Part shown: positions 1 through 64,000 of the stretch, piece by piece | Numbering within the stretch: the first letter of the stretch is position 1 | Layout: every line of letters starts with the position of its first letter | Source: Campylobacterales bacterium | Lineage (GTDB): Bacteria; Campylobacterota; Campylobacteria; Campylobacterales; Sulfurimonadaceae | Assembly (NCBI GenBank): GCA_016938735.1 | Contig: JAFGUB010000028.1 | Span: 1 to 64,000, forward strand | Length of the DNA: 64,000 bases | Direction of reading: 5' to 3' | The notes under the pieces: generated by a model | Databases searched by the model: none | Seen by the model: only the letters and a program-made list of their open reading frames with translations | Told to the model about the DNA's origin: nothing | Made by a program: the position numbers and the translations under genes

Positions 1-2
1 CC

Positions 3-86
3 AAAAAGCTGGAAAAGCTTATGAAGCTGATTCATTCGTTGCGTGATACGCTGAATAAGAGGAGGTTGGGTTTTGTCGTGGAGTGA
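3..86 (+). CDS. C-terminal end of an unidentified protein (partial)
   Basis: The frame is open from the window edge and gives 27 residues, rich in Lys, Leu and Arg, ending in TGA at 84-86. Only the tail is present and no family is recognisable. It runs toward the convergent operon whose last stop is at 175. The 88 bases between hold a short inverted repeat (AGTAC at 99-103 and GTACT at 113-117) but no U-tract. The call rests only on an open frame reaching the edge, so confidence is low. Confidence 0.3.
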   Translation, partial: KKLEKLMKLIHSLRDTLNKRRLGFVVE

Positions 87-174
87 GCTATTTTCCTTTA
101 GTACCGGGGGCAGTACTATGCCTTTATTGTTTATTACCCAAGTGGAGGGCTTGCTTCCTGAGGCCGTAGACGGG

Positions 175-1116
175 TTACAGTAGCGTTCCGCTACGCGCGA
201 TGCGAAAGGCGACCGCTTTTTCGTAGATGAGGGCCTGATTGTTGATACATGTAATTACCCCGTCGCAGGGGGCTTCGAAACGGTGGATCGTCGCGCCGTC
301 GAGAGCGTGGATGACGGTGCCGATGATTTCGCCTGTGGCGACGTAGCTCCCCACGCTGCGTTTGGGGACGAAGATGCCGCTTCTTGAGGCTTTGATCACT
401 TCAATGTCGCTGCGTGTGATCACGTCGGTCTGTGCGGCGTTGAACATATGATAATCAATCACTCCGCTTTGGCTCAGAAAGCGCAAAACGGCCTGAAAGA
501 GGGTGTTGGCGGTTTCGGGTTTGACCTGCGTGTCGCTGGGGCACATGAGGGTATAGGCTTTGGTCTCCCAGAGCTGCCAGTTGTACTGTAGGCTGACGGT
601 ATCGATGGACGTGAGGCCTTTGTGGTAGATAAACTCCAGCCCGAAGCGTTTGGCTCCCTCAAGGTCTTCATAGCCGCTTTGAAAGAGCGAGACATAAGGC
701 AGGCAGCTTGCCGGGTCGGGTCGGGTCTCTAGCGAGATGCCATAGGTGTGTCCCTGCAGGGCATCAAAGAGCTTTTTGGCGATGCGCTGCGTGGTTTCAC
801 CTTGATCATAGCCCGGAAACATCATGTTAAGATTGGTTTTATCCAGCGGCCAGAAGCGCTCGCGGATGTTGAGCGCGTAGTGGTTGATCGAAGGTACGAT
901 GAGGATATTGCCTAAAATCCGTTTCTTGGGCAGGCTGTTTTTGAGAAAATCAACCAACGCCGAGGCAATATACAGCGGCAGCACCACGCCTCCCTCCATC
1001 GCGCCGACAATGGCGGCTGATGGGGCACCCGGGTCGCTGCCTTTGAAGCTAAAACCCTCGACCACGAGCGGTGCGCGGCTGAGTGATTCGAGGCGAATGA
1101 TCTCAATTTTCTTCAT
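175..1116 (-). CDS. AstE/AspA-like M14 family protein with degenerate zinc site
   Basis: The 313-residue protein has the overall plan of the succinylglutamate desuccinylase/aspartoacylase family: a TNLNMMFPG segment equivalent to the family DLNRxFPG motif and a C-terminal beta-barrel-like part with SGIFVPKRSVGSYVATGE. The zinc ligands are not convincing: the usual HGDE is replaced by AMEGG, and the DLHS position reads ISLETRP. The neighbour at 1103-2056 keeps all of these. I infer a paralogue that has lost or changed catalysis, perhaps a partner subunit. It overlaps the upstream gene by 14 bases and is last in the operon with the alpha-E and ATP-grasp genes. A TACATGTA palindrome lies inside it at 246-253. 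Confidence 0.75.
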   Translation of the reverse strand: MKKIEIIRLESLSRAPLVVEGFSFKGSDPGAPSAAIVGAMEGGVVLPLYIASALVDFLKNSLPKKRILGNILIVPSINHYALNIRERFWPLDKTNLNMMFPGYDQGETTQRIAKKLFDALQGHTYGISLETRPDPASCLPYVSLFQSGYEDLEGAKRFGLEFIYHKGLTSIDTVSLQYNWQLWETKAYTLMCPSDTQVKPETANTLFQAVLRFLSQSGVIDYHMFNAAQTDVITRSDIEVIKASRSGIFVPKRSVGSYVATGEIIGTVIHALDGATIHRFEAPCDGVITCINNQALIYEKAVAFRIARSGTLL

Positions 1117-2056
1117 GAACCCCTCCTAAAATACGGGCGATCAAAGAGCCTTCGTACACCACCGGATATTCACGCAGCGTAAAGAGAATGCCATCCCCGG
1201 GAGATTTGATGCTCGCACGCACGCTGCCGCTGAGCGGATCAACGATGCGTCCGATCAGATCGCCTTTTTGGATCATGGCGCAGTGCTCCAGAGTAGGGAT
1301 AAAAAGGCCGCTGCGCGGGGCATTGAGGTACATCACTTCGCCCCCTTCGGCCAGATAAGGGGTGCGCTGCTCGAAGGTTTCATCGGTTTCGATCAGTCCC
1401 TCATTTTTCATTAAATTGAGGATACCGTGCAGCAACTGCCGCCCGTACTCCTGCGTCACGCGCATTCCGACCCCCATTTCGACGACGAGGGTTTTGGTGC
1501 CTAAAGTGTTCATGGTGTGCGAAAAGGTGGCCTCCAAAACCGTGACCGCGCCGTGTACCCAGATGAAGTCGCAGTTGAGCTGCTTGGCGAGTGGAATCAG
1601 GGTTTTGCCGAACTCCGCATTGATACGGATCTGCGGAATTTCTCGCAAAAAGATGTTGCTGGAGTGGATGTCGATGGCGATGTCACTGCCTTTGACGTCT
1701 TCAGACAGGGCGTGGACGACCTGACCGGGCAAAAAGTCCTCTTTACCGCCGGGGAAGGTGCGGTTGAGATCGACTTCATAAAGCGGAAAAGAGCGGATGA
1801 TGGCATCTAGACCCAGTGAGTTGACGGCAGGATAGAGATCGACGGTGCCCAAAAGGGCTTCGGGGTGTTTTTTGAGCCACTCCGCCAGCAAGAAGATCAC
1901 ATACTGGCCCTCCAGCTCGTCGCCGTGGATACCGCTGACGATGCTGATGCGCTTGGCCCCTTTTTTGAGCTTGTTAGGGCCAAAACGGGTGCGTTTGATC
2001 GAGAGGCGCTCCGAAACCGGCAGCTCCGATGCAAAAATTTCTGTCGTTATCATCAC
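1103..2056 (-). CDS. Succinylglutamate desuccinylase/aspartoacylase family zinc hydrolase (M14)
   Basis: The 317-residue protein has an intact zinc-hydrolase signature: IHGDELEG around residues 43-50 (His and Glu ligands), DLNRTFPGG, and DIHSSN with the third ligand His. The C-terminal domain carries RSGLFIPTLEHCAMIQKGDLIG, typical of this family, where it follows the catalytic domain. Family members remove acyl groups from amino acids or open amide bonds. Its operon partners, an alpha-E protein and a circularly permuted ATP-grasp enzyme, recur together in bacteria in predicted peptide or amide-forming pathways, so it may trim or process a ligase product rather than act in arginine catabolism. 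The start is MMITTE, 30 bases after the alpha-E stop. Confidence 0.8.
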   Translation of the reverse strand: MMITTEIFASELPVSERLSIKRTRFGPNKLKKGAKRISIVSGIHGDELEGQYVIFLLAEWLKKHPEALLGTVDLYPAVNSLGLDAIIRSFPLYEVDLNRTFPGGKEDFLPGQVVHALSEDVKGSDIAIDIHSSNIFLREIPQIRINAEFGKTLIPLAKQLNCDFIWVHGAVTVLEATFSHTMNTLGTKTLVVEMGVGMRVTQEYGRQLLHGILNLMKNEGLIETDETFEQRTPYLAEGGEVMYLNAPRSGLFIPTLEHCAMIQKGDLIGRIVDPLSGSVRASIKSPGDGILFTLREYPVVYEGSLIARILGGVHEEN

Positions 2057-2086
2057 TCTATTCCGTAAGGTGAATTGGTATGGTGC

Positions 2087-2746
2087 TTAGGAGGCGATGA
2101 TACGTTCGATCTTGGCATTGACTTCCGCAATCAGCGCGTCGCGCTCCATGCCGCTGGTGTCGACACGTCTATAACTAGGGACAAGCAGGGCCGCCATTGT
2201 ATCGATTTCTTCTAAAATCACATCGACGAATTCGTTATCGCACCCTTGGCGAAGGTTGAAATCGACCTTTTCAACCAGTTTGCCGATGCGGATGAAGTAG
2301 TCGCTGTTACGTCGTTTGATACGGTGGTTGAGGCTGCCCCAGATGGCGCTGATGCGGGTCATGATCGTATCGACGAAATCAAAATCGACGCTGTACATAT
2401 TTTTGCTCTCATGTTCGAGCAGCCGGTAGAGCTCGATGATGGTTCCAAACGCTTCAGCGTCAATGTAGCTCCGACTGATGATGGCGTTTTCGCGTGCATT
2501 GTACGCAAGCGCGACCAGATTGGCGCCGTGTTCGCCAAAGAGGGCTACGTTGATAAAGTCGCGGGCATCTTTATACTCAAGCGCGATACCCAAGCGCGTG
2601 TAAAAGTGTAGACCCGCACTGTTGTCGACATCAACGATACGGTCAAAAAGGTCGGAGAGTTCGATTAAGATCGCCTCCATACGTTCGACGTAGCGGCCAA
2701 ACCAGTAGAGGTTGTTGGCGGTAGTGGCAGTGAGTAGCTGATTCAT
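2087..2746 (-). CDS. Alpha-E domain protein (DUF403)
   Basis: The protein is 219 residues from the ATG at 2746, beginning MNQLLTATTANNLYWFGRYVERME, whose LYWFGRYVER segment is the family hallmark. A longer open frame reaches 2851, but the ATG at 2746 forms an ATGA overlap with the stop of the ATP-grasp gene and has GAGGAG just upstream, so translational coupling decides the start. It is a helical protein almost always encoded beside a circularly permuted ATP-grasp protein. Its biochemical role is not established; partnership with the neighbouring ligase is inferred from genomic context. Confidence 0.85.
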   Translation of the reverse strand: MNQLLTATTANNLYWFGRYVERMEAILIELSDLFDRIVDVDNSAGLHFYTRLGIALEYKDARDFINVALFGEHGANLVALAYNARENAIISRSYIDAEAFGTIIELYRLLEHESKNMYSVDFDFVDTIMTRISAIWGSLNHRIKRRNSDYFIRIGKLVEKVDFNLRQGCDNEFVDVILEEIDTMAALLVPSYRRVDTSGMERDALIAEVNAKIERIIAS

Positions 2747-4113
2747 TTGGTCTCCTCGATCACCCATGTATCTTTGAAGCCGCCGCCTTGAGAGGAGTTG
2801 ACCAGGTAGTTGCCCTCCTCCATGGCGTAGCGGGTCAGGCCGCAGTTCCACACTTTGGGCGACTCGCCCATAACGACGTAGGCGCGGAAGTCCGCTTTGC
2901 GCGGAGCGATCTCGCCGCCTATGTAACAGCGCTCGTCATAAAATTCGATCAGCTCTTGGGCGATAAAGCGGCGCGGCTGCGCGGCGATGAGGCTCTTGAT
3001 GTCTTCAAGCTGCAGTTTGGTCATGGTGTGTCCAAAGAGCACGCCATAACCGCCCGCTTCGGCGACGTCTTTGATGACCAGCTTGTGAATGTTCTCAAAG
3101 ATGTATTTTTTGTCGGTTTCAAAGTAGGGCAGGTAGGTCGGTGCGTTGGAGAGGATCGGCTCTTCGCCGAGATAGTAGCGGATCATCTGCGGTACGAAGT
3201 AGTAGATTCCCTTATCGTCCGCGACACCGTTGCCTACGGCGTTGAGCAAGGCGACGTTGCCCGCAAGGTAGGCTTCGATGATGCCCGGCACGCCGATGAG
3301 GCTTTCGGCATTGAAGTGCAGAGGATCGATGAACTCATCATCAAGCCGTCGATACACTGCGCCGACACGGATTTTAGCGCCGTTGAAGTTTTTGAAATAG
3401 AGCACTTTGTTCTCGACTACCAGTTTATTACCGCGCACCAGTTCGGCGCCGAGCTGCTGGGCCAGATAGCTGTGCTCGTAGTAGGCGGAGTTGAAGCGTC
3501 CGGGGGTGAGCACCACGTTGATCCCGCCCGTGTTGACATACTCCATCGCTTCACGCAGATAGTCTGGATAGTTCGAGATGGGGCGAATGGAGAGTTGCTC
3601 AAAAAAGTCGGGGTAGATCTTGCGGTAGGTGTCGCGGATGGAGAGCGGATAGCTCGCGCCGCTGGGGACGCGCAAATTGTCTTCGAGAATCATCCATTCG
3701 CCGCTTACGGTATCTTTGACCAGATCGATGCCGTTGATATGGGTACGGATTTTTTTGGCCGGAGAGAAGCCCACGAAGTCGCGTAAAAAGCCTTTGGCCT
3801 GATGGATGAAGGCTTCGGGAATGATCCCTTCTTTGATGATCTTTTGATCGGTGTAGAGATCTTCCAAAAAAGCGTTGAGCGCCATGATGCGCTGGGAGAG
3901 ACCGCGTTCGATTTTGTTGAACTCCTGCGCTTCGATGATGCGCGGGATCACGTCGAAGGGGAGGGCGCGTTCAATAAAGGCACCGTCTTTGTACAGATTG
4001 AAATTGACGGCGAACTTGTCCATATACGATTGAAAACGTTCGATTTTGGAGCGGTTTTGCTTGGAGAAAATATCCCAAAAACGTTGGGACAAAAGAGTGT
4101 TTGGCTCTAGCAC
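2743..4113 (-). CDS. Circularly permuted type 2 ATP-grasp protein (DUF404/DUF407)
   Basis: The 456-residue protein matches the circularly permuted ATP-grasp family: an N-terminal GEWMILEDNLRVPSGASYPLSIR block, an NAVGNGVADDKGIYYFVPQMIRYYLGEEPIL block, and a C-terminal FIAQELIEF...DFRAYVVMG...TRYAM region with basic and acidic nucleotide and metal binding residues. Such proteins are predicted amide or peptide ligases using ATP. It is first in the operon with the alpha-E protein and two M14-type proteins, and is transcribed away from the small membrane protein at 4249. The physiological product is unknown. Confidence 0.85.
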   Translation of the reverse strand: MLEPNTLLSQRFWDIFSKQNRSKIERFQSYMDKFAVNFNLYKDGAFIERALPFDVIPRIIEAQEFNKIERGLSQRIMALNAFLEDLYTDQKIIKEGIIPEAFIHQAKGFLRDFVGFSPAKKIRTHINGIDLVKDTVSGEWMILEDNLRVPSGASYPLSIRDTYRKIYPDFFEQLSIRPISNYPDYLREAMEYVNTGGINVVLTPGRFNSAYYEHSYLAQQLGAELVRGNKLVVENKVLYFKNFNGAKIRVGAVYRRLDDEFIDPLHFNAESLIGVPGIIEAYLAGNVALLNAVGNGVADDKGIYYFVPQMIRYYLGEEPILSNAPTYLPYFETDKKYIFENIHKLVIKDVAEAGGYGVLFGHTMTKLQLEDIKSLIAAQPRRFIAQELIEFYDERCYIGGEIAPRKADFRAYVVMGESPKVWNCGLTRYAMEEGNYLVNSSQGGGFKDTWVIEETK

Positions 4114-4210
4114 ATGAGGTCCTTAGCTGATAAAGTAGCTAGAATGATTGTAGCACGAAAGCGACGGAAAGATTCAAGTCTCCTGCTTAAAAAATATCAC
4201 CTCAAGAGAC

Positions 4211-4216
4211 TATAAT
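4211..4216 (+). promoter_or_regulatory. Sigma-70 -10 box for the small membrane protein gene
   Basis: A perfect TATAAT sits 33 bases before the ATG at 4249, after an A/T-rich stretch and with no clear -35 box, as is usual for vegetative promoters in Campylobacterota. It lies in the 120-base divergent gap between the ATP-grasp operon and this gene. Confidence 0.6.
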
Positions 4217-4248
4217 GCAGGCTTCTATTTTATATGAGCGGAGCGGAT

Positions 4249-4563
4249 ATGACGGGTCTGGTTTCCTTGATTGCGGTGGCGGTGCTGTCGGCGGCGGTAG
4301 TGGCCTATATTTTGGGTGTGAAAGCCTTTTTAAGACATTTGGAGTCGGTACATGTAACGGAGTTTGAGCGCCTGGGGCAGCCTCGGTTCGGTTTTCAGTT
4401 CGGCGATCCGCGCTACCGCAGGGCCATGCACTATATCCGCAGCGGCGCTTTTGCGGTTTTGGGCGATGAAGTGCTCACCGTGCTTGCTCGGCGGCTACGG
4501 AGTTTGGAGTATCTAGGCGGTAGCGCACTTTTGGTGCTGATGATCGTCGCAGCGATGGGATAA
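4249..4563 (+). CDS. Small two-helix membrane protein, unknown function
   Basis: The protein is 104 residues from the ATG at 4249, which has GGAG five bases upstream; an in-frame ATG at 4234 has no such site. It has a hydrophobic helix near the N-terminus (residues 3-22), a basic and aromatic middle, and a second helix at the C-terminus (residues 85-103). The helix-loop-helix plan and length resemble the UspB type of small membrane protein, but no motif supports that name. It stands alone between a divergent operon and the convergent smpB operon. A TACATGTA site lies inside it at 4349-4356. Confidence 0.6.
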   Translation: MTGLVSLIAVAVLSAAVVAYILGVKAFLRHLESVHVTEFERLGQPRFGFQFGDPRYRRAMHYIRSGAFAVLGDEVLTVLARRLRSLEYLGGSALLVLMIVAAMG

Positions 4564-4566
4564 GCG

Positions 4567-5019
4567 CTACTCCCCTTTGAGCGCCTGTTCAATATCGCGC
4601 TTCATATCCTTCTCTTTCATGTCGGCGCGTTTGTCGTGCAGCTTTTTGCCCCGCGCGATGGCGATTTGGAGTTTGGCGATGTTGCGGGCGTTGAAATAGA
4701 GCGAGAGCGGTACGACGGTGTGCCCCTCTTTTTCGATCGCTTCGCGCAGTTTGTTGATCTCTTTGCGGTGCAGCAGGAGTTTGCGGCTGCCGCGCTCTTC
4801 GTGGCGGTAGTAGGCGTGGGTGGTATCGAGCACGCCGATGTGGGTGCCAAAGAGGATCGCTTCGTTTTTGACGATCTTGATGAAGCTGTCTTTGAGGTTC
4901 ACGCGGCCGGCGCGAAGCGCCTTGATCTCGCTGCCCAGCAGTACGATGCCCGCTTCAAATTTTTCGAGGATTTCGTAGTCGTGGAAGGCCTTTTTGTTGT
5001 TGGCGATGTTTTCACCCAT
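4567..5019 (-). CDS. smpB: SsrA-binding protein SmpB
   Basis: The 150-residue protein has the SmpB fold: an N-terminal [26 protein letters not shown] block, [10 protein letters not shown], and the basic tail [24 protein letters not shown] that binds the ribosome decoding centre. It partners tmRNA in trans-translation to rescue stalled ribosomes. It overlaps the ispE stop by eight bases and is last in the truB-csrA-ispE-smpB operon, a conserved order in this phylum. Confidence 0.95.
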
Positions 5020-5788
5020 CTACGCTTCCTTTGAGTCTAAAAAAGGTGCTGCCGCTGCCGGAGAAGAACCAGTGCGGCTTTACATGTAAGGCCAGATCGC
5101 CGTATTCGAGCAAGGCCGCTTCAAAGAGGTTGTTGGCCTCTTTTGGGCTGAGTGTGGAGAGGATCTCGCGCGAGCTTTTGGTGCACAGATCGTTACATGT
5201 AAGCGTATCAATCGGGCTGTAAAGCCGTTCGCGGTAGCTGCGGTAGACGCGCGGCGTAGAGAGCTCCAGCGGCGGCGTAAACAGCTCAAGCGAGAGCGGC
5301 TCCTCCTCATACGCTTCGACGATCTCGCCGATACCGCGCACATTGGCCGCGTTGTAATCGTAAATGAAAAAAGGCACATCCGCCCCCACGCGCGCGCCGA
5401 TTGCGGCGAGTGCATCATGATCGAGCCCCAGCGCGGCTTCTTGGTTGCAGAGCTTCAAAAAGGCCGCCGCGTCCGAGCTGCCTCCGCCCAGACCGCCGCA
5501 AGCGGGTATGCGCTTCTCGACGCGCACGCCGTAGCGGCGCATCAGCGATTCGAGCGCTTTTGAATCGGTGGCTTCCAAAAGGGCGCGGTAGGCTTTGTAG
5601 ATGGTGTTGGCTTCAAGGCTACATGTAAAGTCTCCCTCCAGCACAAACTGATCGAGCGTTTTTGGAAACAGGGTGAGGGTGTCATACAGATCTGCCACCT
5701 TCACAAAGCGCGAGCAGATCGTATGGTACTCGCCGCGCATTCCGGTGATTTTGAGAAAAATATTGACTTTGGCGTGCGCGTGCATCAT
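5012..5788 (-). CDS. ispE: 4-diphosphocytidyl-2-C-methyl-D-erythritol kinase
   Basis: The 258-residue GHMP kinase phosphorylates CDP-methylerythritol in the MEP isoprenoid pathway. The GHMP ATP-binding motif [10 protein letters not shown] is clear near residue 98, the N-terminus [14 protein letters not shown] fits the substrate pocket, and the C-terminal [12 protein letters not shown] is the third GHMP motif. It overlaps csrA by four bases (ATGA) and smpB by eight. Three TACATGTA palindromes lie in this gene (5081, 5194, 5620), an unusually high density. Confidence 0.93.
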
Positions 5789-6015
5789 CGTTTGAACCGC
5801 TCACTCAGCCGCGTCAAAATCGACGCGTCGATATGAAACGAAGCAGCTTGATTGGACTGCGTCACGGCTTTGGTTAGCTCCGAGCGCAAGATGCTCACAT
5901 CGCTGGGTGCGTCGATGCCCAGTTTGACCACCCCTTTGTCGATAGAGACCACTTTGATCGTGATGTTGTCGTTGATGACGATGGATTCGCCCTCTTTGCG
6001 TGAAAGGATTAGCAT
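5785..6015 (-). CDS. csrA: Carbon storage regulator CsrA
   Basis: The 76-residue protein starts MLILSRKEGESIVIND, the invariant CsrA N-terminus, followed by a GVVKLGIDAP segment. CsrA dimers bind GGA motifs in mRNA leaders and repress or stabilise transcripts; in this phylum the usual target is flagellin mRNA. It overlaps truB by seven bases and ispE by four. The C-terminal part is slightly longer than in enterobacteria, as in other Campylobacterota. Confidence 0.95.
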   Translation of the reverse strand: MLILSRKEGESIVINDNITIKVVSIDKGVVKLGIDAPSDVSILRSELTKAVTQSNQAASFHIDASILTRLSERFKR

Positions 6016-6836
6016 GCGGAGACCTTGTTGAGTATGTATTGGACGCCCTCAGGCGCAATGGAAATGATGCTGATGGACGCACCCGCATCGATCCAGTAAG
6101 TCCCCTCTTGCGAGAGGGCAAACTCGTCGGCGCGGAGTTTTTGCCCGAGTTCTAACTTTTTAAGCTCCCCCAAAAAATGGTTTTGGGGGAGATCGAGCAC
6201 CGTTTTGATGTCGATCGGCGTTTCGCCATTATAACCAAACACCCCCTCGTTTAGCCGCTCCAGTGCACTTAGCGCTCCGCCTGAAACGCCCAGACGCGCA
6301 CACACTAGAGCACCCAAAGAGCGGATGTAGGTGCCCTCTGAGACCGTCGCTTCAAAGGTGACAAAGGGGTGGCAGTAGTGCAGTAACCGAGCCTTATCAA
6401 TCTGCGAAGTGATCGGCTCAAGTGCGACTTCGCGTCCGGCGCGGGCCAGATCATAGGCACGCTGCCCGTCAACATGCTTGGCGCAAAACGCGGGGGGTGT
6501 GTAGGTGAGGCTGCCCTCAAGCGTTTTAAGGGCGGCTTCGATTTGGCTTACATGTAAAGGGGTGACGTCGTCGATGCGCGTGACCCCTTCGATATCGAGC
6601 GTATCGGAGTGCGCCCCCAGCCAGAGCGTGGCGCGGTAGCGTTTGGGGGTTTTTCTCAAAAAGCGAAAGAGCCGCGTGTGGCCGCCAAATGCTACGATCA
6701 GCACCCCTTTGGCAAAGGGATCGAGTGTACCCGAATAGCCCGCTTTTTTGACTTTGTAGCGCCGTTTAAGGCGGCCTAAAAATTGGTTGGAACTCATGCC
6801 TGCGGGTTTGTAGGCGACGAAGAGGCGATCATGCAC
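6009..6836 (-). CDS. truB: tRNA pseudouridine(55) synthase
   Basis: The 275-residue protein carries the TruB catalytic motif AGYSGTLDPFAKGVL near residues 33-47 with the catalytic Asp in GTLDP, the N-terminal YKPAGMSSN segment, and an EGTYIRSLG block. It forms the T-loop pseudouridine at position 55 of tRNAs. It heads the truB-csrA-ispE-smpB operon. TACATGTA sites occur inside the gene (6549) and just upstream of its start (6851). Confidence 0.94.
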   Translation of the reverse strand: MHDRLFVAYKPAGMSSNQFLGRLKRRYKVKKAGYSGTLDPFAKGVLIVAFGGHTRLFRFLRKTPKRYRATLWLGAHSDTLDIEGVTRIDDVTPLHVSQIEAALKTLEGSLTYTPPAFCAKHVDGQRAYDLARAGREVALEPITSQIDKARLLHYCHPFVTFEATVSEGTYIRSLGALVCARLGVSGGALSALERLNEGVFGYNGETPIDIKTVLDLPQNHFLGELKKLELGQKLRADEFALSQEGTYWIDAGASISIISIAPEGVQYILNKVSAC

Positions 6837-6868
6837 GGCAACATCCTTGTTACATGTAAAACCGAAAG

Positions 6869-6891
6869 TATAATCGAGCCCGTGTTATGAT
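6869..6891 (+). promoter_or_regulatory. Two -10-like boxes upstream of the YmdB-like gene
   Basis: TATAAT at 6869-6874 and TATGAT at 6886-6891 both lie at workable distances from the ATG at 6912, which has GGAGG just upstream. A TTACATGTAA palindrome at 6850-6859 falls in the -25 to -35 zone of the first box. Only one may be active. Confidence 0.45.
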
Positions 6892-6911
6892 TCCCTTTTT
6901 TTGGAGGAAAC

Positions 6912-7721
6912 ATGACCATTGCCTTTATCGCGGACATTATCGGACGGCCGGGACGGATGATGGTCAAACAGCATCTAAGGCGTCTGCGCAGGGAGCATGG
7001 CATCGATTTTGTCGCGGCCAACTACGAAAACGCCTCGCACGGCTTCGGGCTGACCGAGAAGAGCGCCAAAGAGCTCTTTGGCAGCGGCATCGATGCGATG
7101 AGCGGCGGGAACCATACGTGGGATAAAAAGGATATTTTGCCGCTTTTTGACAAGTACGAGATTCTCCGTCCGCACAACTACCCGCAAGGGGTCACGGGCA
7201 CGGGGCTGAAGCTCTATGAGGTTGCAGGCGAGCCTCTGGCCTTTTTAAACCTCATGGGTCACTACGGAATGCCGCCGATGCTTGATAACGCCTTTGCCTG
7301 CGCGTTGCGCGAGGTGGAGGCCTTACATGTAAAGGGGGTGCGCTCTATTCTCATCGATATGCATGCCGAGGCATCGAGTGAAAAACGTGCGCTGATGATG
7401 ATGCTGCGCGGTCGGGTGAGCGCCATTATGGGGAGCCACACTCATGTGGGCAGCGACGATTTTCTGATTGATTCGGGGACGGCGTATCTGAGCGACGTGG
7501 GGCTTACGGGGTGTCGCGACAATGTGATCGGCATGGACGCTAAAACCCCCATCGAGCGCTTTCTCACCGCGATTCCGGGGCGTTTTGAGGTGCCTGATAA
7601 GTGCAAAAGCATCCTGCAAATCGCCATTATGCGCCTTGAGGCCGGGCAGTGCGTAGAGGCTTTTAAGCTCAAGGTTTTTGATGACGGGCGTGAAATCCGC
7701 AGCGATGCGTGGCATGATTGA
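6912..7721 (+). CDS. YmdB-like metallophosphoesterase (TIGR00282 family)
   Basis: The 269-residue protein has the dimetal phosphoesterase motifs of the family: ADIIGRPGR at the N-terminus, NYENASHG, GGNHTWD, DMHAEASSEK and GSHTHVG. Homologues hydrolyse 2',3'-cAMP and related cyclic nucleotides. A clear GGAGG precedes the ATG. Its end overlaps the start of the MagIII gene by eight bases, suggesting co-transcription. One TACATGTA site is in frame at 7324. Confidence 0.88.
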   Translation: MTIAFIADIIGRPGRMMVKQHLRRLRREHGIDFVAANYENASHGFGLTEKSAKELFGSGIDAMSGGNHTWDKKDILPLFDKYEILRPHNYPQGVTGTGLKLYEVAGEPLAFLNLMGHYGMPPMLDNAFACALREVEALHVKGVRSILIDMHAEASSEKRALMMMLRGRVSAIMGSHTHVGSDDFLIDSGTAYLSDVGLTGCRDNVIGMDAKTPIERFLTAIPGRFEVPDKCKSILQIAIMRLEAGQCVEAFKLKVFDDGREIRSDAWHD

Positions 7722-8331
7722 GAGCGACGCGCTCTATGCGGCGCTAGAGCGGCTGAACCTGCTTGAGGGCAAAGCGGCTGGATGGTGGCCGGGATATGGC
7801 GGGTTTGAGGTGGTTGTGGGCGCGGTGCTGACCCAAAACGCGAAGTGGGAGCGGGTGGAGGTATCGCTTGAAAACCTGCGCGCTTATGGTTTGCTTGAGC
7901 TTGAAGCATTGGCTACATGTAAGGCGGAGCTGCTGCAAGAGTGCATCCGTCCCAGCGGCCTTTTTCAAAACAAAAGCCGTGTGCTCGGTGCCCTTGCAGC
8001 GGCGATGCTTGAGACCTTTGGCGATTTTGAGACCTTTACATGTAAGGTCACGCGATCGTGGCTTTTGGCGCGGCGCGGGATCGGCAAAGAGAGCGCCGAT
8101 GCCATTTTGTGCTACGCCTGTAAGCGCAACGTCATGACGGTCGATGCCTACACACACCGCTTGCTTGGCGCACTGGGCTTTGAGGCGCAGGAGTATGAGG
8201 CGCTGCAGTCGTGGTTTACATGTAAGCATGCGCTTGATGCGGCGCACTATCACGGCATGATCGTCGAGTATATGAAACGCTACGCGCGGGGTAAAAAGAT
8301 CGCTTTAGAGCCGCTTCTGCCCCATCTTTGA
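7714..8331 (+). CDS. magIII: 3-methyladenine DNA glycosylase MagIII (HhH-GPD)
   Basis: The protein is 205 residues from the ATG at 7714, which overlaps the upstream stop in ATGATTGA. It resembles Helicobacter MagIII: a WWPGYGGFEVVVGAVLTQN segment, a CIRPSGLFQNK block, the helix-hairpin-helix GIGKESADAILCYAC, and the catalytic Asp in VMTVDAYTHR. It lacks the four-Cys cluster of endonuclease III. It excises 3-methyladenine in base excision repair. Three TACATGTA palindromes lie in frame (7914, 8037, 8217), each giving Thr-Cys-Lys. Confidence 0.88.
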   Translation: MIESDALYAALERLNLLEGKAAGWWPGYGGFEVVVGAVLTQNAKWERVEVSLENLRAYGLLELEALATCKAELLQECIRPSGLFQNKSRVLGALAAAMLETFGDFETFTCKVTRSWLLARRGIGKESADAILCYACKRNVMTVDAYTHRLLGALGFEAQEYEALQSWFTCKHALDAAHYHGMIVEYMKRYARGKKIALEPLLPHL

Positions 8332-8379
8332 GGTGATTAGGGCTATACTTTCGCCCATTTCAAAAGAGAGTGTGGGGAG

Positions 8380-9147
8380 ATGAAGCGCAGAGCCTTTTTA
8401 AAAATCGCTGCCGCTACGCCTTTGTGTGTGGATGCTTTGAGCTTGGAGCCTCGGCTTGATGCGCACAGCGCCGTGCGTGAGGCGATCTATCTGGATGCGC
8501 AGAAAAGCGTGGTCGCCAAAGGGCTTTTGGAGCGGCTGATGCGGGTGCAGCGGATGGTGGGGTTTGGCAACTTCAACCTGATTAGTTTCGATGTGGCGCG
8601 TAAGGTGGCCAAAAGTTACGGCTCCATCGGTGCGTTTAGTCCGCTTGAGAGTGCGCTTTTTGAGGAGCTGTTTGCCTTTGATGCCAGAAGCTACGGCTTT
8701 TTCGGTGCGAAGGTGATCGAACGCATGAATACCGTTTTGCGTGCCGATGAGATGGTCAAGGTGCCCTCTACGGGGCACTACCTCTACAAAGGTGAAGCGC
8801 TGCGCCACTATGAGGAGATCCGAGGCAAGATCGGTGAGGCCATCGTGCTCACTTCGGGGGTGCGCGGCGTGGTCAAGCAGATGGCGCTCTTTTTGAGCAA
8901 GGCGCTCAGTCTTGAGGGAAACCTCTCGCAAGCGTCACGCTCTTTAGCACCGGCGGGCTACTCATACCACGGGATCGGTGATTTTGATGTGGGCAAGGTC
9001 GGGTTTGGGGTGCGTAATTTTACGCAGGAGTTTGAATCAACCGATGAGTTTAAGCGTCTGATGGATCTGGGTTTTGTCTCGATCCGCTACCCCGAAGCGA
9101 ACCCTTTTGGGGTTCAGTACGAGCCCTGGCATATTAAGGTGGTGTGA
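8380..9147 (+). CDS. M15 family (VanY-like) peptidoglycan carboxypeptidase, Tat-exported
   Basis: The 255-residue protein starts MKRRAFLKIAAATPLCVDA, a twin-arginine signal (RRxFLK). The M15 zinc motif is present as SLAPAGYSYHGIGDFDVG (His and Asp ligands) with the downstream EPWHIKVV at the C-terminus carrying the catalytic Glu and last His ligand. Such enzymes cut D-Ala or other C-terminal residues from murein stem peptides. The TGA overlaps the ATG of the Csd4-like gene, so the two wall-modifying enzymes are probably coupled. A TATACT box at 8344-8349 is a likely promoter. Confidence 0.82.
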   Translation: MKRRAFLKIAAATPLCVDALSLEPRLDAHSAVREAIYLDAQKSVVAKGLLERLMRVQRMVGFGNFNLISFDVARKVAKSYGSIGAFSPLESALFEELFAFDARSYGFFGAKVIERMNTVLRADEMVKVPSTGHYLYKGEALRHYEEIRGKIGEAIVLTSGVRGVVKQMALFLSKALSLEGNLSQASRSLAPAGYSYHGIGDFDVGKVGFGVRNFTQEFESTDEFKRLMDLGFVSIRYPEANPFGVQYEPWHIKVV

Positions 9148-10424
9148 TGCGTTTTTTGGTTTTGTTTTTATGGTTACATGTAGCGCTTTTGGCGTTGGAA
9201 TTTTCTTTGGTTAAAAAAGAAACGAACACTTCTGAACCGACCTTGCTGGTCGTGGGCGGTATCCAGGGCGATGAGCCGGGCGGCTTTAACGCGGCGGCGA
9301 TTTTGGCCATGCGCTACGCGATCCGCTCGGGCAACGTCTGGATCGTGCCCAACCTCAACTTTGAGAGTATCATCGAGCGTTCGCGCGGGGGTTATGGCGA
9401 CATGAACCGCAAATTCGCCCATCTTGACCCCTCCGATCCCGATTATGAGATCGTGCGCAGGATTCAGTCGGTCATCACCGATGAGCAGGTCGATCTGGTG
9501 GTCAATCTGCACGACGGCAGCGGCTATTATCGAGCCGCGTATATCGACGAGGGTCACAATCCGCAGCGCTGGGGGCAGAGCTGTATTATCGATCAGTCCG
9601 CGATCACGGCCAAAGCCTACGGCAATCTAGAACAGGTTGCCGCTTATGTGGTGGATGAAGTGAACAAAAAACTTGTTGATGAGGAGCACCGCTATCATCT
9701 TCGCAACACCAAGACCGCCGAGGGCGACACGGAGATGGCCAAGACGCTCACCTATTTCGCCATCAACCATAACAAGGCGGCCTTTGGCAATGAGGGGAGC
9801 AAGGAGTTTGCGACGCACTTTCGCGTCTACTACCACCTTGCGGCGCTTGAGGCATACATGCGCTACATGGGGATCGATTTTTCGCGCGATTTCGCGCTGA
9901 CGCCGGAGGGTGTCAAGGCGGTAATCGATACCCCCCATCCCGTCACCTTGTTTGAGAAGTTCACGCTACCCGCCGCCTCTTTGCGCCCCGTACTGCGCTA
10001 TGTGCCGATTGATCGCGCCAAGAAGCCCTTTGAAAGCCCCCATCCGCTCATCTGTCTGGTGCCGCAATCAAACGCATACCGTCTCTTTTACGGCAATAAC
10101 CGTCTGAGCACCATCGTGCCGGAGTATTTTGAATCGGATGATTCGCTGCACACCTTTGGAATGCGCATCGACGGCGCGGCGCGTCAGGTTCAGGCGGGTG
10201 AGATCGTAGAGGTGAAGGAGCATTTTTCAGTCGATCCGATTGAGGGCTACCGCGTAAACGTGATCGGTTACACCCATCCCAAAGGCATCGAGACGGGCGT
10301 CACACTGACGCGCAAGGCGCTGCCCGAGCGCTTCTCCATCGATATCGAGGGGCGTATCTACCGCATCGAGATCTACAAAGGCGAGCGCTTTAGCGCGATG
10401 GCACTGGTGCGGTTTGTGCGCTAG
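9147..10424 (+). CDS. csd4: Csd4/Pgp1-type DL-carboxypeptidase (M14), cell-shape determinant
   Basis: The 425-residue protein has a short signal peptide and a catalytic core matching Helicobacter Csd4 and Campylobacter Pgp1: GGIQGDEPGGFNAA, NLNFESIIERSRGGYGDMNRKFAHLD and VVNLHDGSGYY. As in Csd4, the first zinc ligand is Gln (IQGDE) instead of the His typical of M14. These enzymes trim murein tripeptides to dipeptides and give helical shape. The ATG at 9147 overlaps the previous stop (TGATG); a GTG three bases earlier is possible. A TACATGTA site falls in the signal peptide codons at 9175. Confidence 0.88.
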   Translation: MRFLVLFLWLHVALLALEFSLVKKETNTSEPTLLVVGGIQGDEPGGFNAAAILAMRYAIRSGNVWIVPNLNFESIIERSRGGYGDMNRKFAHLDPSDPDYEIVRRIQSVITDEQVDLVVNLHDGSGYYRAAYIDEGHNPQRWGQSCIIDQSAITAKAYGNLEQVAAYVVDEVNKKLVDEEHRYHLRNTKTAEGDTEMAKTLTYFAINHNKAAFGNEGSKEFATHFRVYYHLAALEAYMRYMGIDFSRDFALTPEGVKAVIDTPHPVTLFEKFTLPAASLRPVLRYVPIDRAKKPFESPHPLICLVPQSNAYRLFYGNNRLSTIVPEYFESDDSLHTFGMRIDGAARQVQAGEIVEVKEHFSVDPIEGYRVNVIGYTHPKGIETGVTLTRKALPERFSIDIEGRIYRIEIYKGERFSAMALVRFVR

Positions 10425-12034
10425 ACCTTCGACTGTACGGTGATCTTGCGTGCTTCAAAGAGTTCGGCGGCTTTTTTGACGAGCGGCTCTTCGAGGATGC
10501 TGCCGCCGTCGTACTCTTTGGCGCGTCCCTCATCATCGCAAGACGCGACGCAACTGCCTCCATATGTTTCGATCTCTTCGGTCATGGAGGCGCTTTGGGG
10601 GGCACTCTCTTGGGGGGTTGGCTCCGATGGGGTAGGTGTTTGTGTGCAAGCGCTGGCGACGATTTTGGTCTCGAAGCCAAATATTTGCTGCACCAGATTG
10701 CGGATGACCGAGTAGCCCTCTTTGAGCATCTTCTTGCATTGTTCGTCCGCGCAGCTCTCCCAGGTCAGCACCCCCTCTTCAAACGACACAAAATGAATCT
10801 GCTGCGCAAAACAGCTGCCCAGCTCGCTGTTGCGGTCCATAATCTTGGCCCTTAGGGTCTCAAACAGATCGAGCGCACGGGGTTTGGGTGGCATCTGCGG
10901 CGGCATTGGTTGCGGTGGCGGGGTCGCAAGGTTTGGGGCGGTGATGGTTGCGGGGGCGTCGCGGCGGATCTCCTGTTCGAGCGATTCGATCATCTGATCG
11001 ATCTCTTTGACCTTGAGCGCTTCGACCATCTTAAAAAGCACCAGCCCCAGCACAAAACCCCCTTCGGCGTTGATGCCCAGCAGCCCTTTGGCGTCGCTGA
11101 GAATGCGAAAAAAGCGCTCCAGCAGCAAGGTGGAGAAGGTGGCGTCGTGGGCATAGAGGCGCTCTTGCAGATAGGCGATCATCTCATCGACGACCATCTC
11201 CGCTTCGTATTCGTCCAGTTTGCGCAGGTACTCGATGAGGCGCGGCTTGTCTTTGGAGAGCACCGCGTCAAAGAGTTCGGCGAGAAACTGCGGATCGACC
11301 AGCCCCAGCATCTCCGTGACGGTGGCGACATCGACGTAGTTTTTGGAGTAGATGATCGCCTGATCAAGCAGGGTCAGCGTATCGCGCAGACTGCCTGAGC
11401 CGCTGCGTGCCAAGATTTCAAGCGCTTCGGGTTCAAACCCGATGTTCTCTACATGTAAGATGTGCGAGAGATGCGCCACAATGGCGTGGGTGGCGATGCG
11501 CTTGAAGCGAAAGTGCTGCGTGCGGCTGAGAATGGTGGCGGGGAGCTTAAGCGGGTCGGTGGTGGCGAGGATGAATTTAACATACGAAGGGGGCTCTTCG
11601 AGGGTCTTGAGCAGGGCATTAAACGCCTCTTTGGTGAGCATGTGCACTTCGTCGATGATGAAGATCTTAAACGCCGCGGAAGCGGGCTTGTACTTGGTGT
11701 GTTCGATGAGGTCGCGGATGTCGTCGATCTTGCGGCTCGAGGCGGCGTCCATCTCCACGATGTCCATGTGGCGGCCCTGTGCGGCCATCGTGCAGTTGGG
11801 GCAGGTGCCGCAGGGCTTGGAGGTGGGGCCAAGATCGCAGATAAGGGCTTTGGCGAAGATCCGCGCCGTCGAGGTCTTGCCCGAACCGCGCAGTCCCGAG
11901 AAGAGGTAGGCGTGCGAGAGGCGGTTGGCATCAAGCGCCAGCGAAAGGGTTTGGGAGATGCTCTCCTGCCCGATCAGCTCTTCAAAGTTGGCGGGACGGT
12001 ATTTTCTGGCGAGTACTTCGGAGGTCGGATTCAC
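10421..12034 (-). CDS. dnaX: DNA polymerase III subunits gamma/tau
   Basis: The protein is 537 residues from a GTG at 12034 with AAGGG seven bases upstream; the longer open frame to 12109 would run through the likely -10 box at 12064-12069. It contains Walker A (GLRGSGKTSTA), a four-Cys zinc module (CDLGPTSKPCGTCPNC), DEVHMLTKEAFNALLKTLEEPP, and a Pro-rich linker before the tau C-terminal part. It is the clamp-loader ATPase subunit. Its stop overlaps the convergent csd4 end by four bases. The tau portion is short. Confidence 0.92.
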   Translation of the reverse strand: MNPTSEVLARKYRPANFEELIGQESISQTLSLALDANRLSHAYLFSGLRGSGKTSTARIFAKALICDLGPTSKPCGTCPNCTMAAQGRHMDIVEMDAASSRKIDDIRDLIEHTKYKPASAAFKIFIIDEVHMLTKEAFNALLKTLEEPPSYVKFILATTDPLKLPATILSRTQHFRFKRIATHAIVAHLSHILHVENIGFEPEALEILARSGSGSLRDTLTLLDQAIIYSKNYVDVATVTEMLGLVDPQFLAELFDAVLSKDKPRLIEYLRKLDEYEAEMVVDEMIAYLQERLYAHDATFSTLLLERFFRILSDAKGLLGINAEGGFVLGLVLFKMVEALKVKEIDQMIESLEQEIRRDAPATITAPNLATPPPQPMPPQMPPKPRALDLFETLRAKIMDRNSELGSCFAQQIHFVSFEEGVLTWESCADEQCKKMLKEGYSVIRNLVQQIFGFETKIVASACTQTPTPSEPTPQESAPQSASMTEEIETYGGSCVASCDDEGRAKEYDGGSILEEPLVKKAAELFEARKITVQSKV

Positions 12035-12063
12035 ACGTTGGCCCTTGGGTGAGTTGAGTGGGG

Positions 12064-12069
12064 ATTGTA
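12064..12069 (-). promoter_or_regulatory. -10 box for dnaX
   Basis: TACAAT on the minus strand, about 30 bases before the GTG start at 12034, fits a sigma-70 -10 element with a leader of roughly 23 bases containing AAGGG. A TTACATGTAA palindrome (12082-12091) lies 13 bases upstream of it, between the two divergent promoters. Confidence 0.5.
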
Positions 12070-12125
12070 GCATAGGGGCTCTTACATGTAATGGATTTGA
12101 AAAGTTCAAAGCAAAAGAGCTTTGC

Positions 12126-12131
12126 TACAAT
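12126..12131 (+). promoter_or_regulatory. -10 box for the flavin reductase-like gene
   Basis: TACAAT is followed by AAGGAG at 12143-12148 and the ATG at 12155, a standard promoter and ribosome-binding layout. It is divergent from the dnaX promoter. Confidence 0.55.
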
Positions 12132-12154
12132 GAGCACAAAAAAAGGAGCCCCCT

Positions 12155-12727
12155 ATGCTGTTTGATCTCTCCGAACTTAGCGAAACCAAAAAGTACAAAA
12201 TCATGAGCAATACCATCTTCCCGCGTCCCGTTGCGTGGATTGCCACCGAAGATGCGGGGGTGGTCAATCTGGCCCCGTTTAGCTACTTCGCCCCGCTCTC
12301 AAGCGAGCCGCCGCTGGTGATCGTCTCGATTGCGCACAAAGAAGACGGCACACCCAAAGATACCTACCGCAACCTCCACGCGCATGGTCGCTGCACGATC
12401 AATCTGGCGCATAAGGGCTTGCTGCAGGATCTGGAGCGCACAGCGCAGGAGCTCGATTTTGGCATCAGCGAGAGCGAGCACTTCGGGATCGCGATGCGCC
12501 ATACGCTTGAGGGGTATCCGCCGATGGTTGAGGGTGCCCACTGCGCGCTCTTTTGCACCTTGGTGCGTACGGTCGATCTGGGGGCGCGTTATGAGCCGAT
12601 GGTGTTGCGCATCGAGCAGATTTATGTCAACGATGAGCATGTTGATGCGCAGGGGCGCATCACGCTAGAGCAGATCGGTCGGGTGGGGATCGAGTACCTT
12701 GTGGATGCGCTAAGGGTTAGAGCCTAA
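12155..12727 (+). CDS. Flavin reductase-like FMN-binding protein
   Basis: The 190-residue protein has the flavin reductase split-barrel pattern: IFPRPVAWIATEDAGVVNLAPFSYFAPLSSEPPLV, in which the NLAPFSYF and PP segments line the FMN phosphate site. Family members reduce flavin with NAD(P)H or bind FMN in oxidoreductases; the substrate is unknown. AAGGAG lies six bases upstream of the ATG. Its last 11 bases overlap the end of the convergent murI. Confidence 0.85.
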   Translation: MLFDLSELSETKKYKIMSNTIFPRPVAWIATEDAGVVNLAPFSYFAPLSSEPPLVIVSIAHKEDGTPKDTYRNLHAHGRCTINLAHKGLLQDLERTAQELDFGISESEHFGIAMRHTLEGYPPMVEGAHCALFCTLVRTVDLGARYEPMVLRIEQIYVNDEHVDAQGRITLEQIGRVGIEYLVDALRVRA

Positions 12728-13460
12728 GCCACTGTGCTGCAACTGCTTTGAGCGCTTCGGGGTTTTCGGAGGCGAAGAACTTCATATCGCAGGTTCTAGC
12801 GCGGCGAGAGAGCCCGTGCGTTACATGTAGATACTCCACCATCGCTTCTCCGGAGTGGATCAGGCGGGGGGCATCGCTGAAATAACGTGCGATTTGCGCT
12901 TCGATGAGCGGAAAGTGGGTGCAGCCGAGGATGATCGCATCAGGCGTGGCAAGATCCGCAAAATAGTGCTCCATCAGACTCTCAAGCACCGGCCCCTCAA
13001 AAATCCCCTCTTCGACGATGGGCACAAAGAGTCCCGTGGCCTTGGAGCTCAGGCGCGTAAAACCTCTTACATGTAACTGTTTTTCGTAGGCTTGTGAGCG
13101 CACCGTGGCTTTGGTACCCAAAATCAAAATCGATGCATCGGTCGAGGAGAGGGCGTTACATGTAGCTAAAACCCCCGCTTCAACCACGCCGACCACCTCA
13201 AAGGGAGCTTGGGTACGCAGGGCGTCAAGGGCGTAGGCGCTGACGGTGTTACAGGCGACAATGAGTAGATCGATGTCGAAGTTTTTGAAAAACTCCAGCG
13301 CTTCGAGGGCGTAGCGGATGATGGTGTTTTGATCTTTGACGCCATAAGGCACGCGCGCCGTATCGCCGAAGTAGATGATCTCTTCAAAGAGCCCATGCTC
13401 ACGCAAGGATTTGACGACGGTGAGCCCGCCGATTCCGCTGTCAAAGACCCCAACTCTCAT
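12717..13460 (-). CDS. murI: Glutamate racemase
   Basis: The 247-residue enzyme supplies D-glutamate for murein. It shows FDSGIGGLTVVKSL at the N-terminus, the first catalytic Cys in IVACNTVSAYALD and the second in ILGCTHFPLI. AAGGG precedes the ATG at a normal distance. It follows rho in the same direction with a 97-base gap. Three TACATGTA sites lie inside (12822, 13068, 13157). Confidence 0.95.
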   Translation of the reverse strand: MRVGVFDSGIGGLTVVKSLREHGLFEEIIYFGDTARVPYGVKDQNTIIRYALEALEFFKNFDIDLLIVACNTVSAYALDALRTQAPFEVVGVVEAGVLATCNALSSTDASILILGTKATVRSQAYEKQLHVRGFTRLSSKATGLFVPIVEEGIFEGPVLESLMEHYFADLATPDAIILGCTHFPLIEAQIARYFSDAPRLIHSGEAMVEYLHVTHGLSRRARTCDMKFFASENPEALKAVAAQWLRL

Positions 13461-13523
13461 GGCTACCCTTTCGTGTTGTGCTTCAAAGCGCCCCGCTGCC
13501 GAAGCGAACCTAGTGTTAACGTA

Positions 13524-13548
13524 GCAGTAGGGGCTTTGCTCCTGCTGT
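13524..13548 (-). other. Hairpin between rho and murI
   Basis: An 11-base-pair stem with three G-T wobbles (arms 13524-13534 and 13538-13548) closes a TTT loop. It lies in the 97-base gap downstream of rho. No U-tract follows on the minus strand, so it could be an mRNA-processing or attenuation structure rather than a simple terminator. Confidence 0.35.
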
Positions 13549-13557
13549 GTTTCAAAA

Positions 13558-14886
13558 CTACTGTTTTTCGTTCATGCTATCAAGAAAGTCTTGGTTGGTC
13601 GGGTTCTTCTTCATGGTGGTGTAGAGGAATTTGAGCGCTTCGACTTCGTCATCTTGCTTATGCAGCATCGAGCGGAGGATAAAGACCTTGGTGAGGATCT
13701 CGGCGCTGATGAGCAGTTCCTCTTTTCTCGTGCCCGATTTGAGAATGTCGATAGCCGGGAAGATACGGCGATCCGAGATGGCGCGGCTGAGCACCACTTC
13801 GGAGTTGCCCGTACCTTTGAACTCTTCAAAAATAACTTCGTCCATACGTGAACCCGTCTCGATCAGCGCCGTGGCAATGATGGTGAGGCTGCCGCCGTTT
13901 TCGATGTTACGCGCGGCGCCGAAGAAGCGTTTTGGTTTGTGCAGAGCGTTGGCATCTACACCGCCGGAGAGCACTTTGCCCGAACTTGGTGTGACGGTGT
14001 TGTAGGCGCGGGCAAGGCGGGTGATGGAGTCGAGCAGAATCACGACATCTTTGCCCACCTCGACGCGGCGTTTGGCGCGTTCGATCACCATTTCGGCCAC
14101 TTTAACGTGGTTTTTGGCCGGCATGTCGAAGGTGGAGCTGTAGACTTCGCCTTTGACGGAGCGCTCCATATCGGTCACCTCTTCGGGGCGCTCATCCACA
14201 AGCAGCACCATCAGCTCCACTTCGGGATGGTTAGCGCTGATACCGTGGGCGATCTCTTTGAGCAGCTCCGTTTTACCCGAGCGCGGAGGGGCGACGATCA
14301 GTCCGCGCTGACCTTTGCCGATGGGACAAAAAAGATCCATCATGCGGCCCGTGAGGTTTTGGGGTAGATATTCCAATTTAAGCTGTTCAGAGGCGTACAG
14401 CGGCGTGAGGTTTTCAAAGAGGGGGCGTTTTTTGGACTCTTCAGGCGGCAGGAAGTTGATCGCTTCGATCTTGAGCAGGGCGTAGTAGCGCTCGGCCTCT
14501 TTGGGGGCGCGTACTTGGCCGGTAACGGTGTCACCGTTGCGCAGCGCAAAGCGTTTGATCTGGGTGGTGCTTACATAGGCATCATGCAGCGAATCAGAGA
14601 AGCTCTGATCGATGGCGCGCAAAAAGCCGTAGCCATCCGCCATAATCTCCAAAATCCCCGTGAAGAGGATGAAACCGCCTTGGGCGACCTGGGATTTGAG
14701 GATCTCAAAAATCAGATCTTGACGTTTGAGTTCGTTGGGATGTTCGATCTCAAGTTCGGCGGCGATATCGACCAGCTCGTCAATGGGAAGGGTACGGAGT
14801 TCTTCGATACTATGGCCTTTGGCAGGCGTGTGGGTTCTTCCGTTGGAAGATTTTTTTGTAGGTTTACGCGTTGAGGTTTCGCTCAT
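13558..14886 (-). CDS. rho: Transcription termination factor Rho
   Basis: The 442-residue protein has a basic N-terminal extension of about 30 residues, an RNA-binding cold-shock-like domain ([15 protein letters not shown]), Walker A ([15 protein letters not shown]), Walker B with [15 protein letters not shown], and the secondary-channel region [28 protein letters not shown]. It is the hexameric ATP-dependent RNA translocase for factor-dependent termination. No TACATGTA copy occurs in it, in contrast to its neighbours. Confidence 0.97.
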
Positions 14887-14978
14887 AAATTACCTTGGAG
14901 GAGAGTGGAAATTGAAGAAGTTAGGAGTCGGTCACTGAGGACTTAAACGGCGCATTATAGCCCAAAGTACAGCCATGG

Positions 14979-15881
14979 TCAAGACAAGAGCGCTTTGGCA
15001 ATGGAGAACTGATTGGCGGTCATCAGATGGATTTTGGGATGCAGCGCTTTGATCTGCTCAAAGAGCGCTTTGCTCAGCCTAAAACCTGCTTCGTATTCCG
15101 CTTCGCCGGAGATGTCGGCCGCTTCTCTTAGGGTATCGAGCCAATGGGCAGGGACATTGATGCCCGGAACATGCGCGGAGAGAAACTGGGCGGTGCGAAA
15201 TTTGGTGATGGGAAAGATGCCTAAAATCAGCTGGCAGCGGTGCGCGCTGCCGATGTGCGCCTCTTCAAGCAGCTCTAAAAGCAGCGTCGCGCTTTGCAGA
15301 TCATACACAGGCTGGGTGATAATGGCGAGGGCTTTGTGGGCGATCTTTTTTTGCATCTTGCGCAGTAGGGTTGTCGGGTTTTTGGCGTAGCTGTTCATTA
15401 CGGCAAACGGGTAAATGGGCTCTGGCATACACCCCAGCGGACGTCCGGCGTGATCAATCCCGCTGTTAAAGCAGGTGATCATATCCAGCAGCAGGGTGCT
15501 GTCGCCTTCGAGCACTCCCTTGGCGTGGGGTTGATCGGACATCTTTGCCGGATCGCCCGTCAGCGCCAAAATAGCGCGTACACCCGCTTCGTTGGCGCCG
15601 AGCAGATCGCTTTGCAGGGCAATACGGTTGCGGTCACGCATGCTCATGGTGGCGATGACGGGTTTGTTAAAGCGCTGTTGTAGCATTTGCGCGGCAAAAA
15701 GGGCGTTGTATTTGAGTTTGGCCAGCGGGCTGTCCGTGGTGCTAAAAGCATCGACCAGTTCATGCAAGCCCAAAGCTTCGATCTTGTCGATGACGGGTCT
15801 GAACTGCGCAGAGTGGGGCGGCGTCGTCTCTAGCGAGATGTAACTCTTGTGGTTTAGTTTCTCGAGTAGCTCTTCAAACAC
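14979..15881 (-). CDS. metF: Methylenetetrahydrofolate reductase family protein
   Basis: The 300-residue TIM-barrel flavoprotein has the N-terminal YISLETTPP segment (equivalent to the family EFFPP), ILALTGDPAKMSD and a PVYDLQSA segment matching the FAD-binding core. It would reduce 5,10-methylene-THF to 5-methyl-THF for methionine synthesis. It is divergent from serB and separated from rho by 92 bases. MetF sequences in this phylum are variable, so the family is firmer than the exact substrate. Confidence 0.8.
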   Translation of the reverse strand: MFEELLEKLNHKSYISLETTPPHSAQFRPVIDKIEALGLHELVDAFSTTDSPLAKLKYNALFAAQMLQQRFNKPVIATMSMRDRNRIALQSDLLGANEAGVRAILALTGDPAKMSDQPHAKGVLEGDSTLLLDMITCFNSGIDHAGRPLGCMPEPIYPFAVMNSYAKNPTTLLRKMQKKIAHKALAIITQPVYDLQSATLLLELLEEAHIGSAHRCQLILGIFPITKFRTAQFLSAHVPGINVPAHWLDTLREAADISGEAEYEAGFRLSKALFEQIKALHPKIHLMTANQFSIAKALLS

Positions 15882-15895
15882 GCGCCGTCCTTGGT

Positions 15896-15901
15896 TATAA
15901 T
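15896..15901 (+). promoter_or_regulatory. -10 box for serB
   Basis: TATAAT lies 29 bases before the ATG at 15930, giving a leader of about 22 bases. The longer in-frame ATG at 15891 would start upstream of this box and is therefore unlikely. Confidence 0.55.
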
Positions 15902-15929
15902 GGCGCCATTTTATCAGAAAGTAACCAAA

Positions 15930-16553
15930 ATGAAATTGTGTGTATTTGACTTCGATTCGACGCTGATGGACGGCGAAACGATCGATTTTTTTGCGGCCGA
16001 GCTGGGCATCGGGGAGCGCGTGGCGGCCATTACGGAACGGGCCATGAACGGCGAGCTAGATTTTTTCGAGAGCCTGCAGGAGCGGGTCGGACTGCTCAAG
16101 GGGCTAGAATATGCTAAGGTAGAAGAGATCTGCCATGCGCTACCGTATATGAACGGAGCCAAAGAGACGATAGCGGAGCTCAAAAAAGCGGGTTTGCGCG
16201 TGGTCTGCTTTAGCGGCGGATTTCGACCGGCGACGGGCTATGCCAAAAGTCAACTTGGATTCGATGCCGATTTTGCCAATATCTTACATGTAAGAGAAGG
16301 ACGCCTCAGCGGACTGGTGGGTGGCGATATGATGTTTAACACCTCCAAAGGCGATATGCTTGTGCGCTTGCAGGCGCTGATGGGCATCAGTCCCGAGGAG
16401 ACGATGGTAGTAGGAGACGGTGCGAACGATCTTTCGATGTTTGCGCACGCGGGAACGCGGATCGCGTTTTGTGCCAAAGAGGTGCTGAAGCGTGAAGCCA
16501 ACATCGTGATTGATCGTAAAGATTTGACCGAGATTTTGGGGAGAATGCTATGA
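15930..16553 (+). CDS. serB: Phosphoserine phosphatase (HAD family)
   Basis: The protein is 207 residues from the ATG at 15930, placed so that CVFDFDSTLMDGET (HAD motif I, DxDxT) is near the N-terminus as in other short SerB proteins. VVCFSGGFR is motif II and VVGDGANDLSMF is motif III/IV. It performs the last step of serine synthesis. The next gene starts inside its stop (ATGA). A TACATGTA site is in frame at 16285, encoding Leu-His-Val. Confidence 0.92.
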   Translation: MKLCVFDFDSTLMDGETIDFFAAELGIGERVAAITERAMNGELDFFESLQERVGLLKGLEYAKVEEICHALPYMNGAKETIAELKKAGLRVVCFSGGFRPATGYAKSQLGFDADFANILHVREGRLSGLVGGDMMFNTSKGDMLVRLQALMGISPEETMVVGDGANDLSMFAHAGTRIAFCAKEVLKREANIVIDRKDLTEILGRML

Positions 16554-16891
16554 GGCTGGAAAATTCCATATGGCATCGTTACCATCCGCAGACGTCGCTG
16601 CATGAGGGCTTGGTTCGCTTTTACGGTTGTGAGTCTGAGTCGGTTAGTACGGACGATGACTATCTCTACGCGCTGCTCAAGCGCAAGCTGACCAAAAAAG
16701 AGCTTCGTTTTTTGATTATGGATGAGGCAAAGGTGGATACATTCGTGATTGCCGACACCTTACATGTAAGCGTCGAGGAGTGTGAAGCGCTCAGACGGAA
16801 GGCCTATCGCAAGCTTCGTGACGGAAAGATGCGTAAATTAGTGACATCTCAACCCGAATCGCAGGATAACGAGGAGAGCGAAGGGTATTAA
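16550..16891 (+). CDS. Small conserved-type protein with sigma-region-4-like helix-turn-helix
   Basis: The 113-residue protein overlaps serB by four bases. Its central part (about residues 47-95), LTKKELRFLIMDEAKVDTF then IADTLHVSVEECEALRRKAYRKLR, resembles a sigma-factor region 4 or LuxR-type helix-turn-helix. The N-terminus mentions no membrane segment and the C-terminus is acidic and disordered. I cannot name a family; a DNA-binding role is inferred only from the helix pattern. A TACATGTA site at 16761 encodes part of the recognition-helix region. Confidence 0.6.
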   Translation: MRLENSIWHRYHPQTSLHEGLVRFYGCESESVSTDDDYLYALLKRKLTKKELRFLIMDEAKVDTFVIADTLHVSVEECEALRRKAYRKLRDGKMRKLVTSQPESQDNEESEGY

Positions 16892-16951
16892 TTGTGATTT
16901 TATCGTGATTAATATAGAATAAGTTTTCCAAATATGAAAGGGGATTAACGC

Positions 16952-17281
16952 ATGAAAAAAACGACTTCAGTTCTTTTGTCGTCAGTTGTGGCGCTTGGGA
17001 TGCTCAGCACTGCAGCCAACGCCGATGTAAGTAAAGGCCAGAAGGTTTATCTGAAAATGTGCAAGAAGTGCCACGGTAACGGAACTAAAGGTGCTGCCAT
17101 GAATACGCAAGACGGTTGGGACGAGTTGTTTGAAAACAATGGTGCCAAATTGATTAAAGCACACGAAGGCGATAGCTCTGAGGCTTTTTTCAAAGGTGAT
17201 ATGTTCCAAAAAATTTCAGGGGATCTACGCGATTTTCTTTACGAATACGGCTCTGATTCAGGCAACGTACCCTCTTGCTAA
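16952..17281 (+). CDS. Small periplasmic cytochrome c
   Basis: The 109-residue protein has a signal peptide (cut after ANA near residue 24) and one heme c motif, CKKCH, at about residues 36-40. The tail LYEYGSDSGNVPSC is shared with the protein at 18853-19185. A TATAGAAT-like -10 and AAAGGGG precede it. It is probably a small electron carrier; partner unknown. The relation to the heme-less paralogue across the ankyrin gene is discussed under findings. Confidence 0.82.
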   Translation: MKKTTSVLLSSVVALGMLSTAANADVSKGQKVYLKMCKKCHGNGTKGAAMNTQDGWDELFENNGAKLIKAHEGDSSEAFFKGDMFQKISGDLRDFLYEYGSDSGNVPSC

Positions 17282-17308
17282 TACGCGCTCTTGCGTTTTG
17301 CAAGAGTC

Positions 17309-18697
17309 TCACTCTGTCTCTTTCTCCTCTTTAGCGCCATACTCCATCAACAACGACACCATTGATTCACGCTGATGCTCTTTAGCAATTTTCAGAGCAC
17401 TTAAATGATTCGATGTCAGATTGGCGTCGGCACCTGTTTCAAGCAGGAGCCGAACGATTTTGAAGTGGTTGTAATAGACGGCCAACATCAATGCACTCCA
17501 GCCGAACTTGTCGAGATGATCGAGTTGTGCGTAGTTGTTGATAAGCGTTTGCAGCGCTTGAAAGCGTCCCAAAGAAGCGGCGATCATCAAAGGGGTGCGT
17601 CCGTTGGTGTCACGGTAGTTAATTTGAGCACCCAATCGGATGAGAAGTTCTAGATGCTCTTGCATCGCTCTGTTTTGCATTTTGGAGATGGTAAAAAAGA
17701 GCGGTGTCCAGCGCAGATGATTGATAGGAATATCGACGTGTGCTCCACGGATCAGTAACTTGGTTTCAAGTGCGCGGAAGGCATTGCTTTGATGAGGAAA
17801 GAGCGCTATAGCATCATGTACCAGCGTCAGGGGGGTGTGTAGCGCATCGACAACGTGAATATTGGCGCCGCTTAGAATCAATAGCTCCGCAATATCGGCA
17901 AAACCGTTGCGTAATGCGGTCGTCAGCGGCGTGCGGCCTTGAGCGTTGCGGTGATCGAGCGTCGCTTTGCGCCGAATGAGCAGTGCGGTCATTTCAAGAC
18001 CGTGGGCGAATTTGACCGCAATGCCTAGCGGGGTATTGCCGCTGTGATCGACCGAATCGATGTCGAGACCTTTGTTGAGCAGGTAGATTGCCATCGGCAG
18101 TGCGTTGGCATAGACGGCAAGATGCAGCAGTGTGTGGCCCTGAGGGCTGAGCGCAAAAAAGCTGTGATCTCGGTTACATGTAAGCGACAGCTCAGAGAGA
18201 TCTCCGTGTTTGGCACTTTCAAAACAGTCACGTCCGCTATGAGCAATGGGCTGTGTTGTGTTTAAAATCTCAAGCATTTGCGGATCGCCGTTGGCAAGAT
18301 CAAAGGCGCTTTGATCATCACGGTTGCGCAAGCTGGTGTCGGCACCGAAGCGTAAAAGGAGATAAGCAGCTTGATAGAGACGGTGATGGATGGCTACATG
18401 TAGCGCATTCATGCCTTGATTGGAGTGGGCATTAACATTTGCTCCTCGATCCAAAAGCAAATTCATGATCTCTAATCGTTGAAACATTAGAGCATAAATG
18501 AGCGGTGGTAGGTGTGCCGCCTCATGAAAGTCAACATCAAAACCTTCATCTATCATCTGCTCAAGTATCTCAGTATCGCCGCGACGAATCGCATCATAAA
18601 AGGGCGCGTGAAGCGGTTCTACAATGTGGACTTCATGATGCTGATGCATCGGAGTTTTGAGAATCATGGCACTTTGCAGACGCTCTAAAAAAGGCAT
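17309..18697 (-). CDS. Ankyrin-repeat protein
   Basis: The protein is 462 residues from the ATG at 18697, preceded by AAGGAG with six-base spacing; the open frame extends to 18859 without such a site. About ten ankyrin repeats are visible from residue 25 on (patterns such as GMNALHVAIHHRLYQAAYLLL and GRTPLTTALRNGFADIAELLI). There is no signal peptide or catalytic domain, so it is a cytoplasmic interaction scaffold. It lies convergent with the cytochrome gene at 16952. TACATGTA sites are at 18175 and 18395. Confidence 0.85.
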   Translation of the reverse strand: MPFLERLQSAMILKTPMHQHHEVHIVEPLHAPFYDAIRRGDTEILEQMIDEGFDVDFHEAAHLPPLIYALMFQRLEIMNLLLDRGANVNAHSNQGMNALHVAIHHRLYQAAYLLLRFGADTSLRNRDDQSAFDLANGDPQMLEILNTTQPIAHSGRDCFESAKHGDLSELSLTCNRDHSFFALSPQGHTLLHLAVYANALPMAIYLLNKGLDIDSVDHSGNTPLGIAVKFAHGLEMTALLIRRKATLDHRNAQGRTPLTTALRNGFADIAELLILSGANIHVVDALHTPLTLVHDAIALFPHQSNAFRALETKLLIRGAHVDIPINHLRWTPLFFTISKMQNRAMQEHLELLIRLGAQINYRDTNGRTPLMIAASLGRFQALQTLINNYAQLDHLDKFGWSALMLAVYYNHFKIVRLLLETGADANLTSNHLSALKIAKEHQRESMVSLLMEYGAKEEKETE

Positions 18698-18852
18698 ATA
18701 GCTCCTTTGCTTGACTGAGAAACGGTAGCATAAGATTGAAAAAAATAAGCGAAGAGTTGGTGCGATTGGATTAAAAATGAAGCGAAAGTTAAGCTGTTTA
18801 AAGTGATTTGTCTTGCAGTGCCCCTCTGCGCAAGGCAGAAGAGCAGAGTGTG

Positions 18853-19185
18853 TTAGCAAGAGGGAACGTTACCGCTATCGCTAGCGTATTCGTGGACGAA
18901 GTCGTAAACATCAGCTTCCATCTTCTCTTTAAAAGTTTCACCTTTGAAGATTTTTTCACCGGCAGGGCAGATAGTCGAGAATACGTCTGCGAGTTTGCCC
19001 CCTTCTTTAGCCTCTTCCCACTCGCCTTGAGTGTGCGCAGCGGCGAATTTAGTACCGCTTTGTCCGCAAAGCTTGGTGAATTTTTTCTGATAGATTTTTT
19101 GGCCTTTGGTCACGTCGGCTTGCGCAGAGGTAGAGGCGAGCAAAAGTGCGGCAACAACAGCGGCTGATTTAACGATCATTTTCAT
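18853..19185 (-). CDS. Secreted cytochrome-c-like protein lacking the heme motif
   Basis: The 110-residue protein has a signal peptide ending in SAQA. It matches the small cytochrome c at 16952 in the DVTKGQKIYQKKF opening, the middle FKGETFKEKM block and the tail VHEYASDSGNVPSC. Where the paralogue has CKKCH, this one reads FTKLCGQ: one Cys remains and the heme-binding CxxCH is gone. It cannot bind c-type heme in the usual way. A disulfide between remaining Cys residues is possible. Function unknown. Confidence 0.75.
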   Translation of the reverse strand: MKMIVKSAAVVAALLLASTSAQADVTKGQKIYQKKFTKLCGQSGTKFAAAHTQGEWEEAKEGGKLADVFSTICPAGEKIFKGETFKEKMEADVYDFVHEYASDSGNVPSC

Positions 19186-19275
19186 GAGTATCCTTTGTAA
19201 AAAAATAAGCTATATGGTAGCGAATTAACATTAAGTGGATATTAACTAAAGAATAAGAGAGGGAGGTGTAGAAGC

Positions 19276-19298
19276 CGTTTCGGGGTATACCCGAGACG
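19276..19298 (-). terminator. Terminator-like hairpin after rpsR
   Basis: A 23-base inverted repeat (CGTTTCGGG and CCCGAGACG arms, centre GTATA) follows the rpsR stop directly on the minus strand. The stem is strong but no run of U follows, so termination may need Rho or be partial. Confidence 0.45.
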
Positions 19299-19300
19299 AC

Positions 19301-19564
19301 CTATTTGATATTTTCGAAGGGATTTGTGACCACTTCTTTGCGAGATACGGTGTAGGGTACCAAAGCTGCAGCGCGTCCGCGTTTGATGGCGATGGTGACC
19401 ATATCTTGATGGCGTTTACAGTTGCCCGTCAAACGGCGTGGCATGATTTTGTAGCGCTCAGAGAGCGAGTATTTAAGCGAACCGGCATCTTTGTAATCAA
19501 TGAAATCGATCTTCGCTTCACAGTATTTGCAATAGCGTTTTTTGTATTTTCTTTTTTCTGCCAT
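19301..19564 (-). CDS. rpsR: 30S ribosomal protein S18
   Basis: The 87-residue protein has the S18 signature: [18 protein letters not shown], a two-Cys motif typical of this phylum, and ITGNCKRHQ-like [16 protein letters not shown]. It forms the S6:S18 heterodimer on the small subunit. It is last in rpsF-ssb-rpsR, with AAGGA upstream. Confidence 0.96.
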
Positions 19565-19590
19565 GGATATTTCCTTGTTTGTTCTATGTA

Positions 19591-20103
19591 CTAAAATGGA
19601 ATTTCGTCTTCGTTAATATCGATTTCCGGAAGGTTATTCTCAGGCATTTTTGCAGCACGTTGCGCCACGGGTGGGCTTGGCTGTTTTGGCTGCTGATAGC
19701 TTGGTTGAGAATAGGCGGGCATCGACATAGAAGGCTCATAGGTGTCGTGCATGTCGCCACCGCTCATAGAGGGGGCGTCATTGCGGCCATCAAGCATTTG
19801 CATGGTTTCGACGATTACGGAGTGTCTGGAACGTTTTTGACCACTTTGGTCTACCCATTGTTCTAACTGTAATCGCCCTTCGATCAGGACTTTGCTACCT
19901 TTACGAAGATATTGGTTGGCGACTTCTGCAGAGCGTGCAAAAAAGGTGATGTCAATAAACATTGTCTCCTCTTTGCGCTCATTGCCGCTGCCGAATTTTC
20001 GGCTGGTTGCGATGCCGGTTTTGGCGATTGCCGTTCCGGTCTGAGCATATCGAAGTTCGATATCACGGGTGAGATTGCCGACCAATATAATTTTGTTGAA
20101 CAT
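19591..20103 (-). CDS. ssb: Single-stranded DNA-binding protein
   Basis: The 170-residue protein has an N-terminal OB fold ([34 protein letters not shown]) and a Pro/Gln-rich tail ending DINEDEIPF, the acidic tip that binds partner proteins. It protects single-stranded DNA in replication and repair. It sits between rpsF and rpsR as in many bacteria. Confidence 0.96.
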
Positions 20104-20121
20104 GGGGGTTTCCTTCTTTAC

Positions 20122-20514
20122 TTACTCTTCTTCGTCGGCTGCAGGTGCTTTAATTTTTGGCTCTTCATTGCGTGAAGGACCTTTTTTGGCTTTTTCAACC
20201 AGCTCGTGCCATGCTTTAACTTCGCGTTTGGCATCGTACTTGATGGTGACAAAACGCAAGAGCTCTTCATTGATGCGGAAGCGTCGCTCTACTTCAGCAA
20301 TGTTTTGCGGGTCCATTGTGTAATAAACAACGTAGAAATAACCGCGTGGGCTCTTGTCAATGGGATAGGCAAGTTTGCGAATACCCATGTCGTCACGTAC
20401 GGCGATTTCCCCACCGTTTGATGTGATGATCTCTTCTACGTTGGCGAGATTTCTTTTAATCTCTTCTTCGGTTAATGTAGGTTTAACAATTACGAGGTTT
20501 TCGTAGTGTCTCAT
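20122..20514 (-). CDS. rpsF: 30S ribosomal protein S6
   Basis: The protein is 130 residues from the ATG at 20514, giving the standard S6 start MRHYENLVIVKPTLTEEE; the open frame to 20565 adds a non-homologous basic leader. AAGGAG is 12 bases upstream, which is long. The C-terminus is an acidic extension beyond the core fold. It heads the rpsF-ssb-rpsR operon. Confidence 0.94.
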   Translation of the reverse strand: MRHYENLVIVKPTLTEEEIKRNLANVEEIITSNGGEIAVRDDMGIRKLAYPIDKSPRGYFYVVYYTMDPQNIAEVERRFRINEELLRFVTIKYDAKREVKAWHELVEKAKKGPSRNEEPKIKAPAADEEE

Positions 20515-20604
20515 AGAGTATGGTCTCCTTGTGGTTTTACCCCTTCTGGCTGTGAACATACACACAGTGTTGTGTGTACAAAGAGAAAGGAACCCGGAAT
20601 TGTA
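20515..20604 (-). promoter_or_regulatory. rpsF promoter and structured leader
   Basis: On the minus strand TACAAT (20604-20599) is a likely -10 box, giving a leader of roughly 75-80 bases before the rpsF ATG. The leader contains a perfect hairpin, TACACACA and TGTGTGTA arms around a four-base loop (20559-20578). S6:S18 is known to bind its own mRNA leader in several bacteria; whether this hairpin does that here is inference, and I do not see the described motif clearly. Confidence 0.4.
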
Positions 20605-20648
20605 CTGAAAATAAGCTTAAAATAAGGTGTTTTAAATGTAAAAATGCT

Positions 20649-21242
20649 TCACTGCTCTTTGAGCAGTTGAAGCATGGCGCAGTTCATCGGTAGGGTTCTG
20701 GAATAAGAGCCTTCGATGATGCCGTTTTCCAAATTGACCAGCTTGACAAATACCACCGCCTCTTTATCCGTATAGGTGTAGGTTCCGGCTACGGCGTGTT
20801 TGATGTTCAGATTGTCTGAGCGGATCGCTTCCGTGTCGCGCGTTAGGACTTTAAGACCATTTGCGGAGAGCTTGAAGTATTTAGATACTTCAGCTTCAAC
20901 GACTTCGGCGTTGATTTGCGCGATGATAGAGTTTTTGATGCTATTGGAGAGCACATAGCCGAATTTGGAGTGATTCTCCAAAGAGGTTAGATCAACGAAT
21001 TCCGTCACAATGACCTGTTTTGGCAGGAACGCGAGCGAATTAAAGACGACATCAATGGCTTCATCGGTCAATTTCTGATAATGTACGCGCCCCTCATTGA
21101 GGGTGTACTTGCGCTGATCCGATTCAACATAGCAGACCTCTTGTTTGTAGGGGTTGTGTGAAACAACTTTGGTTGCACATCCGCTAACCATGAATGTACT
21201 AAACGCCAAAGCGCCGAGCGTTAAGGCATGTAGCGGCTTCAT
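20649..21242 (-). CDS. FlgO-like outer-membrane lipoprotein
   Basis: The 197-residue lipoprotein has a lipobox VSGC at residues 19-22. The mature part contains a FlgO-type core: QVIVTEFVDLTSLENHSKFGYVLSNSIKNSIIAQI, followed by VAGTYTYTDKEAVVFVKLVNLENG. FlgO family proteins are associated with flagellar or outer-membrane structures in Vibrio. It overlaps by four bases the end of a second protein of the same kind, so the two probably work together. Confidence 0.7.
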   Translation of the reverse strand: MKPLHALTLGALAFSTFMVSGCATKVVSHNPYKQEVCYVESDQRKYTLNEGRVHYQKLTDEAIDVVFNSLAFLPKQVIVTEFVDLTSLENHSKFGYVLSNSIKNSIIAQINAEVVEAEVSKYFKLSANGLKVLTRDTEAIRSDNLNIKHAVAGTYTYTDKEAVVFVKLVNLENGIIEGSYSRTLPMNCAMLQLLKEQ

Positions 21243-21874
21243 TGTTTTACCCCGTCGACGCAGCGGCCAGGAATGTCACAGTCGTCTTTTTTGATCTTCA
21301 TATTGAATGTAGCGCATGTTTTGCTGTATTCGCAGCAGGTGAGGTCTTTGCAGTTGTCGATACGGGCCAACTTGATGGTCTCTTCATCTTCGATCAGGAC
21401 ATTGGAAGAGACAACCACACGATTGTTGTGGTGGTTGAGAATACGGACGTTGACCAGCAGTCCATCGTCGTACTCGCCGTAGGTTCCCACAACAACCAGA
21501 TACTCTTCACCAAACTGTTTGAGTTTGCTGCGGTCCAGATAGAACTCACCGCCTTGGACCTTGGTAACGACCTCTACACCGCGGTAATCGATCACGTTCC
21601 ATCCAAAACGCTCCAGATTGGTCATAATGGAGTCGGAGTAGAGACGACCGAAGTTAGAAGATTGACGCAGATCATTGACATTGACGATCGATGTGAGAAT
21701 AATGGTTTGATCTTTGATGGCATCGCGGCTTTTGGCACGTTGGGTCAACTCTTCTGTGAGTGCAGTGACCGAGCTTGGAAGATCAGGGGCACGCATAATA
21801 CGGTTGCGGCTGCAGCCCGTAAAAAGAACGGCTGCGACAAGAAAGAGCATCGATACATGTAAGAGTGATTTCAT
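21239..21874 (-). CDS. FlgO-like outer-membrane lipoprotein (second copy)
   Basis: The 211-residue lipoprotein has a lipobox FTGC at residues 18-21 and the same core layout as the downstream gene: IILTSIVNVNDLRQSSNFGRLYSDSIMTNLERFGW and VVGTYGEYDDGLLVNVRILNHHNN. The C-terminus adds a Cys-rich tail with at least five Cys, absent from its partner. It lies just downstream of an outer-membrane beta-barrel gene. Role in flagellar or envelope assembly is inferred from the family only. A TACATGTA site falls in the signal peptide codons (21854). Confidence 0.7.
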   Translation of the reverse strand: MKSLLHVSMLFLVAAVLFTGCSRNRIMRAPDLPSSVTALTEELTQRAKSRDAIKDQTIILTSIVNVNDLRQSSNFGRLYSDSIMTNLERFGWNVIDYRGVEVVTKVQGGEFYLDRSKLKQFGEEYLVVVGTYGEYDDGLLVNVRILNHHNNRVVVSSNVLIEDEETIKLARIDNCKDLTCCEYSKTCATFNMKIKKDDCDIPGRCVDGVKQ

Positions 21875-21890
21875 AATAGTCCTTTTCGTA

Positions 21891-22523
21891 TTAGAAGCGC
21901 ATCATCGCGCCTAATTGTACGACGATGCCGTCAAGTTCGAGGTCTTCGCCGGCAAGATGGGTATAGCCTGATTTGGCTTCGATATCCATTGTAGCACCCA
22001 AAACGTAATCTACCGAGCCTTTAATGACAAAACGGTCGCCGACGGTAAATGCAAGACCCGGAGCGATGGCGTTGGTACCTGAGATAGAGAATGCGGTGTC
22101 ACCCTCCCAAGATGGGGAGAGGATGTTGTAATTGACGACATGTGGTCCGAAGGTAAAACCGGTCTGTAGGCCGCCAGTGTAGTAAAGACCCGCTTCGTAT
22201 TTCACGACCGTGGCACTGAATGCGTCATGCATCATTTTGCCAAGACCGGCAGTGAGTTGATAGCGCCAATAATCGGTGTCGATCTCGAAACCTGCGGAGA
22301 TTGTGGGTAGGTATGAAGCTCCGTTTTTGAACTCTTCATAGGCTATTTTGGTTGGATCTGTTTGACTAACGGTTTGGTAGGCACCGAAATCGGAGCTGAG
22401 TAAAACACTGCCGGGCATCACTTCAACTAATACACTATACTCAGCCGCAACTACGCTGTGCGACCCGAACGCCATACTGACTGAAAAAAGCGCCAACGCT
22501 CTTCTGAATAGACTGCTCACCAT
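21891..22523 (-). CDS. Outer-membrane beta-barrel protein
   Basis: The 210-residue protein has a signal peptide (cut near VAA-EYS, about residue 27) and alternating hydrophobic strands ending in the aromatic GAMMRF, a typical outer-membrane insertion signal. Size and strand count suggest an eight-stranded OmpW- or OmpA-like barrel. Substrate unknown. It is first of three envelope genes on the minus strand with the FlgO-like lipoproteins. Confidence 0.65.
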   Translation of the reverse strand: MVSSLFRRALALFSVSMAFGSHSVVAAEYSVLVEVMPGSVLLSSDFGAYQTVSQTDPTKIAYEEFKNGASYLPTISAGFEIDTDYWRYQLTAGLGKMMHDAFSATVVKYEAGLYYTGGLQTGFTFGPHVVNYNILSPSWEGDTAFSISGTNAIAPGLAFTVGDRFVIKGSVDYVLGATMDIEAKSGYTHLAGEDLELDGIVVQLGAMMRF

Positions 22524-22602
22524 CTGCTCCTTAAATATGCAGGGTAGTAACCACCCTTAATGCATTACTTCGGCTATTGTATCGAAAAATGCCGAAAATG
22601 GA

Positions 22603-23571
22603 TTACAAAATTGCCTGTAAACGCAATAAGGTAGAAAGTAACAGTGAGGTTTTGTCTGTTTGACTGCCGGATTTCAGAAGGAGTTCTGAGTGCAACAGAT
22701 GAATAAGGCTCTCTTGATAGTGCTTAGGTTTGAGTTTTATCGATAGTTCGGCGCGTTTTTTTTCGACATCGGGCGGGAGCTTGTAACCTAAAACAGCTAA
22801 AGAATCGGGTATGCCGTGCAGCTTGATGTAGATGTGAAAAAGGTAGAGCTGAGCGATGAAAGTGCTAATGGCCGTCACAATGCGTACCTCGTCCTCACCG
22901 CTCTCCAAAAGGTGATGCAGATCGTCTCTGAAATCGCGTTTTACGATGATAAGTCTGATAAAGTCTTCAAGTTTTACCTCCGCGAGGCCATAAACATGCG
23001 CTTCTATCTCTTTGGTGGTGATCGGACGGTTTAAGACAGCCAGTTTGTCGAGTTCATTGCAGGCCAGCGCAAGATCGCCGTGCTGGCTCTCCAAAAGATG
23101 TTTTGCGGCTGAGGGTTCAATCTGTGTTCTGCGCCTTACGCCCTCTTCCATAATAATAGAGATCGCTTCATTGGGAAATGGATTGAAGAGGCGGATTGAA
23201 TCGCCGCCGCTGCGTTTGTCAAAAGCTTTGTTGGACGTTTTGTAGTCGTCGCCGTAGTAGGCGTAGACGAAGAGGGTATCGGGATTTTTTTGAGAGAGTG
23301 CGATGAGAAGATCGAGATCCGCCTTGGGCAGCTTTTTTTCACTTTTGATCAGCAGTACGTTGCGCCCGCCAAAGAGAGAGCCTTGGGAGAGATGCGCTTT
23401 GGCGAGCTCTTTGTCATACTCGTCGTGATAAAGTCCCAAAAGGTTCGCATCCTCGATCGTACAAAGGAACTTGGCGTAGCGATCGATCAAGAAATGGCTC
23501 TCGCCGTAGAGCATCAGGGCATTGGGGTGGTTGCCCTTCTTCAGAGCGGCGTCAAGTTCGTGGCGTTTCAT
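22603..23571 (-). CDS. holA: DNA polymerase III subunit delta
   Basis: The 322-residue clamp-loader subunit has the HolA fold pattern: NALMLYGESHFLIDRYAKFL, FGGRNVLLIKSEKKLPKADLDLL and a C-terminal helical collar (AISTFIAQLYLFHIYIKL). It lacks a Walker A, as expected for delta. It overlaps rnr by four bases. Confidence 0.9.
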   Translation of the reverse strand: MKRHELDAALKKGNHPNALMLYGESHFLIDRYAKFLCTIEDANLLGLYHDEYDKELAKAHLSQGSLFGGRNVLLIKSEKKLPKADLDLLIALSQKNPDTLFVYAYYGDDYKTSNKAFDKRSGGDSIRLFNPFPNEAISIIMEEGVRRRTQIEPSAAKHLLESQHGDLALACNELDKLAVLNRPITTKEIEAHVYGLAEVKLEDFIRLIIVKRDFRDDLHHLLESGEDEVRIVTAISTFIAQLYLFHIYIKLHGIPDSLAVLGYKLPPDVEKKRAELSIKLKPKHYQESLIHLLHSELLLKSGSQTDKTSLLLSTLLRLQAIL

Positions 23572-25511
23572 TCGCGTTCAGACTTCTCAAGTGCTTGAGC
23601 GTAGATTTTGGCGGTGGCGAGGTTGACCCGTTCGATGCGTACGATGAGATCGTCAAAAAGCATGAGCGGGAGGGCGTTGGTGATCTCGACTTTGGCCCCC
23701 TGGATGGTATCGATGATTTCGGCGCTGAGACCGTTTTCGGTCTCCATGATGCGGGCTTTGAAGGATTCGTTTACATGTAAGGAGGCCCAGCGGGCGAATT
23801 TGCGCTGCATGTAACGTATTTCGATATCGCTCGCTTCGCGCTCTTTTTCGCTGATGCTGATGGCGAGCGCGTCGATGTTGCGTAGGACGTATGAGCCCTC
23901 TTCGGTGTCATGGGCGAGAATCGCTTTGATGAGGCGATGCACGATCAGGTCGCTGTAGCGGCGGATTGGGGAGGTGAAGTGGGTGTAGCGCTCAAATCCC
24001 AAGCCAAAATGGCCGCTGTTTTCGGGGGCGTAGCGTGCTTGCATCTGGGCGCGGATGATGAGGGTATCCACTTCGCTCTCAAGCTCCCGCGCTCTGGCTT
24101 GCTCTTGGATAAAACGGATGGTATCGCGGAGGCTCTCCTGAGGCTCGATCATGATGCCGATGCCGGCGAGTTCTTGGTAGAGGTTTTGGAGTTTGGTTTG
24201 TGATGGAGGTTCGTGAATCCGAAAGATTCCCCGCTCGAACATAGCGGCGGCCGCTTTGTTGGCCAGTAGCATACAATCCTCGATAAGGGCGTGCGAAGGG
24301 GTTTCTAGGGCGTAGTGGGTGGCGATGAGGTTTTGATCCGCATCCACCTCCATCTCCAGTTCGCTGGAGCGAAAGTCGTAGCCCCTCTTTAGGCGCTCTT
24401 TTTTAAGCCGGTCGGTCACTTCGCGCAGCGGCAGCAGCCACTCCAGCACACGCTCATCTTCGGCGCTTACATGTAAACGTTGCTCAAAGATCGCATCGAC
24501 CTCTTCGTAGTTGAAACGGCGCGCGGAGTGGATGATCGCTTCATAGACCGTGCTTTGGGTGTTTTCAAGGGTGTGCGGATCGAGTTGCATTTCAAAGACG
24601 AAGGCGAGTCGGTCAACATGGGGCTGGAGTGAACAGAGCGTTTCGCTGAGTTGACGCGGCAGCATCGGAATGGAGCGATGGGGCAGGTAGATCGAGAAGC
24701 TGCGGTAGATCGCTTCGGCATCGATAGCACCAAAAGGGGTGACATATTCGCTCACATCGGCAATGGCGACGTAGAGCACATGGCGCGTGACATCAAAATA
24801 GATGGCGTCGTCGAAATCTTTGGCGGTAACGGGGTCGATGGTGCAGAAGCTGAGGTGGCGCAGATCTTTGCGCTGCGGGTATTTTGAGGCGTCTACCTCT
24901 TTGGCAAAGGCTTCGGCGAGGGCGAGCACATCGGGTTCAAAGGCGTCGTGTTTGTTGTAGAGCGCCAAAACGATCTGCTCATCGACTTTGGGATCATCCA
25001 GATTGCCCAAAACGCGCATGATCATTCCGTCTGCATTGTTGATCTGAACACAGTCACCGGCGTGTAGTCCTTGCAGTGTCTGTTCGTCAAGCGCGGCGCC
25101 TACGGGGGCTTCGCTGCGGATATCGAGCAGCAAAAGGCGTCCCTCTTTGAATACGGCATAAGCGACGCTGTAGCTGGGTGCGCGTCCGACGATAGCAACC
25201 ACTTTGGCCTGAGGGGTTCCGCGTTGGCCCATCAGCCGCATGGCGATGACGAGATCGCCACTTTTGGCATCGCCGAGGTAGTGGCCTTCAATGAGCAGAT
25301 CGCGGGTGTAGAGGCCGATGGCTTGCAGATAAGCGCGCCCTTCTTGTACGGTTGAGACGGTTCCGGCGCGGTATTGGGAGTGAAAGCGGTACTTGCGCTC
25401 TTCGCGTACCAAGTAGCCTTTGGCCAGCCAGGTCTCGACCAAAGGGCGCTCTTTGGGGTCGATGTCTTGATCAAACAGACCCGTAGAGAGGTGAAGCAGT
25501 AAAGATTTCAT
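23568..25511 (-). CDS. rnr: Ribonuclease R/RNase II family exoribonuclease
   Basis: The 647-residue protein contains the RNB catalytic domain: FCTIDPVTAKDFDDAIYF (the four-Asp metal site), YVAIADVSEYV, IYLPHRSIPMLPRQLSETLCSL and HFTSPIRRYSDLIVHRLIKAIL. N-terminal cold-shock-like segments come before it. It degrades structured RNA 3' to 5'. It is shorter than enterobacterial RNase R and lacks the long basic tail. It overlaps holA and the HDOD gene by four bases each. Confidence 0.9.
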   Translation of the reverse strand: MKSLLLHLSTGLFDQDIDPKERPLVETWLAKGYLVREERKYRFHSQYRAGTVSTVQEGRAYLQAIGLYTRDLLIEGHYLGDAKSGDLVIAMRLMGQRGTPQAKVVAIVGRAPSYSVAYAVFKEGRLLLLDIRSEAPVGAALDEQTLQGLHAGDCVQINNADGMIMRVLGNLDDPKVDEQIVLALYNKHDAFEPDVLALAEAFAKEVDASKYPQRKDLRHLSFCTIDPVTAKDFDDAIYFDVTRHVLYVAIADVSEYVTPFGAIDAEAIYRSFSIYLPHRSIPMLPRQLSETLCSLQPHVDRLAFVFEMQLDPHTLENTQSTVYEAIIHSARRFNYEEVDAIFEQRLHVSAEDERVLEWLLPLREVTDRLKKERLKRGYDFRSSELEMEVDADQNLIATHYALETPSHALIEDCMLLANKAAAAMFERGIFRIHEPPSQTKLQNLYQELAGIGIMIEPQESLRDTIRFIQEQARARELESEVDTLIIRAQMQARYAPENSGHFGLGFERYTHFTSPIRRYSDLIVHRLIKAILAHDTEEGSYVLRNIDALAISISEKEREASDIEIRYMQRKFARWASLHVNESFKARIMETENGLSAEIIDTIQGAKVEITNALPLMLFDDLIVRIERVNLATAKIYAQALEKSERE

Positions 25512-26311
25512 GCTTGCAAATTGGCCAGTGCACCTTCGAAACTGACGATATCCAGAGCGTATTGGTGTACGAGTGCTTTGGCGGCATCGACGCTTTGGGG
25601 GATTAATGTGCCTTCGAACGTAACGGCGGTGCGCACGATTTGGAGGCTTTGGGCTGCGAGTCGTACTCCATCGGGAGCACCCAGAGGCGCTTCGCAGTGG
25701 CGTATAGAGAGGATCATCTCCTCTTCAAAACGCCAATGATCGAAAATCTGAGCGCTGGTTTGCGCGGTAGTTGCACCAACAAACGTCTGCTCCGTCTCAG
25801 AGATGTTGCCCCCTGCTTTGAGCGCCTGGGCAAAGGCGTCGATGTGTCGCTCCTCTTTAAGTACTTGAGCAATTAGCACTTTGCCGATATCGACCAAAAA
25901 GGCCGCAGCGGAGAGAACGCCTAGAATTTTCGGGTTTTTACGCACATACCATCCAGTAACAAGCGCGTTTTGTAGCTTCGCTTTATTGGAGTATTGCGCC
26001 GGTGAGATGCCGTAGGGGCTAAGATCGAGCGGGAAGCTCTTGCTGATGATCGAAGCGAGTGCAAATCCCCGAATGGTACCCATCCCAAAGAGGCTGACGG
26101 CCTGGGAGATGCTGGTGATTTCTCGGCTGAATCCATAGAGCGGCGAATTGGCCGATTTGAGAATATCGGCGGTCAGCAAGGGGTCTTTTTGGAGAATCTT
26201 CACCATGTCTTCAAACGTAGCATTCACGTTTTGGTAGACGGCTTCGATTTGAATCGCTGTTTCGGGCAGGGGCGGAAGTTGTTTGATCTGCTTTAGCATC
26301 GCGTCAGTCAT
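25508..26311 (-). CDS. HDOD domain signalling protein
   Basis: The 267-residue protein is one HDOD domain: QLPPLPETAIQIEAVYQN, ILQKDPLLTADILKSANSPLYG, ITSISQAVSLFGMGTIRGFAL. HDOD is an HD-like domain lacking the phosphohydrolase metal residues, found in signal and stress regulators. It is the first gene of the HDOD-rnr-holA operon. Its partner is unknown. Confidence 0.85.
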   Translation of the reverse strand: MTDAMLKQIKQLPPLPETAIQIEAVYQNVNATFEDMVKILQKDPLLTADILKSANSPLYGFSREITSISQAVSLFGMGTIRGFALASIISKSFPLDLSPYGISPAQYSNKAKLQNALVTGWYVRKNPKILGVLSAAAFLVDIGKVLIAQVLKEERHIDAFAQALKAGGNISETEQTFVGATTAQTSAQIFDHWRFEEEMILSIRHCEAPLGAPDGVRLAAQSLQIVRTAVTFEGTLIPQSVDAAKALVHQYALDIVSFEGALANLQA

Positions 26312-26394
26312 GAAGGTTGGTTCCGTTTTTGGAGTGTAAGATACATCATTATAGGAAGAAACAGGTAAAGCGTGACTGAATATCGATTTTTTGC

Positions 26395-26435
26395 TATGAT
26401 ACCCCTCTTTTAAATTTCATTACATGTAAGAGGAG
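26395..26435 (+). promoter_or_regulatory. Promoter and ribosome site overlapped by TTACATGTAA
   Basis: TATGAT at 26395-26400 is a probable -10 box. In the roughly 35-base leader a full TTACATGTAA (26420-26429) abuts and partly overlaps AAGAGGAG (26428-26435), the ribosome-binding site for the ATG at 26441. Confidence 0.5.
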
Positions 26436-26440
26436 TCTCA

Positions 26441-26767
26441 ATGCAAAGAGAAGCCATGCTCAGTCAGCTTGGTTATACCCCAAACGAAGCGCTGTTAGAA
26501 CAGATGGGCCGTATCATCGCCAACACTAGGGAGTTTTCCAAAATCGAGAAACATATCGTGGATCTGCACGAAGCGCTGAAGGTCGATTTGGGGTATGTGG
26601 CGATGTCGAACAGCGAAGACCGTTTGAAGATCAAAGTAGAGACTGACAACGAAGCAATGCGCTCCGAAGCGATTGAGAAGATCGAACACTTTGCGCAGAA
26701 GTACAAAGTGGAGCTAAACAAGCTTGAAGGCAAGAATGTCTATTACATCATAGGGTTTGAGAAGTAA
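26441..26767 (+). CDS. Small soluble protein of unknown function
   Basis: The 108-residue acidic and helical protein has no signal peptide or membrane segment. No catalytic motif is visible; the pattern of helix then two beta-like segments (VDLGYVAMS, NVYYIIGFEK) suggests a small alpha-beta fold. A clear ribosome site precedes it. The Gre-factor gene starts on the base after its stop, so the two are co-transcribed, which hints at a link with transcription. Confidence 0.65.
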   Translation: MQREAMLSQLGYTPNEALLEQMGRIIANTREFSKIEKHIVDLHEALKVDLGYVAMSNSEDRLKIKVETDNEAMRSEAIEKIEHFAQKYKVELNKLEGKNVYYIIGFEK

Positions 26768-27298
26768 GTGGCGCAAACCGAACCGATGACGCAAGAGGGG
26801 TACGATCTGCTCTTGCGGGAGTTCAAATTTCTCAAAGAGGTAGAAAAGCCGCAGGTCAACCGTGAAAAGCAGGAGGCTGCGGCACTGGGTGATCGAAGCG
26901 AAAACGCCGAGTACCACGCGGCCAAAGAGAAGCTGCGCCACATCGACAAGCGGCTTTTTTTTCTGAGTGCGATGATCGAAAAAGCAGTGATCATCGATCC
27001 TGAACCGCTGGATCATCGCCGTGTCCATTTCGGTGCGACGGTGGAGCTGTTGGATCTCGATAACGACGAGACCTTGCGTTTGAGCATCTGCGGCGTGCTC
27101 GAGAGCGAACCTGAAGAGGGGCTGATCTCCGTACACTCCCCCATGGCCAAAGCGGTGATGGGCAAATGCGAAGGCGATGAGATACGGGTGCACCTGCCTT
27201 TGGGCGAAAAGCTCTTTGAGGTGCAGCGCATCGACTATATCCCCATCTTTTCTCTCAAAAAAAAGATCCGCAGCGAACAGGATTTTACCTTTCGTTAA
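26768..27298 (+). CDS. GreA/GreB family transcript cleavage factor (divergent copy)
   Basis: The 176-residue protein begins with GTG directly after the upstream TAA. It has the N-terminal coiled coil with the tip acids in ALGDRSENAEYHAAKEKL and the C-terminal FKBP-like domain (LISVHSPMAKAVMGKCEGDEI). It is more GreB-like in spacing than the copy at 50816. Gre factors rescue backtracked RNA polymerase. Its end overlaps the convergent transglutaminase gene by 14 bases. Confidence 0.82.
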   Translation: MAQTEPMTQEGYDLLLREFKFLKEVEKPQVNREKQEAAALGDRSENAEYHAAKEKLRHIDKRLFFLSAMIEKAVIIDPEPLDHRRVHFGATVELLDLDNDETLRLSICGVLESEPEEGLISVHSPMAKAVMGKCEGDEIRVHLPLGEKLFEVQRIDYIPIFSLKKKIRSEQDFTFR

Positions 27299-29192
27299 GC
27301 CGCTCCAGCGCCTCTTGCAGCTGCCCCAACGCCGATGGATCGCGACCATAGCGTGCGCGGTTGTAGGCCTCTATCACCTCACTCATCCCCTTTTGATCGC
27401 AGCGGCGTAAAAATGATTCGACACTCTCGTGCGCCAAGCGGCGTAACCCTTGACGCTCAAGGCGCTTTAGCAGCGGTCGCAGCAGCTTTTTGGCGCGGTG
27501 TTCGCGGCGCGCGTCGGTACCGATAAGGCGGCCAAGATAGCCCAGCAGCACCAAAGCGCCCAGTGAAAGCAGCGCACCTGCAAGGGCTATGGCATCTTCA
27601 AGCAACAGGCGCAGCAGCTCCATCTGTTTGGAGCGGTTGTAGTCGAGCACCCACGATTGGATGCGGTAGCGAACGTACATGTAACCCAGCTCAATCTTCG
27701 CCCAAAACCCCTGACGACTCTGCGCTTGCGACGCCTCTGCCACCGATTGGATGGACGCTGTTTGGGCAAAAGCGGTTGTCTCTACCCTCTGCCACCCCTG
27801 CGCTTCGAGGTAGACTTCAACCCAGGCGTGCGCATCGTTTTCGCGTACGACGAGGTAGTTTTCAAATGCGTTGGCGGCGTTGGCCTTAAAGCCGGTGATG
27901 ACTCTTGAGGGCAGGCCGCTCATACGCGCCATCGTGGCAAAGGCGCTGGCAAAGTGGACGCAGTAGCCCTTGTTCGCCCCAAACAAAAAGCCATCAATCG
28001 GATCACGCGGATCGATGGCTTGCGGCGCTAGCGAGTAGTGCAGGTTTAGGGCGCGAAAGCGCTCTGTGAGGGCGGCGAGTTTTTGGTGCGGATCGGCGAT
28101 GGAGGCAAGATCTTGTGTGTAGGCGTAGAGCTGCTCGTCGCGCTGGGCGTCATAGTGCAGCGCCGCTTCGCGCAGGGCGGGGCTGAGCGCCTCTTGCGCC
28201 AAAACATGAGAGAGGATCGACGCCCCTTCATAGCGCACAATCGTCGTGACCTCCTCTTTGGCGCGTAGAATCGCATCGTGATCGAGGGTTGCTTTTTTGG
28301 GGGCTTCGCAGGGGTGATCGAGGGCGTAGAGCCACCGCTTGCGGTGGGGATAGAGGGTGACTTGATAGCGCTCTGCGGATTTGGGGCATACGGCGAAGCG
28401 TGTGGGCGGCGGAGTGCCCAGCGGCTCCCAGCGGGTCGTGCGGTCGTGATAAAGGCTAGAGCCGCGAATATAGAGCTGCTCCTCTTTAGGGATCCCCTGC
28501 GTAAAGAAGAGCTCCATCACGACCCTGCTTGAGGGGACCATCAGCGCTTCGTGTCCTAGGTGCATCAAGCCGTCGTGTCCGCTGCGGATCGTCGAGACGG
28601 TTTTGAAGCCAAAATCTTTGGTTTCAAAGGAGATACGCGGAAAGATCAAAAAGAGCAGCACGATGGTAGGGAGCGAAAAGAGTGCCATCGATAGGGCGGT
28701 TTTGAGCGCGTCGATGAGCGGGCTTTGCATCCGATGCCACAGCAGCAGCGCCAAAAAGAGCAGTAGACAAAAGAGGGCATAGAGCAGCATCGCAATGGAG
28801 TGGTAAAAAAAGTACGACATCGCCAAAAAGAGTAGGGGTGAGAGGGCGAGGTAGAAGTTGAGCACGCCTGAGAGCCGCTGTAGCACCACCGCAACGATGA
28901 GCAGCGAGACGACGAGCGAGACGAAGATCCCCAGCCGCGAGAGCCCCACGAAGGTGAAGCTGTCAAAAAAGGAGAGCGCCAGCGCCACGCCGCCAAAGAG
29001 GGCCATGTAGAGCAGATGCGCGTTGCGCAAAGTGCCCATGCGCCATAGCAAAAGCAGGGCTACGGCCAGATAGAGCAGCATCATCGGCTTGAGCAGACCA
29101 AGGTGGGGCAGCAGTGATGCCAGCAGGGCGATATCGCTTACATGTAAGGCTTTTGGGGGCTTAGTAGCGAGCAAGCGCGTCAAGAATCGCAT
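27285..29192 (-). CDS. TgpA-like transglutaminase with DUF3488 membrane domain
   Basis: The protein is 635 residues from the ATG at 29192. Its N-terminal half has about six membrane helices (DUF3488). The periplasmic transglutaminase-like core follows, with the catalytic Cys in FLFGANKGYCVHFASAFATMARMSGLPSRVITG, His in ENDAHAWVEVYL and Asp-like partner downstream. A further helix near residue 535 precedes a C-terminal cytoplasmic DUF4129-like part. It is last in the moxR-DUF58-tgpA operon. The physiological substrate is unknown. Confidence 0.85.
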   Translation of the reverse strand: MRFLTRLLATKPPKALHVSDIALLASLLPHLGLLKPMMLLYLAVALLLLWRMGTLRNAHLLYMALFGGVALALSFFDSFTFVGLSRLGIFVSLVVSLLIVAVVLQRLSGVLNFYLALSPLLFLAMSYFFYHSIAMLLYALFCLLLFLALLLWHRMQSPLIDALKTALSMALFSLPTIVLLFLIFPRISFETKDFGFKTVSTIRSGHDGLMHLGHEALMVPSSRVVMELFFTQGIPKEEQLYIRGSSLYHDRTTRWEPLGTPPPTRFAVCPKSAERYQVTLYPHRKRWLYALDHPCEAPKKATLDHDAILRAKEEVTTIVRYEGASILSHVLAQEALSPALREAALHYDAQRDEQLYAYTQDLASIADPHQKLAALTERFRALNLHYSLAPQAIDPRDPIDGFLFGANKGYCVHFASAFATMARMSGLPSRVITGFKANAANAFENYLVVRENDAHAWVEVYLEAQGWQRVETTAFAQTASIQSVAEASQAQSRQGFWAKIELGYMYVRYRIQSWVLDYNRSKQMELLRLLLEDAIALAGALLSLGALVLLGYLGRLIGTDARREHRAKKLLRPLLKRLERQGLRRLAHESVESFLRRCDQKGMSEVIEAYNRARYGRDPSALGQLQEALERLNER

Positions 29193-30030
29193 CGATCCCC
29201 TCGGTTTTGGAGTGGTAGCGGCGTGTGGGCAGCTTGAGGGTGAAGTCGCGTCCCTGGCGTTCACATTCGAGTATCCACAAGCAGAGCTGGCTCAGCCGCG
29301 CTTCATCATCGCTGCCCGCTTCCAAAAAGTCAAAATGCAGCGTCGGCGTGGCGCGGATATGCTCAAAACGACGGCTCTGCACGCCAACGCCCTTGGCGAT
29401 AGAGGGCCAGTGAATGAGCGACAGCGCGTCACCGTGCTCATAACGGCGCAGCCCCTCAAAATCGCCGCGCTCACCAAAAGCGGCGGCATGACGGGCAATC
29501 AAACGAGAAAGCGGCACGCCTTCGGGTTTGGGTAGGATCAGCAGCGTCATGGGCGGCGTGAGTGTTTTTGCAAAGGTGACGTGCGGCAGGGGAAAGGCGC
29601 TGCTAAGGCTTAGCGGTTCGAGTACGGTCTCGCCGCGCTGATCGAATGTGATCTCAAGCGCCACGAGTGCATGGCCCAAAAGCCGCTGAACGTGGGTCTG
29701 TGATCCGTTACATGTAAAGCGCAGATCAAAGGCGTCGCGCCCCTGTTCGTGTGAGATTTGCCAGGTGATGAGGTTGGCGCTTTTGGCAAAGAGCCGACCG
29801 CCTGAAACGAGATCGGCGCGCAGGTAAAAGAGGTTGACGCGACCGAAGTAGCAGGCGCTGGAAGCAAAGGAGAAGAGGGTGAAGAGGGTGATGTAAACGA
29901 TATTGAAGTTGTGCATGTAGGCTTGCAAAAAGAGCCCCACCAGCAAGGCGATCAGCACCCACAAGTAGGGGGTGTGGCGCGAGGAGACCTCTTTATGGAT
30001 CCGGATGAACGGCAGCGAGGATAAGTTCAT
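29161..30030 (-). CDS. DUF58 protein with two N-terminal membrane helices
   Basis: The protein is 289 residues from the ATG at 30030; the open frame to 30309 adds an unlikely Arg/Ser-rich lead that is the antisense of moxR. Residues 18-55 form two membrane helices. The DUF58 signature GDFEGLRRYEHGDALSLIHWPSIAKG is clear near residues 195-220. It overlaps both neighbours (38 bases with moxR, 32 with tgpA). DUF58 proteins accompany MoxR ATPases in complex maturation or envelope stress. Confidence 0.87.
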   Translation of the reverse strand: MNLSSLPFIRIHKEVSSRHTPYLWVLIALLVGLFLQAYMHNFNIVYITLFTLFSFASSACYFGRVNLFYLRADLVSGGRLFAKSANLITWQISHEQGRDAFDLRFTCNGSQTHVQRLLGHALVALEITFDQRGETVLEPLSLSSAFPLPHVTFAKTLTPPMTLLILPKPEGVPLSRLIARHAAAFGERGDFEGLRRYEHGDALSLIHWPSIAKGVGVQSRRFEHIRATPTLHFDFLEAGSDDEARLSQLCLWILECERQGRDFTLKLPTRRYHSKTEGIDAILDALARY

Positions 30031-30910
30031 GGGGGCGAAGTGCGCTATTTTTGGGGCGTAGGCGGTGGGCGCAGATAAAGGGCAACAGATGGATGACGTC
30101 TTGGGGCGTCGCAAAGTCGCGTCCACGAATAAGGGCGTAAGCGCGCGCGGCGGCGACGAGCGAGAGGGCGGCGCGGGTGGAGAGTCCGCTCTCAAAAGCG
30201 CCGCTTTCACGGCTGAAGTGCAAAATCTCCTGAATGAAATCGAGCAGTTCGTCGCTGATGAAGACCGATGCGCACGCAGCGCGCAGCGCTGAAAGCGCAC
30301 CGGGTTCAAGCGTACATGTAGGTGCGGTGTGCGCTGCGGCGCGGGTCAAAATGGCGCGTTCGGATTGGGTCTGCGGATAGCCCAGCGAAAAGGAGAGCAT
30401 AAAACGGTCAAGCTGCGAGAGCGGCAGCTCGAAGGTGCCGACCTCTTCAAAAGGATTTTTGGTGGCGACGACAAAAAACTGCTCATCGAGCGCATACGCC
30501 GTAGCGTCGATGCTTACCTGACGCTCTTCCATCGCTTCAAGCAGGGCGCTTTGGGTTCGGGGGCTGGCGCGGTTGATCTCGTCGGCGAGCAGGAATTGGC
30601 AGAAAATGGGGCCTTGTTTGAAGCGAAAGGCGCTTTGGGCGCTGTCGAAATAGGTGGTGCCTAAAATGTCGGAGGGGAGCAGATCGCTGGTGAACTGGAT
30701 GCGGCCGTAGTGCAGCCCCAGCACGGAGGCCATGGTCTTGGCCAGCGTGGTTTTGCCCACGCCCGGCAGATCGTCGATGAGCAGATGGCCGCCGGCGAGA
30801 AAGGCGCAAAGGGCAAGCTCGACCTGTAGGCGTTTGCCGCGGATCGTCTCTTCGATCTGTGTGATGATGGTCTGAATTGTTTGGGTCGGCGTCTGGTTCA
30901 TGGCGTCCAT
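29993..30910 (-). CDS. MoxR family AAA+ ATPase
   Basis: The 305-residue ATPase shows Walker A LIDDLPGVGKTTLAKTMA, Walker B FLLADEINRASPRTQSALLEAMEE and sensor I VVATKNPFEEVGTFELPLSQLDRF. MoxR proteins act as chaperone-like ATPases with VWA or DUF58 partners. ATGs at 30910 and 30901 both fit; a TATAGT box (30925-30920, minus strand) lies very close, giving an almost leaderless transcript if the first is used. It is divergent from purL. Confidence 0.9.
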   Translation of the reverse strand: MDAMNQTPTQTIQTIITQIEETIRGKRLQVELALCAFLAGGHLLIDDLPGVGKTTLAKTMASVLGLHYGRIQFTSDLLPSDILGTTYFDSAQSAFRFKQGPIFCQFLLADEINRASPRTQSALLEAMEERQVSIDATAYALDEQFFVVATKNPFEEVGTFELPLSQLDRFMLSFSLGYPQTQSERAILTRAAAHTAPTCTLEPGALSALRAACASVFISDELLDFIQEILHFSRESGAFESGLSTRAALSLVAAARAYALIRGRDFATPQDVIHLLPFICAHRLRPKNSALRPHELILAAVHPDP

Positions 30911-30937
30911 TTTAACGAAACTATATGAAGCCTTCGT

Positions 30938-30977
30938 TATAATCTGCCACCTAATTTTCTCACTTTACATGTAAGGA
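30938..30977 (+). promoter_or_regulatory. purL promoter and palindrome-bearing leader
   Basis: TATAAT at 30938-30943 is the -10 box. The leader contains TTACATGTAA at 30965-30974, continuing directly into AAGGA, the ribosome-binding site for the GTG at 30984. The hairpin-forming palindrome therefore overlaps the ribosome site. Confidence 0.5.
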
Positions 30978-30983
30978 TTCCCC

Positions 30984-33197
30984 GTGAGCCAGCCGCTAGC
31001 AAACATCACCGAAGTTTTGGCCAAACACAAGCTCTCTTTAGCCGACTATGAGCACATCAAACAGATTCTCGGTCGTGAGCCAAACCTCGTCGAGATCGGC
31101 ATCTTCTCGGCTATGTGGAGCGAGCACTGCAGCTATAAATCCTCCAAAGTCCATCTGCGCGGTTTTCCCACCAAGGCGCCGTGGGTTATTCAAGGGCCGG
31201 GCGAGAACGCGGGCGTCATCGACATCGGCGGCGGCTACGCGGCGGTCTTTAAGATGGAGAGCCACAACCACCCCAGCTTCATCGAGCCCTATCAGGGGGC
31301 GGCGACGGGCGTGGGCGGGATCATGCGCGACGTCTTTACGATGGGGGCGCGCCCGATTGCCAGCCTCAACTCACTGCGCTTTGGCGATGTCAAAGAGGCA
31401 AGCAAAACCGGAGCGCATCAGCGCTACTTGGTGCGCGGCGTCGTGGAGGGTATCGGCGGGTATGGCAACTGCATGGGCGTGCCTACCATCGGCGGCGAGA
31501 TGAGTTTTGAGAGCTGCTACAACGGCAATATTTTGGTCAATGCCTTCAATCTGGGGCTGGCCAAAGCCGATGAGATCTTCTACGGCCGCGCCGAGGGGAT
31601 CGGCAATCCGGTCATCTACGTGGGCAGCAAAACGGGGCGCGACGGTCTGGGCGGCGCGGTGATGAGTAGTGATAGCTTTACTGAAGCCACCAAGAGTCTG
31701 CGCCCGACGGTGCAGGTGGGAGACCCCTTTACCGAAAAGCTGCTGCTTGAGGCGTGCTTGGAGCTCTTCAAGACCGACTATGTCGTAGGCATTCAGGATA
31801 TGGGCGCGGCGGGGCTGACCTCTAGCTCGTTCGAGATGGCGGGACGCGCGGGCAGCGGGATGAAGATGCACCTTGATCAAGTCCCTGCGCGTGAAGAGGG
31901 GATGGTGCCCTATGAGTTTATGCTCAGCGAAAGCCAAGAGCGGATGCTCATCTGCGCCAAAAAAGGAAGCGAAGCCGCCATCATCGAGATCTTCCACAAG
32001 TGGGATCTGGACTGCGCGGTGATTGGCGAAGTGACCGACACGGGCCGCATGGAGCTCTTCTGGCACGGTGACAAGGTGGCGGACGTGCCTGTCGCGCCCG
32101 TGAGCGAAGAAGCGCCGATGTATGAGCGGCCTATGACGCGGCCAAGCTATTTGGACGCGGTCAATGCCTTACATGTAGACGGGTTTGAGCGCGTCAGCAA
32201 CCACGCGGCGTTTGAAACGATGTTCACCTCTTTGGAAGTGGTGGATAAAAGCTGGGTCTATGGGCAATACGACTCGATGGTGCAGACCAACACCATCAAA
32301 AAAGGGGGGATGCTCGATGCTTCCGTGATCCGCATCAAAGAGACGGGCGGAGCGCTTGCGATGAGCGCGGATTGTAACGTGCGCTACTGCTACATCGACC
32401 CCAAAGGGGGCGCGGCGGTAGCGGTGATGGAAGCGGGGCGCAACGTGGCGATGAGCGGCGCGCGGCCTTTGGCGATTACCGATTGTCTCAACTTTGGCAA
32501 CCCTGAAAACCCTGAAGTGATGTGGCAGTTCGGCCAGGCGTGTCTGGGAATCAAAGAGGCGTGCGCCGAGCTCTCCACTCCCGTCATCGGCGGCAACGTC
32601 TCGCTTTATAATGAAACCAACGGCGTTTCGGTATTTCCGACCCCCTCTATTGCGACCGTGGGGGTGAACGAGGATCAAAACCGCGTGCTGCTCTCTAGCT
32701 TTCAGCGCGAGGGCAATCTGCTCTACCTTGTGGGCACCACGCGCGCGGAGTTCGGCGGTTCGCTCTATCTTAAAGAGGTGTGCGGCGTCGTGGGCGGAAC
32801 CCTGCCTGCGATTGACTATGAAGCGGAACGCGCGCTTTGGGAGCTGGTGATCGAGGCCAACAAGCAAGGGCTGCTCAGTGCGGCCAAAGATTGCAGCAGC
32901 GGCGGCGTGGCGATAGCGCTGGCCAAAATGGCGGCCACAAGCGGCAAGGGGTGCAATGTGATTATGAATGTCGAGGATGAGCGCGAAATCTTCGCTGAAT
33001 CCTTTAGTCGTGCCATTATCGAGGTATCACCCGAACATCGGGGCGCGTTTGAAGCGATGGCTTCCAAGTTGCCCCATGCAATCATCGGTACGGTCGGCGG
33101 TGCGCACTTTACATGTAACGATGTTGCCATGCCGATGGATCGATTACAAGCGCTTTACTTCAACACCTTCCAAAGCGTCATCGAGCAAGACCTTTAA
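30984..33197 (+). CDS. purL: Phosphoribosylformylglycinamidine synthase subunit PurL
   Basis: The 737-residue protein is the small-type PurL that works with PurQ and PurS in the fourth step of purine synthesis. Motifs: [17 protein letters not shown], the Mg-ATP site [32 protein letters not shown], and the second half [19 protein letters not shown]. Translation starts at GTG. PurQ and PurS are not in the window. TACATGTA sites are at 32170 and 33110. Confidence 0.95.
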
Positions 33198-33226
33198 GCT
33201 TCCCTTGCGGAAGCCTTAAACTTTTC
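33193..33226 (+). terminator. Rho-independent terminator after purL
   Basis: GCTTCC and GGAAGC arms around a CTTGC loop are flanked by TTTAA and TTAAA that extend the stem with one bulged C (33193-33220), followed by CTTTTCT. The stem includes the purL stop codon. Confidence 0.7.
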
Positions 33227-33268
33227 TCCCGCTTCTCTTTTTTACCCCCTCTAATCATAGGATCGTCT

Positions 33269-33274
33269 TATAAT
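33269..33274 (+). promoter_or_regulatory. -10 box for the epimerase-like gene
   Basis: TATAAT lies 27 bases before the ATG at 33301, which has TAGGAGG directly upstream. It gives this gene its own promoter after the purL terminator. Confidence 0.6.
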
Positions 33275-33300
33275 GCTTTATCTTGCTTAGGAGGCAGACC

Positions 33301-34146
33301 ATGAAGATCGTCATCACCGGAGCGTCGGGATTCGTAGGCGGTGCGCTGAGGCGTCATTTTAAAGATCATGAGGTGATAGGCGTTAGCGTACGTACTTCTA
33401 GTGATCTTTCGCAACTGGCGCGCGCTCTGGAGGGCGCAGACGCGGTGATCAACCTTGCCGGCGCATCGATTTTGGGGCGCTGGAGCGAGGCGTACAAGCG
33501 CACCCTCTACGCTAGCCGCATTGATACCACCAGTGCTTTGGTGGCGGCGATGAAGAGCGTACATGTAAAGCCCAAAGTACTGCTGAGCACCTCCGCGACG
33601 GGGATCTATGAAAGTGGCGTAGAGGCCGATGAGAACGGCAAACTGGGGAGTGATTTTTTGGCTGCTTTGGCAAAAGATTGGGAGGCCGAAGCGCTTGAAG
33701 CGCAAAAGATCGGTGTCCGGGTGGCGATCATGCGTTTTGGGGTGGTTTATGGCCAAGGCGGCGGCGCGATGGCAAAGATGCTGCTGCCCTTTAAGCTGGG
33801 GCTTGGCGGCAAGATGGGCAGCGGAGCGCAGACGGTGTCGTGGATCCATATCGACGATCTGGTACGCGCGGTAGCGTATCTCATCGAGCATGAAACCCTA
33901 AGCGGAGCCTTTAACTTTACCGCCCCCCATCCGCTCAGCAACGCCGAGCAGACCCGAATCATGGGCGAGGTGCTCAGGCGGCCTACGTTCTTTGCCGTAC
34001 CGGAATTTATGGTGAAGCTGATCTTTGGCGAAGGGGCGTCAGTGATGCTTGATTCGAAGATTGTCTATCCTAAAGCCCTTGAGATCTCCGGATTTACGTT
34101 TGCGTATCCTCATTTCAAAGATGCATTTGAGCAGATTCTGCGTTAA
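33301..34146 (+). CDS. TIGR01777 family NAD-dependent epimerase-like protein (SDR39U1/YfcH type)
   Basis: The protein is 281 residues from the ATG at 33301, chosen for TAGGAGG at normal spacing. Its Rossmann motif is VITGASGFVGGALRRHF; further hallmarks are VINLAGASILGRWSEAYKRTLYASRID and TVSWIHIDDLVRAVAYL, and a C-terminal DUF1731-like VPEFMVKLIFGEGA segment. Members bind NADP; the substrate is unknown. A TACATGTA site at 33560 is in frame. Confidence 0.88.
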   Translation: MKIVITGASGFVGGALRRHFKDHEVIGVSVRTSSDLSQLARALEGADAVINLAGASILGRWSEAYKRTLYASRIDTTSALVAAMKSVHVKPKVLLSTSATGIYESGVEADENGKLGSDFLAALAKDWEAEALEAQKIGVRVAIMRFGVVYGQGGGAMAKMLLPFKLGLGGKMGSGAQTVSWIHIDDLVRAVAYLIEHETLSGAFNFTAPHPLSNAEQTRIMGEVLRRPTFFAVPEFMVKLIFGEGASVMLDSKIVYPKALEISGFTFAYPHFKDAFEQILR

Positions 34147-34201
34147 AGGTGCTAAGGACGTTCTTGCTAGAATATCAAAAAAAAGCAAGAGGATTTTATA
34201 G

Positions 34202-35737
34202 ATGAAAAGAGCACTGCTGAGCGTCAGTGACAAAAGTGGCGTGGTCGCATTTGCGTCGCGTCTGGTGGAGTTGGGTTTTGAGATCGTCTCCACCGGCGGC
34301 ACCTTTAAGATGGTCTGCGAAGCGGGAATTGCGGCGATTGAGATCGATGAGGTGACGAAGTTTCCCGAAATCCTAGATGGGCGCGTCAAGACGCTCAACC
34401 CCTACGTGCACGGCGGCATTCTCTACCGCCGCGACCAAGAGAGCCACCGTGAGACGGTAGAGGCGCACGGCATCGTCGGGATCGATCTGGTGTGTGTGAA
34501 CCTCTATCCGTTTAAAGCGACCATCGAGCGTACCGATGACTTTGAAGAGATCATCGAAAACATCGATATCGGCGGCCCCGCGATGGTGCGCTCAGCGGCT
34601 AAAAACTTCAAAGACGTGCTCATCGTGACCGACGTGAGCGACTACGACGCGGTCTTACATGTACTGCAGGCGCAAGAGGATAGCTTTGAATTTCGCCGCA
34701 GCCTGATGATCAAGGCGTATGAGCACACGGCGGCCTATGATGCGATGATCGCCAACTACATGAACCGCCGCTTCAACGAGGGCTTCGGTGCGAAGCAGTT
34801 TATCGTGGGTTCCAAGGCCCAAGCGATGCGCTATGGCGAAAATCCCCACCAAAAAGGGGCGCTGTACGAGTTTGAAAACTATTTCACGGCTACCTTTAAA
34901 ACCCTCAAAGGCGAAGCGAGTTTCAACAATATGGGCGACATCAACGGCGCGGTCAAAATCGCAAGCGCCTTTGGTGATCGCGGTGCGGTCTGTATCGTTA
35001 AGCACGGCAACCCTTGCGGCTTTGCCCTGCGCGAGAACCTGCTAGAGGCGTACAGCGAAGCGCTGCGATGCGACAGCATCTCTGCCTTTGGCGGCGTGGT
35101 GGCGGTCAACGGCGTGGTGGACGCGGCGCTGGCGCAGAAGATGAACGAGCTCTTTTTGGAGGTGGTGATCGCCGGCGGCTTTAGCGATGAAGCGCTTGCG
35201 CTCTTTGAGAGCAAAAAACGGCTCAAACTCTTTACATGTAATGCCCCGCGCCTTATCGTGCCGCACGACGCGATGGATTTTAAACACGTCGAAGGGGGCT
35301 TTGTCTATCAAGAGAGCGACCGCGTGGGAGAAGATGAGGTCAAAAACGCCAAGCTGATGAGCAAGCGCGCCGCGAGTGAGGCCGAGCTACTTGACGCCGA
35401 GATCGCATGGAAGGTCGCGGCGCTGACCAAATCCAACTGCGTAGTCTATGTGAAAAACGCCGCGATGGTCGCGGTGGGTATGGGGATGACCTCACGCGTG
35501 GACGCCGCGCAGTGCGCGCTGAAAAAAGCTGAGGCCATGGGGCTGGACGTACGCGGCGCGGCGCTTGCCAGCGAAGCCTTTTTCCCCTTTCGAGACTCCA
35601 TCGACGCCGCCGCCGCTGCGGGGGTGGCTACCGTCATCGAGCCGGGCGGTTCGGTGCGCGACGATGAGGTGATCGCGGCGGCCGATGAATACGGCATGGC
35701 GCTCTATTTCACGGGCGTACGGCACTTTTTGCACTAA
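34202..35737 (+). CDS. purH: Bifunctional AICAR formyltransferase/IMP cyclohydrolase
   Basis: The 511-residue enzyme performs the last two purine steps. The N-terminal MGS-like cyclohydrolase ([31 protein letters not shown]) is followed by the formyltransferase with KHGNPCGFA and [32 protein letters not shown] precedes the ATG and TAGAAT at 34168-34173 is the likely -10. Sites TACATGTA occur at 34656 and 35233. The gene ends just before a perfect palindrome. Confidence 0.96.
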
Positions 35738-35740
35738 GCT

Positions 35741-35766
35741 TTTTTGCCTTACATGTAAGGCAAAAA
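35741..35766. terminator. Perfect 26-base palindrome between purH and the transposase gene
   Basis: The sequence reads the same on both strands over 26 bases: five T, GCC, TTACATGTAA, GGC, five A. It starts four bases after the purH stop and lies 25 bases before the end of the convergent transposase gene. The T-rich and A-rich ends make it a plausible bidirectional intrinsic terminator built around the repeated TACATGTA core. Confidence 0.65.
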
Positions 35767-35791
35767 GTACTTCTGCTTTTCATTTTAATGC

Positions 35792-36457
35792 TCAAGAATC
35801 CTTCTCTTTCTTGGGCCTTCCTCTTGGACTCAGCGTTGCGCTCAATCCCAACTTTGAAGCCGTCTCTATCTGCCAAGCTGTATCGCCAAGAGGACTTTGA
35901 CGGTTGACGCTGTTGCGTATGGTTGCGAGTGTATCCGTCGCCATTTGGGTATTGACCTGATCCGGCCAGTCGCTGCCAAGATCGACATAAGGTGTGCCAA
36001 GCAATAAACGATGCCGATGCAGACGCTCATAAAGCGAAGCGTACATGTAATCTTGCGCTTGCGCAACCAAACCGGCGCGCCATGCGTTGGCTTCGATATA
36101 ACGGATGAGTGTCACATAATACGCCTCCCGTTCCACCAGAAAGCTTTTGTACCGCCCCTGCCAGATATGCCCCGATGTTTGGTTCTTTTTGTGGTAATAG
36201 CGCACATGCGAGGTCATCACCCACTGCATCAAACGGCTAAGACTGCCTTCTCGCTGCGGCACGAGCAGCAGGTGAAAGTGGTTGGGCATCAGCGCATAAG
36301 CATGCAGCTCAACGGCCTCTTTTTGCAATCCTTTGCTAAGCAGATCAAGAAAGGTGCTGTAATCTTCAGCATCGTCAAAGACCTGCATGCGCATGTTGCC
36401 GCGATTGATCACATGGTAGATCCCTCCCGCCGTCTCACCTCTGGGAATTCTGGGCAT
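35792..36457 (-). CDS. REP-associated tyrosine transposase (Y1_Tnp, RAYT)
   Basis: The 221-residue protein has the single-strand Y1 transposase motifs: the HUH pair in MPNHFHLLL near residue 60 and the catalytic Tyr region in YVTLIRYIEANAWRAGL, plus a C-terminal RGRPKKEK basic tail. RAYTs handle short palindromic REP hairpins. TTACATGTAA copies lie on both flanks (35750, 36479) and inside it (36042). Its 5' end and upstream 60 bases are duplicated about 1 kb away. The start is ATG with AAGGAG upstream. Confidence 0.9.
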   Translation of the reverse strand: MPRIPRGETAGGIYHVINRGNMRMQVFDDAEDYSTFLDLLSKGLQKEAVELHAYALMPNHFHLLLVPQREGSLSRLMQWVMTSHVRYYHKKNQTSGHIWQGRYKSFLVEREAYYVTLIRYIEANAWRAGLVAQAQDYMYASLYERLHRHRLLLGTPYVDLGSDWPDQVNTQMATDTLATIRNSVNRQSPLGDTAWQIETASKLGLSATLSPRGRPKKEKDS

Positions 36458-36515
36458 TTTTGCTCCTTGGGATAGTGTTACATGTAAGGGATTGTATCAT
36501 AAAGTAGCCTGTCCC
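36367..36515. repeat. Direct repeat A, copy 1 (RAYT 5' end and upstream element)
   Basis: About 149 bases covering the first 30 codons of the transposase gene and its upstream TTACATGTAAGG...AAAGTAGCCTGTCCC element. It matches 37364-37512 at a constant offset of 997 bases with about five mismatches that I can see. Confidence 0.85.
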
Positions 36516-36596
36516 TATTATCAATTATCCTATCTTACTTATACTATTGTTAGGGTAAGCTTGATTTTATGAATGCGTATATGCTATCATTTTTCT

Positions 36597-37016
36597 ATGA
36601 AAATAGTAATAGATACAAGTGTGTGGATCGCAGCGCTCATCACAAAAGATAGTAAATCAAGGGAACTGCTAAGATTGGTTTTTCAAGCAAAGCTCTCTCC
36701 ACAAATGAGCGAAGCGCTCTTTAGAGAGTATGAAGCTGTTATGGGAAGAAAAAAGATTCAAGATTCAACGCCTTTGAGTTTAACGGAACAGAACGAACTC
36801 TTTGAAGCTTATTTATCAACGTGTAAATGGAATGAGATTTACTATATGTGGAGACCAAATTTAAAAGATGAAAATGATAACTTTGTAGTGGAATTGGCGG
36901 TCGCGAGTGGAGCAGAAGCTATCATTACTTACAATGTTAAAGATTTTAAAAACGCTGAATTGGTCTTTCACCATAGGATTACAACGCCAGAAAATTTTAT
37001 AAAGGAGATGTCATGA
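36597..37016 (+). CDS. PIN-domain ribonuclease toxin
   Basis: The protein is 139 residues from the ATG at 36597. It is a PIN domain: KIVIDTSVWIAAL with the first catalytic Asp, an E-containing helix (SEALFREYEAV), and ENDNFVVELAVASGAEAIITYNVKDF with the last Asp residues. It belongs to the COG1569-like toxin group. It overlaps by four bases the RHH antitoxin that follows, so toxin precedes antitoxin. The pair is AT-rich compared with surrounding genes, suggesting recent acquisition. Confidence 0.85.
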   Translation: MKIVIDTSVWIAALITKDSKSRELLRLVFQAKLSPQMSEALFREYEAVMGRKKIQDSTPLSLTEQNELFEAYLSTCKWNEIYYMWRPNLKDENDNFVVELAVASGAEAIITYNVKDFKNAELVFHHRITTPENFIKEMS

Positions 37017-37231
37017 GCACAATCACACTAAGAATACCGGACTCTAAACATGAAAGATTAAAACAGTATGCCAAAGAGCAAGGCATTAGCCTAAATAAGC
37101 TTTTTGAGGAATTTGCAACAGTAGCACTCGCACAGTTTGATGCAAAAACAAGATTTGAAATAAAAGCCTCAAGGGGCAGTGTTGAAAAAGGATTGCAGAT
37201 TTTGGATAAACTGGATCAAGAGATAAAGTGA
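37013..37231 (+). CDS. Ribbon-helix-helix antitoxin
   Basis: The 72-residue protein has a ribbon-helix-helix pattern: TITLRIPDSKHERLKQYAKEQGISLNKLFEEFATVAL, then a helical tail that would bind the toxin. It overlaps the PIN gene (ATGA) and is preceded by AAGGAG within that gene. RHH antitoxins neutralise the toxin and repress their own operon. Confidence 0.8.
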   Translation: MSTITLRIPDSKHERLKQYAKEQGISLNKLFEEFATVALAQFDAKTRFEIKASRGSVEKGLQILDKLDQEIK

Positions 37232-37316
37232 GATTTTGTGAGCGTTTACTACAGCTTATTAGCTTCAAAGCTCTGGCTTAGGGGTACTCTTTTTTTAGCT
37301 CCCGTCGCTAGCACAG

Positions 37317-37356
37317 CGTTACATGTAAGGCATTGCATCGTAAAGTAGCCTCGTCC
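37317..37356. repeat. REP-like remnant with TTACATGTAAGG
   Basis: A third, diverged copy of the transposase upstream element: TTACATGTAAGG, then ATTGCATCGTAAAGTAGCC and a TCGTCCC end. It stands 47 bases before the second large repeat copy. Confidence 0.65.
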
Positions 37357-37363
37357 CGAATGC

Positions 37364-37454
37364 CAGCATCGTCAAAGACCTGCATGCGCATGTTCCCACG
37401 ATTGATCACATGGTAGATCCCTCCCGCCGTCTCACCTCTGGGAATTCTGGGCAT
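37364..37454 (-). pseudogene. Truncated RAYT gene fragment (first 30 codons)
   Basis: The copy of repeat A repeats the transposase start (ATG at 37454, MPRIPRGETAGGIYHV...) for about 30 codons, then the similarity stops at an unrelated sequence. It cannot encode a functional transposase. With its upstream element the copy covers 37364-37512. Confidence 0.8.
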
Positions 37455-37512
37455 TTTTACTCCTTGGGATAGTGTTACATGTAAGGTATTGTATCGTAAA
37501 GTAGCCTGTCCC
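37364..37512. repeat. Direct repeat A, copy 2
   Basis: Second copy of the 149-base segment from 36367-36515, again ending in TTACATGTAAGG and AAAGTAGCCTGTCCC. The two copies bracket the PIN/RHH module. Confidence 0.85.
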
Positions 37513-37555
37513 CGTTATTTGTCCCCGTTATTTACGTTATTTGTCCCCGTTATTT
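37508..37555. repeat. Short tandem GTCCCCGTTATTT repeats
   Basis: Three copies of GTCCCCGTTATTT (the last ending TTTT) follow repeat A copy 2. Similar GTCCCCATTTACTT units occur at 39474-39502. These are REP-like debris around the transposase. Confidence 0.7.
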
Positions 37556-37952
37556 TCAATTCTTCTTCTAAGGGTATACGATAGCCCGGCGGGCAAGGAT
37601 TCCAGTTTGCACTTCTCAGGCTGCCGTTATCATCGACACCACCCTCTGTCCAATTAGAAGAACTAGTACTTGCAATGAAATCGCCATGCCCCGGCAGCAG
37701 GGAAGCAGACAGCGTCGTCGTTGCCTCGCTGCCAAACTTCTCATGCCCATCGGCATAACGTCCCGACTGATAGTAGTCTCCATAACACTGTTCATCATTA
37801 TAAGCAGTACACACCTGTGTTGATCCAAGATTGCGATCGAGCCAGACTTTGCCGGTCTTTGGTTTGATGGGTATGACGTAGAAGTCACCATAGATTGCCG
37901 TTGTGAGCAGCGTGAGTGATAGCATCAGGTTCTTTAGTGGTGTCGATTGCAT
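37515..37952 (-). CDS. Secreted FISUMP-like protein, truncated by repeat
   Basis: The 145-residue protein has a signal peptide then DFYVIPIKPKTGKVWLDRNLGS, and a later NWNPCPPGYRIPLEEEL, which together match the Fibrobacter-type paralogous (FISUMP) domain, W-x-D-x-NLG to CP-x-G-x-R-x-P. In intact proteins the domain continues past this point; here the last dozen residues are encoded by the tandem GTCCCCGTTATTT repeats. The gene was probably cut by repeat insertion. It shares the DFYVIP start with the protein at 38186. Confidence 0.6.
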   Translation of the reverse strand: MQSTPLKNLMLSLTLLTTAIYGDFYVIPIKPKTGKVWLDRNLGSTQVCTAYNDEQCYGDYYQSGRYADGHEKFGSEATTTLSASLLPGHGDFIASTSSSNWTEGGVDDNGSLRSANWNPCPPGYRIPLEEELKITGTNNVNNGDK

Positions 37953-37982
37953 TTTTCTCCTTGTTCATAGATTGCAACCCTG

Positions 37983-38189
37983 CTACAGCAGTAAATAGAG
38001 TGACGGGACTGGATTGAAAATATCCGCCTGATACCCATTGTTGCTGCATTGCTGCGCGGTGGGCCGATCCTCAGTTTCAAACTGCGGATCGAGCTCCACA
38101 GAGCAAGCATCCGCGCTTATGTAGGTTTGCCAGCCGCCAAAGGCTGCCCTCCCTCTTCGGGGCGCGGCCTTCAGCGAACAGGGTCTCAA
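37983..38189 (-). pseudogene. Remnant of a secreted protein gene
   Basis: A 68-codon open frame from a TTG that overlaps the upstream stop. Its second half looks coding in composition (CSVELDPQFETEDRPTAQQC, then SNNGYQADIFNP) while the first half is Arg/Ala-rich like antisense sequence. It may be the frameshifted tail of the beta-helix protein or of another secreted gene. No family is recognised. Confidence 0.3.
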
Positions 38190-39103
38190 TTGCTACTCAT
38201 ATCGGCACCATTTTCATCGACGCAAAAGGTGCAGGTAGTCCCGAAATATCCTCCAATCATCGTAGAAAAAGAGATTTTGCCACCGTAAGCACCGTAGATG
38301 TCATTGGTGGTTCCGGCAGCTTTAAACGTGCAGTTGCGTATTATAGAACCAGTCGAAGAAAAATTATGAATACCGTGGCTGATATTGCCATTATAAGCGT
38401 AAGCGGTAACGTTATTCAGTGTTGAACTGGAGTTTTCATTTAAAATGCCATGGCAGACAGGACCATTCCCGGCAGTCGTACTGACATTGACAATGGTGGG
38501 ACTGGAATACTCGATAAAAATACCGGCGTTCATTCCGCCTCCCGAAGCTTTGAATGTGGAATGGGTGATTTTGGATTGAGTAGAATAGCCATAAAGTGCA
38601 TAGTTGGTGTTACCGCCCCATGTTTCGACATCCACTGCATCAAGCTGCATTGAGGTGTTGTACAGATAAATGCCGATGCTGTAGGTACTATTTCCGCCCC
38701 AGTTTTCTATGCTCAATTGGCTGATTGCCGAATGATTGGCTCCAACGATTACGGCAGAGGAATCACGACTGTCTGTGTTGACTTTTCCAGACAGTGCCCT
38801 GAGCATGGTAGTCTCCGTCCCACTGCCCATAACCGAAACATAGGGTTTAAGCGTAATAATTCCATTGACATCATAGATACCCGGCCCGATATAGACGAGA
38901 TAAGGATTGGTAGCACCGGCATCCATGATGGAATCAATGGCGGCCTTGACATCGGTGTACTGCCCGCCGGATTTGGCAACCGTCACGACATTTTTGATCT
39001 TTTTGTGCACAGGAATGACGTAGAAATCAGCCCATACGGGAGATGTCAACATTAGCATCATAAGCGCAATAGCGCCAACTACCTTTTGGATGATTTGGTA
39101 CAT
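38186..39103 (-). CDS. Secreted parallel beta-helix (pectin-lyase-like) protein
   Basis: The 305-residue protein has a signal peptide ending near WADFYVIPV, then VVTVAKSGGQYTDVKAAIDSIM and YIGPGIYDVNGIITLKPYVSVMG, the standard opening of a right-handed beta-helix, followed by repeated short strands (e.g. HSTFKASGGGMNAGIFIEYSS). No polysaccharide lyase active site is evident. It may be an adhesin or surface protein. It is in the AT-richer island and its 3' end appears damaged. Confidence 0.7.
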   Translation of the reverse strand: MYQIIQKVVGAIALMMLMLTSPVWADFYVIPVHKKIKNVVTVAKSGGQYTDVKAAIDSIMDAGATNPYLVYIGPGIYDVNGIITLKPYVSVMGSGTETTMLRALSGKVNTDSRDSSAVIVGANHSAISQLSIENWGGNSTYSIGIYLYNTSMQLDAVDVETWGGNTNYALYGYSTQSKITHSTFKASGGGMNAGIFIEYSSPTIVNVSTTAGNGPVCHGILNENSSSTLNNVTAYAYNGNISHGIHNFSSTGSIIRNCTFKAAGTTNDIYGAYGGKISFSTMIGGYFGTTCTFCVDENGADMSSN

Positions 39104-39496
39104 TTGAGACTCCTTATGATGTTAATACAAGTTTAGAACATCGGTATAACAACCGTCCAACCGATGACGTGTAGCTGTTGGCCTTTAAGTTTTAAGATTC
39201 ATAGGTACCGGGTTGGCAATTATTAAAGAGACGGCTCCAACCTGTGTCATTAGATGTTTGAATATTTTCAACCCTGTTGATTAAAAGAACCCATCAGCAC
39301 AAGATTCATACCCCATTCTTTAAGCTACATAAATGTCTTCAAAAAAAACTTAGCTACGTTTCAGTTATGCTATCTCATTTTAGATTTCAAGCACTTTACA
39401 TGTAAGCGATAAGTTCCATGTTTTGAAGTGTTGCCTCTTTTAGTGTATAAAGTAGCCCATTTTAAAGCAGCCTGTCCCCATTTACTTTGTCCCCAT
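39104..39496. other. Gene-free stretch with repeat remnants
   Basis: About 390 bases without a convincing reading frame. It holds the likely promoter region of the beta-helix gene, a TTACATGTAAG at 39396-39406, and REP-like fragments from 39448 (TAAAGTAGCC, TAAAGCAGCCTGTCCCC, GTCCCCATTTACTT). Nothing else is seen. Confidence 0.5.
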
Positions 39497-39698
39497 TTAC
39501 TTAATCGTTATTTTCTCAAATGCTGATTTTACTTCATCGCTTGGATTCTTCAAAGATTTAAATATTTCGTTACTCAATTTCCAGTATGTGTTGCGAATTA
39601 AAAAAGTCAGTGCATAAGATTTATGATCTATACGTTTCATGCCAGTTTTTCCTTATTTCATAAATTCCACCAAAAAAAAACGGTGACAGGCTACTTTA
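39448..39698. mobile_element. Possible 250-base element with REP-like inverted ends
   Basis: TAAAGTAGCC at 39448-39457 and TAAAGCAGCCTGTC at 39463-39476 face GACAGGCTACTTTA at 39685-39698 in inverse orientation (13 of 14 bases match for the longer arm). The ends equal the element next to the RAYT gene. Between them lies one small gene. It may be a nonautonomous element mobilised by that transposase. Confidence 0.4.
39497..39640 (-). CDS. 47-residue protein of unknown function
   Basis: ATG at 39640, stop TAA at 39497-39499, with AAGGA about eight bases before the start. The product starts MKRIDHKSYALTFLIRNTYW and is basic, with a C-terminal amphipathic helix. No family is recognised. It lies between inverted REP-like ends. 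The ribosome site argues for real expression; the length argues for caution. Confidence 0.4.
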   Translation of the reverse strand: MKRIDHKSYALTFLIRNTYWKLSNEIFKSLKNPSDEVKSAFEKITIK

Positions 39699-39750
39699 CA
39701 CCCAATTTCCCTTACATGTAACGAAAAACAAGATGCGTCAACTCTGTTTA

Positions 39751-40023
39751 TCACGCCACACTTCTTTCGTCATATTCTAATAATCCTCTCTCTTTAAGCG
39801 TTTGATGCAACGATTCGGCACTGAGCTCAAGAGCATTTTTCCAACACAAAGCACCAAAATCGATAAAGCAGGAGCGAAAGTAGCCAAGGTCTGCAAGCGG
39901 CTCTGTAAGACGGCTTTTGTAGTCAAGCAGATAGGCAAAATCCATCGTGCCAAACGAACCATCCGAAAATGTTAATCGTAATGTGTAGCCTTCAAGCGGT
40001 TCGATTTTTTGCAGTTTAATCAT
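39751..40023 (-). CDS. DUF2442 protein
   Basis: The 90-residue protein matches DUF2442: EPLEGYTLRLTFSDGSFGTMDFAYLL and FGALCWKNALELSAESLH. DUF2442 genes usually follow DUF4160, as here (eight-base overlap), and the pair behaves in genomes like a toxin-antitoxin or defence-linked module. The biochemical role is unknown. Confidence 0.82.
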   Translation of the reverse strand: MIKLQKIEPLEGYTLRLTFSDGSFGTMDFAYLLDYKSRLTEPLADLGYFRSCFIDFGALCWKNALELSAESLHQTLKERGLLEYDERSVA

Positions 40024-40282
40024 TGTCGGCTCCTTTGATTTTTTCTAGCGGTTCATAACGCTGGGCACACTCCCAGTCGCGGCGCAGCTCCTCTTTGTGC
40101 TCTTCGATCCACTCTGCTACCAATCGATAAGCCTTTTTAGGTAGCGACCCTTTGAGCAAGGCGGCGTCTTCTATGCCCAAAAAGGCTTCAAACCCCTGAT
40201 ATTCTACATGAATATGCGATGGCGGATGATCGCCGTGGTACATGCGAATGGTGATGCCGAAAAAGTATGAAATGATTGGCAT
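40016..40282 (-). CDS. DUF4160 protein
   Basis: The protein is 88 residues from the ATG at 40282; the longer frame adds six residues. The signature MPIISYFFGITIRMYHGDHPPSHIHVEYQG is exactly the DUF4160 opening, with a His cluster. It precedes DUF2442 in a two-gene operon. Confidence 0.85.
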   Translation of the reverse strand: MPIISYFFGITIRMYHGDHPPSHIHVEYQGFEAFLGIEDAALLKGSLPKKAYRLVAEWIEEHKEELRRDWECAQRYEPLEKIKGADND

Positions 40283-40399
40283 GACTTCACCTGAATTCAC
40301 ATATTATTGATTTTAGTGGACAGTAATTTTAACCAGTGATGCTTTAATTTTAAGAGCAAGATCATACTGGAAAATAAGGACAGGCAACAATATAACCCG

Positions 40400-40591
40400 T
40401 CACGCTGCCTTCACAACTTCCATTTGCCACTCAATCACTTCGACCACGGTTCTGTTTTCTCGTGCATGCTCAATCATCTGTTTAAGCAAGGCGGAGGTGG
40501 CATCATCCAGCCACTCCTTGTCAAGAGACACGTCACAAAAGCCTCTGAGAGCCTTATAAGTAAGGCCATGAGGCCGACCCTTAATCTCTTC
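40400..40591 (-). pseudogene. C-terminal coding remnant without a start
   Basis: An open frame of 63 codons runs on the minus strand from just after a TAA at 40594-40592 to TGA at 40402-40400. Its product (including GRPHGLTYKALRGFCDVSLD and QMIEHARENRTVVEVIEWQM) looks like genuine protein, helical with normal composition, but no start codon with a ribosome site exists. Probably the tail of a disrupted gene. Family not recognised. Confidence 0.35.
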
Positions 40592-40596
40592 TTAAC

Positions 40597-40613
40597 ATGA
40601 TACCAATTATCAT
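40597..40613 (+). promoter_or_regulatory. Fur-box-like operator upstream of feoAB
   Basis: An inverted repeat, ATGATA and TATCAT separated by five bases, lies 27 bases before the feoA ATG. It resembles half-sites of the Fur consensus (GATAATGATAATCATTATC). Iron repression of feoAB by Fur is the expected regulation; binding here is inferred. Confidence 0.55.
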
Positions 40614-40639
40614 TGCAAACTTTTCTATGGGAGCGTGTT

Positions 40640-40870
40640 ATGAATCAGCGCATCACCGATTGTGACAAAGGCAAGCGCTGCGTGATTGCCAAAGTCCATG
40701 CCAAGGGTTCGCTCAAAGAACGGCTGCTGTCGTTTGGCATATTGCGCGGGGTCGAGATCGAGCTGCTGGAGTTCGCGCCAGGCAAAAGCACCGTCGAGAT
40801 CAAAATCGGCAAGATGCGCATCGCCCTGCGCAAAGAGGAGGCGGAGTTGATCGAGGTGAGCTGTGCATAG
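40640..40870 (+). CDS. feoA: FeoA ferrous iron transport protein
   Basis: The protein is 76 residues from the ATG at 40640, with GGGAG upstream. It is an SH3-like FeoA domain: IAKVHAKGSLKERLLSFGILRGVEIELLEFAPG and KIGKMRIALRKEEAELI. It assists FeoB. The end overlaps the feoB GTG start. Confidence 0.9.
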   Translation: MNQRITDCDKGKRCVIAKVHAKGSLKERLLSFGILRGVEIELLEFAPGKSTVEIKIGKMRIALRKEEAELIEVSCA

Positions 40871-42959
40871 CATCCGTATCGCCCTTGTGGGGCAGCCCAA
40901 TGTGGGCAAGAGCATGCTCATCAATGCCATCAGCGACGCCCGCTTGCATGTAGGCAATTTTACCGGCGTGACGGTGGAAAAAACCGAAGTGCGTTTTCGG
41001 TTTCAGGGGCATGATCTGACCATCATCGACCTGCCGGGCACCTACGCCTTTACCGACTACACCATCGAAGAGCGGGTGACGCACGAGTTTTTGTGCTCTG
41101 ATCACTACGATGTGATTCTCAACGTGGTGGATTCGACCAACTTGGAGAAGAATCTGCAGCTCACCTCCGAGCTGATGAGCATGAGCCGCAAAATGGTCAT
41201 CGCGCTCAATATGAGCGACGAGGCGCAGCGCGAGGGGATCGAGATCGATGAGGCTTATCTCTCAACACTACTGGGCATCGAGGCGATCAAGGTTTCGGCG
41301 GCGCAGCAGACGGGGCTTGGCAAACTGCTTAAAGCGATCGTGCGTACTTATGAAGAGCCGTTTCGTGAGCCAAAGCTGCAATTTTCCGAACCGATCGAAG
41401 AGGAGATTGCCAACATCGAGCGCTTTTTGGACCGGCACCAATTCAAGGCGACGATCTCCAACCGCAACATCGCCATGAATCTTTTGCGCGGCGAAAAAAA
41501 GAGCTACCGCACCCTGCGTGACAATCCGCTTTGGATCGAGCTGCTGCCGCTGCTAAACGACGCCCGCGCCCACATCGAGATTCACCACGGCACGGATGAC
41601 GTCAAAGAGGCCTTTGCCGAGGAGTTTTTCGCCTTCAATCGGGGGGTGGTGTCTGAGGTGATCAAGTCCTCAAGCCGCAAAGAGCAGGTCAGTCTTACCC
41701 AGCGTATCGACAATCTGCTCATCCATCCCATTTTCGGGATTTCGATCTTTCTCTTTTTCATGTGGGCGCTCTTTCAGCTCACCTTTGAGCTGGGTTCCAT
41801 CCCGATGGATTGGATTGATGCCTTTTTTGGATGGTTGGGTGAGGCGGTGGGCGGCACCATCGGTAATGACGATGCACGCTCTTTGGTGGTGGACGGGATC
41901 ATCGCGGGCGTGGGTGCGGTGGTGCTGTTTGTGCCCAATATCGTGATCCTGTTTGTGGGGATCGCCCTGCTTGAATCGACGGGCTACATGTCGCGTGTCG
42001 CTTTTTTGCTGGATGGTTTTTTTCATAAATTCGGCTTGCATGGACAATCCTTCATCCCGCTGGTGACGGGCTTTGGCTGTTCGATTCCGGCGTATATGTC
42101 AGCGCGTATTCTCAAAAACGACCGAGACCGATTGCTCACCCTTTTTATCATCGGTTTTATGAGCTGTGGGGCGCGCTTGCCGGTTTATGTCCTCTTCGCC
42201 GGAGCTTTTTTCGGCGAAGAGAGCGCGGGTAACGTGCTTTTTGCGATCTATATCACTGGAGCGATGATCGGACTCGTTGCGGCCAAGATCCTCAAGCTGA
42301 CCGCATTTAAAGGGGTGGACGAGCCTTTTGTGATGGAGATGCCCAAATACCGTCTCCCCTCATCAAAGCTCATTTGGCACACGGTGAGCACCAAAACCTG
42401 GCTCTACCTTAAAAAGGCGGGTACCTTTATCGCCGCCGCGTCGATGCTGGTGTGGTTTTTGAGCAACTATCCCAAAAATGAAGCGCTCAGCGCCGATTTT
42501 GCCGCGCGTATCGAAGCGGCTCCGCAGGAGCAGGCGCACCTGCTGCAAAATGCTCTGGATCAGCAGCTATTGGAGCAGAGCTATCTGGGGATGATCGGCA
42601 AAACGATCGAGCCGCTTTTTGCGCCGCTGGGTTTTGATTGGCGCATGGCGGTGGCGCTTCAGACGGGGCTGGCGGCCAAAGAGGTGATCGTTTCGACGCT
42701 GGGGGTGCTTTATGCGCTGGGAAGCGACGTGGATGAGGGCGATGAGACGCTCTCAAAGGTGCTGGCCGCGCAGATCCCCTTTGCCTCCGCCGTGGCCTTT
42801 ATCGTGGTGATTATGACCTATCTGCCCTGCCTTGCGGCGTCGGTGGTCTTTACCCGTGAAGCGGGGGGGATCAAGTATTTCGTCTATCTCTTTATCATGA
42901 CCACCGTTGTGGCTTATGTTTTGGCCTTCATCGCTTATCGGGCGGCACTGCTTTTTTAG
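40863..42959 (+). CDS. feoB: FeoB ferrous iron transporter
   Basis: The 698-residue protein starts at GTG 40863. The N-terminal GTPase has G1 GQPNVGKS, G3 DLPGTYAF and G4 NMSDE-type residues; then the GDI helical domain, and the membrane domain with gate motifs GFGCSIPAYMSARIL and LPCLAASVVFTREAG. It imports Fe(II) across the inner membrane. Its TAG stop forms the first three bases of a 20-base palindrome. One near-match (GCATGTAG) lies in the G-domain codons. Confidence 0.95.
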   Translation: MHSIRIALVGQPNVGKSMLINAISDARLHVGNFTGVTVEKTEVRFRFQGHDLTIIDLPGTYAFTDYTIEERVTHEFLCSDHYDVILNVVDSTNLEKNLQLTSELMSMSRKMVIALNMSDEAQREGIEIDEAYLSTLLGIEAIKVSAAQQTGLGKLLKAIVRTYEEPFREPKLQFSEPIEEEIANIERFLDRHQFKATISNRNIAMNLLRGEKKSYRTLRDNPLWIELLPLLNDARAHIEIHHGTDDVKEAFAEEFFAFNRGVVSEVIKSSSRKEQVSLTQRIDNLLIHPIFGISIFLFFMWALFQLTFELGSIPMDWIDAFFGWLGEAVGGTIGNDDARSLVVDGIIAGVGAVVLFVPNIVILFVGIALLESTGYMSRVAFLLDGFFHKFGLHGQSFIPLVTGFGCSIPAYMSARILKNDRDRLLTLFIIGFMSCGARLPVYVLFAGAFFGEESAGNVLFAIYITGAMIGLVAAKILKLTAFKGVDEPFVMEMPKYRLPSSKLIWHTVSTKTWLYLKKAGTFIAAASMLVWFLSNYPKNEALSADFAARIEAAPQEQAHLLQNALDQQLLEQSYLGMIGKTIEPLFAPLGFDWRMAVALQTGLAAKEVIVSTLGVLYALGSDVDEGDETLSKVLAAQIPFASAVAFIVVIMTYLPCLAASVVFTREAGGIKYFVYLFIMTTVVAYVLAFIAYRAALLF

Positions 42960-42976
42960 CCTTACATGTAAGGCTA
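42957..42976. terminator. 20-base palindrome shared by two convergent stop codons
   Basis: TAGCCTTACATGTAAGGCTA is self-complementary. Its first TAG is the feoB stop and, on the other strand, its first TAG is the stop of the small lipoprotein gene. The hairpin, preceded by six T on the plus strand (42952-42957), could end both transcripts. Confidence 0.65.
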
Positions 42977-43123
42977 CTGCTCTAAAACAGGCGGGGCCGG
43001 CGGTCGGATCGCCGCGTTTTGGACTTGGGGCTGCAAGGTGGTTTCAGTTTTGGCTTCGGTGTCGTCGTTGCCGCATCCGATGAGCAGCAGTGCGGCCATA
43101 AGGGCCGTGCATAGGGTTTTCAT
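42974..43123 (-). CDS. Small lipoprotein (49 residues)
   Basis: ATG at 43123 with AAGGAG five bases upstream. The product starts MKTLCTALMAALLLIGCGND with a lipobox LIGC at residues 14-17, then a Thr/Glu and Pro-rich tail. It starts ten bases after the beta-propeller gene stop, so it is probably in that operon. Small entericidin-like or outer-membrane lipoproteins look similar; no specific family is claimed. Confidence 0.65.
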   Translation of the reverse strand: MKTLCTALMAALLLIGCGNDDTEAKTETTLQPQVQNAAIRPPAPPVLEQ

Positions 43124-43132
43124 GGTCTCTCC

Positions 43133-45736
43133 TTATTCGATGGTGTCGCTGAGGATGTGCTCACCTTTGAACATCACCCCATAACTTAAATCACTCATGT
43201 CAAATATCATACCGCGGGTATCGCCGTAGCTCCAGGAGGCGTTCTCTTCACTCAAAAGCTTGAGCGCTTTGATGCGATCCCCTTCGACGCGGTAGATGCC
43301 GAAGTGTTCGATAGGTTCTTTATATCCGTCGTATGATCGGTAGGGAAAGCCGAAGCTCTGATCGCTGGCGCGGTAGATGAACGCTTTGTGGTCGTATTCG
43401 GCGTCGCTGTAGGTGTTGCGGTCGCCGATCAGCAGCTTGTCGCTGAGCGTGGGATGCGCGAAATCGGAGAGATCGAAGAGCTGAATCTGCAAGCCGCCCA
43501 CGCTTCCCGACGCATCGGCGTCTCTGCCGATGGAGAGGAGCTGATCTTGGCTGATCGGATGAAAGTAGGTCGAGTAGCCCGGAATTTCAAGTTCGCCGAC
43601 CTTGCGCGGGTTCGCGGGGTCGGAGAGGTCGATGGTGTAGAGCGGGTCGGTGTTGCGGAAGGTGACCACGAAGCCGCGATCGCCGATGAAGCGGACGGCG
43701 TAGATCTGCTCGCCTTTTTTGCCCAAACCATCAAGCACTCCCATGTTTTGAAGCTCCTCGTCCTTCTCTTGGAGGGCAAAAACGCTGTTTTGGGTGCCGG
43801 TGGGCGACCATGAGTTGCCCGTGGTGGTAGCGATGCGCAAAACCCCCTCGTGCTCGCTCATGCTAAATTGGTTCAGCACGCCGCCGCGCACGCTCCCTTT
43901 GGCGCGGTACTCCAGCGTTTCGCCCAGGGCGATTTTGTAGATGCTGAGTTGTTCGACATAGGTGTCGAAGGAGTAGTAGAGCGGATATTCGCTTGAGAGC
44001 AGATAGAGATTCTCAGTCGAAGCGTAGTAGGTGTGCGGATTGCCCAGAAAGGAGACCGCCTCGTCAAAAGCGCCGCTGGTGATATCAAAGGCGCTGACGG
44101 TGGTGATGTCGGCGCGCTGATCGAGCTTGTAGGGTGCGTAGAAGCGTTGCGGCTCGATCAGGGGCACGACGGTAGCGTCTGAAGTGCGTGAAGGGGTGAG
44201 CTTCTCGGAGACGACGTAGGGCTGTGTGTAGTCGTACATGTAACGAGAACCGTTGGCGTCGGTGTGGTAATACGCTGTGCATCCTTGCTCTGCGTAGCTT
44301 GTCCACAAGGCGTCGTATTGTGCTTGGCAGGCTTCATCGATGACGGGTATGTCGTAGTAGCAGTTATCGCCGCTACCGGGCAGGAGTGTGCCTGATGAAC
44401 TGCTTGACGCGCTCGATGCGGCGTTGCGCGGCAGTAGCGACTCTGAACAGTTGTAAAGTCCTGTCGTATAGGTGACGCATGAGAGCTGCCCCATCGCTTG
44501 TTCCAGTTCGCTACAAGCGGCGTTTTGATAGATTTTGGGATAACCGTAGACGATCTGCGGCGAAAAGCGGCTGATAAGATAGAGCCGATCATCGATCATT
44601 CGGCTCTGCTCGAAGTTGCCCTCAAGGGTATGCGACGCAATCGTGTTGATTTGTGAGAGATTCGAGAGATCGAGGATATCGAGATGAAAGGTAGAGACGT
44701 CGTTTTGCGGTGGAGGCATGATTGCGCCTCCCGCAAGATCGCCTTCGAGGATGTAGTAGTTTTGAGAACCTGTGATCAATATCAGTTTTTGATCCCGCAG
44801 ATACATTCCGTAAAGCTTTTGACCGCTCTCAAGATCGATCGTTTGGATGGGTTTGTAGTCGCCTGCGGCGATCTTGGCAAACGACGTGACGATAATGCGT
44901 TGGTTGCTTTGATCGGCGTAGAAAATATGCGTCCCGTCGTGTTTGAGCCAGTCCGATTCATCGACGCCTGCTTCTTGGGCGTTGGTGGTGGTTGCGTTCA
45001 CAGCGGTGTCCGAAGAGCTTTCGGAGCCGCCGCTGACCTCTCCGGGAGGTGGAGGCAGCACATCAGAGACGGGCCGAATATCCATATAACCGTAGTAGTG
45101 TTTTTCGCGCTCGATCATGCTGCGAATGTAAGCCAGCATTGAGGCTTCATCCTCAAAGGGGTGCAGCTTGGCGCTCTCTTGCGCCAGATCGACGCTGCGC
45201 TCATCGGGGCTTTTGACCCAAAAGCCCTCCGACGCGCTGATCGCCTCGATGGCGGGAAACTCTACACTCCCCGCACCGTAGGCTTCCCAGCCGTCGGCGT
45301 ATTTCCATACGATCGCATCGCCGAAGAGTTCGGGTGAGACGACGCTACGCTGCGGCAGCGAGACAAGGTTCCAGCCCGCTTTGAGCTTGAGCAGGTGGTT
45401 TTGCGGTTCGTCCGTCGCTTCGGCGGTATCGACGGTATGGTTCCACGCCTGTTTGCTTTTGATCCATAGTGCCTGATAGGGCAAGACCGAACCGAGGGTT
45501 TGCGCACCTGCTTGGGTGATCGCGGTAGCAAGGGAGGGGTCGGGGGAGAAGCCCTGCCACGTCTGCGTCGCGGCGTCATAGGCCCAAACCAGTTCCACTT
45601 CACTGCGATCAAGCGGCTGCATGGATGACAGACCGGAGGGGATACCCACAAGCTGCCACCCTTGTTGCAGGTTGAGTGTAGCGGAGGCGTAAAGCGAGGT
45701 GACGAGCGCCGTCACCAAAAGCCAAATAAACGGCAT
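43133..45736 (-). CDS. Secreted beta-propeller protein (PF09826 type)
   Basis: The protein is 867 residues from the ATG at 45736, with AAAGGAG upstream; the frame extends to 45826 without a ribosome site. A signal peptide is followed by two short repeats (GWQLVGIPSG and KAGWNLVSLP), a Pro/Ser linker near residue 230, then the beta-propeller with GVDESDWLKHDGTHIFYA and later LYTIDLSDPANPRKVGELEIPGYSTYFHPI. A Ser/Ala-rich insert with several Cys lies in the middle. It is an extracytoplasmic protein of unknown function. Confidence 0.78.
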   Translation of the reverse strand: MPFIWLLVTALVTSLYASATLNLQQGWQLVGIPSGLSSMQPLDRSEVELVWAYDAATQTWQGFSPDPSLATAITQAGAQTLGSVLPYQALWIKSKQAWNHTVDTAEATDEPQNHLLKLKAGWNLVSLPQRSVVSPELFGDAIVWKYADGWEAYGAGSVEFPAIEAISASEGFWVKSPDERSVDLAQESAKLHPFEDEASMLAYIRSMIEREKHYYGYMDIRPVSDVLPPPPGEVSGGSESSSDTAVNATTTNAQEAGVDESDWLKHDGTHIFYADQSNQRIIVTSFAKIAAGDYKPIQTIDLESGQKLYGMYLRDQKLILITGSQNYYILEGDLAGGAIMPPPQNDVSTFHLDILDLSNLSQINTIASHTLEGNFEQSRMIDDRLYLISRFSPQIVYGYPKIYQNAACSELEQAMGQLSCVTYTTGLYNCSESLLPRNAASSASSSSSGTLLPGSGDNCYYDIPVIDEACQAQYDALWTSYAEQGCTAYYHTDANGSRYMYDYTQPYVVSEKLTPSRTSDATVVPLIEPQRFYAPYKLDQRADITTVSAFDITSGAFDEAVSFLGNPHTYYASTENLYLLSSEYPLYYSFDTYVEQLSIYKIALGETLEYRAKGSVRGGVLNQFSMSEHEGVLRIATTTGNSWSPTGTQNSVFALQEKDEELQNMGVLDGLGKKGEQIYAVRFIGDRGFVVTFRNTDPLYTIDLSDPANPRKVGELEIPGYSTYFHPISQDQLLSIGRDADASGSVGGLQIQLFDLSDFAHPTLSDKLLIGDRNTYSDAEYDHKAFIYRASDQSFGFPYRSYDGYKEPIEHFGIYRVEGDRIKALKLLSEENASWSYGDTRGMIFDMSDLSYGVMFKGEHILSDTIE

Positions 45737-45854
45737 GTATACTCCTTTTTTTAACGAATTTTTAGACTTTATAACAAAGTAATGGCAAAAACGTGGCTTT
45801 ACATGTAAAGAGTTTTGCGTACTCAAATAAGCAAAACTATTGTATCTGATGCGC

Positions 45855-45860
45855 TACAAT
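45855..45860 (+). promoter_or_regulatory. -10 box for the ArsR-like regulator gene (near-leaderless)
   Basis: TACAAT ends seven bases before the ATG at 45867, so transcription would begin at or beside the start codon. No Shine-Dalgarno sequence is present. A TTACATGTAA lies upstream at 45799-45808 in the divergent gap. Confidence 0.45.
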
Positions 45861-45866
45861 GTGCGC

Positions 45867-46532
45867 ATGACAAAGATACTGATGATTGAAGATGATCTCG
45901 AGCTCGCAGAGATCCTAACCGAATTTTTGGAGCAATATGACTTTAAGGTGCGCACGGAAGATGATCCTTTTAATGCGTTAAGCATACTCAATCTGGAGCC
46001 TTTTGATCTGGTGATTTTGGATTTGACGCTGCCCGGAATGGATGGGTTGGAGGTCTGTCAGGCCATCCGGACGCGTCAAAACGTGCCGATCATCATCTCT
46101 TCGGCACGCTCCGATATCAACGACAAGGTCAAAGCGCTCGAGCTTGGAGCGGACGACTACATTCCCAAGCCCTACGATCCGCGCGAACTCGAAGCGCGTA
46201 TCCGCTCCGTACTGCGCCGCTTCGAGGGACTCAGAACGACTGAAGCCGTGCAGGAACGCAGCGATTATCGCCTGGATGAGTTGGCGATGAGCATCAGCTA
46301 CAAGGGTCGTGAGCTTGATCTCACCAACGCCGAGTACGGTATTTTGGCCTACATGATCAAAAAGCAGGGCACTGTTGTCTCGCGCGAGGATCTGATCCAC
46401 AACGTCAGCGCGATCAACGAAGACTCTTCCAACAAAAGCATCGACGTCATGGTCGGGCGTATCCGCAACAAGCTCGGCGACAAATTGCTCATCGAGTCGA
46501 TTCGCGGGATTGGATACAAACTATTAAGGTAA
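45867..46532 (+). CDS. arsR: OmpR-type response regulator, ArsR-like
   Basis: The protein is 221 residues from the ATG at 45867. The receiver has KILMIEDDLELAEIL, the phospho-Asp in LVILDLTLPGMDGLEV and the Lys in ADDYIPKPYDPRELEARI; a winged-helix output domain follows (VSREDLIHNV, SNKSIDVMVGRIRNKLG). Wording of the receiver is very close to Helicobacter ArsR (acid response). The sensor gene follows. Regulon here is unknown. Confidence 0.82.
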   Translation: MTKILMIEDDLELAEILTEFLEQYDFKVRTEDDPFNALSILNLEPFDLVILDLTLPGMDGLEVCQAIRTRQNVPIIISSARSDINDKVKALELGADDYIPKPYDPRELEARIRSVLRRFEGLRTTEAVQERSDYRLDELAMSISYKGRELDLTNAEYGILAYMIKKQGTVVSREDLIHNVSAINEDSSNKSIDVMVGRIRNKLGDKLLIESIRGIGYKLLR

Positions 46533-46585
46533 TCCGCACCAATGCCGTTTTTTTAACGGTCTTTTTTGCTTTTGCCGTCACTGCC

Positions 46586-47836
46586 ATGAGTGTGACTTAC
46601 ACCTTTTGGCAGATGTATCGCACCAATGCGCGTGAGCACAATAACAGCCTCTTTCTCAAAAACTCCATCATTACTCAGATTTACCGTTTGCATATTCAGC
46701 GTCAGACCTCTCAGACCATCTTTGAAGCCAATTTGGCAGTCTATGATCTTTCGGTGGAGCATGACAAAAAGCGCCAGAAGCGGATTCTCTCCGAAGCCAA
46801 AGTGCTGAAGCGCGAAGGGTTTCAGACAGTGAATGAAGCCCTCTTTTTTGACCGCTTACATGTATACAAGCAGAAGCTGGTTCAAGATATGCGTACAACG
46901 ATGCTGGAGTTTAACGAAAAGATCTATTTTTACGTTGAGAGCCCGCAATATCGGCTGCTGCTCAAAGACGGCGCGCTGCGACCTTATGACAGTCTCAATC
47001 TGTTATGGGCCTATCTGACCATCATTACGATTGTGACGCTGCTCTTTTTGCTCATTTTTCAGCGTTTGCGTCCGCTGCGGATGCTGCGGCGCAAAATCGC
47101 CCGCTTCGGCGCGGGCGACATGGAGGTGAGTTTCAAGATGCGTGGCAGCGACGAGATAGCGATGATCGGCAACGAGCTGCAGCATACCCAAGAGAAGATC
47201 CATGCCCTTATCGAATCGCGCACCCTCTTTTTGCGCAACATCATGCATGAACTCAAAACACCCATCGCCAAAGGGCGCATTGCGGCAAGTATGGTCAAAG
47301 AGGAGAAGCATCAGCAGCGGTTTGAAGCGATCTTCAAGCGCATGGAGGAGCTGATCGAGGAGTTTGCGCTGATTGAGGAGGTGACGGCGGGCTTTGGTCT
47401 GGTTGAGAAGAAGGAGTACCGCCTCATCGATCTCATCGACGGGGCGATCGACATGGCGCTGATCGATTATGAGAGCGTCTGGGTCGAGATCGACGCCAGT
47501 TACAAGCTCAGTGTCGATTACCGCCTTTTTGTGACCGCCATCAAAAACATGATTGACAACGGGATCAAATACTCCCCAAACCGTCAGGTGAAGATTTCGG
47601 TCCATAAAAACGAGATCTATTTTGAGAGTGCTGGTGAACGGCTGAAGCGGCCTCTGGCCTATTATGTTGAGCCTTTTACCAAAGAGCAGCCCTCCAAAAA
47701 CAGCTTCGGGCTGGGACTTTATTTGGTGAGCGCCATCTTAAAGGCGCATCAGATGGTGCTAGGGTATGAGCATGACGACGGCGTCAACCGGTTTATTTTT
47801 GTTCCGATCGCGCTCTTGCCCAAAAACGTCGCCTGA
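46586..47836 (+). CDS. arsS: Sensor histidine kinase, ArsS-like
   Basis: The first ATG gives 416 residues, but the frame is open upstream and residues encoded from about 46532 add a hydrophobic helix (IRTNAVFLTVFFAFAVTAMS) that a sensor kinase needs, so the true start may be a non-ATG codon. A second helix (residues 142-159) precedes HAMP-like sequence. The phospho-His motif is FLRNIMHELKTPIAKG, as in ArsS; N box IKNMIDNGIKYS and G box GLGLYLV follow. It partners the regulator upstream. Confidence 0.82.
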   Translation: MSVTYTFWQMYRTNAREHNNSLFLKNSIITQIYRLHIQRQTSQTIFEANLAVYDLSVEHDKKRQKRILSEAKVLKREGFQTVNEALFFDRLHVYKQKLVQDMRTTMLEFNEKIYFYVESPQYRLLLKDGALRPYDSLNLLWAYLTIITIVTLLFLLIFQRLRPLRMLRRKIARFGAGDMEVSFKMRGSDEIAMIGNELQHTQEKIHALIESRTLFLRNIMHELKTPIAKGRIAASMVKEEKHQQRFEAIFKRMEELIEEFALIEEVTAGFGLVEKKEYRLIDLIDGAIDMALIDYESVWVEIDASYKLSVDYRLFVTAIKNMIDNGIKYSPNRQVKISVHKNEIYFESAGERLKRPLAYYVEPFTKEQPSKNSFGLGLYLVSAILKAHQMVLGYEHDDGVNRFIFVPIALLPKNVA

Positions 47837-47889
47837 GTTTAGGTGCTTGGCATCAGCGCGCTACAACCACCTTTGTCGTACCATTGCAC

Positions 47890-47895
47890 TATAAT
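47890..47895 (+). promoter_or_regulatory. -10 box for surE
   Basis: TATAAT lies 29 bases before the TTG at 47919, with GAGGAGGG between them. Confidence 0.55.
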
Positions 47896-47918
47896 GCTTG
47901 ATTTTTGAGGAGGGATTT

Positions 47919-48686
47919 TTGAAACATATTCTCATCACCAACGACGACGGATACGAATCGGAAGGGCTGCTCGCGCTCTATGAAGCGCTGCGGGATTTGG
48001 CGAAGGTGACCATTGTGGCACCCGCAACCGAAAAGTCGGCCTGCGGCCATTCGCTCACGCTCACGCATCCGCTCAGTTTCGTGAGTGTCGATGACGATTT
48101 TTACAAGCTCGACGACGGTACGCCCTCGGATTGCATCTATCTGGCGCTGCACTCGATTTTCCAGGAGCGCAAGCCCGATCTCATCATCAGCGGTATCAAC
48201 AAAGGCTCTAACATGGGCGAAGACATCACCTACTCAGGCACCGCCGCCGCCGCGATGGAGGGGGTGCTACACGGCGTCCCCTCCATCGCGGTCTCTCAGG
48301 TGATGGATTTTACCAAGCCGCTGGGCTCTCTGCTGCTGGCGCAAAAGAGCGTGCGCACACTGGTTAAAAAGATCTTTTCCGGCTCCTACCCCCTTCCGCC
48401 CAGACAGTTTCTCAATGTCAACATTCCGGCCGATCTTGAAGATGCACCCTTACATGTAACCTACGCGGGCTATCGCTATTACGGGAACGACGCCCATCTA
48501 CACCGCAATCCGCGCGGGCTGGAGTACTACTGGCTGGGGTTACATCCGCTGGAGTATCGCCCCAGAGAGGAGCGCGAGGGGCTGTGTGATTTTGAGGCGA
48601 TCGAGCAGGGGATGGTCTCGGTGACCCCGATTTTGCTGGATATGAGCGCGTATGAATCGATGGCGCTGCTGCGCTCCTGGCTATGA
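47919..48686 (+). CDS. surE: 5'-nucleotidase SurE
   Basis: The protein is 255 residues from a TTG at 47919 chosen because GAGGAGGG is directly upstream; a TTG at 47898 is too close to the -10 box. The product begins (M)KHILITNDDGYESEGL, the SurE metal-site motif, then PATEKSACGHSLTL and SGINKGSNMGEDITYSGT. It hydrolyses nucleoside monophosphates under stress. It overlaps tcdA by four bases. Confidence 0.93.
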   Translation: MKHILITNDDGYESEGLLALYEALRDLAKVTIVAPATEKSACGHSLTLTHPLSFVSVDDDFYKLDDGTPSDCIYLALHSIFQERKPDLIISGINKGSNMGEDITYSGTAAAAMEGVLHGVPSIAVSQVMDFTKPLGSLLLAQKSVRTLVKKIFSGSYPLPPRQFLNVNIPADLEDAPLHVTYAGYRYYGNDAHLHRNPRGLEYYWLGLHPLEYRPREEREGLCDFEAIEQGMVSVTPILLDMSAYESMALLRSWL

Positions 48687-49327
48687 GATTTGAGCGCTGC
48701 CGTATGCTTTTTGGTGCGCGCTACGGCGCGCTCGAAGAGGCGCGGGTACTGCTGCTGGGTGTCGGCGGCGTGGGGAGTATGGCGCTGGATTGTCTCTACC
48801 GTAGCGGGGTGCGCCGCATCACCATCGTCGATTATGATACCTACGACGTCACCAATCTCAACCGTCAGCTCTGGTCGGAACAGCATGTGGGCGAATCAAA
48901 GGTCGAAGCGCTGCAGCAGCACTATGAAGGGATCGAAGCCTTACATGTAAAGGTGGATGAGGCGTGGGTGAAGGCTTTTGACTTTACCCCTTATGATGTG
49001 GTGCTCGATGCGATCGACGATACCAAAGCCAAGCTCGCTTTGGCGCAGAAGTGCTACGCCAAGCTCATCAGCGCCACCGGTTCGGCCCGCAAAACCGATC
49101 CGACCCAGGTGCGCGTCGATTCGATCTGGCGCACGCTGGGCGATCCTTTTGCCGCAAAGATCCGCCGCGAACTCAAACGCCGCCGCTTTGACCGTAACTA
49201 CCGCTGCGTCTACAGCGCTGAAAATACGGTCGTCAAAGAGAAGGGGAGTTTTATGGCGGTGACGGGCGCCTTTGGGCTGGCGATGTGCGCCGAATGCGTC
49301 AAAAAATTGATGGAGCGTGCGCGATGA
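48683..49327 (+). CDS. tcdA: TcdA-like E1 family tRNA t6A dehydratase
   Basis: The 214-residue ThiF/E1-like protein has the ATP-binding Rossmann motif VLLLGVGGVGSMALDCL, DYDTYDVTNLNRQ with the catalytic Arg, and DAIDDTKAKLAL. Its length and the single E1 domain fit TcdA (formerly CsdL/YgdL), which cyclises N6-threonylcarbamoyladenosine in tRNA. It has a Cys near the C-terminus (MCAECVKKL). It overlaps surE and the next gene by four bases each. Confidence 0.8.
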   Translation: MRFERCRMLFGARYGALEEARVLLLGVGGVGSMALDCLYRSGVRRITIVDYDTYDVTNLNRQLWSEQHVGESKVEALQQHYEGIEALHVKVDEAWVKAFDFTPYDVVLDAIDDTKAKLALAQKCYAKLISATGSARKTDPTQVRVDSIWRTLGDPFAAKIRRELKRRRFDRNYRCVYSAENTVVKEKGSFMAVTGAFGLAMCAECVKKLMERAR

Positions 49328-50238
49328 AGGGCAATGAGTCTTTTGAAATTTTAATCGTCGATGACGAGCGTTTCAATATCGAAGTGGTCGTCGGCTTTTT
49401 GGAGACCGAAGGGTACAAACTGGCCTACGCAACGAATGGGAAAGAGGCGTTGCGGGCTGCATTTGCGAAACCGTTTGATCTGATTTTGTTCGACATCAAC
49501 ATGCCCGATCTTGATGGATTTGAAGTGTGCCGGCGACTCAAAAACGATCCTTCGACACAGGAGATCCCGATTATTTTTTTGAGTGCTTTAAATGATATCG
49601 CCACCGTTACAAAGGCATTTAGCGTGGGGGCGGTGGATTACCTCTCCAAACCGTTTAACGGCTTGGAGCTGATGGCGCGGGTGAAGACGCAGATCGATCT
49701 GCGCCGCTATATTTTGGAGCTCAAAGAGAAACAAAACCGGCTTGCGCATCTGGCCAGCATCGATCCTATGACGGGACTGGCCAATAAAATACGATTCATG
49801 TCGGTCGCCAAAAAGAGCTGCGCTGCTACAACATCGCTGCCAAGCCGTCTCGCTCTGGCGTATCTTCGTCTTGATCATTTGAGCCATATCAATACAGTCT
49901 ACGGGTACAAAGCCGGAGACAAAGCGATGATTAAAGTCGCAAAGGTACTTCAAGGGCTGCTTCGGCCTAGCGAGATTGCCGCGCGACTTTTTGGTTCGGA
50001 GTTTGTCGTGTTAATGCCGGAAAGCTCTTTGGAAGCCGCACTTTACAGGATGCAAGGTGCACTGCAGCGGATTCGGGAGATGCAGATCGCTGAGGTGAGG
50101 CTGAGCGTCTCGATCGGTGTCGTCGAGTATCAACCCGATGAAGGATACGAGGCTTTTGTGCTGCGGGCGGAACAGATGGTTAATGAGGCAAGACGCACGG
50201 GCGGTAATACTCTGGTGTGTAAGATATCGAAATTTTAA
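49324..50238 (+). CDS. Response regulator with degenerate GGDEF domain
   Basis: The protein is 304 residues from the ATG overlapping the tcdA stop. The receiver domain has the phospho-Asp in LILFDINMPDLDGFEV and Lys in VDYLSKPF. The GGDEF domain keeps DPMTGLANK and YLRLDHLSHIN, but the signature reads LFGSEF instead of GGDEF/GGEEF. It is probably catalytically inactive and acts as a binding or regulatory module. It has its own C-terminal fold to residue 304. Confidence 0.85.
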   Translation: MKGNESFEILIVDDERFNIEVVVGFLETEGYKLAYATNGKEALRAAFAKPFDLILFDINMPDLDGFEVCRRLKNDPSTQEIPIIFLSALNDIATVTKAFSVGAVDYLSKPFNGLELMARVKTQIDLRRYILELKEKQNRLAHLASIDPMTGLANKIRFMSVAKKSCAATTSLPSRLALAYLRLDHLSHINTVYGYKAGDKAMIKVAKVLQGLLRPSEIAARLFGSEFVVLMPESSLEAALYRMQGALQRIREMQIAEVRLSVSIGVVEYQPDEGYEAFVLRAEQMVNEARRTGGNTLVCKISKF

Positions 50239-50299
50239 TGCTCATTTAAAGCAGATTGAACTATAGTTTATAAGTTTTAATTCTAAAGGAGTGTGGAAA

Positions 50300-50707
50300 A
50301 TGGTAAAGAAAACAATGATAGGGTTGGCACTTTCGGTGCTGGTTGCGGCGGGTGCGCAGGCGGCAGATTTTGATCTGAAAACCAATATGTAGAATCTGAA
50401 CAAATATATGGTTCAAATGCAAACGGCGTTTATTGTCGGTGATAAAGCAGAGGCACTCAAAGCAGCAACGGCTCTGGGCGAGGAGAGCAAGCATTTGCTT
50501 GCGGATGAAGTGGTGATGGCCAAAATGCTTCCCAAGGCACAAGTGCACAAGGTGCGTATCGCTACCACTTCCGCCCGCATGATAGAGGAAAATGTCGAAA
50601 TGATCAAAGCCAATATGGAAAATGTACGCCGCGATACGGTTCAAAACGCCTATCTTGATATTCAACGGGCTTGTATGCGCTGTCACAATCTGGTGCGCGA
50701 CTGGTAG
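50300..50707 (+). pseudogene. Periplasmic cytochrome-c-like gene with in-frame amber stop
   Basis: ATG at 50300 follows AAAGGAG and gives a signal peptide MVKKTMIGLALSVLVAAGAQA. A TAG at 50390-50392 interrupts the frame after codon 30; the same frame then stays open to 50705-50707 and encodes helical sequence ending in a heme motif, CMRCH. Repairing the TAG gives a 135-residue protein. It is either a pseudogene, a sequencing error, or a readthrough site. A short downstream ATG (50408) would lack the signal peptide. Confidence 0.7.
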
Positions 50708-50722
50708 TATTTGCGCTTCCGT

Positions 50723-50740
50723 GGCGTGGATGCCCACGCC
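50723..50740. terminator. Hairpin between the cytochrome pseudogene and greA
   Basis: GGCGTGG and CCACGCC arms (seven base pairs) around a four-base loop, 16 bases after the TAG at 50705-50707. No T-run follows on the plus strand. Confidence 0.35.
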
Positions 50741-50776
50741 CTCTTCCGCCGCTCACTAGAGCGTCTCTCAATGCGC

Positions 50777-50782
50777 TATAAT
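50777..50782 (+). promoter_or_regulatory. -10 box for greA
   Basis: TATAAT lies 39 bases before the ATG at 50816. The leader has GGGATAAA rather than a strong ribosome site. Confidence 0.55.
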
Positions 50783-50815
50783 GCGGCTCCAACACCTTCT
50801 ATCGGGATAAATAGC

Positions 50816-51316
50816 ATGACCAACAGCGAGCCAATGACAAAATACGGCTTTCAAAAAATTTCAGATGAGCTTAACTACCTCAAATCGGTAGAGCGGATCG
50901 CCAACGCCAAGGAGATCGAACACGCCGTCGAGCTGGGCGATCTGAAGGAGAACGCGGAGTACCACGCAGCCAAAGAGCGTCAGGTACAGATCGACAGCCG
51001 TATTGAAGAGCTAACGGCGCTTATCGGAAAAGCGCAGATTGTGGATCCTGCGGAGCTTGAACATGCACGCATCAGTTTTGGTTCCACCGTGGTGCTGTGC
51101 GAGCTTGAGAGTGATGAAGAGGTGACCTACACGATCGTCGGGGGCTTCGAATCCAACCCCTCAATGGGGCTGATTTCGTTCAACTCGCCACTAGCCAAGC
51201 AGATGTTGGGGCGCGAAGAGGGCGATCAGTTTAAAGCTAAATTACCCGGCGGCGTGAAAGAGTACGAGGTCGTCGAAGTGAAGTATCAGGAGATCGTTTT
51301 TGAATCCCACCACTAA
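50816..51316 (+). CDS. greA: Transcription elongation factor GreA
   Basis: The protein is 166 residues from the ATG at 50816. Coiled-coil tip GDLKENAEYHAAKERQ carries the catalytic acids, and the C-terminal domain has GFESNPSMGLISFNSPLAKQMLGREEGDQ. It is the standard GreA; the window also holds a more divergent Gre factor at 26768. The end overlaps the argC TTG start by 17 bases. Confidence 0.93.
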   Translation: MTNSEPMTKYGFQKISDELNYLKSVERIANAKEIEHAVELGDLKENAEYHAAKERQVQIDSRIEELTALIGKAQIVDPAELEHARISFGSTVVLCELESDEEVTYTIVGGFESNPSMGLISFNSPLAKQMLGREEGDQFKAKLPGGVKEYEVVEVKYQEIVFESHH

Positions 51317-52325
51317 CAAAATTCCCGTCGCCATCGTTGGCGCGAGCGGCTATACCGGCATTGAACTGATCAAAATGTTGCTGAATCACCCCATCTTCGA
51401 GATCGCCTATGTCGCCACGAGCGAAGGGGGTATGAAGATCGAGGCGCTGCATCCGGCACTGACCGATATCTTTACATGTAACGTCGAAAAAGCGGATGCA
51501 GGCGTGATTGCCGAGCGTGCGCAGCTCGCCTTTTTGGCACTGCCGCATCAGGCGTCGATGGGGTTTGCGAAGCTGCTGCTTGAGCGCGGGGTCAAGGTGG
51601 TCGATCTCTCCGCCGATTACCGCCTGAAGCTTGAGACCTACGAAGCGCACTACTGCCCTCATAGCGACAAAGAGCATTTGGGTGAAGCGGTGTACGGTCT
51701 GCCCGAACTTTACCGTGAACAGATCGCCAAAGCCAGACTGGTGGCCAACCCCGGCTGTTACCCGACGGCGACGATTTTGGGTCTCGCCCCTTTTACCCGC
51801 TTTATAGATGAGCGTTTTCCGATCTTTATCGATGCCAAAAGCGGGGTGAGCGGCGCGGGTAAGAGCTGCACCTCAACGACCCACTTTGTGAGTATCAACG
51901 AAAACCTTTTTGCCTATAAAGCGCTTTCGCACCGCCATGAACCGGAGATTCACGAAAAGCTGTTGATGCAGAGCAACAAGAGTTTTGATGTGAACTTCGT
52001 GCCCCACCTGCTGCCGCTCACCAGAGGCGAGATGATCGATGCGTATATGTTGGTTCATGAGTCGTTCGATCCGCTGGAGGTGGCGCGGGAGTTTTACCGA
52101 AACGACCCTTTTGTGCGTATCTTCGATCAGAGCGTCGATCTTAAATCATGTGCGGGTACCAACTTTTGTGATATTCACGCCAAGATCAAGGGCAACAAAC
52201 TTTATGTCAACAGTGCGGTGGACAACATCATGCGCGGTGCCTCTTCTCAAGCCTTGGTGAATGCCAATCTGATGTACGGTCTGGATGAGGCTCTGGGTGT
52301 ACCGCGCATTGCTTATGTCCCCTGA
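51300..52325 (+). CDS. argC: N-acetyl-gamma-glutamyl-phosphate reductase
   Basis: The 341-residue enzyme of arginine synthesis begins at TTG 51300, with AGGAG seven bases upstream inside greA. NADP motif VAIVGASGYTGIELIK, catalytic Cys in VANPGCYPTATIL, and FVPHLLPLTRGE are present. It overlaps the lpxH-like gene by 11 bases. A TACATGTA site is at 51473. Confidence 0.94.
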   Translation: MNPTTNKIPVAIVGASGYTGIELIKMLLNHPIFEIAYVATSEGGMKIEALHPALTDIFTCNVEKADAGVIAERAQLAFLALPHQASMGFAKLLLERGVKVVDLSADYRLKLETYEAHYCPHSDKEHLGEAVYGLPELYREQIAKARLVANPGCYPTATILGLAPFTRFIDERFPIFIDAKSGVSGAGKSCTSTTHFVSINENLFAYKALSHRHEPEIHEKLLMQSNKSFDVNFVPHLLPLTRGEMIDAYMLVHESFDPLEVAREFYRNDPFVRIFDQSVDLKSCAGTNFCDIHAKIKGNKLYVNSAVDNIMRGASSQALVNANLMYGLDEALGVPRIAYVP

Positions 52326-53049
52326 TCTTTTCGAGATCAAAGAGGGCGCACTCCTTATCAGTGATGCCCACTACGGGGCACTTCGCCCCAAACTTCTCCC
52401 TTTCTTGCACGACTTAGCGTCCGGTCGCATTGACGCAACACAGCTTATTTTACTTGGGGATATTTTTGATCTGCTCTTTGGGCCGATTGAGCTGACGCGA
52501 CAGCGCAACCAAGAGGCCATTGCGCTGATTAATCAGATTGCGCAGCGCATGGAGGTGCTCTATTTTGAAGGCAATCACGATTTTTTGCTTGAGGGCGTAT
52601 TTGCGCAGGTGCACATCGTACCTCTTGCGGCGCAGCCTTTACATGTAAGGTTTCAAGGTCGCGACGTGTGGTTGTCGCACGGCGATCACGGCGGGCCTTT
52701 GGGGTATCGGCTTTATACTTCTTTAATTCGTGCAAGATGGATTATGACCATTGTCGGCTGGATCGACCGACACAGCAACCATGCGATCATTCGCCGACTT
52801 GAGGATGATTCGGCAGCCAAAGAGGAGTGTCGGACGCTGAGTGATTTTGAATCCATTGTCTTACGACGTTACCCGCCGACACACGGTGAACCAATCTGTG
52901 TGATCGAAGGGCACTACCACCAAAATCGAACCATCGAACACCCTCATTTGCGCTATATCAACCCCGGTGCTTTTGCTTGTTATGAAAGATATTATGTTGT
53001 AAAATCGTCGCATGATGCGATAGCGCTTGAAGAGCATCGCTACCTCTAA
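52315..53049 (+). CDS. lpxH: UDP-2,3-diacylglucosamine hydrolase-like metallophosphoesterase
   Basis: The protein is 244 residues from the ATG at 52315. Metal-site motifs are LLISDAHYGALRP, LLGDIFDLLFG, YFEGNHDFLL, WLSHGDHGG and VIEGHYHQN, the order seen in LpxH, which makes lipid X in lipid A synthesis. The sequence is diverged from enterobacterial LpxH, so a different phosphoesterase is possible. A site at 52640 is in frame. Confidence 0.8.
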   Translation: MSPDLFEIKEGALLISDAHYGALRPKLLPFLHDLASGRIDATQLILLGDIFDLLFGPIELTRQRNQEAIALINQIAQRMEVLYFEGNHDFLLEGVFAQVHIVPLAAQPLHVRFQGRDVWLSHGDHGGPLGYRLYTSLIRARWIMTIVGWIDRHSNHAIIRRLEDDSAAKEECRTLSDFESIVLRRYPPTHGEPICVIEGHYHQNRTIEHPHLRYINPGAFACYERYYVVKSSHDAIALEEHRYL

Positions 53050-53073
53050 GGAGCCGCCATAGCAAAAGACAAC

Positions 53074-54003
53074 ATGCTCAAAGTCGGCAGCAATGAGATG
53101 GAGCTGGTAGACTTTCGTATTTTCCGTATGATCGGAGATGAGGTATATGAGGGAATTTACGGCGTGAACGTCGCCAAAGTGCGCGAAATCATCCGTATGC
53201 CCAAACTCACTGAACTTCCGGGGGTTCCTGCGTTTATCGAAGGGATCTTCGATCTGCGCGGCGTGGTGATTCCGGTGGTGAATCTGGCTAAATGGATGGG
53301 GGTGGAGACGCCCAAAAGCGTCACCGGCAAAAGCACCCGCGTGATCATTACCGAGTTCAACAATATCTTGATCGGCTTTGTCGTACATGACGCTAAGCGT
53401 ATCCGCCGGATTAACTGGAAAGATATTGAACCCGCTTCGTTTGCTTCGGGTATGGGGGCGCTCGATGGCAGTAAGATTACCGGCGTCACGAGAATTGAAA
53501 ACGACTCCGTGCTGCTGATACTCGATCTGGAGACCGTGGTGCAGGAGTTGGGCTTGTATACGCCCGATCATGGCCAAGTCCCACGTGAAGAGTACCGTTT
53601 TAGCGGTTTGGTACTCCTGCTTGATGACAGCGGTACGGCGCGCAAGATCATCAAAGAGGCGCTTGAAAAGATGGGGCTCAATGTGGTCGAAGCGCAAGAC
53701 GGTCAAGAGGGTTTACACCGTTTAGAGGAGCTCTATGGTCTCTATGGCGAGGGGCTCGGCCGACAGCTTAAGCTGATTGTCTCGGATGTTGAGATGCCGC
53801 TCATGGACGGGTTTCATTTCTCGGCTAAGGTCAAGGCGGATGAGCGGTTTAAAAAGATTCCGATCGTCTTCAACTCTTCCATCAGCGACCATTTCAGCGA
53901 GATTCGCGGAAAAGACGCCGGAGGCGAAGCCTATTTGGTCAAGTTCGACGCAAATGTATTTTATGATGAAGTGGCGCGGGTGATCCGTCAGCACATCGCT
54001 TAG
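53074..54003 (+). CDS. cheV: Chemotaxis coupling protein CheV
   Basis: The 309-residue CheV has an N-terminal CheW-like domain (SNEMELVDFRIF, FIEGIFDLRGVVIPVVNLAKWMG) and a C-terminal receiver (VLLLDDSGTARKIIKEAL, IVSDVEMPLMDGFHF). The first ATG is at 53074, but TAAGGAG is placed for an in-frame ATA at 53059 that would add five residues as in related CheV proteins. The gene leads cheV-cheA-cheW. No TACATGTA lies in the set. Confidence 0.93.
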   Translation: MLKVGSNEMELVDFRIFRMIGDEVYEGIYGVNVAKVREIIRMPKLTELPGVPAFIEGIFDLRGVVIPVVNLAKWMGVETPKSVTGKSTRVIITEFNNILIGFVVHDAKRIRRINWKDIEPASFASGMGALDGSKITGVTRIENDSVLLILDLETVVQELGLYTPDHGQVPREEYRFSGLVLLLDDSGTARKIIKEALEKMGLNVVEAQDGQEGLHRLEELYGLYGEGLGRQLKLIVSDVEMPLMDGFHFSAKVKADERFKKIPIVFNSSISDHFSEIRGKDAGGEAYLVKFDANVFYDEVARVIRQHIA

Positions 54004-54014
54004 GGGGTTGGATT

Positions 54015-56432
54015 ATGGATGAATTTCAAGAGATACTGCAAGACTTTTTGGTTGAATCCTTTGAGCTGATCGAGCAACTCGATCAGGATTTGGTGTTGCT
54101 CGAATCCTCACCGGATGATTTGGAGCTACTTAACCGAATTTTTCGTGTTGCGCACACCGTCAAAGGGGCGAGTTCGTTTCTGAACTTTGATGTGCTGACC
54201 CATCTGACGCACCATATGGAGAATATTCTCAATCTAGCGCGCCATGGTGATCTGCGCATTACGCCCGACATTATGGACGTGATCTTAGCGTCGATCGACT
54301 TGATGAAGGGGCTGCTGGAGCAGATCCGCGACAGCGGCTCGGATCAGGGACTGGATGTCTCTGAGTGTGTCGTGCGTCTTGACCGCGCGGCCGGAGGCAG
54401 CGGAGAGGTGGCGCATGCCGCAGCACCCAAAGCGATAGAAAAAGCTCCTGAACCCGTCGTGGCGGCTGCACCCCAGATACCGCAGGCAAATGACGATGAG
54501 ATCGACTATGCCAACTTGAGCGAAGCAGAGATCGAAGCGGAGATTGAACGTCTACTGGCGATGCGTCAGGCCGAAGACCGCGCTAAAAGAGAGGCAAAGA
54601 AAACGGAAACAGCGTTTGAGCCGGAGCCTCAAATAGAGGAGGAGTTTGACTTTATGCCGCAAAGCGAGCCTGTTCGTGCTGCGCCACCTCCACCACCCCC
54701 GCCACCTCCACCCCCACCGCCAAAAGCTCCCACTGCACCCAGAGGTGGTGGCGCTTCGAATGACCGCGATGATGGAGACAAGCGTTCTGCTACCGCCGTT
54801 GAGCAGACCATCCGCGTGGATGTCAAACGGCTTGACCATTTGATGAACCTGATCGGCGAGTTGGTACTTGGCAAGAACCGTCTGATTAAGATCAATGACG
54901 ATGTAGTGGAGCGCTACGAGGGCGAGGAATTCCTAGAGGAGCTCAATCAGGTCGTCTCGATCGTATCGCTGGTGACGACCGATTTGCAAATCGCGGTCAT
55001 GAAGACCCGTATGCTGCCGATCGGTAAAGTCTTTAACAAATTTCCCCGTATGATCCGAGACCTCTCCAGAGATTTGGGTAAAAAGATCGAGCTTGAGATC
55101 GGCGGAGAAGAGACGGAGCTGGATAAATCGATCGTCGAGGAGATCGGCGATCCGCTGGTGCATATTATTCGCAACTCTTGCGATCACGGTATCGAAAGTA
55201 CGGCGCAGCGGATTGCGGCAGGTAAAAATGAGACCGGCGTGATTCATTTGCGCGCCTACAACGAGGGTAACCATATTGTCATTCAAATCGCCGATGACGG
55301 TAAGGGACTGGATGTTGATTTGCTCAAAATGAAGTCGCTGGAGAAGGGGATCATCTCCGAAAAAGAGGCTGAAACCATGAGCGACAAAGAGGCATTCGGG
55401 CTGATTTTCCGTCCGGGCCTCTCAACCGCAAAGCAGGTGACCAACGTTTCGGGTCGCGGCGTGGGAATGGACGTTGTGAAAACCAACATCGAAAAGCTCA
55501 ACGGTATTATTGATATCGAGTCTGAGGTCGATGTAGGGACGACTATCAATTTGAAGATTCCGCTCACATTAGCGATCATTCAGGCGTTGCTGGTCGGGGT
55601 GCAAGAGGAGTATTACGCTATTCCTCTGGCTTCGGTTTTGGAGACGGTGCGCATCACCAAAGATGAGATTTATACCGTTGAAAGCCGCTCTGTCATGCGT
55701 CTGCGCGAAGAGGTGCTCTCTTTGGTGCATATCGGCGACATCTTTGAAGTCGAGCGGGTATTTGACGGTAGCGAGCACGCTTATGTCGTGGTGCTGGGGC
55801 TGGCCGAGAGTAAAATCGGTCTGATCGTCGATTCGTTGGTGGGCCAAGAGGAGATCGTTATTAAATCTCTGGGCGAATACCTTAAAGGCATTGACGGTAT
55901 CGCTGGAGCGACCATTCGAGGTGACGGCGGCGTGACGCTGATTGTGGATGTTGCGGCGCTGATGCAGATGGCCAAGTCGGTCAAATCAACCATCGGGCAA
56001 GAGAGCGGATCGCAAAAGAGTGCGCTCAAAGAGAAGACGCAGCCTAGCGACTACTGCGTGATGATCGTGGACGACTCCAAAACCGACCGCACCATCATGC
56101 GTACCTCGCTCGCACCGCTGGGAATCACGCTCATTGAGGCCACCGACGGTGTCGAAGCGCTCAATATTCTCAAAGCGGGCGATCATAACTTCGACGCGAT
56201 GCTCATCGATATCGAGATGCCGCGTATGGACGGCTACTCGTTGGCCACCGAGATTAAGAAGTACAATAAATACAAAAATATGCCGCTGATCGCCGTGACC
56301 TCACGCAGCGGCAAATCGGACCGTATGCGCGGTGTCGAGTCGGGGATGGTAGAGTATATCACCAAACCTTACTCGCCCGATTATCTGATGAACGTCGTTA
56401 AACGCAACATCAAATTCACGATGGGGGCCTAA
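54015..56432 (+). CDS. cheA: Chemotaxis histidine kinase CheA with C-terminal receiver (CheAY type)
   Basis: The 805-residue protein has an HPt domain with phospho-His 47 (FRVAHTVKGASSF), a linker with about 13 Pro in a row near residues 222-234, the dimerisation and ATPase core (GEEFLEELNQV, NSCDHGIESTAQR, GVGMDVVKTNIEKLNG), a CheW-like domain and a receiver (CVMIVDDSKTDRTIMRTSL, LIDIEMPRMDGYS). The fused receiver is typical of this phylum. It takes input from MCPs, including the PYP-MCP here by inference. Confidence 0.96.
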   Translation: MDEFQEILQDFLVESFELIEQLDQDLVLLESSPDDLELLNRIFRVAHTVKGASSFLNFDVLTHLTHHMENILNLARHGDLRITPDIMDVILASIDLMKGLLEQIRDSGSDQGLDVSECVVRLDRAAGGSGEVAHAAAPKAIEKAPEPVVAAAPQIPQANDDEIDYANLSEAEIEAEIERLLAMRQAEDRAKREAKKTETAFEPEPQIEEEFDFMPQSEPVRAAPPPPPPPPPPPPPKAPTAPRGGGASNDRDDGDKRSATAVEQTIRVDVKRLDHLMNLIGELVLGKNRLIKINDDVVERYEGEEFLEELNQVVSIVSLVTTDLQIAVMKTRMLPIGKVFNKFPRMIRDLSRDLGKKIELEIGGEETELDKSIVEEIGDPLVHIIRNSCDHGIESTAQRIAAGKNETGVIHLRAYNEGNHIVIQIADDGKGLDVDLLKMKSLEKGIISEKEAETMSDKEAFGLIFRPGLSTAKQVTNVSGRGVGMDVVKTNIEKLNGIIDIESEVDVGTTINLKIPLTLAIIQALLVGVQEEYYAIPLASVLETVRITKDEIYTVESRSVMRLREEVLSLVHIGDIFEVERVFDGSEHAYVVVLGLAESKIGLIVDSLVGQEEIVIKSLGEYLKGIDGIAGATIRGDGGVTLIVDVAALMQMAKSVKSTIGQESGSQKSALKEKTQPSDYCVMIVDDSKTDRTIMRTSLAPLGITLIEATDGVEALNILKAGDHNFDAMLIDIEMPRMDGYSLATEIKKYNKYKNMPLIAVTSRSGKSDRMRGVESGMVEYITKPYSPDYLMNVVKRNIKFTMGA

Positions 56433-56434
56433 CC

Positions 56435-56926
56435 ATGAGCGATAAGCTTCAAAGCATCATTAACAAGCAAAAAACGCAGCAGTCAACCGATGTGAACATC
56501 GAGGAGATTGTGCAGCTTGTCGGCTTCATTGTCGGCGACGAGGAGTTCAGTGTGCCCATACTCTCCATTCAGGAGATCATTAAACCGATCTCATGGACGC
56601 GCGTACCGCAGACGCCCAAGTACATTTTAGGTGTCTTCAACCTGCGCGGTTCGGTGATTCCGTTGATCGATCTGCGACTTAAATTCGGTCTGCCGCCGGC
56701 AAAACACACCGAAGAGACCCGCTTTATTGTGATCAAACACGCCGAAGAGGTGGCGGGCTTTGTGATCGATCGGCTCACCGAGGCGATACGCATCAAAAAA
56801 CGCGATATCGGCCCCGCACCCGAGACCATCCTCGAAGAGAAAAGCATGATTGAAGGGGTCGGCAAAAAGCAAGACCGCATCTTGACGATTCTTAAAGTCA
56901 ACAAACTTCTTGAGCGCGACTTTTAA
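56435..56926 (+). CDS. cheW: Chemotaxis coupling protein CheW
   Basis: The 163-residue single CheW domain has LVGFIVGDEEFSVPILSIQEIIK and VPQTPKYILGVFNLRGSVIPLIDLRLKFG, then IDRLTEAIRIKKRDIGP. It couples MCPs to CheA. It starts two bases after the cheA stop. Confidence 0.94.
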   Translation: MSDKLQSIINKQKTQQSTDVNIEEIVQLVGFIVGDEEFSVPILSIQEIIKPISWTRVPQTPKYILGVFNLRGSVIPLIDLRLKFGLPPAKHTEETRFIVIKHAEEVAGFVIDRLTEAIRIKKRDIGPAPETILEEKSMIEGVGKKQDRILTILKVNKLLERDF

Positions 56927-56944
56927 GTCGCCGCTTCCCCTCTT

Positions 56945-58252
56945 ATGAACGCTCCGCTTTATCACCAACGTCGAACGCAATGCCTAGAGCTGATGCAAGA
57001 AGGGCTAGCCGTTTGGTGCGCGGCCGCTGCGCAAACACGATCCAACGATACCGAGTTTCCCTTCAGGCAAGAGAGCAACTTCTACTACCTCAGCGGTCTG
57101 CGCGAAGAGGGTGCTGTGATCGTACTGTACAAAAGTCCCACGCAGCGCCGCTCAATCTTGTTTATCAAAGAGCCAAGCGAACAAGAGAAGCTCTGGGTGG
57201 GCGGCGGTATGGGGGTTGAGCGTGCCAAAGCGCAGACGGGATTTGAGGAGGTCTTCGACGTCGTTTCGTTTGAACCGATGATGGCTGATCTACTCAAAAA
57301 TATGCCGCTGCTCTATCTTGATCTTTTTGGCGAGAATGCCCATCTCTCCACACTTCGCGCTACATGTAAAGTCCTAATCCATCAGCGCGGTGTGCAGCGT
57401 TCGCCGCGTACCTTTAGCGATGCCCATCAGCTTACCCAGCGTCTGCGCCTTATCAAGTCCGATGAAGAGATCCTTCTGATCCGCAGGGCGATTGCGATCA
57501 CTGCTCTAGCGCATGAGGCCGCCATGTGCCTTGCAAAAGCGGGTATGTTCGAGGATGAGATCAGCACCGAGATCGACTATATTTTTGCCCGCAACAAAGC
57601 CCGTGCAAAAGCATATGAGAGCATTGTCGCCGGAGGCGATCGGGCCAACACCCTGCACTATATCGCCAACGATCAGGTGCTTGAAGCGGGGACTCTCCTG
57701 CTGATTGACGCGGGATGCGAATGGGAGATGTACGCCAGCGATATCACCCGAACCTTTCCCGTAGGAGGCCGTTTTTTGCCGCCGCAACGCGCGCTTTATG
57801 CCATGGTGCTAGAGGTGCAAGAACGCATTATTGCCATGATAGCGCCCGGCGTACGCAAAAAGGAGCTGCAAAGTGCGGCGGAGCGATGGCTTTGTGAGGG
57901 GATGGTCACGCTTGGTATTTTGCAAGGCGAGTGCGACGCGCTGATCGAAGCCAAGGCGCATAAAAAGTATTTTCCCCACGGTATCGGCCATTGGTTGGGG
58001 CTGGATGTACACGATCCCTGCCCTTACGTCGATGCGCAGGGCGAAGAGATCCCTTTTGTACCGGGAATGGTGCTTACCATCGAGCCGGGGATTTACATCC
58101 GCGCCGATGATACGGAGGTGCCTGAATGTTACCGCGGCATCGGTATACGCATCGAAGATGATGTTCTGATCACGCCTGAGGGGTGCGAAAACCTCTCCGC
58201 CGCAATTCCTAAAAGTATCGAAGCGATTGAAGCGCTTACATGTAAGGATTAG
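56945..58252 (+). CDS. pepP: Xaa-Pro aminopeptidase, M24B family
   Basis: The 435-residue protein has an N-terminal aminopeptidase P domain (NDTEFPFRQESNFYYLSGL) and the pita-bread catalytic domain with metal ligands in LLIDAGCEWEMYASDITRTFP, HGIGHWLGLDVHD, MVLTIEPGIYI and GIRIEDDVLI. It removes N-terminal residues before proline. The C-terminus (EALTCKD) is encoded by a TTACATGTAAGG copy at 58236-58247. The final bases overlap the convergent gene by four. Confidence 0.93.
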   Translation: MNAPLYHQRRTQCLELMQEGLAVWCAAAAQTRSNDTEFPFRQESNFYYLSGLREEGAVIVLYKSPTQRRSILFIKEPSEQEKLWVGGGMGVERAKAQTGFEEVFDVVSFEPMMADLLKNMPLLYLDLFGENAHLSTLRATCKVLIHQRGVQRSPRTFSDAHQLTQRLRLIKSDEEILLIRRAIAITALAHEAAMCLAKAGMFEDEISTEIDYIFARNKARAKAYESIVAGGDRANTLHYIANDQVLEAGTLLLIDAGCEWEMYASDITRTFPVGGRFLPPQRALYAMVLEVQERIIAMIAPGVRKKELQSAAERWLCEGMVTLGILQGECDALIEAKAHKKYFPHGIGHWLGLDVHDPCPYVDAQGEEIPFVPGMVLTIEPGIYIRADDTEVPECYRGIGIRIEDDVLITPEGCENLSAAIPKSIEAIEALTCKD

Positions 58253-58674
58253 CTGTAGCTATAGCTCCAGCCGGTCTGCCCCTCTACTTTCACCTCATGA
58301 AACCCCTTGGCATCGCCTAGAAAATCGATCACATAGAGCGGAACATTGGGGATACTCTGCTGATCCTCCGTTTTAAACAGATGCATCGGCATGAGGGTTG
58401 CTTTGTCGGTCTGCGCAAATGCGACCGGAGCGATTTCGCTCATGATGTCGGCGGTTTTGGTGATCTCGTATTGGTCACAGAACTTTTCAAAGACCGCCTC
58501 TTTAACCCCTGAGGGCAGAGGTGTATGGGTATTGAGAAAAATGGTGAAGTGAATGGGCAGCTCGTAGCGCGTCTTGGGCGCGGGTTGCGCCAAAATGATG
58601 TACTCCACACCGTGTAGGTGGGCAACAATGTCTGCAACGCTAAGGTGATGATGGGTTTTGATAGCACCGAACAT
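58249..58674 (-). CDS. Unknown protein, last gene of the PYP-MCP operon
   Basis: The 141-residue soluble protein starts at 58674, two bases after the previous gene's stop, with AGGAG overlapping that stop. It is His-rich at the start (THHHLSVADIVAHLHG), with a YELPIHFTIFLNTHTPLP segment that looks like a beta-strand and an internal Cys. No motif is recognised. Its place as the fifth gene of the operon suggests a role linked to the light receptor, but nothing in the sequence proves it. Confidence 0.6.
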   Translation of the reverse strand: MFGAIKTHHHLSVADIVAHLHGVEYIILAQPAPKTRYELPIHFTIFLNTHTPLPSGVKEAVFEKFCDQYEITKTADIMSEIAPVAFAQTDKATLMPMHLFKTEDQQSIPNVPLYVIDFLGDAKGFHEVKVEGQTGWSYSYS

Positions 58675-58676
58675 GG

Positions 58677-59156
58677 CTACTCCTGAAGCAGTTTTTTGAG
58701 AATATCGGCGAGGCCGAGGTGGAGGTTGTAGTTTGAGATGGGAAAATCGACCATTTCACGATGCAGATCGACGGAGTAGCCATGCAGATACTCCTGCAAA
58801 GGTTTTAGATCGATGGTCTCATAGTGTGCGGTTGCGGCAGGATCGAGCTTTGTTGCTTCCAGTGCCCCTTTGAGATTGCTGCGCTGAAGCAAAAAATAAA
58901 GCATACGCAGAGAGTAGAGGTCGCACCAACGTAAAAAGAGTGCGGCGTCGAGCTTTGCGGCGGGTTTGCCCTCGGGAGTGAAGAGGAGATTTTGGTCTCT
59001 TAACGGTAGCAGCACGCTTAAAACCGCTGCACATAAAGGCAGAATTTTGGGTCGCCAAAAGGGGGATTCGTTTCCGCGCACAAGGGCGCTTTGAAGGGCT
59101 TGCAGGATCTCTTCGTGTGTGTCATGGCTAAGAATGTGGGAGATGGGTTTTAGCAT
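58677..59156 (-). CDS. Unknown helical protein in the PYP-MCP operon
   Basis: The 159-residue protein starts 11 bases after the ammonia-lyase stop. It is predicted mainly helical, with a hydrophobic stretch LPLCAAVLSVLLPLRD near residues 38-53 and a region LRWCDLYSLRMLYFLLQ. The block SPFWRPKILPL is faintly reminiscent of conjugation or type IV secretion ATPase segments, but too weak to name. Function unknown; operon membership points to the light-receptor pathway. Confidence 0.6.
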   Translation of the reverse strand: MLKPISHILSHDTHEEILQALQSALVRGNESPFWRPKILPLCAAVLSVLLPLRDQNLLFTPEGKPAAKLDAALFLRWCDLYSLRMLYFLLQRSNLKGALEATKLDPAATAHYETIDLKPLQEYLHGYSVDLHREMVDFPISNYNLHLGLADILKKLLQE

Positions 59157-59167
59157 GGATGCTCGCT

Positions 59168-60715
59168 TTAAATGGGTTTGATTGTGTCGTTATGGTAGCA
59201 AAAAGGCTCTTGCTTGATCCACGCCGTAACGGCATGAATATCGTGATCCATTCTGCGGTCTTCAAGCAGCGGCGGCGCGATGGATCGGATGGAGTCGTGC
59301 AGCCATCTTAAAGCTTTGGAGCAGTGCGTGGGGGTGATGATATCCACCCCTTGAGCAATCCCAAGCAGGGCAATGGCGTAGATCTGTTGCAGCGTTTCGA
59401 TCTGCTCTAAAAAACGCAGCCCGGCTGTGGTGCCCATGCTGACCTTGTCTTGATTGAGCGACTCGGTGGGTCTGGAGTGGATGCTCGCGGCGGTGGTATT
59501 CATGATGACATCGCCGCAGAGTGAACTTAAAGTGATCTGCATCGCTTTAAAGCCGTGGTTGATCGTTTGATCCATACGTCTCAAGTCAGCACCGAGTTCT
59601 CCGTTGAACTTGCCATCAAAGAGTAAAGCACACTGCTTATCAACCAGATCGGCCAGATTGGCCGCGGCGATACGGACGCTGTCCATGGCCTGCGCCACAT
59701 GACCGCCATAGAAGTTGCCTCCGAAATGGACTGTGGCGTTGGAGGTGTCGATGAGCGGATTGTCGCTGGCACTGTTGATCTCGATCTCTATCCATTGGGT
59801 TGCCATGTCGGCGGTGTCGCGAACCATACCGATGATTTGCGGTGCGCAGCGCAGGCTGTAGCGGTCTTGAATATTGTGCGCGGCTTTGTGATGGAAATGC
59901 TTTTGGCGCATCTGCATGTTTTGAGTGCGCGTGGCGCCATGGAGTAAAGAGCGGATATTGTGGGCTGCCTCTATTTGGCCTTTGAACGGCTTTTGTTCGT
60001 GTATGAAGGCTGTCACTGCTCCGCTGTCGGCGCGCAGCAGCTCATAAAGCGCCGCCGTGATGCGCTCGGCGCAGGCGATAAGGGTTTTGAAGCGCTTGAG
60101 TGCGACGGTGGCAATGGCGCTCATCACGGCGGTTCCGTTCATGATCGCTAGCGCCTCTTTGGCTTCAAAATGCCACGGCTCGATCCCAAGACGCGCAAAA
60201 AGTTCGGCTGCTTGGTATTGGGTGTTTTGATAGCTGACCTCACGCTCGCCTGCCATCACGGCGGCGACATAAGAGAGCGGCGTCAGGTCTCCGCTCGCGC
60301 CCACTGAACCCAAAGAGGGGATGCAAGGATAGATTTTTTCGCCGATGAGCCGCGCCAAAAATGAAAGTAAACCGTAGCGCACGCCTGAAACCCCTTTGCA
60401 AAGACTGATCAGGCGGATGATCATCACCATGCGGACGATCTCCTCTTCAAGAAGCGCTCCCAAACCGCATCCGTGAAAGCGGTAGAGTGATTGTTGCAGC
60501 GCTGTCCGCGCATCTTGCGGAATGTAGCGGTTCCCATTTTCGCCAAAACCGGTATTGACGCCATAAATCACCATGCCCTGCTCAAGCAGCGTATGCAAAA
60601 TGCGATGGGCGGCGTTGATCTGTTCTTGAAACAAGACGCTATCATCAAGGGTAATGGTGCTGCAGGACTGCAGCTGTGCCATACTCACATGGCTGCCATC
60701 GATGTGTAGGGTCAT
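59168..60715 (-). CDS. Aromatic amino acid ammonia-lyase (HAL/PAL/TAL family), probable tyrosine ammonia-lyase
   Basis: The 515-residue protein contains the MIO-forming triad Ala140-Ser141-Gly142 in GSVGASGDLTPLSYVAAVMAGE, YGVNTGFGENGN at 51-62 and NQDKVSMGTTAGLRFLEQIE. Substrate-selectivity residues in SLYRFHGCG (Arg79-Phe80-His81) are neither the SH of typical histidine lyases nor the HH of Rhodobacter TAL. Operon partners, a PYP-bearing MCP and an acyl-activating enzyme, make L-tyrosine to p-coumarate the expected reaction; cinnamate or urocanate is not excluded. It overlaps the ligase gene (ATGA). Confidence 0.85.
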   Translation of the reverse strand: MTLHIDGSHVSMAQLQSCSTITLDDSVLFQEQINAAHRILHTLLEQGMVIYGVNTGFGENGNRYIPQDARTALQQSLYRFHGCGLGALLEEEIVRMVMIIRLISLCKGVSGVRYGLLSFLARLIGEKIYPCIPSLGSVGASGDLTPLSYVAAVMAGEREVSYQNTQYQAAELFARLGIEPWHFEAKEALAIMNGTAVMSAIATVALKRFKTLIACAERITAALYELLRADSGAVTAFIHEQKPFKGQIEAAHNIRSLLHGATRTQNMQMRQKHFHHKAAHNIQDRYSLRCAPQIIGMVRDTADMATQWIEIEINSASDNPLIDTSNATVHFGGNFYGGHVAQAMDSVRIAAANLADLVDKQCALLFDGKFNGELGADLRRMDQTINHGFKAMQITLSSLCGDVIMNTTAASIHSRPTESLNQDKVSMGTTAGLRFLEQIETLQQIYAIALLGIAQGVDIITPTHCSKALRWLHDSIRSIAPPLLEDRRMDHDIHAVTAWIKQEPFCYHNDTIKPI

Positions 60716-61593
60716 GCGGGATAGACCTTGTAGCCGCGTACCTTTTCGGCTCCGTCACGTCTTGCACCGACATAGAAGTGGGTGGCATCGACCCACGTGA
60801 GGTGGTCTTGGAGGGTGTCGCGCTCTTTTTGTGTCGGAAAGAGGGTGTAGGGCTCTTGGGGGTCGTTGCGGTAGCCTACGCCTAAAGTTTCGGTAGCGCC
60901 GTAGATCTCATAAATGCGCGCTGCGCCGCGCTCAAGCAGTCGCGCGTGGGTTGCGGGTGCTAGGGCCTGGGTGGAGCTGATGAGGGTGGTGTGCGGCGTG
61001 AAGCGTGCATCGATACGCTCAAGCAGATCGTAAAGGGTCGGTGTGGAGATGATAAAACTGTTGGGCTTGGTGTCGAAAAAAGCGCGCGAGGGCATCAGCT
61101 CTAAGCGGACAATGGGGCGTTTGAGTGCTTTTGGGAGCAAGATGGCGTACAAAAATCCATAAACGTGATGCAGGCGTACCGCGCTGTAAAGCTGCGTGGA
61201 TGAAGAGAAGAGCGACGCTAAAAACGCTACTTCATTCCACAAAGCGTCATAGCGATGCGTCACGGCCTTGGGTGCGCCTGTGCTCCCTTTGGTGTGAAAG
61301 GTGATGGTTTCACGATAAAGATCCAAGCTGTCAAGGATGATGTTGCACCAGCTTTTAAGCGTAGGATAACGCAGCAGCAGATCTTCAAGACCGGACTCAT
61401 AGAGGCCGAAAAATTGGCTCACCTGTGCCGCAAATTGCACCAGATCGAGTGAGTCAAATCCCATTTCGCGCAGGGGCTGCTCCAGCTGGGCGTAGAGATA
61501 GGAGTGGTAGGTCTGATCTTTATTGCTTCGATGCTCGCTTAGCATCGATTGCAAAAGGAGTGTAACCTCCTGTTCGCTTAAAACGGGGGGCAT
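60712..61593 (-). CDS. ACP fused to a minimal AMP-ligase domain, predicted p-coumarate-activating enzyme
   Basis: The protein is 293 residues from the ATG at 61593 (a TTG three bases earlier is possible). Residues 1-85 are an acyl carrier protein-like domain with a phosphopantetheine Ser in GFDSLDLVQFAAQV (about Ser48). From residue 96 comes an ANL core: ITFHTKGSTGAPK (P-loop) and IYEIYGATETLG. It ends at EKVRGYKVYPA, exactly where the C-terminal lid with its catalytic Lys would begin. Both the N-terminal ANL subdomain and the lid are missing compared with 4-coumarate-CoA ligases of about 500 residues or more. Predicted to load a hydroxycinnamate onto its own ACP. Confidence 0.75.
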   Translation of the reverse strand: MPPVLSEQEVTLLLQSMLSEHRSNKDQTYHSYLYAQLEQPLREMGFDSLDLVQFAAQVSQFFGLYESGLEDLLLRYPTLKSWCNIILDSLDLYRETITFHTKGSTGAPKAVTHRYDALWNEVAFLASLFSSSTQLYSAVRLHHVYGFLYAILLPKALKRPIVRLELMPSRAFFDTKPNSFIISTPTLYDLLERIDARFTPHTTLISSTQALAPATHARLLERGAARIYEIYGATETLGVGYRNDPQEPYTLFPTQKERDTLQDHLTWVDATHFYVGARRDGAEKVRGYKVYPA

Positions 61594-61596
61594 CAA

Positions 61597-63036
61597 TCAG
61601 ATGCGTTTAACAAAGACCCAATAGCTGTTTTTGGTCGGATCTTGTTTCATTTGAACTTTGACGCGGGTAGGGCGCATGTTGTAGTCGAAGGTGTACTCAA
61701 AGAGGGCATTGAGCGATCCTCGATCGATTCCCTCTTTGAAGCGGCCATAAAATTCGGGCGAGTTGGTACACGGCGCAACATCTCTAAAGAAGTTTTTGCC
61801 TACGGCTTGCGAGGGATCACGCCCTGTTATGTCGCCTTCGACGGCGTTGTACTGCAAAATTGTGCCGTTACGGTCTAGTTCTACGGCGCCAAACGCCAGT
61901 TTGTCGAGCTCCTCTTTACTCATTTTGCTGAGTTTATTGGTGAGATCCCCAGCGTCAAAACGGATCACTTCAGTACGTTGCATGCGGGCATAGCCCTCTG
62001 ACGCGCTGCCGCTTGAGCTGACGTGCGTTACCCAATCATCTACAATATCGTTAACTTTGACCGCGATGGTATCGGCGTCGCTGGCAGCTTGAGTGGAGTC
62101 GTGCGTGCTCGATTGGAGGGTCTGCATTGAGGTGTTGATGTCGTCAAGGCTGCTGGTTTGATCCTGAATTTTGTGGTTGATATCGGTCATTGATTGAATC
62201 AGGCTTTGAACGCTCATGCTGATGTCCGAGAGGCTTTTTTGGGTCTTTTCGGCCAGTTTACGCACCTCATCGGCAACCACCGCAAACCCGCGTCCATGTT
62301 CGCCGGCACGCGCCGCTTCGATGGCTGCGTTGAGGGCAAGCAGGTTGGTCTGATCGGCGATATCGCTGATGACGTTGATGACTGATTTGATCTCTTCAGA
62401 TTGTGAGGTGATGTGTCCGGACTGACTGGCGATGTCTTCGATGCTGCTGTGTAAAACAATCAATGCCGAAGAGCTGCTCTGGAGTGACTGGGCCTGGTTG
62501 GTAATGATGTGACTCAGCGAGGAGACGATACGGGTGAGATTGGCAGCTTCATGTTTAAGCTGATGAAGTTGTGTCGTGTCAACTTTTTTAGATTCTGCGC
62601 ACTGCTCTTCAATCTTTTGAATAAATGATGCTGTAGAAGGATACTCTTCTAAAACGGCACCAGCGTTTCCTCTGGAGAGCTGTTTGAATGCTTCGGTGAC
62701 GCGGTCTTTGGCGAGTTGGCGTGCATTGGTATCAGCATGTTCTATAAGCTCTTGTAATTTCGGTAACTCTGTTTTGATACTCTGTTGGCGTGCAAAAGCC
62801 TCGGAAACCTCTTGAATCTGCCGATGCATTTTAGTTAGCTGTTCTTTTTGGGTCGATAGTTCTTGCGTGAGTGAGGGAACTTTTTGAGCCTCAGCCGCCA
62901 ATGATACCAAGCCGCCAATGGCAGTGATCAGTCCGATACCTACAACGATCCACATAGCTAAACCACCTATTTGCACTGCCAAAATTGTTCCAGCCAGTAG
63001 CAATAAAACCCCAATTCCCGATAAAATAATTCCCAT
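61597..63036 (-). CDS. Methyl-accepting chemotaxis protein with C-terminal photoactive yellow protein domain
   Basis: The 479-residue protein starts with two short membrane helices (about 2-20 and 26-46), then coiled coil, then the conserved MCP hairpin tip ([40 protein letters not shown]). Residues 357-479 align with Halorhodospira PYP without gaps: Tyr396, Glu400, Thr404 and Arg406 in [15 protein letters not shown] match Tyr42, Glu46, Thr50 and Arg52, and Cys423 in [11 protein letters not shown] matches the chromophore Cys69. It should bind p-coumarate and respond to blue light. No periplasmic sensor domain exists. First gene of a five-gene operon. Confidence 0.93.
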
Positions 63037-63063
63037 ACAACCCCTTTAGGCTTTAGATATAAC

Positions 63064-63071
63064 TTATCGAC
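63064..63071 (-). promoter_or_regulatory. Possible sigma-28 -10 element for the PYP-MCP operon
   Basis: GTCGATAA on the minus strand resembles the flagellar sigma-28 -10 (GCCGATAA) and lies 27 bases before the start; AAAGGGG is the ribosome site. The matching -35 element is poor, so this is weak. Confidence 0.25.
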
Positions 63072-63197
63072 AATACAGCAAAAGAGCTTCATTTACACTT
63101 ACGATTTTATTGAGAGAAGACGGTTCAATTATTGGGTGGAGGAGCGTACTCAGGTTCTTGATTGTGTGCTAGCTATGATGATCTTTGCTAATGTTTA

Positions 63198-63227
63198 TTG
63201 ACATTGATAGGCTCAATGATATATAAT
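63198..63227 (+). promoter_or_regulatory. clpB promoter with inverted-repeat operator
   Basis: TTGACA at 63198-63203 and TATAAT at 63222-63227 are separated by 18 bases, a near-perfect sigma-70 promoter. CATTGA and TCAATG arms (63202-63207, 63213-63218) form an inverted repeat inside the spacer, a good site for a heat-shock repressor such as HspR; the repressor is not in the window. Confidence 0.6.
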
Positions 63228-63254
63228 CATTTCATATCAACTAAAGGATTTTCC

Positions 63255-64000
63255 ATGAGTAATATTTTTGAAAAACTGACCCACCAGATGACCGAAATGA
63301 TTGAATCGGCGATCTCATTAGCCCTACATAACAAAAACAGCGAAGTCGAACCTGTCCACTTTCTCTGGGCATTGCTGGCCAACTCCGGCTCGGTCCTTAA
63401 TCAAGCGTTCAACAAGCTAAAGACAGATAAAACGGCCATAGAGCTAGAAGCAAAAAGTATGGCCGAAAAGCTGCCCAAAGCCTCACAGGTCAGCAAAGAG
63501 AACATCCGTCTCTCGCGTCACTTTGCCCAATCTTTGGAGCGCGGCAGTGGCGAGATGGCCAAAAACGGCGACAGCTACCTTGCAGTCGATAGCTATCTGC
63601 TGGCCAACCTGAGCGAATCCCCGTTCAAAGAGATTTTGGGCAAATATATCGATCTGATGACGTTACGCAAAACCTTCGAAGCGATGCGTGCGGGCCAGAA
63701 GATCGACTCGCAAACCTCCGATGAGACGCTTGAGAGCCTTGATAAATACGGCATTGATCTGACCAAAGAGGCAGCAGCGGGCAAACTCTCTCCCGTGATC
63801 GGGCGGGATGAAGAGATTAGCCGCATGATGCAGATTCTGATCCGTAAAACCAAAAACAATCCCATTTTGCTGGGTGAACCGGGGGTCGGTAAGACGGCGC
63901 TGGTCGAGGGGCTGGCGCAGCGCATCTACAACAAAGAGGTGCCGCTGAGTCTGCAAAACAAGCGGGTGGTGGCGCTGGATATGAGCGCACTCATCGCCGG
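63255..64000 (+). CDS. clpB: ClpB disaggregase (partial, N-terminal part)
   Basis: The frame is open from the ATG at 63255, after AAAGGA, to the window edge. It shows the Clp N domain ([20 protein letters not shown], then [11 protein letters not shown]) and the first Walker A ([20 protein letters not shown]) after the [11 protein letters not shown] motif. ClpB dissolves protein aggregates with DnaK. About 248 residues are present. Confidence 0.93.

Follow-up and report, generated by a model that had tools for sequence, protein, structure and literature searches.

On the reverse strand of the window, the whole stretch of 64,000 nucleotides analysed here, three adjoining genes encode a fusion of a chemoreceptor with the blue-light receptor PYP (MCP-PYP), a short p-coumarate ligase of the PYP type (Pcl) and an aromatic amino acid ammonia-lyase. 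Their features are as follows.

61597-63036, minus strand: MCP-PYP fusion with its C-terminal PYP domain at 61600-61971 (TIGR02373, 172.1 bits against a cut-off of 143.05; MCPsignal)
60712-61596, minus strand: lid-less PYP p-coumarate ligase of the TIGR02372 lineage (ORF of 294 codons from TTG)
61312-61596, minus strand: N-terminal carrier-like (ACP/PP-binding) domain of the ligase, residues 1-95 (Pfam, AlphaFold2 helices, profile-profile match)
61450-61452, minus strand: Ser49 codon of GFDSLD, the predicted phosphopantetheine site (conservation in PYP-linked Pcls)
60712-61311, minus strand: short ANL core, residues 96-294, reaching to motif A8, plus the stop codon (AMP-binding, 47.7 bits)
61267-61293, minus strand: A3 P-loop TKGSTGAPK, residues 102-110 (alignment)
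60889-60903, minus strand: A5 motif YGATE, residues 232-236 (alignment)
59168-60715, minus strand: aromatic amino acid ammonia-lyase, presumed TAL (Lyase_aromatic, E=7.8e-147)

The ligase starts within a few bases of the MCP-PYP stop, which links it directly to a pyp gene, and its stop codon and the lyase start codon overlap (ATGA), so that the three genes look like a tight operon. Counted from the ATG at 61593, the start used in the original prediction, the ligase has 293 codons (60712-61593). PYP is a model photoreceptor, and the attachment of its chromophore is described as a two-enzyme route via coenzyme A, for which Pcl arms p-coumaric acid; in ANL enzymes the lid normally bears the catalytic lysine.

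The MCP-PYP protein consists of a hydrophobic N-terminus of transmembrane type (helices judged by eye), an MCP signalling domain and the C-terminal PYP domain, in which the equivalents of Tyr42, Glu46 and Cys69 are found; Pfam detects no ligand-binding domain in it. It is probably a phototaxis receptor. Its PYP domain lies at the chemoreceptor C-terminus, as in the MCP-PYP fusions of Methylomicrobium and Nitrincola described in a survey that counts 12 such fusions and places less than 1% of PYP homologues in Campylobacterota (PMC12826048). The same type of MCP-PYP is also present at L143 and L144. At the site that we take to be the selectivity position of TAL, the PYP-linked lyases of the window, L046, L060, L096 and L144 have a motif of the FHGCG/YHGCG type, and those of L031, L058 and L064 have HL. 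Elsewhere in the window (53074-56926) the order cheV-cheA-cheW is found, an arrangement known from Campylobacterota.

Descent and domain layout of the ligase

Judged by its sequence, the ligase descends from the family of PYP p-coumarate ligases, TIGR02372, by far its best NCBIfam match (E=4e-47), with residues 15-294 covering positions 12-311 of the 386 in the model. As this match takes in the N-terminal carrier-like domain, that domain belongs to the known family. The score of 160.7 bits lies under the equivalog cut-off of 334.7, and model positions 311-386 are absent. The protein ends at A8 (...KVRGYKVYPA), precisely where the original prediction had placed the missing start of the lid, and no continuation of a lid downstream of A8 is present in any reading frame of the window. 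It does not have the complete two-domain ANL fold with a lid and an A10 lysine, and because of this absence we class it as a Pcl-derived variant and not as a full member.

What remains of the enzyme agrees with the predicted ACP-like domain bearing GFDSLD and the ANL motifs of the P-loop and YGATE. The PP-binding profile (PF00550) matches residues 38-85 with 27.6 bits, above the Pfam cut-off of 20.8, and GFDSLD occupies residues 46-51, its serine being Ser49. AMP-binding matches residues 101-248 and enters the Pfam profile only at position 169 of 384. In the alignment, all residues of the ANL nucleotide site (G104, G107, Y232, E236, D264 and R279) are kept, Asp264 belonging to motif A7 and Arg279 to A8.

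To place this layout, we compared it with Pcls from plasmids and with 80 Pcl-like loci from genomes, 74 of which have a PYP gene within the retrieved DNA. They share a carrier-like domain and a short ANL core, and nearly all have a lid ending in LP..xxGK..DW. The usual Pcl (TIGR02372; annotated pcl in Indioceanicola profundi, L031) thus has the same carrier-like domain, the same missing N-terminal ANL subdomain, the same P-loop, A5, A7 and A8 motifs and the same pyp/TAL neighbourhood, but carries the C-terminal lid that the window ligase lacks altogether. Since plasmid and genomic Pcls share the layout of carrier and short ANL core, the window ligase is the ordinary Pcl plan minus the lid. The earlier claim that an ACP plus a minimal ANL enzyme stands here in place of a full ligase therefore falls; the N-terminal ANL subdomain is indeed missing, as had been claimed, but this is a family-wide trait, as is the carrier domain, and the novelty of the window ligase is its missing lid. 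ANL cores of a similarly short type occur in the MenE-like PRK07824, which matches 35 of 56 Pcls, and in PDB 4gs5. These are named CoA synthetases or ligases, and we know of no fused carrier domain in them.

Structure prediction is consistent with this anatomy. With the three same-family relatives described below left out of the alignments, the AlphaFold2 model of the window ligase as a single chain reached a pLDDT of 91.1 and a pTM of 0.89, and that of the lidded Marinospirillum Pcl 94.6 and 0.89. Helices 8-24, 49-63, 73-76 and 80-93 of the window model follow the ACP order, with Ser49 opening helix II, so that the DSL serine takes the place in the helical bundle that is typical of a carrier domain. 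Fold searches with both models led to ANL enzymes, the best match of the window model being the short ligase 4gs5 (350 residues).

The carrier serine is present in 85 of 85 PYP-linked Pcls, and the A10 lysine in 78 of these, the seven without it including L118, where the gene is frameshifted. Three Pcl-like homologues with no PYP nearby (L067, L111 and L117) have lost the serine. Since the three fall into one group, with L111 and L117 almost the same in sequence, we count this as one event; all are Pcl-like ANL proteins of Thermodesulfobacteriota. Across a 33-row alignment of the carrier domain, Asp48 and Ser49 are the sole invariant positions. A profile search of the PDB with this domain placed ACPs at the top but weakly (E=0.017), with noise such as T4 lysozyme among the matches, and for this reason we turned to a profile-profile comparison with shuffled controls. 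Against AcpP of related genomes it gave P=8e-5, a value that did not change when the four same-family rows were left out, compared with 0.21-0.62 for column-shuffled controls. Single-sequence Pfam scans find PP-binding in only 2 of 56 Pcl members at E<=0.01, and the domain may therefore have been overlooked so far. In the literature outside subscription papers, as far as its available text goes, PYP and phosphopantetheine were named together only by one paper, which reviews naringenin biosynthesis and has an abstract unrelated to Pcl. The genome of the window (G000) encodes a PPTase of the AcpS type. TIGR00517 detected no canonical AcpP in this genome (best score 22 bits), nor in the single congener that was searched, though nearly all other relatives have one; the absence is probably an assembly gap.

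Loss of the A10 lysine in same-family relatives

PYP is found in 4 of 228 genomes of the window's family and in 2 of 397 genomes sampled across the phylum. In the four same-family genomes, which represent three genera, PYP, Pcl and lyase occur together in differing arrangements, G382 having only a 3' fragment of the lyase. Apart from the window, these are G382 (L040), G494 (L143) and G455 (L144), in each of which a Pcl of 354 aa adjoins PYP; the neighbour is an MCP-PYP in G494 and G455 and, as far as seen, a PYP ORF alone in G382. The three Pcls are 40-41% identical to that of the window and have the carrier serine, and all lack the A10 lysine. They keep a lid stub of about 58 residues that ends before this lysine, with ..PDK(I/V)IW(L/I)EV in G382 and G494 and ..PDSIVWIDR in G455, and the window ligase has lost even the stub. 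The search for homologues sharing the truncation, proposed with the original prediction, thus returned relatives that are without the A10 lysine but less severely shortened. Together with the window the three form one clade with a support of 100/100, and no second Pcl was found in any of the four genomes. At L040 (2885-3538), the PYP ORF abuts the 3' lyase fragment in inverted orientation, possibly through misassembly or rearrangement.

A frameshift hiding the lid, which had been named as one of the findings that would overturn the prediction, is ruled out as far as the assembly goes, as no lid exists in any frame, and the three relatives are without the A10 lysine too. By contrast, the frameshift in L118 is clear, and we left this locus aside. 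Nor was a stand-alone gene for the lid (AMP-binding_C) found in G000. The A10 lysine is also absent in L062 and L098, which may be independent losses; we keep them only as possible because L062 is a MAG and L098 may hold a frameshift near its end.

Between G494 and G382, dN/dS over the Pcl gene is 0.13 and differs little among carrier, core and lid stub, and the Pcl genes of these two relatives are under purifying selection. The window has no close relative and its synonymous sites are saturated, so that here only the amino-acid-changing difference is used: for Pcl it amounts to 0.44 between the window and G494, against 0.36 between G455 and G494, and for the lyase to 0.36 and 0.28, respectively. 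The divergence of the window Pcl therefore about matches that of its lyase and, within the limit set by this saturation, shows no sign of extra relaxation.

Possible routes of p-coumarate to the receptor

In our judgement there is an even chance that the lid-less core adenylates slowly, loads the phosphopantetheine of its fused carrier and passes the acyl group on to the PYP cysteine. Counted for this carrier route are the near-full-length homology to TIGR02372 including the N-terminal domain, the linkage of PYP, Pcl and lyase in four genomes, the conservation of the serine together with its loss in the three homologues without PYP nearby, and the AcpS-type PPTase. The same holds for the single clade devoid of the A10 lysine, for the finding of no second Pcl in the four genomes and no stand-alone lid gene in G000, for the low dN/dS between two relatives, for the lyase-like divergence of the window Pcl and for the ACP-like helix order of a confident model. 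The scarcity of Pfam PP-binding matches among Pcls and the weak ACP signal in the PDB profile search count against it. The lyase would first convert tyrosine to p-coumarate, from which the core, with its P-loop, A5, A7 and A8 contacts kept, would slowly form p-coumaroyl-AMP. The phosphopantetheine arm predicted on Ser49 would then take up the acyl group, as the lid that helps to place CoA is gone, and would hand it to the cysteine of the co-encoded MCP-PYP. A tethered arm could in this way replace the lid and the free CoA used by CoA ligases. In aryl-CoA ligases, the A10 lysine has been described as the key residue for catalysing adenylation (PMC8388817), and its luciferase equivalent K529 as essential for adenylation, with K529 mutants giving less adenylate than the K443A mutant (PMC8631863). 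Its absence could therefore leave the core with little or no activity. Nevertheless, the retained contacts make slow adenylation possible, and a slow rate may suffice as only one chromophore is needed per receptor.

Should a carrier route exist, it would probably serve PYP systems generally, since the usual Pcl has the same layout. We put it at somewhat below an even chance that the PYP chromophore is generally delivered from carrier-bound p-coumaroyl-phosphopantetheine and not from free p-coumaroyl-CoA, the lid-less clade then being a reduced end-state of a self-loading carrier. A carrier serine that never varies in 85 PYP-linked ligases, yet which domain databases pick up only weakly, suggests that an acyl-carrier step has been missed, and its presence in every PYP-linked enzyme examined means that the textbook route via coenzyme A deserves a direct test. 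Moreover, a natural ANL enzyme with a nucleotide site but with neither lid nor A10 lysine would offer a clean test of how far lid-free adenylation can reach, under conditions in which a single turnover per receptor suffices.

It is unlikely, though well worth weighing, that PYP is instead acylated directly by p-coumaroyl-AMP, or by p-coumaroyl-CoA made on the open lid-less core, with the carrier as a structural or docking module. The nucleotide site of Pcl is intact, and the activity reported for the Halorhodospira Pcl, as the survey summarises it, is formation of p-coumaroyl-CoA (PMC12826048). CoA may therefore be the real acceptor despite the carrier domain, and for the family as a whole the carrier route is to be read as a hypothesis and not as a result. 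Against direct acylation, a structural domain would hardly keep its DSL serine in all 85 PYP-linked enzymes while homologues lacking a PYP neighbour have lost theirs, nor would Asp48 and Ser49 be expected as its only invariant positions.

Less likely again is a core that is no longer able to adenylate, with p-coumaroyl-CoA made by another ligase and the role of the shortened Pcl confined to carrying the acyl group or transferring it to PYP. This would agree with the lack of the A10 lysine across the whole clade and with further AMP-binding ORFs of 547-569 aa in G000, G494 and G382, for example a FadD-like ORF of 547 aa at G000:C62. However, the P-loop glycines, Tyr232, Glu236, Asp264 and Arg279 are all retained in the clade, and in G455 (85% complete) only Pcl and one acetyl-CoA-synthetase-like sequence were matched.

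We give little credence to a decaying pseudogene, with MCP-PYP loaded by some other route or never. No intact member of the set is shorter than the window Pcl, in which even the lid stub of its relatives is gone, but the overlapping operon is intact, the gene has no internal stop, the carrier and nucleotide-site residues are kept, and both the lyase-like divergence and the purifying selection in two relatives speak against decay.

Hardly any credence is due to a split gene whose lid comes in trans from a second ORF, for example that of 141 aa at 58249-58674, in which ...PVAFAQTDKATLM superficially resembles an A10 segment by eye: we rejected both this ORF and the adjacent one of 159 aa, as conserved counterparts occur in 43 and 42, respectively, of the 80 relatives searched, while PYP is rare in the family, and no match to a lid was obtained from Pfam, NCBIfam or the PDB. 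The two small genes (58249-58674 and 58677-59156) are without Pfam or NCBIfam matches, and their counterparts in relatives all belong to the same family and are often neighbours.

Follow-up and report, generated by a model that had tools for sequence, protein, structure and literature searches.

The window, by which is meant the whole 64,000-nucleotide stretch analysed here, encodes on its minus strand three open and tightly packed genes: a chemoreceptor (MCP) fused to a photoactive yellow protein (PYP) domain (61597-63036, start at 63036), a p-coumarate ligase (pCL)-like protein of 293 aa (60712-61593), and an aromatic amino acid ammonia-lyase, probably a TAL (59168-60715). The pCL gene starts 3 bases past the MCP-PYP stop, and its own stop lies in a 4-base overlap with the lyase gene. 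The receptor gene had been placed at these positions by a first-pass annotation and is confirmed there as a minus-strand ORF of 479 aa, with an ATG start and no internal stops, matching both PF00015 and TIGR02373 and recurring at three other loci (L020, L041 and L042); read on the plus strand, the same interval has no long frame. Neither sigma-28 nor sigma-54 promoter patterns were found upstream of it.

On the plus strand lie two genes recognised by sequence: cheAY, coding for a chemotaxis kinase with a fused receiver and thus a candidate output partner of the receptor (54015-56432), and cheW, coding for a coupling protein (56435-56926). A cassette-free relative of another genus (G133, L099:4687-11516) shares the window's order of cheAY, cheW (78% identical), pepP, orfA, orfB and clpB, and has an unrelated 232-aa gene at the spot taken here by the light cassette. 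Since that relative has the locus without the cassette, the latter is a mobile insert at a conserved chemotaxis locus; its closeness to cheAY-cheW need not be functional. Two small genes, 58249-58674 and 58677-59156, were rejected as cassette members because both adjoin cheAY-cheW-pepP in the same cassette-free relative; the second is an ordinary gene of the family, present in 21 of 41 relatives.

Architecture of the receptor

Starting from the N-terminus, residues 1-50 (62887-63036, minus strand as are all the following segments) form a predicted two-helix membrane hairpin, in which hydropathy and the AlphaFold2 model (helices 2-22 and 27-82) agree on two neighbouring hydrophobic segments joined by a loop of only a few residues; the protein has, for this reason, no space for a periplasmic domain, as had been claimed. 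Residues 51-154 (62575-62886), between the membrane and the signalling hairpin, are modelled as helical with low confidence, and a Pfam scan of the protein detected no HAMP domain. The MCP signalling hairpin follows at residues 155-341 (62014-62574), with its tip near 240-248; PF00015 (MCPsignal) matches residues 197-344 with 118.7 bits and the conserved tip is present, and the model shows a pair of long helices running antiparallel (155-243 and 249-341), with arms of about 95 residues and a helix break at 149-154, so the earlier description of the hairpin as complete holds. No strict E. coli-type methylation motif occurs within this hairpin, which weighs against the favoured reading, though further MCPs of the same genome are likewise without one. 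A flexible linker (residues 342-355, 61972-62013; pLDDT below 50 at 343-360) leads to the PYP domain (residues 356-479, 61600-61971), where the codon of Cys423, the equivalent of the chromophore-binding Cys69 by gapless alignment, lies at 61768-61770. The model as a whole has a mean pLDDT of 71.6 and a pTM of 0.34, its MCP part being only moderately confident and its PYP region mostly at pLDDT of about 75-94.

By profile, alignment and predicted fold, the C-terminal domain is a genuine PYP. The NCBIfam profile TIGR02373 (photo_yellow) spans residues 356-479 over all its 124 positions with 172.1 bits, above the curated cut-off of 143.05 bits, the generic PAS match (PF00989 of Pfam, residues 377-464) scoring far lower at 41 bits. 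In a phmmer search against the PDB, the top match is the PYP of Halorhodospira halophila (E ~5e-52), aligned without gaps and identical at 80 of 125 residues (64%). Its Tyr42, Glu46, Thr50, Arg52 and Cys69 correspond to residues 396, 400, 404, 406 and 423 of the fusion, exactly as first proposed, and Phe62, Val66, Ala67, Pro68, Phe96, Tyr98 and Met100 are kept as well, so that 12 of the 13 pocket positions checked are conserved, the sole change being Ile31 to Val385. Foldseek, queried with the model, returns PYP entries in all of its top 41 rows (E 1e-16 to 5e-8), with a TM-score of about 0.90-0.92 by target and 64% identity for H. halophila PYP; the first PAS domain other than PYP appears at E 6.5e-6, ten orders of magnitude weaker than the best PYP. 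Profile search and structure prediction, the two computational checks that the first-pass annotation had suggested, thus both favour PYP, and a generic PAS, flavin or haem sensor is ruled out by the profile and fold rankings.

As read from its sequence, the protein is anchored in the inner membrane, with its PYP domain in the cytoplasm and no external sensor domain. The earlier label of a soluble-side photoreceptor is therefore right as to the side on which PYP lies, but not if taken to mean a soluble protein. The same annotation considered a sensor placed after the signalling hairpin to be an unusual order, which does not hold: all 12 published MCP-PYPs are ordered alike (PMC12826048), and a C-terminal CZB domain lies past the hairpin in five of the ten other MCPs scanned in the host genome, although CZB is zinc-binding, not light-sensing. 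These five are L045, L049, L054, L055 and L057, one of them also carrying a dCache domain. Nor does the order seem mechanically odd, because, judging from the helix lengths of the model, the C-terminal end of the bundle would return opposite the helix break at 149-154, so that PYP would start at the base of the bundle.

Ligase and lyase of the pigment operon

A pCL-like gene and an aromatic ammonia-lyase gene in the same operon are support that the first-pass annotation missed for its own proposal that light is the likely input; the proposal is strengthened by them, as it is by the domain being a true PYP, and of all the evidence that the input is light, such pigment genes beside the receptor weigh most. 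In a survey of 113 pyp operons, a pCL gene was present in 42 and a TAL gene in 7 (PMC12826048); among the pyp loci fetched here, pCL lies directly 3' of PYP in nearly all.

The lyase matches PF00221 with 490 bits and scores under the HutH cut-offs. It has the MIO tripeptide ASG, and in the alignment a Gln at the position where, according to the rule that separates these lyases, HAL has Glu (PMC3992019); it is accordingly of the PAL/TAL kind and not of the histidine type. The enzyme is probably a TAL, but, counting against tyrosine as its substrate, its first selectivity position is Phe (RFHGCG), where His is reported for TAL.

The ligase matches TIGR02372 (4-coumarate--CoA ligase) with 160.7 bits, under the cut-off of 334.7, and contains an AMP-binding domain (PF00501); its model is confident (pLDDT 87, pTM 0.85), and the AMP-binding core matches acyl-CoA ligases. 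In an alignment of 25 pCLs, it stops at the hinge motif, short of the C-terminal region that holds the catalytic lysine; likewise AMP-binding_C (PF13193), found in 16 of 19 pCLs scanned, is absent from it. Most of the 25 aligned proteins keep the C-terminal lysine motif, which is lost in those of the family and of a Halothiobacillus MAG. The ligase of that MAG shows the same shortening and those of two other family genomes a lesser one, which makes it a trait of the lineage. The shortened ligases adjoining this MCP-PYP lineage lie at 60712-61593 (minus strand) in the window and at L020:2522-3427, L041:433-1497 and L042:1873-2937. As the ligase of the window is without its C-terminal part and below the TIGR02372 cut-off, activation of the pigment may need another ligase.

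At its other end, the ligase has a carrier-protein-like segment (61342-61485, minus strand) matching the phosphopantetheine attachment site PF00550 with 27.6 bits (cut-off 20.8), with Ser48 of a DSL motif encoded at 61450-61452. Asp47-Ser48 is invariant, for an N-terminal domain with Asp-Ser at this motif is found in all 25 aligned pCLs; PF00550 itself matches one of 19 scanned, namely the window member. Compared by profile with E. coli AcpP, the pCL N-terminus aligns over only 23 residues, those surrounding the serine (probability 28%). It is possible that the DSL serine of the PYP-associated pCLs (L020-L043) bears an in-cis phosphopantetheine arm for chromophore loading. A ligase which combines this invariant carrier-protein-like serine with a missing catalytic C-terminus is new.

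Relatives and origin of the fusion

A PYP above the cut-off occurs in 4 of 228 genomes of the family, and three of the 228 encode MCP-PYP, pCL and lyase together: that of the window, a second in which the lyase is divergent (L041/L088), and a third in which the gene order is that of the window (L042/L089). In G327 (L043:2885-3538) the cassette has decayed: an intact ligase gene remains, but lyase and PYP have each lost their 5' part, the PYP remnant being without its first 28 positions, and the two remnants abut head to head, as expected from one deletion spanning two divergent genes. Outside the family, the Halothiobacillus MAG (L020) encodes an MCP-PYP that is 48% identical to that of the window overall and 73% in the PYP domain, together with a pCL and a divergent lyase. 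As this lyase is only about 31% identical to that of the window, MCP-PYP and pCL are found paired with two different lyases. All three other assemblies with this fusion have the same junction region and are 46-49% identical to the window protein over its full length. Found in two more family genomes and in the Halothiobacillus MAG, the fusion is neither a chance event nor a lone misassembly: it is real and mobile. A search of the phylum with TIGR02373 gave 16 matches, 14 of them weak, below the cut-off and resembling ordinary PAS domains, and samples of 392 genomes from one order of gammaproteobacteria and of 369 genomes from the class yielded no MCP-PYP beyond those already analysed.

In the tree of PYP domains, the window, L020, L041, L042 and the G327 relic form one group (support 100/98), and the fusions of methylotrophs (L021, L022 and L025) form a separate one (99/98), which sits inside mostly alphaproteobacterial single-domain PYPs. 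The MCP halves of the two types are separate in their tree too, both trees covering the fusions fetched for this analysis. Constraining all fusions to one clade was not rejected (AU test, p 0.097 for PYP and 0.075 for the MCP half). Because both trees favour two origins and the AU test is not decisive, the lineage of the window and Halothiobacillus was only probably fused independently of the methylotroph lineage. A broader reading, tentative and rather doubtful when all its parts are taken together, is that MCP-PYP arose at least twice, in methylotrophic gammaproteobacteria and in the Campylobacterota-type/Halothiobacillus lineage, each time with PYP at the base of the bundle, and with the pCL carrier arm, marked by the invariant DSL serine, delivering p-coumarate without free CoA, the shortened ligase being the extreme form of this arrangement. 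If there is indeed a second lineage in which PYP sits at the C-terminus, this would suggest that the coupling of a light switch to a chemoreceptor follows a mechanical rule.

A probable blue-light receptor and its alternatives

Fold, pocket residues, architecture, operon, recurrence, and the chemotaxis and flagellar genes are directly observed, and they are best explained, with a probability of roughly 0.72, by a blue-light chemoreceptor that comes with its own pigment kit and drives a light-dependent swimming response. Pigment loading, photocycle, signalling route and phototaxis, with its sign, are what I infer from them. The lyase would convert tyrosine into p-coumaric acid, the pCL would activate the latter, and p-coumarate would be joined to Cys423 of PYP by a thioester. 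Held in the inner membrane by its short two-helix hairpin, the receptor would sense nothing outside; since the two arms of the MCP hairpin run in opposite directions, the C-terminal end would return to the base of the four-helix bundle next to the membrane, and PYP would sit roughly in the place from which a HAMP domain usually acts. Blue light would then isomerise the chromophore and partially unfold PYP, which would alter the packing of the bundle and, via CheW, change the activity of CheA and finally swimming. The chemotaxis output, proposed from the start, gains strength from the flagellin, CheR, CheAY and CheW genes of the host, whose genome has 16 MCP, 4 CheR and 4 flagellin matches; a fused CheAY and C. 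jejuni-type CcaA as the best full-length MCP model are consistent with Campylobacterota. Phototaxis of the host seems likely, and avoidance of blue light, for the host is a non-phototroph, is a guess as to its sign. For the PYP domain of the Nitrincola MCP-PYP, studied on its own, absorption at 447 nm and a photocycle of 0.5 s are reported (PMC12826048).

Nitrincola alkalilacustris itself, which hosts an MCP-PYP and is motile, was searched for phototaxis with no such response seen, and elsewhere PYPs control biofilm formation and pigment synthesis (PMC12826048). A working photoreceptor might by the same token serve another CheAY-linked or receptor-array function, e.g. surface attachment, with phototaxis minor or absent; this appears unlikely, for the host encodes flagellins and what looks like a standard CheAY/CheW system, and Pfam finds no output domain in the protein other than that of the MCP. 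Somewhat less likely still is a decaying or non-pigmented cassette, in which an apo-receptor is left or function fades as the ligase is truncated. The end of the window pCL at the hinge motif, the deletion remnant of G327 and the patchy presence of PYP in the family would fit such decay, but all three genes of the window remain open, the PYP pocket is intact, and the shortening is shared along the lineage, as seen above. Neofunctionalised PYPs with substituted pocket residues have been proposed (PMC9664959), yet sensing of redox or of a small molecule in place of light is very improbable here, as the equivalents of Tyr42, Glu46 and Cys69 are kept and pigment genes adjoin. An assembly chimera of an MCP and a pyp gene, conceivable in a draft genome of 62 contigs, is refuted by the recurrence of the same junction in the three other assemblies.

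The blue-light receptor favoured here is a fusion in the sense of PMC12826048, i.e. an MCP that continues in frame into a C-terminal PYP, and the novelty implied for it at first has to be withdrawn: such proteins have been described in Methylomicrobium and then in 12 cases, among them those of Methylomicrobium alcaliphilum G4T070, Methylomonas koyamae and Nitrincola alkalilacustris, some, like that of the window, with fewer transmembrane helices or without HAMP, and with a conserved pocket (PMC12826048). What sets the present one apart is a distinct PYP/MCP lineage, common to the Halothiobacillus MAG, and a three-gene kit. The methylotroph fusions fetched differ from the window protein in both PYP branch and MCP type, and their loci have pCL but no similar lyase within 7 kb flanks. 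H. halophila, by contrast, has the same set of three functions, with pCL and TAL, but its PYP is a free single domain. Ppr of Rhodospirillum/Rhodocista centenum (R. centenaria in PMC2993699) is likewise a larger signalling protein with PYP and is reported to be linked to the chemotaxis pathway; unlike the window protein, it has an N-terminal PYP followed by phytochrome and histidine kinase, and no MCP. In Leptospira, PYP is paired with a sensor-less MCP as here, but as two separate proteins (PMC9664959).

PYP is among the best-studied photoreceptors, and the question of its signalling partner can be approached through a protein of this kind: with receptor and PYP covalently joined and the pigment genes alongside, signalling from PYP to CheA becomes testable with a single purified protein. 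The fusion also places blue-light sensing in a group, the Campylobacterota, where PYP is rare (less than 1% of 984 PYP homologs; PMC12826048). A literature search for PYP with Sulfurimonas or Sulfuricurvum found no report, and none of the papers searched describes this lineage, though a member from the Campylobacterota may already have been listed.

Two minor observations concern other pyp loci. In Skermanella stibiiresistens (L034), a single-domain PYP (L034:6965-7372, plus strand) adjoins a 667-aa protein (L034:4491-6494, minus strand) whose end is formed by another PYP-like domain, which has diverged (40% identity), and in a Phenylobacterium MAG the pyp gene (L039:6956-7385) is apparently split by a frameshift between the halves of the domain.
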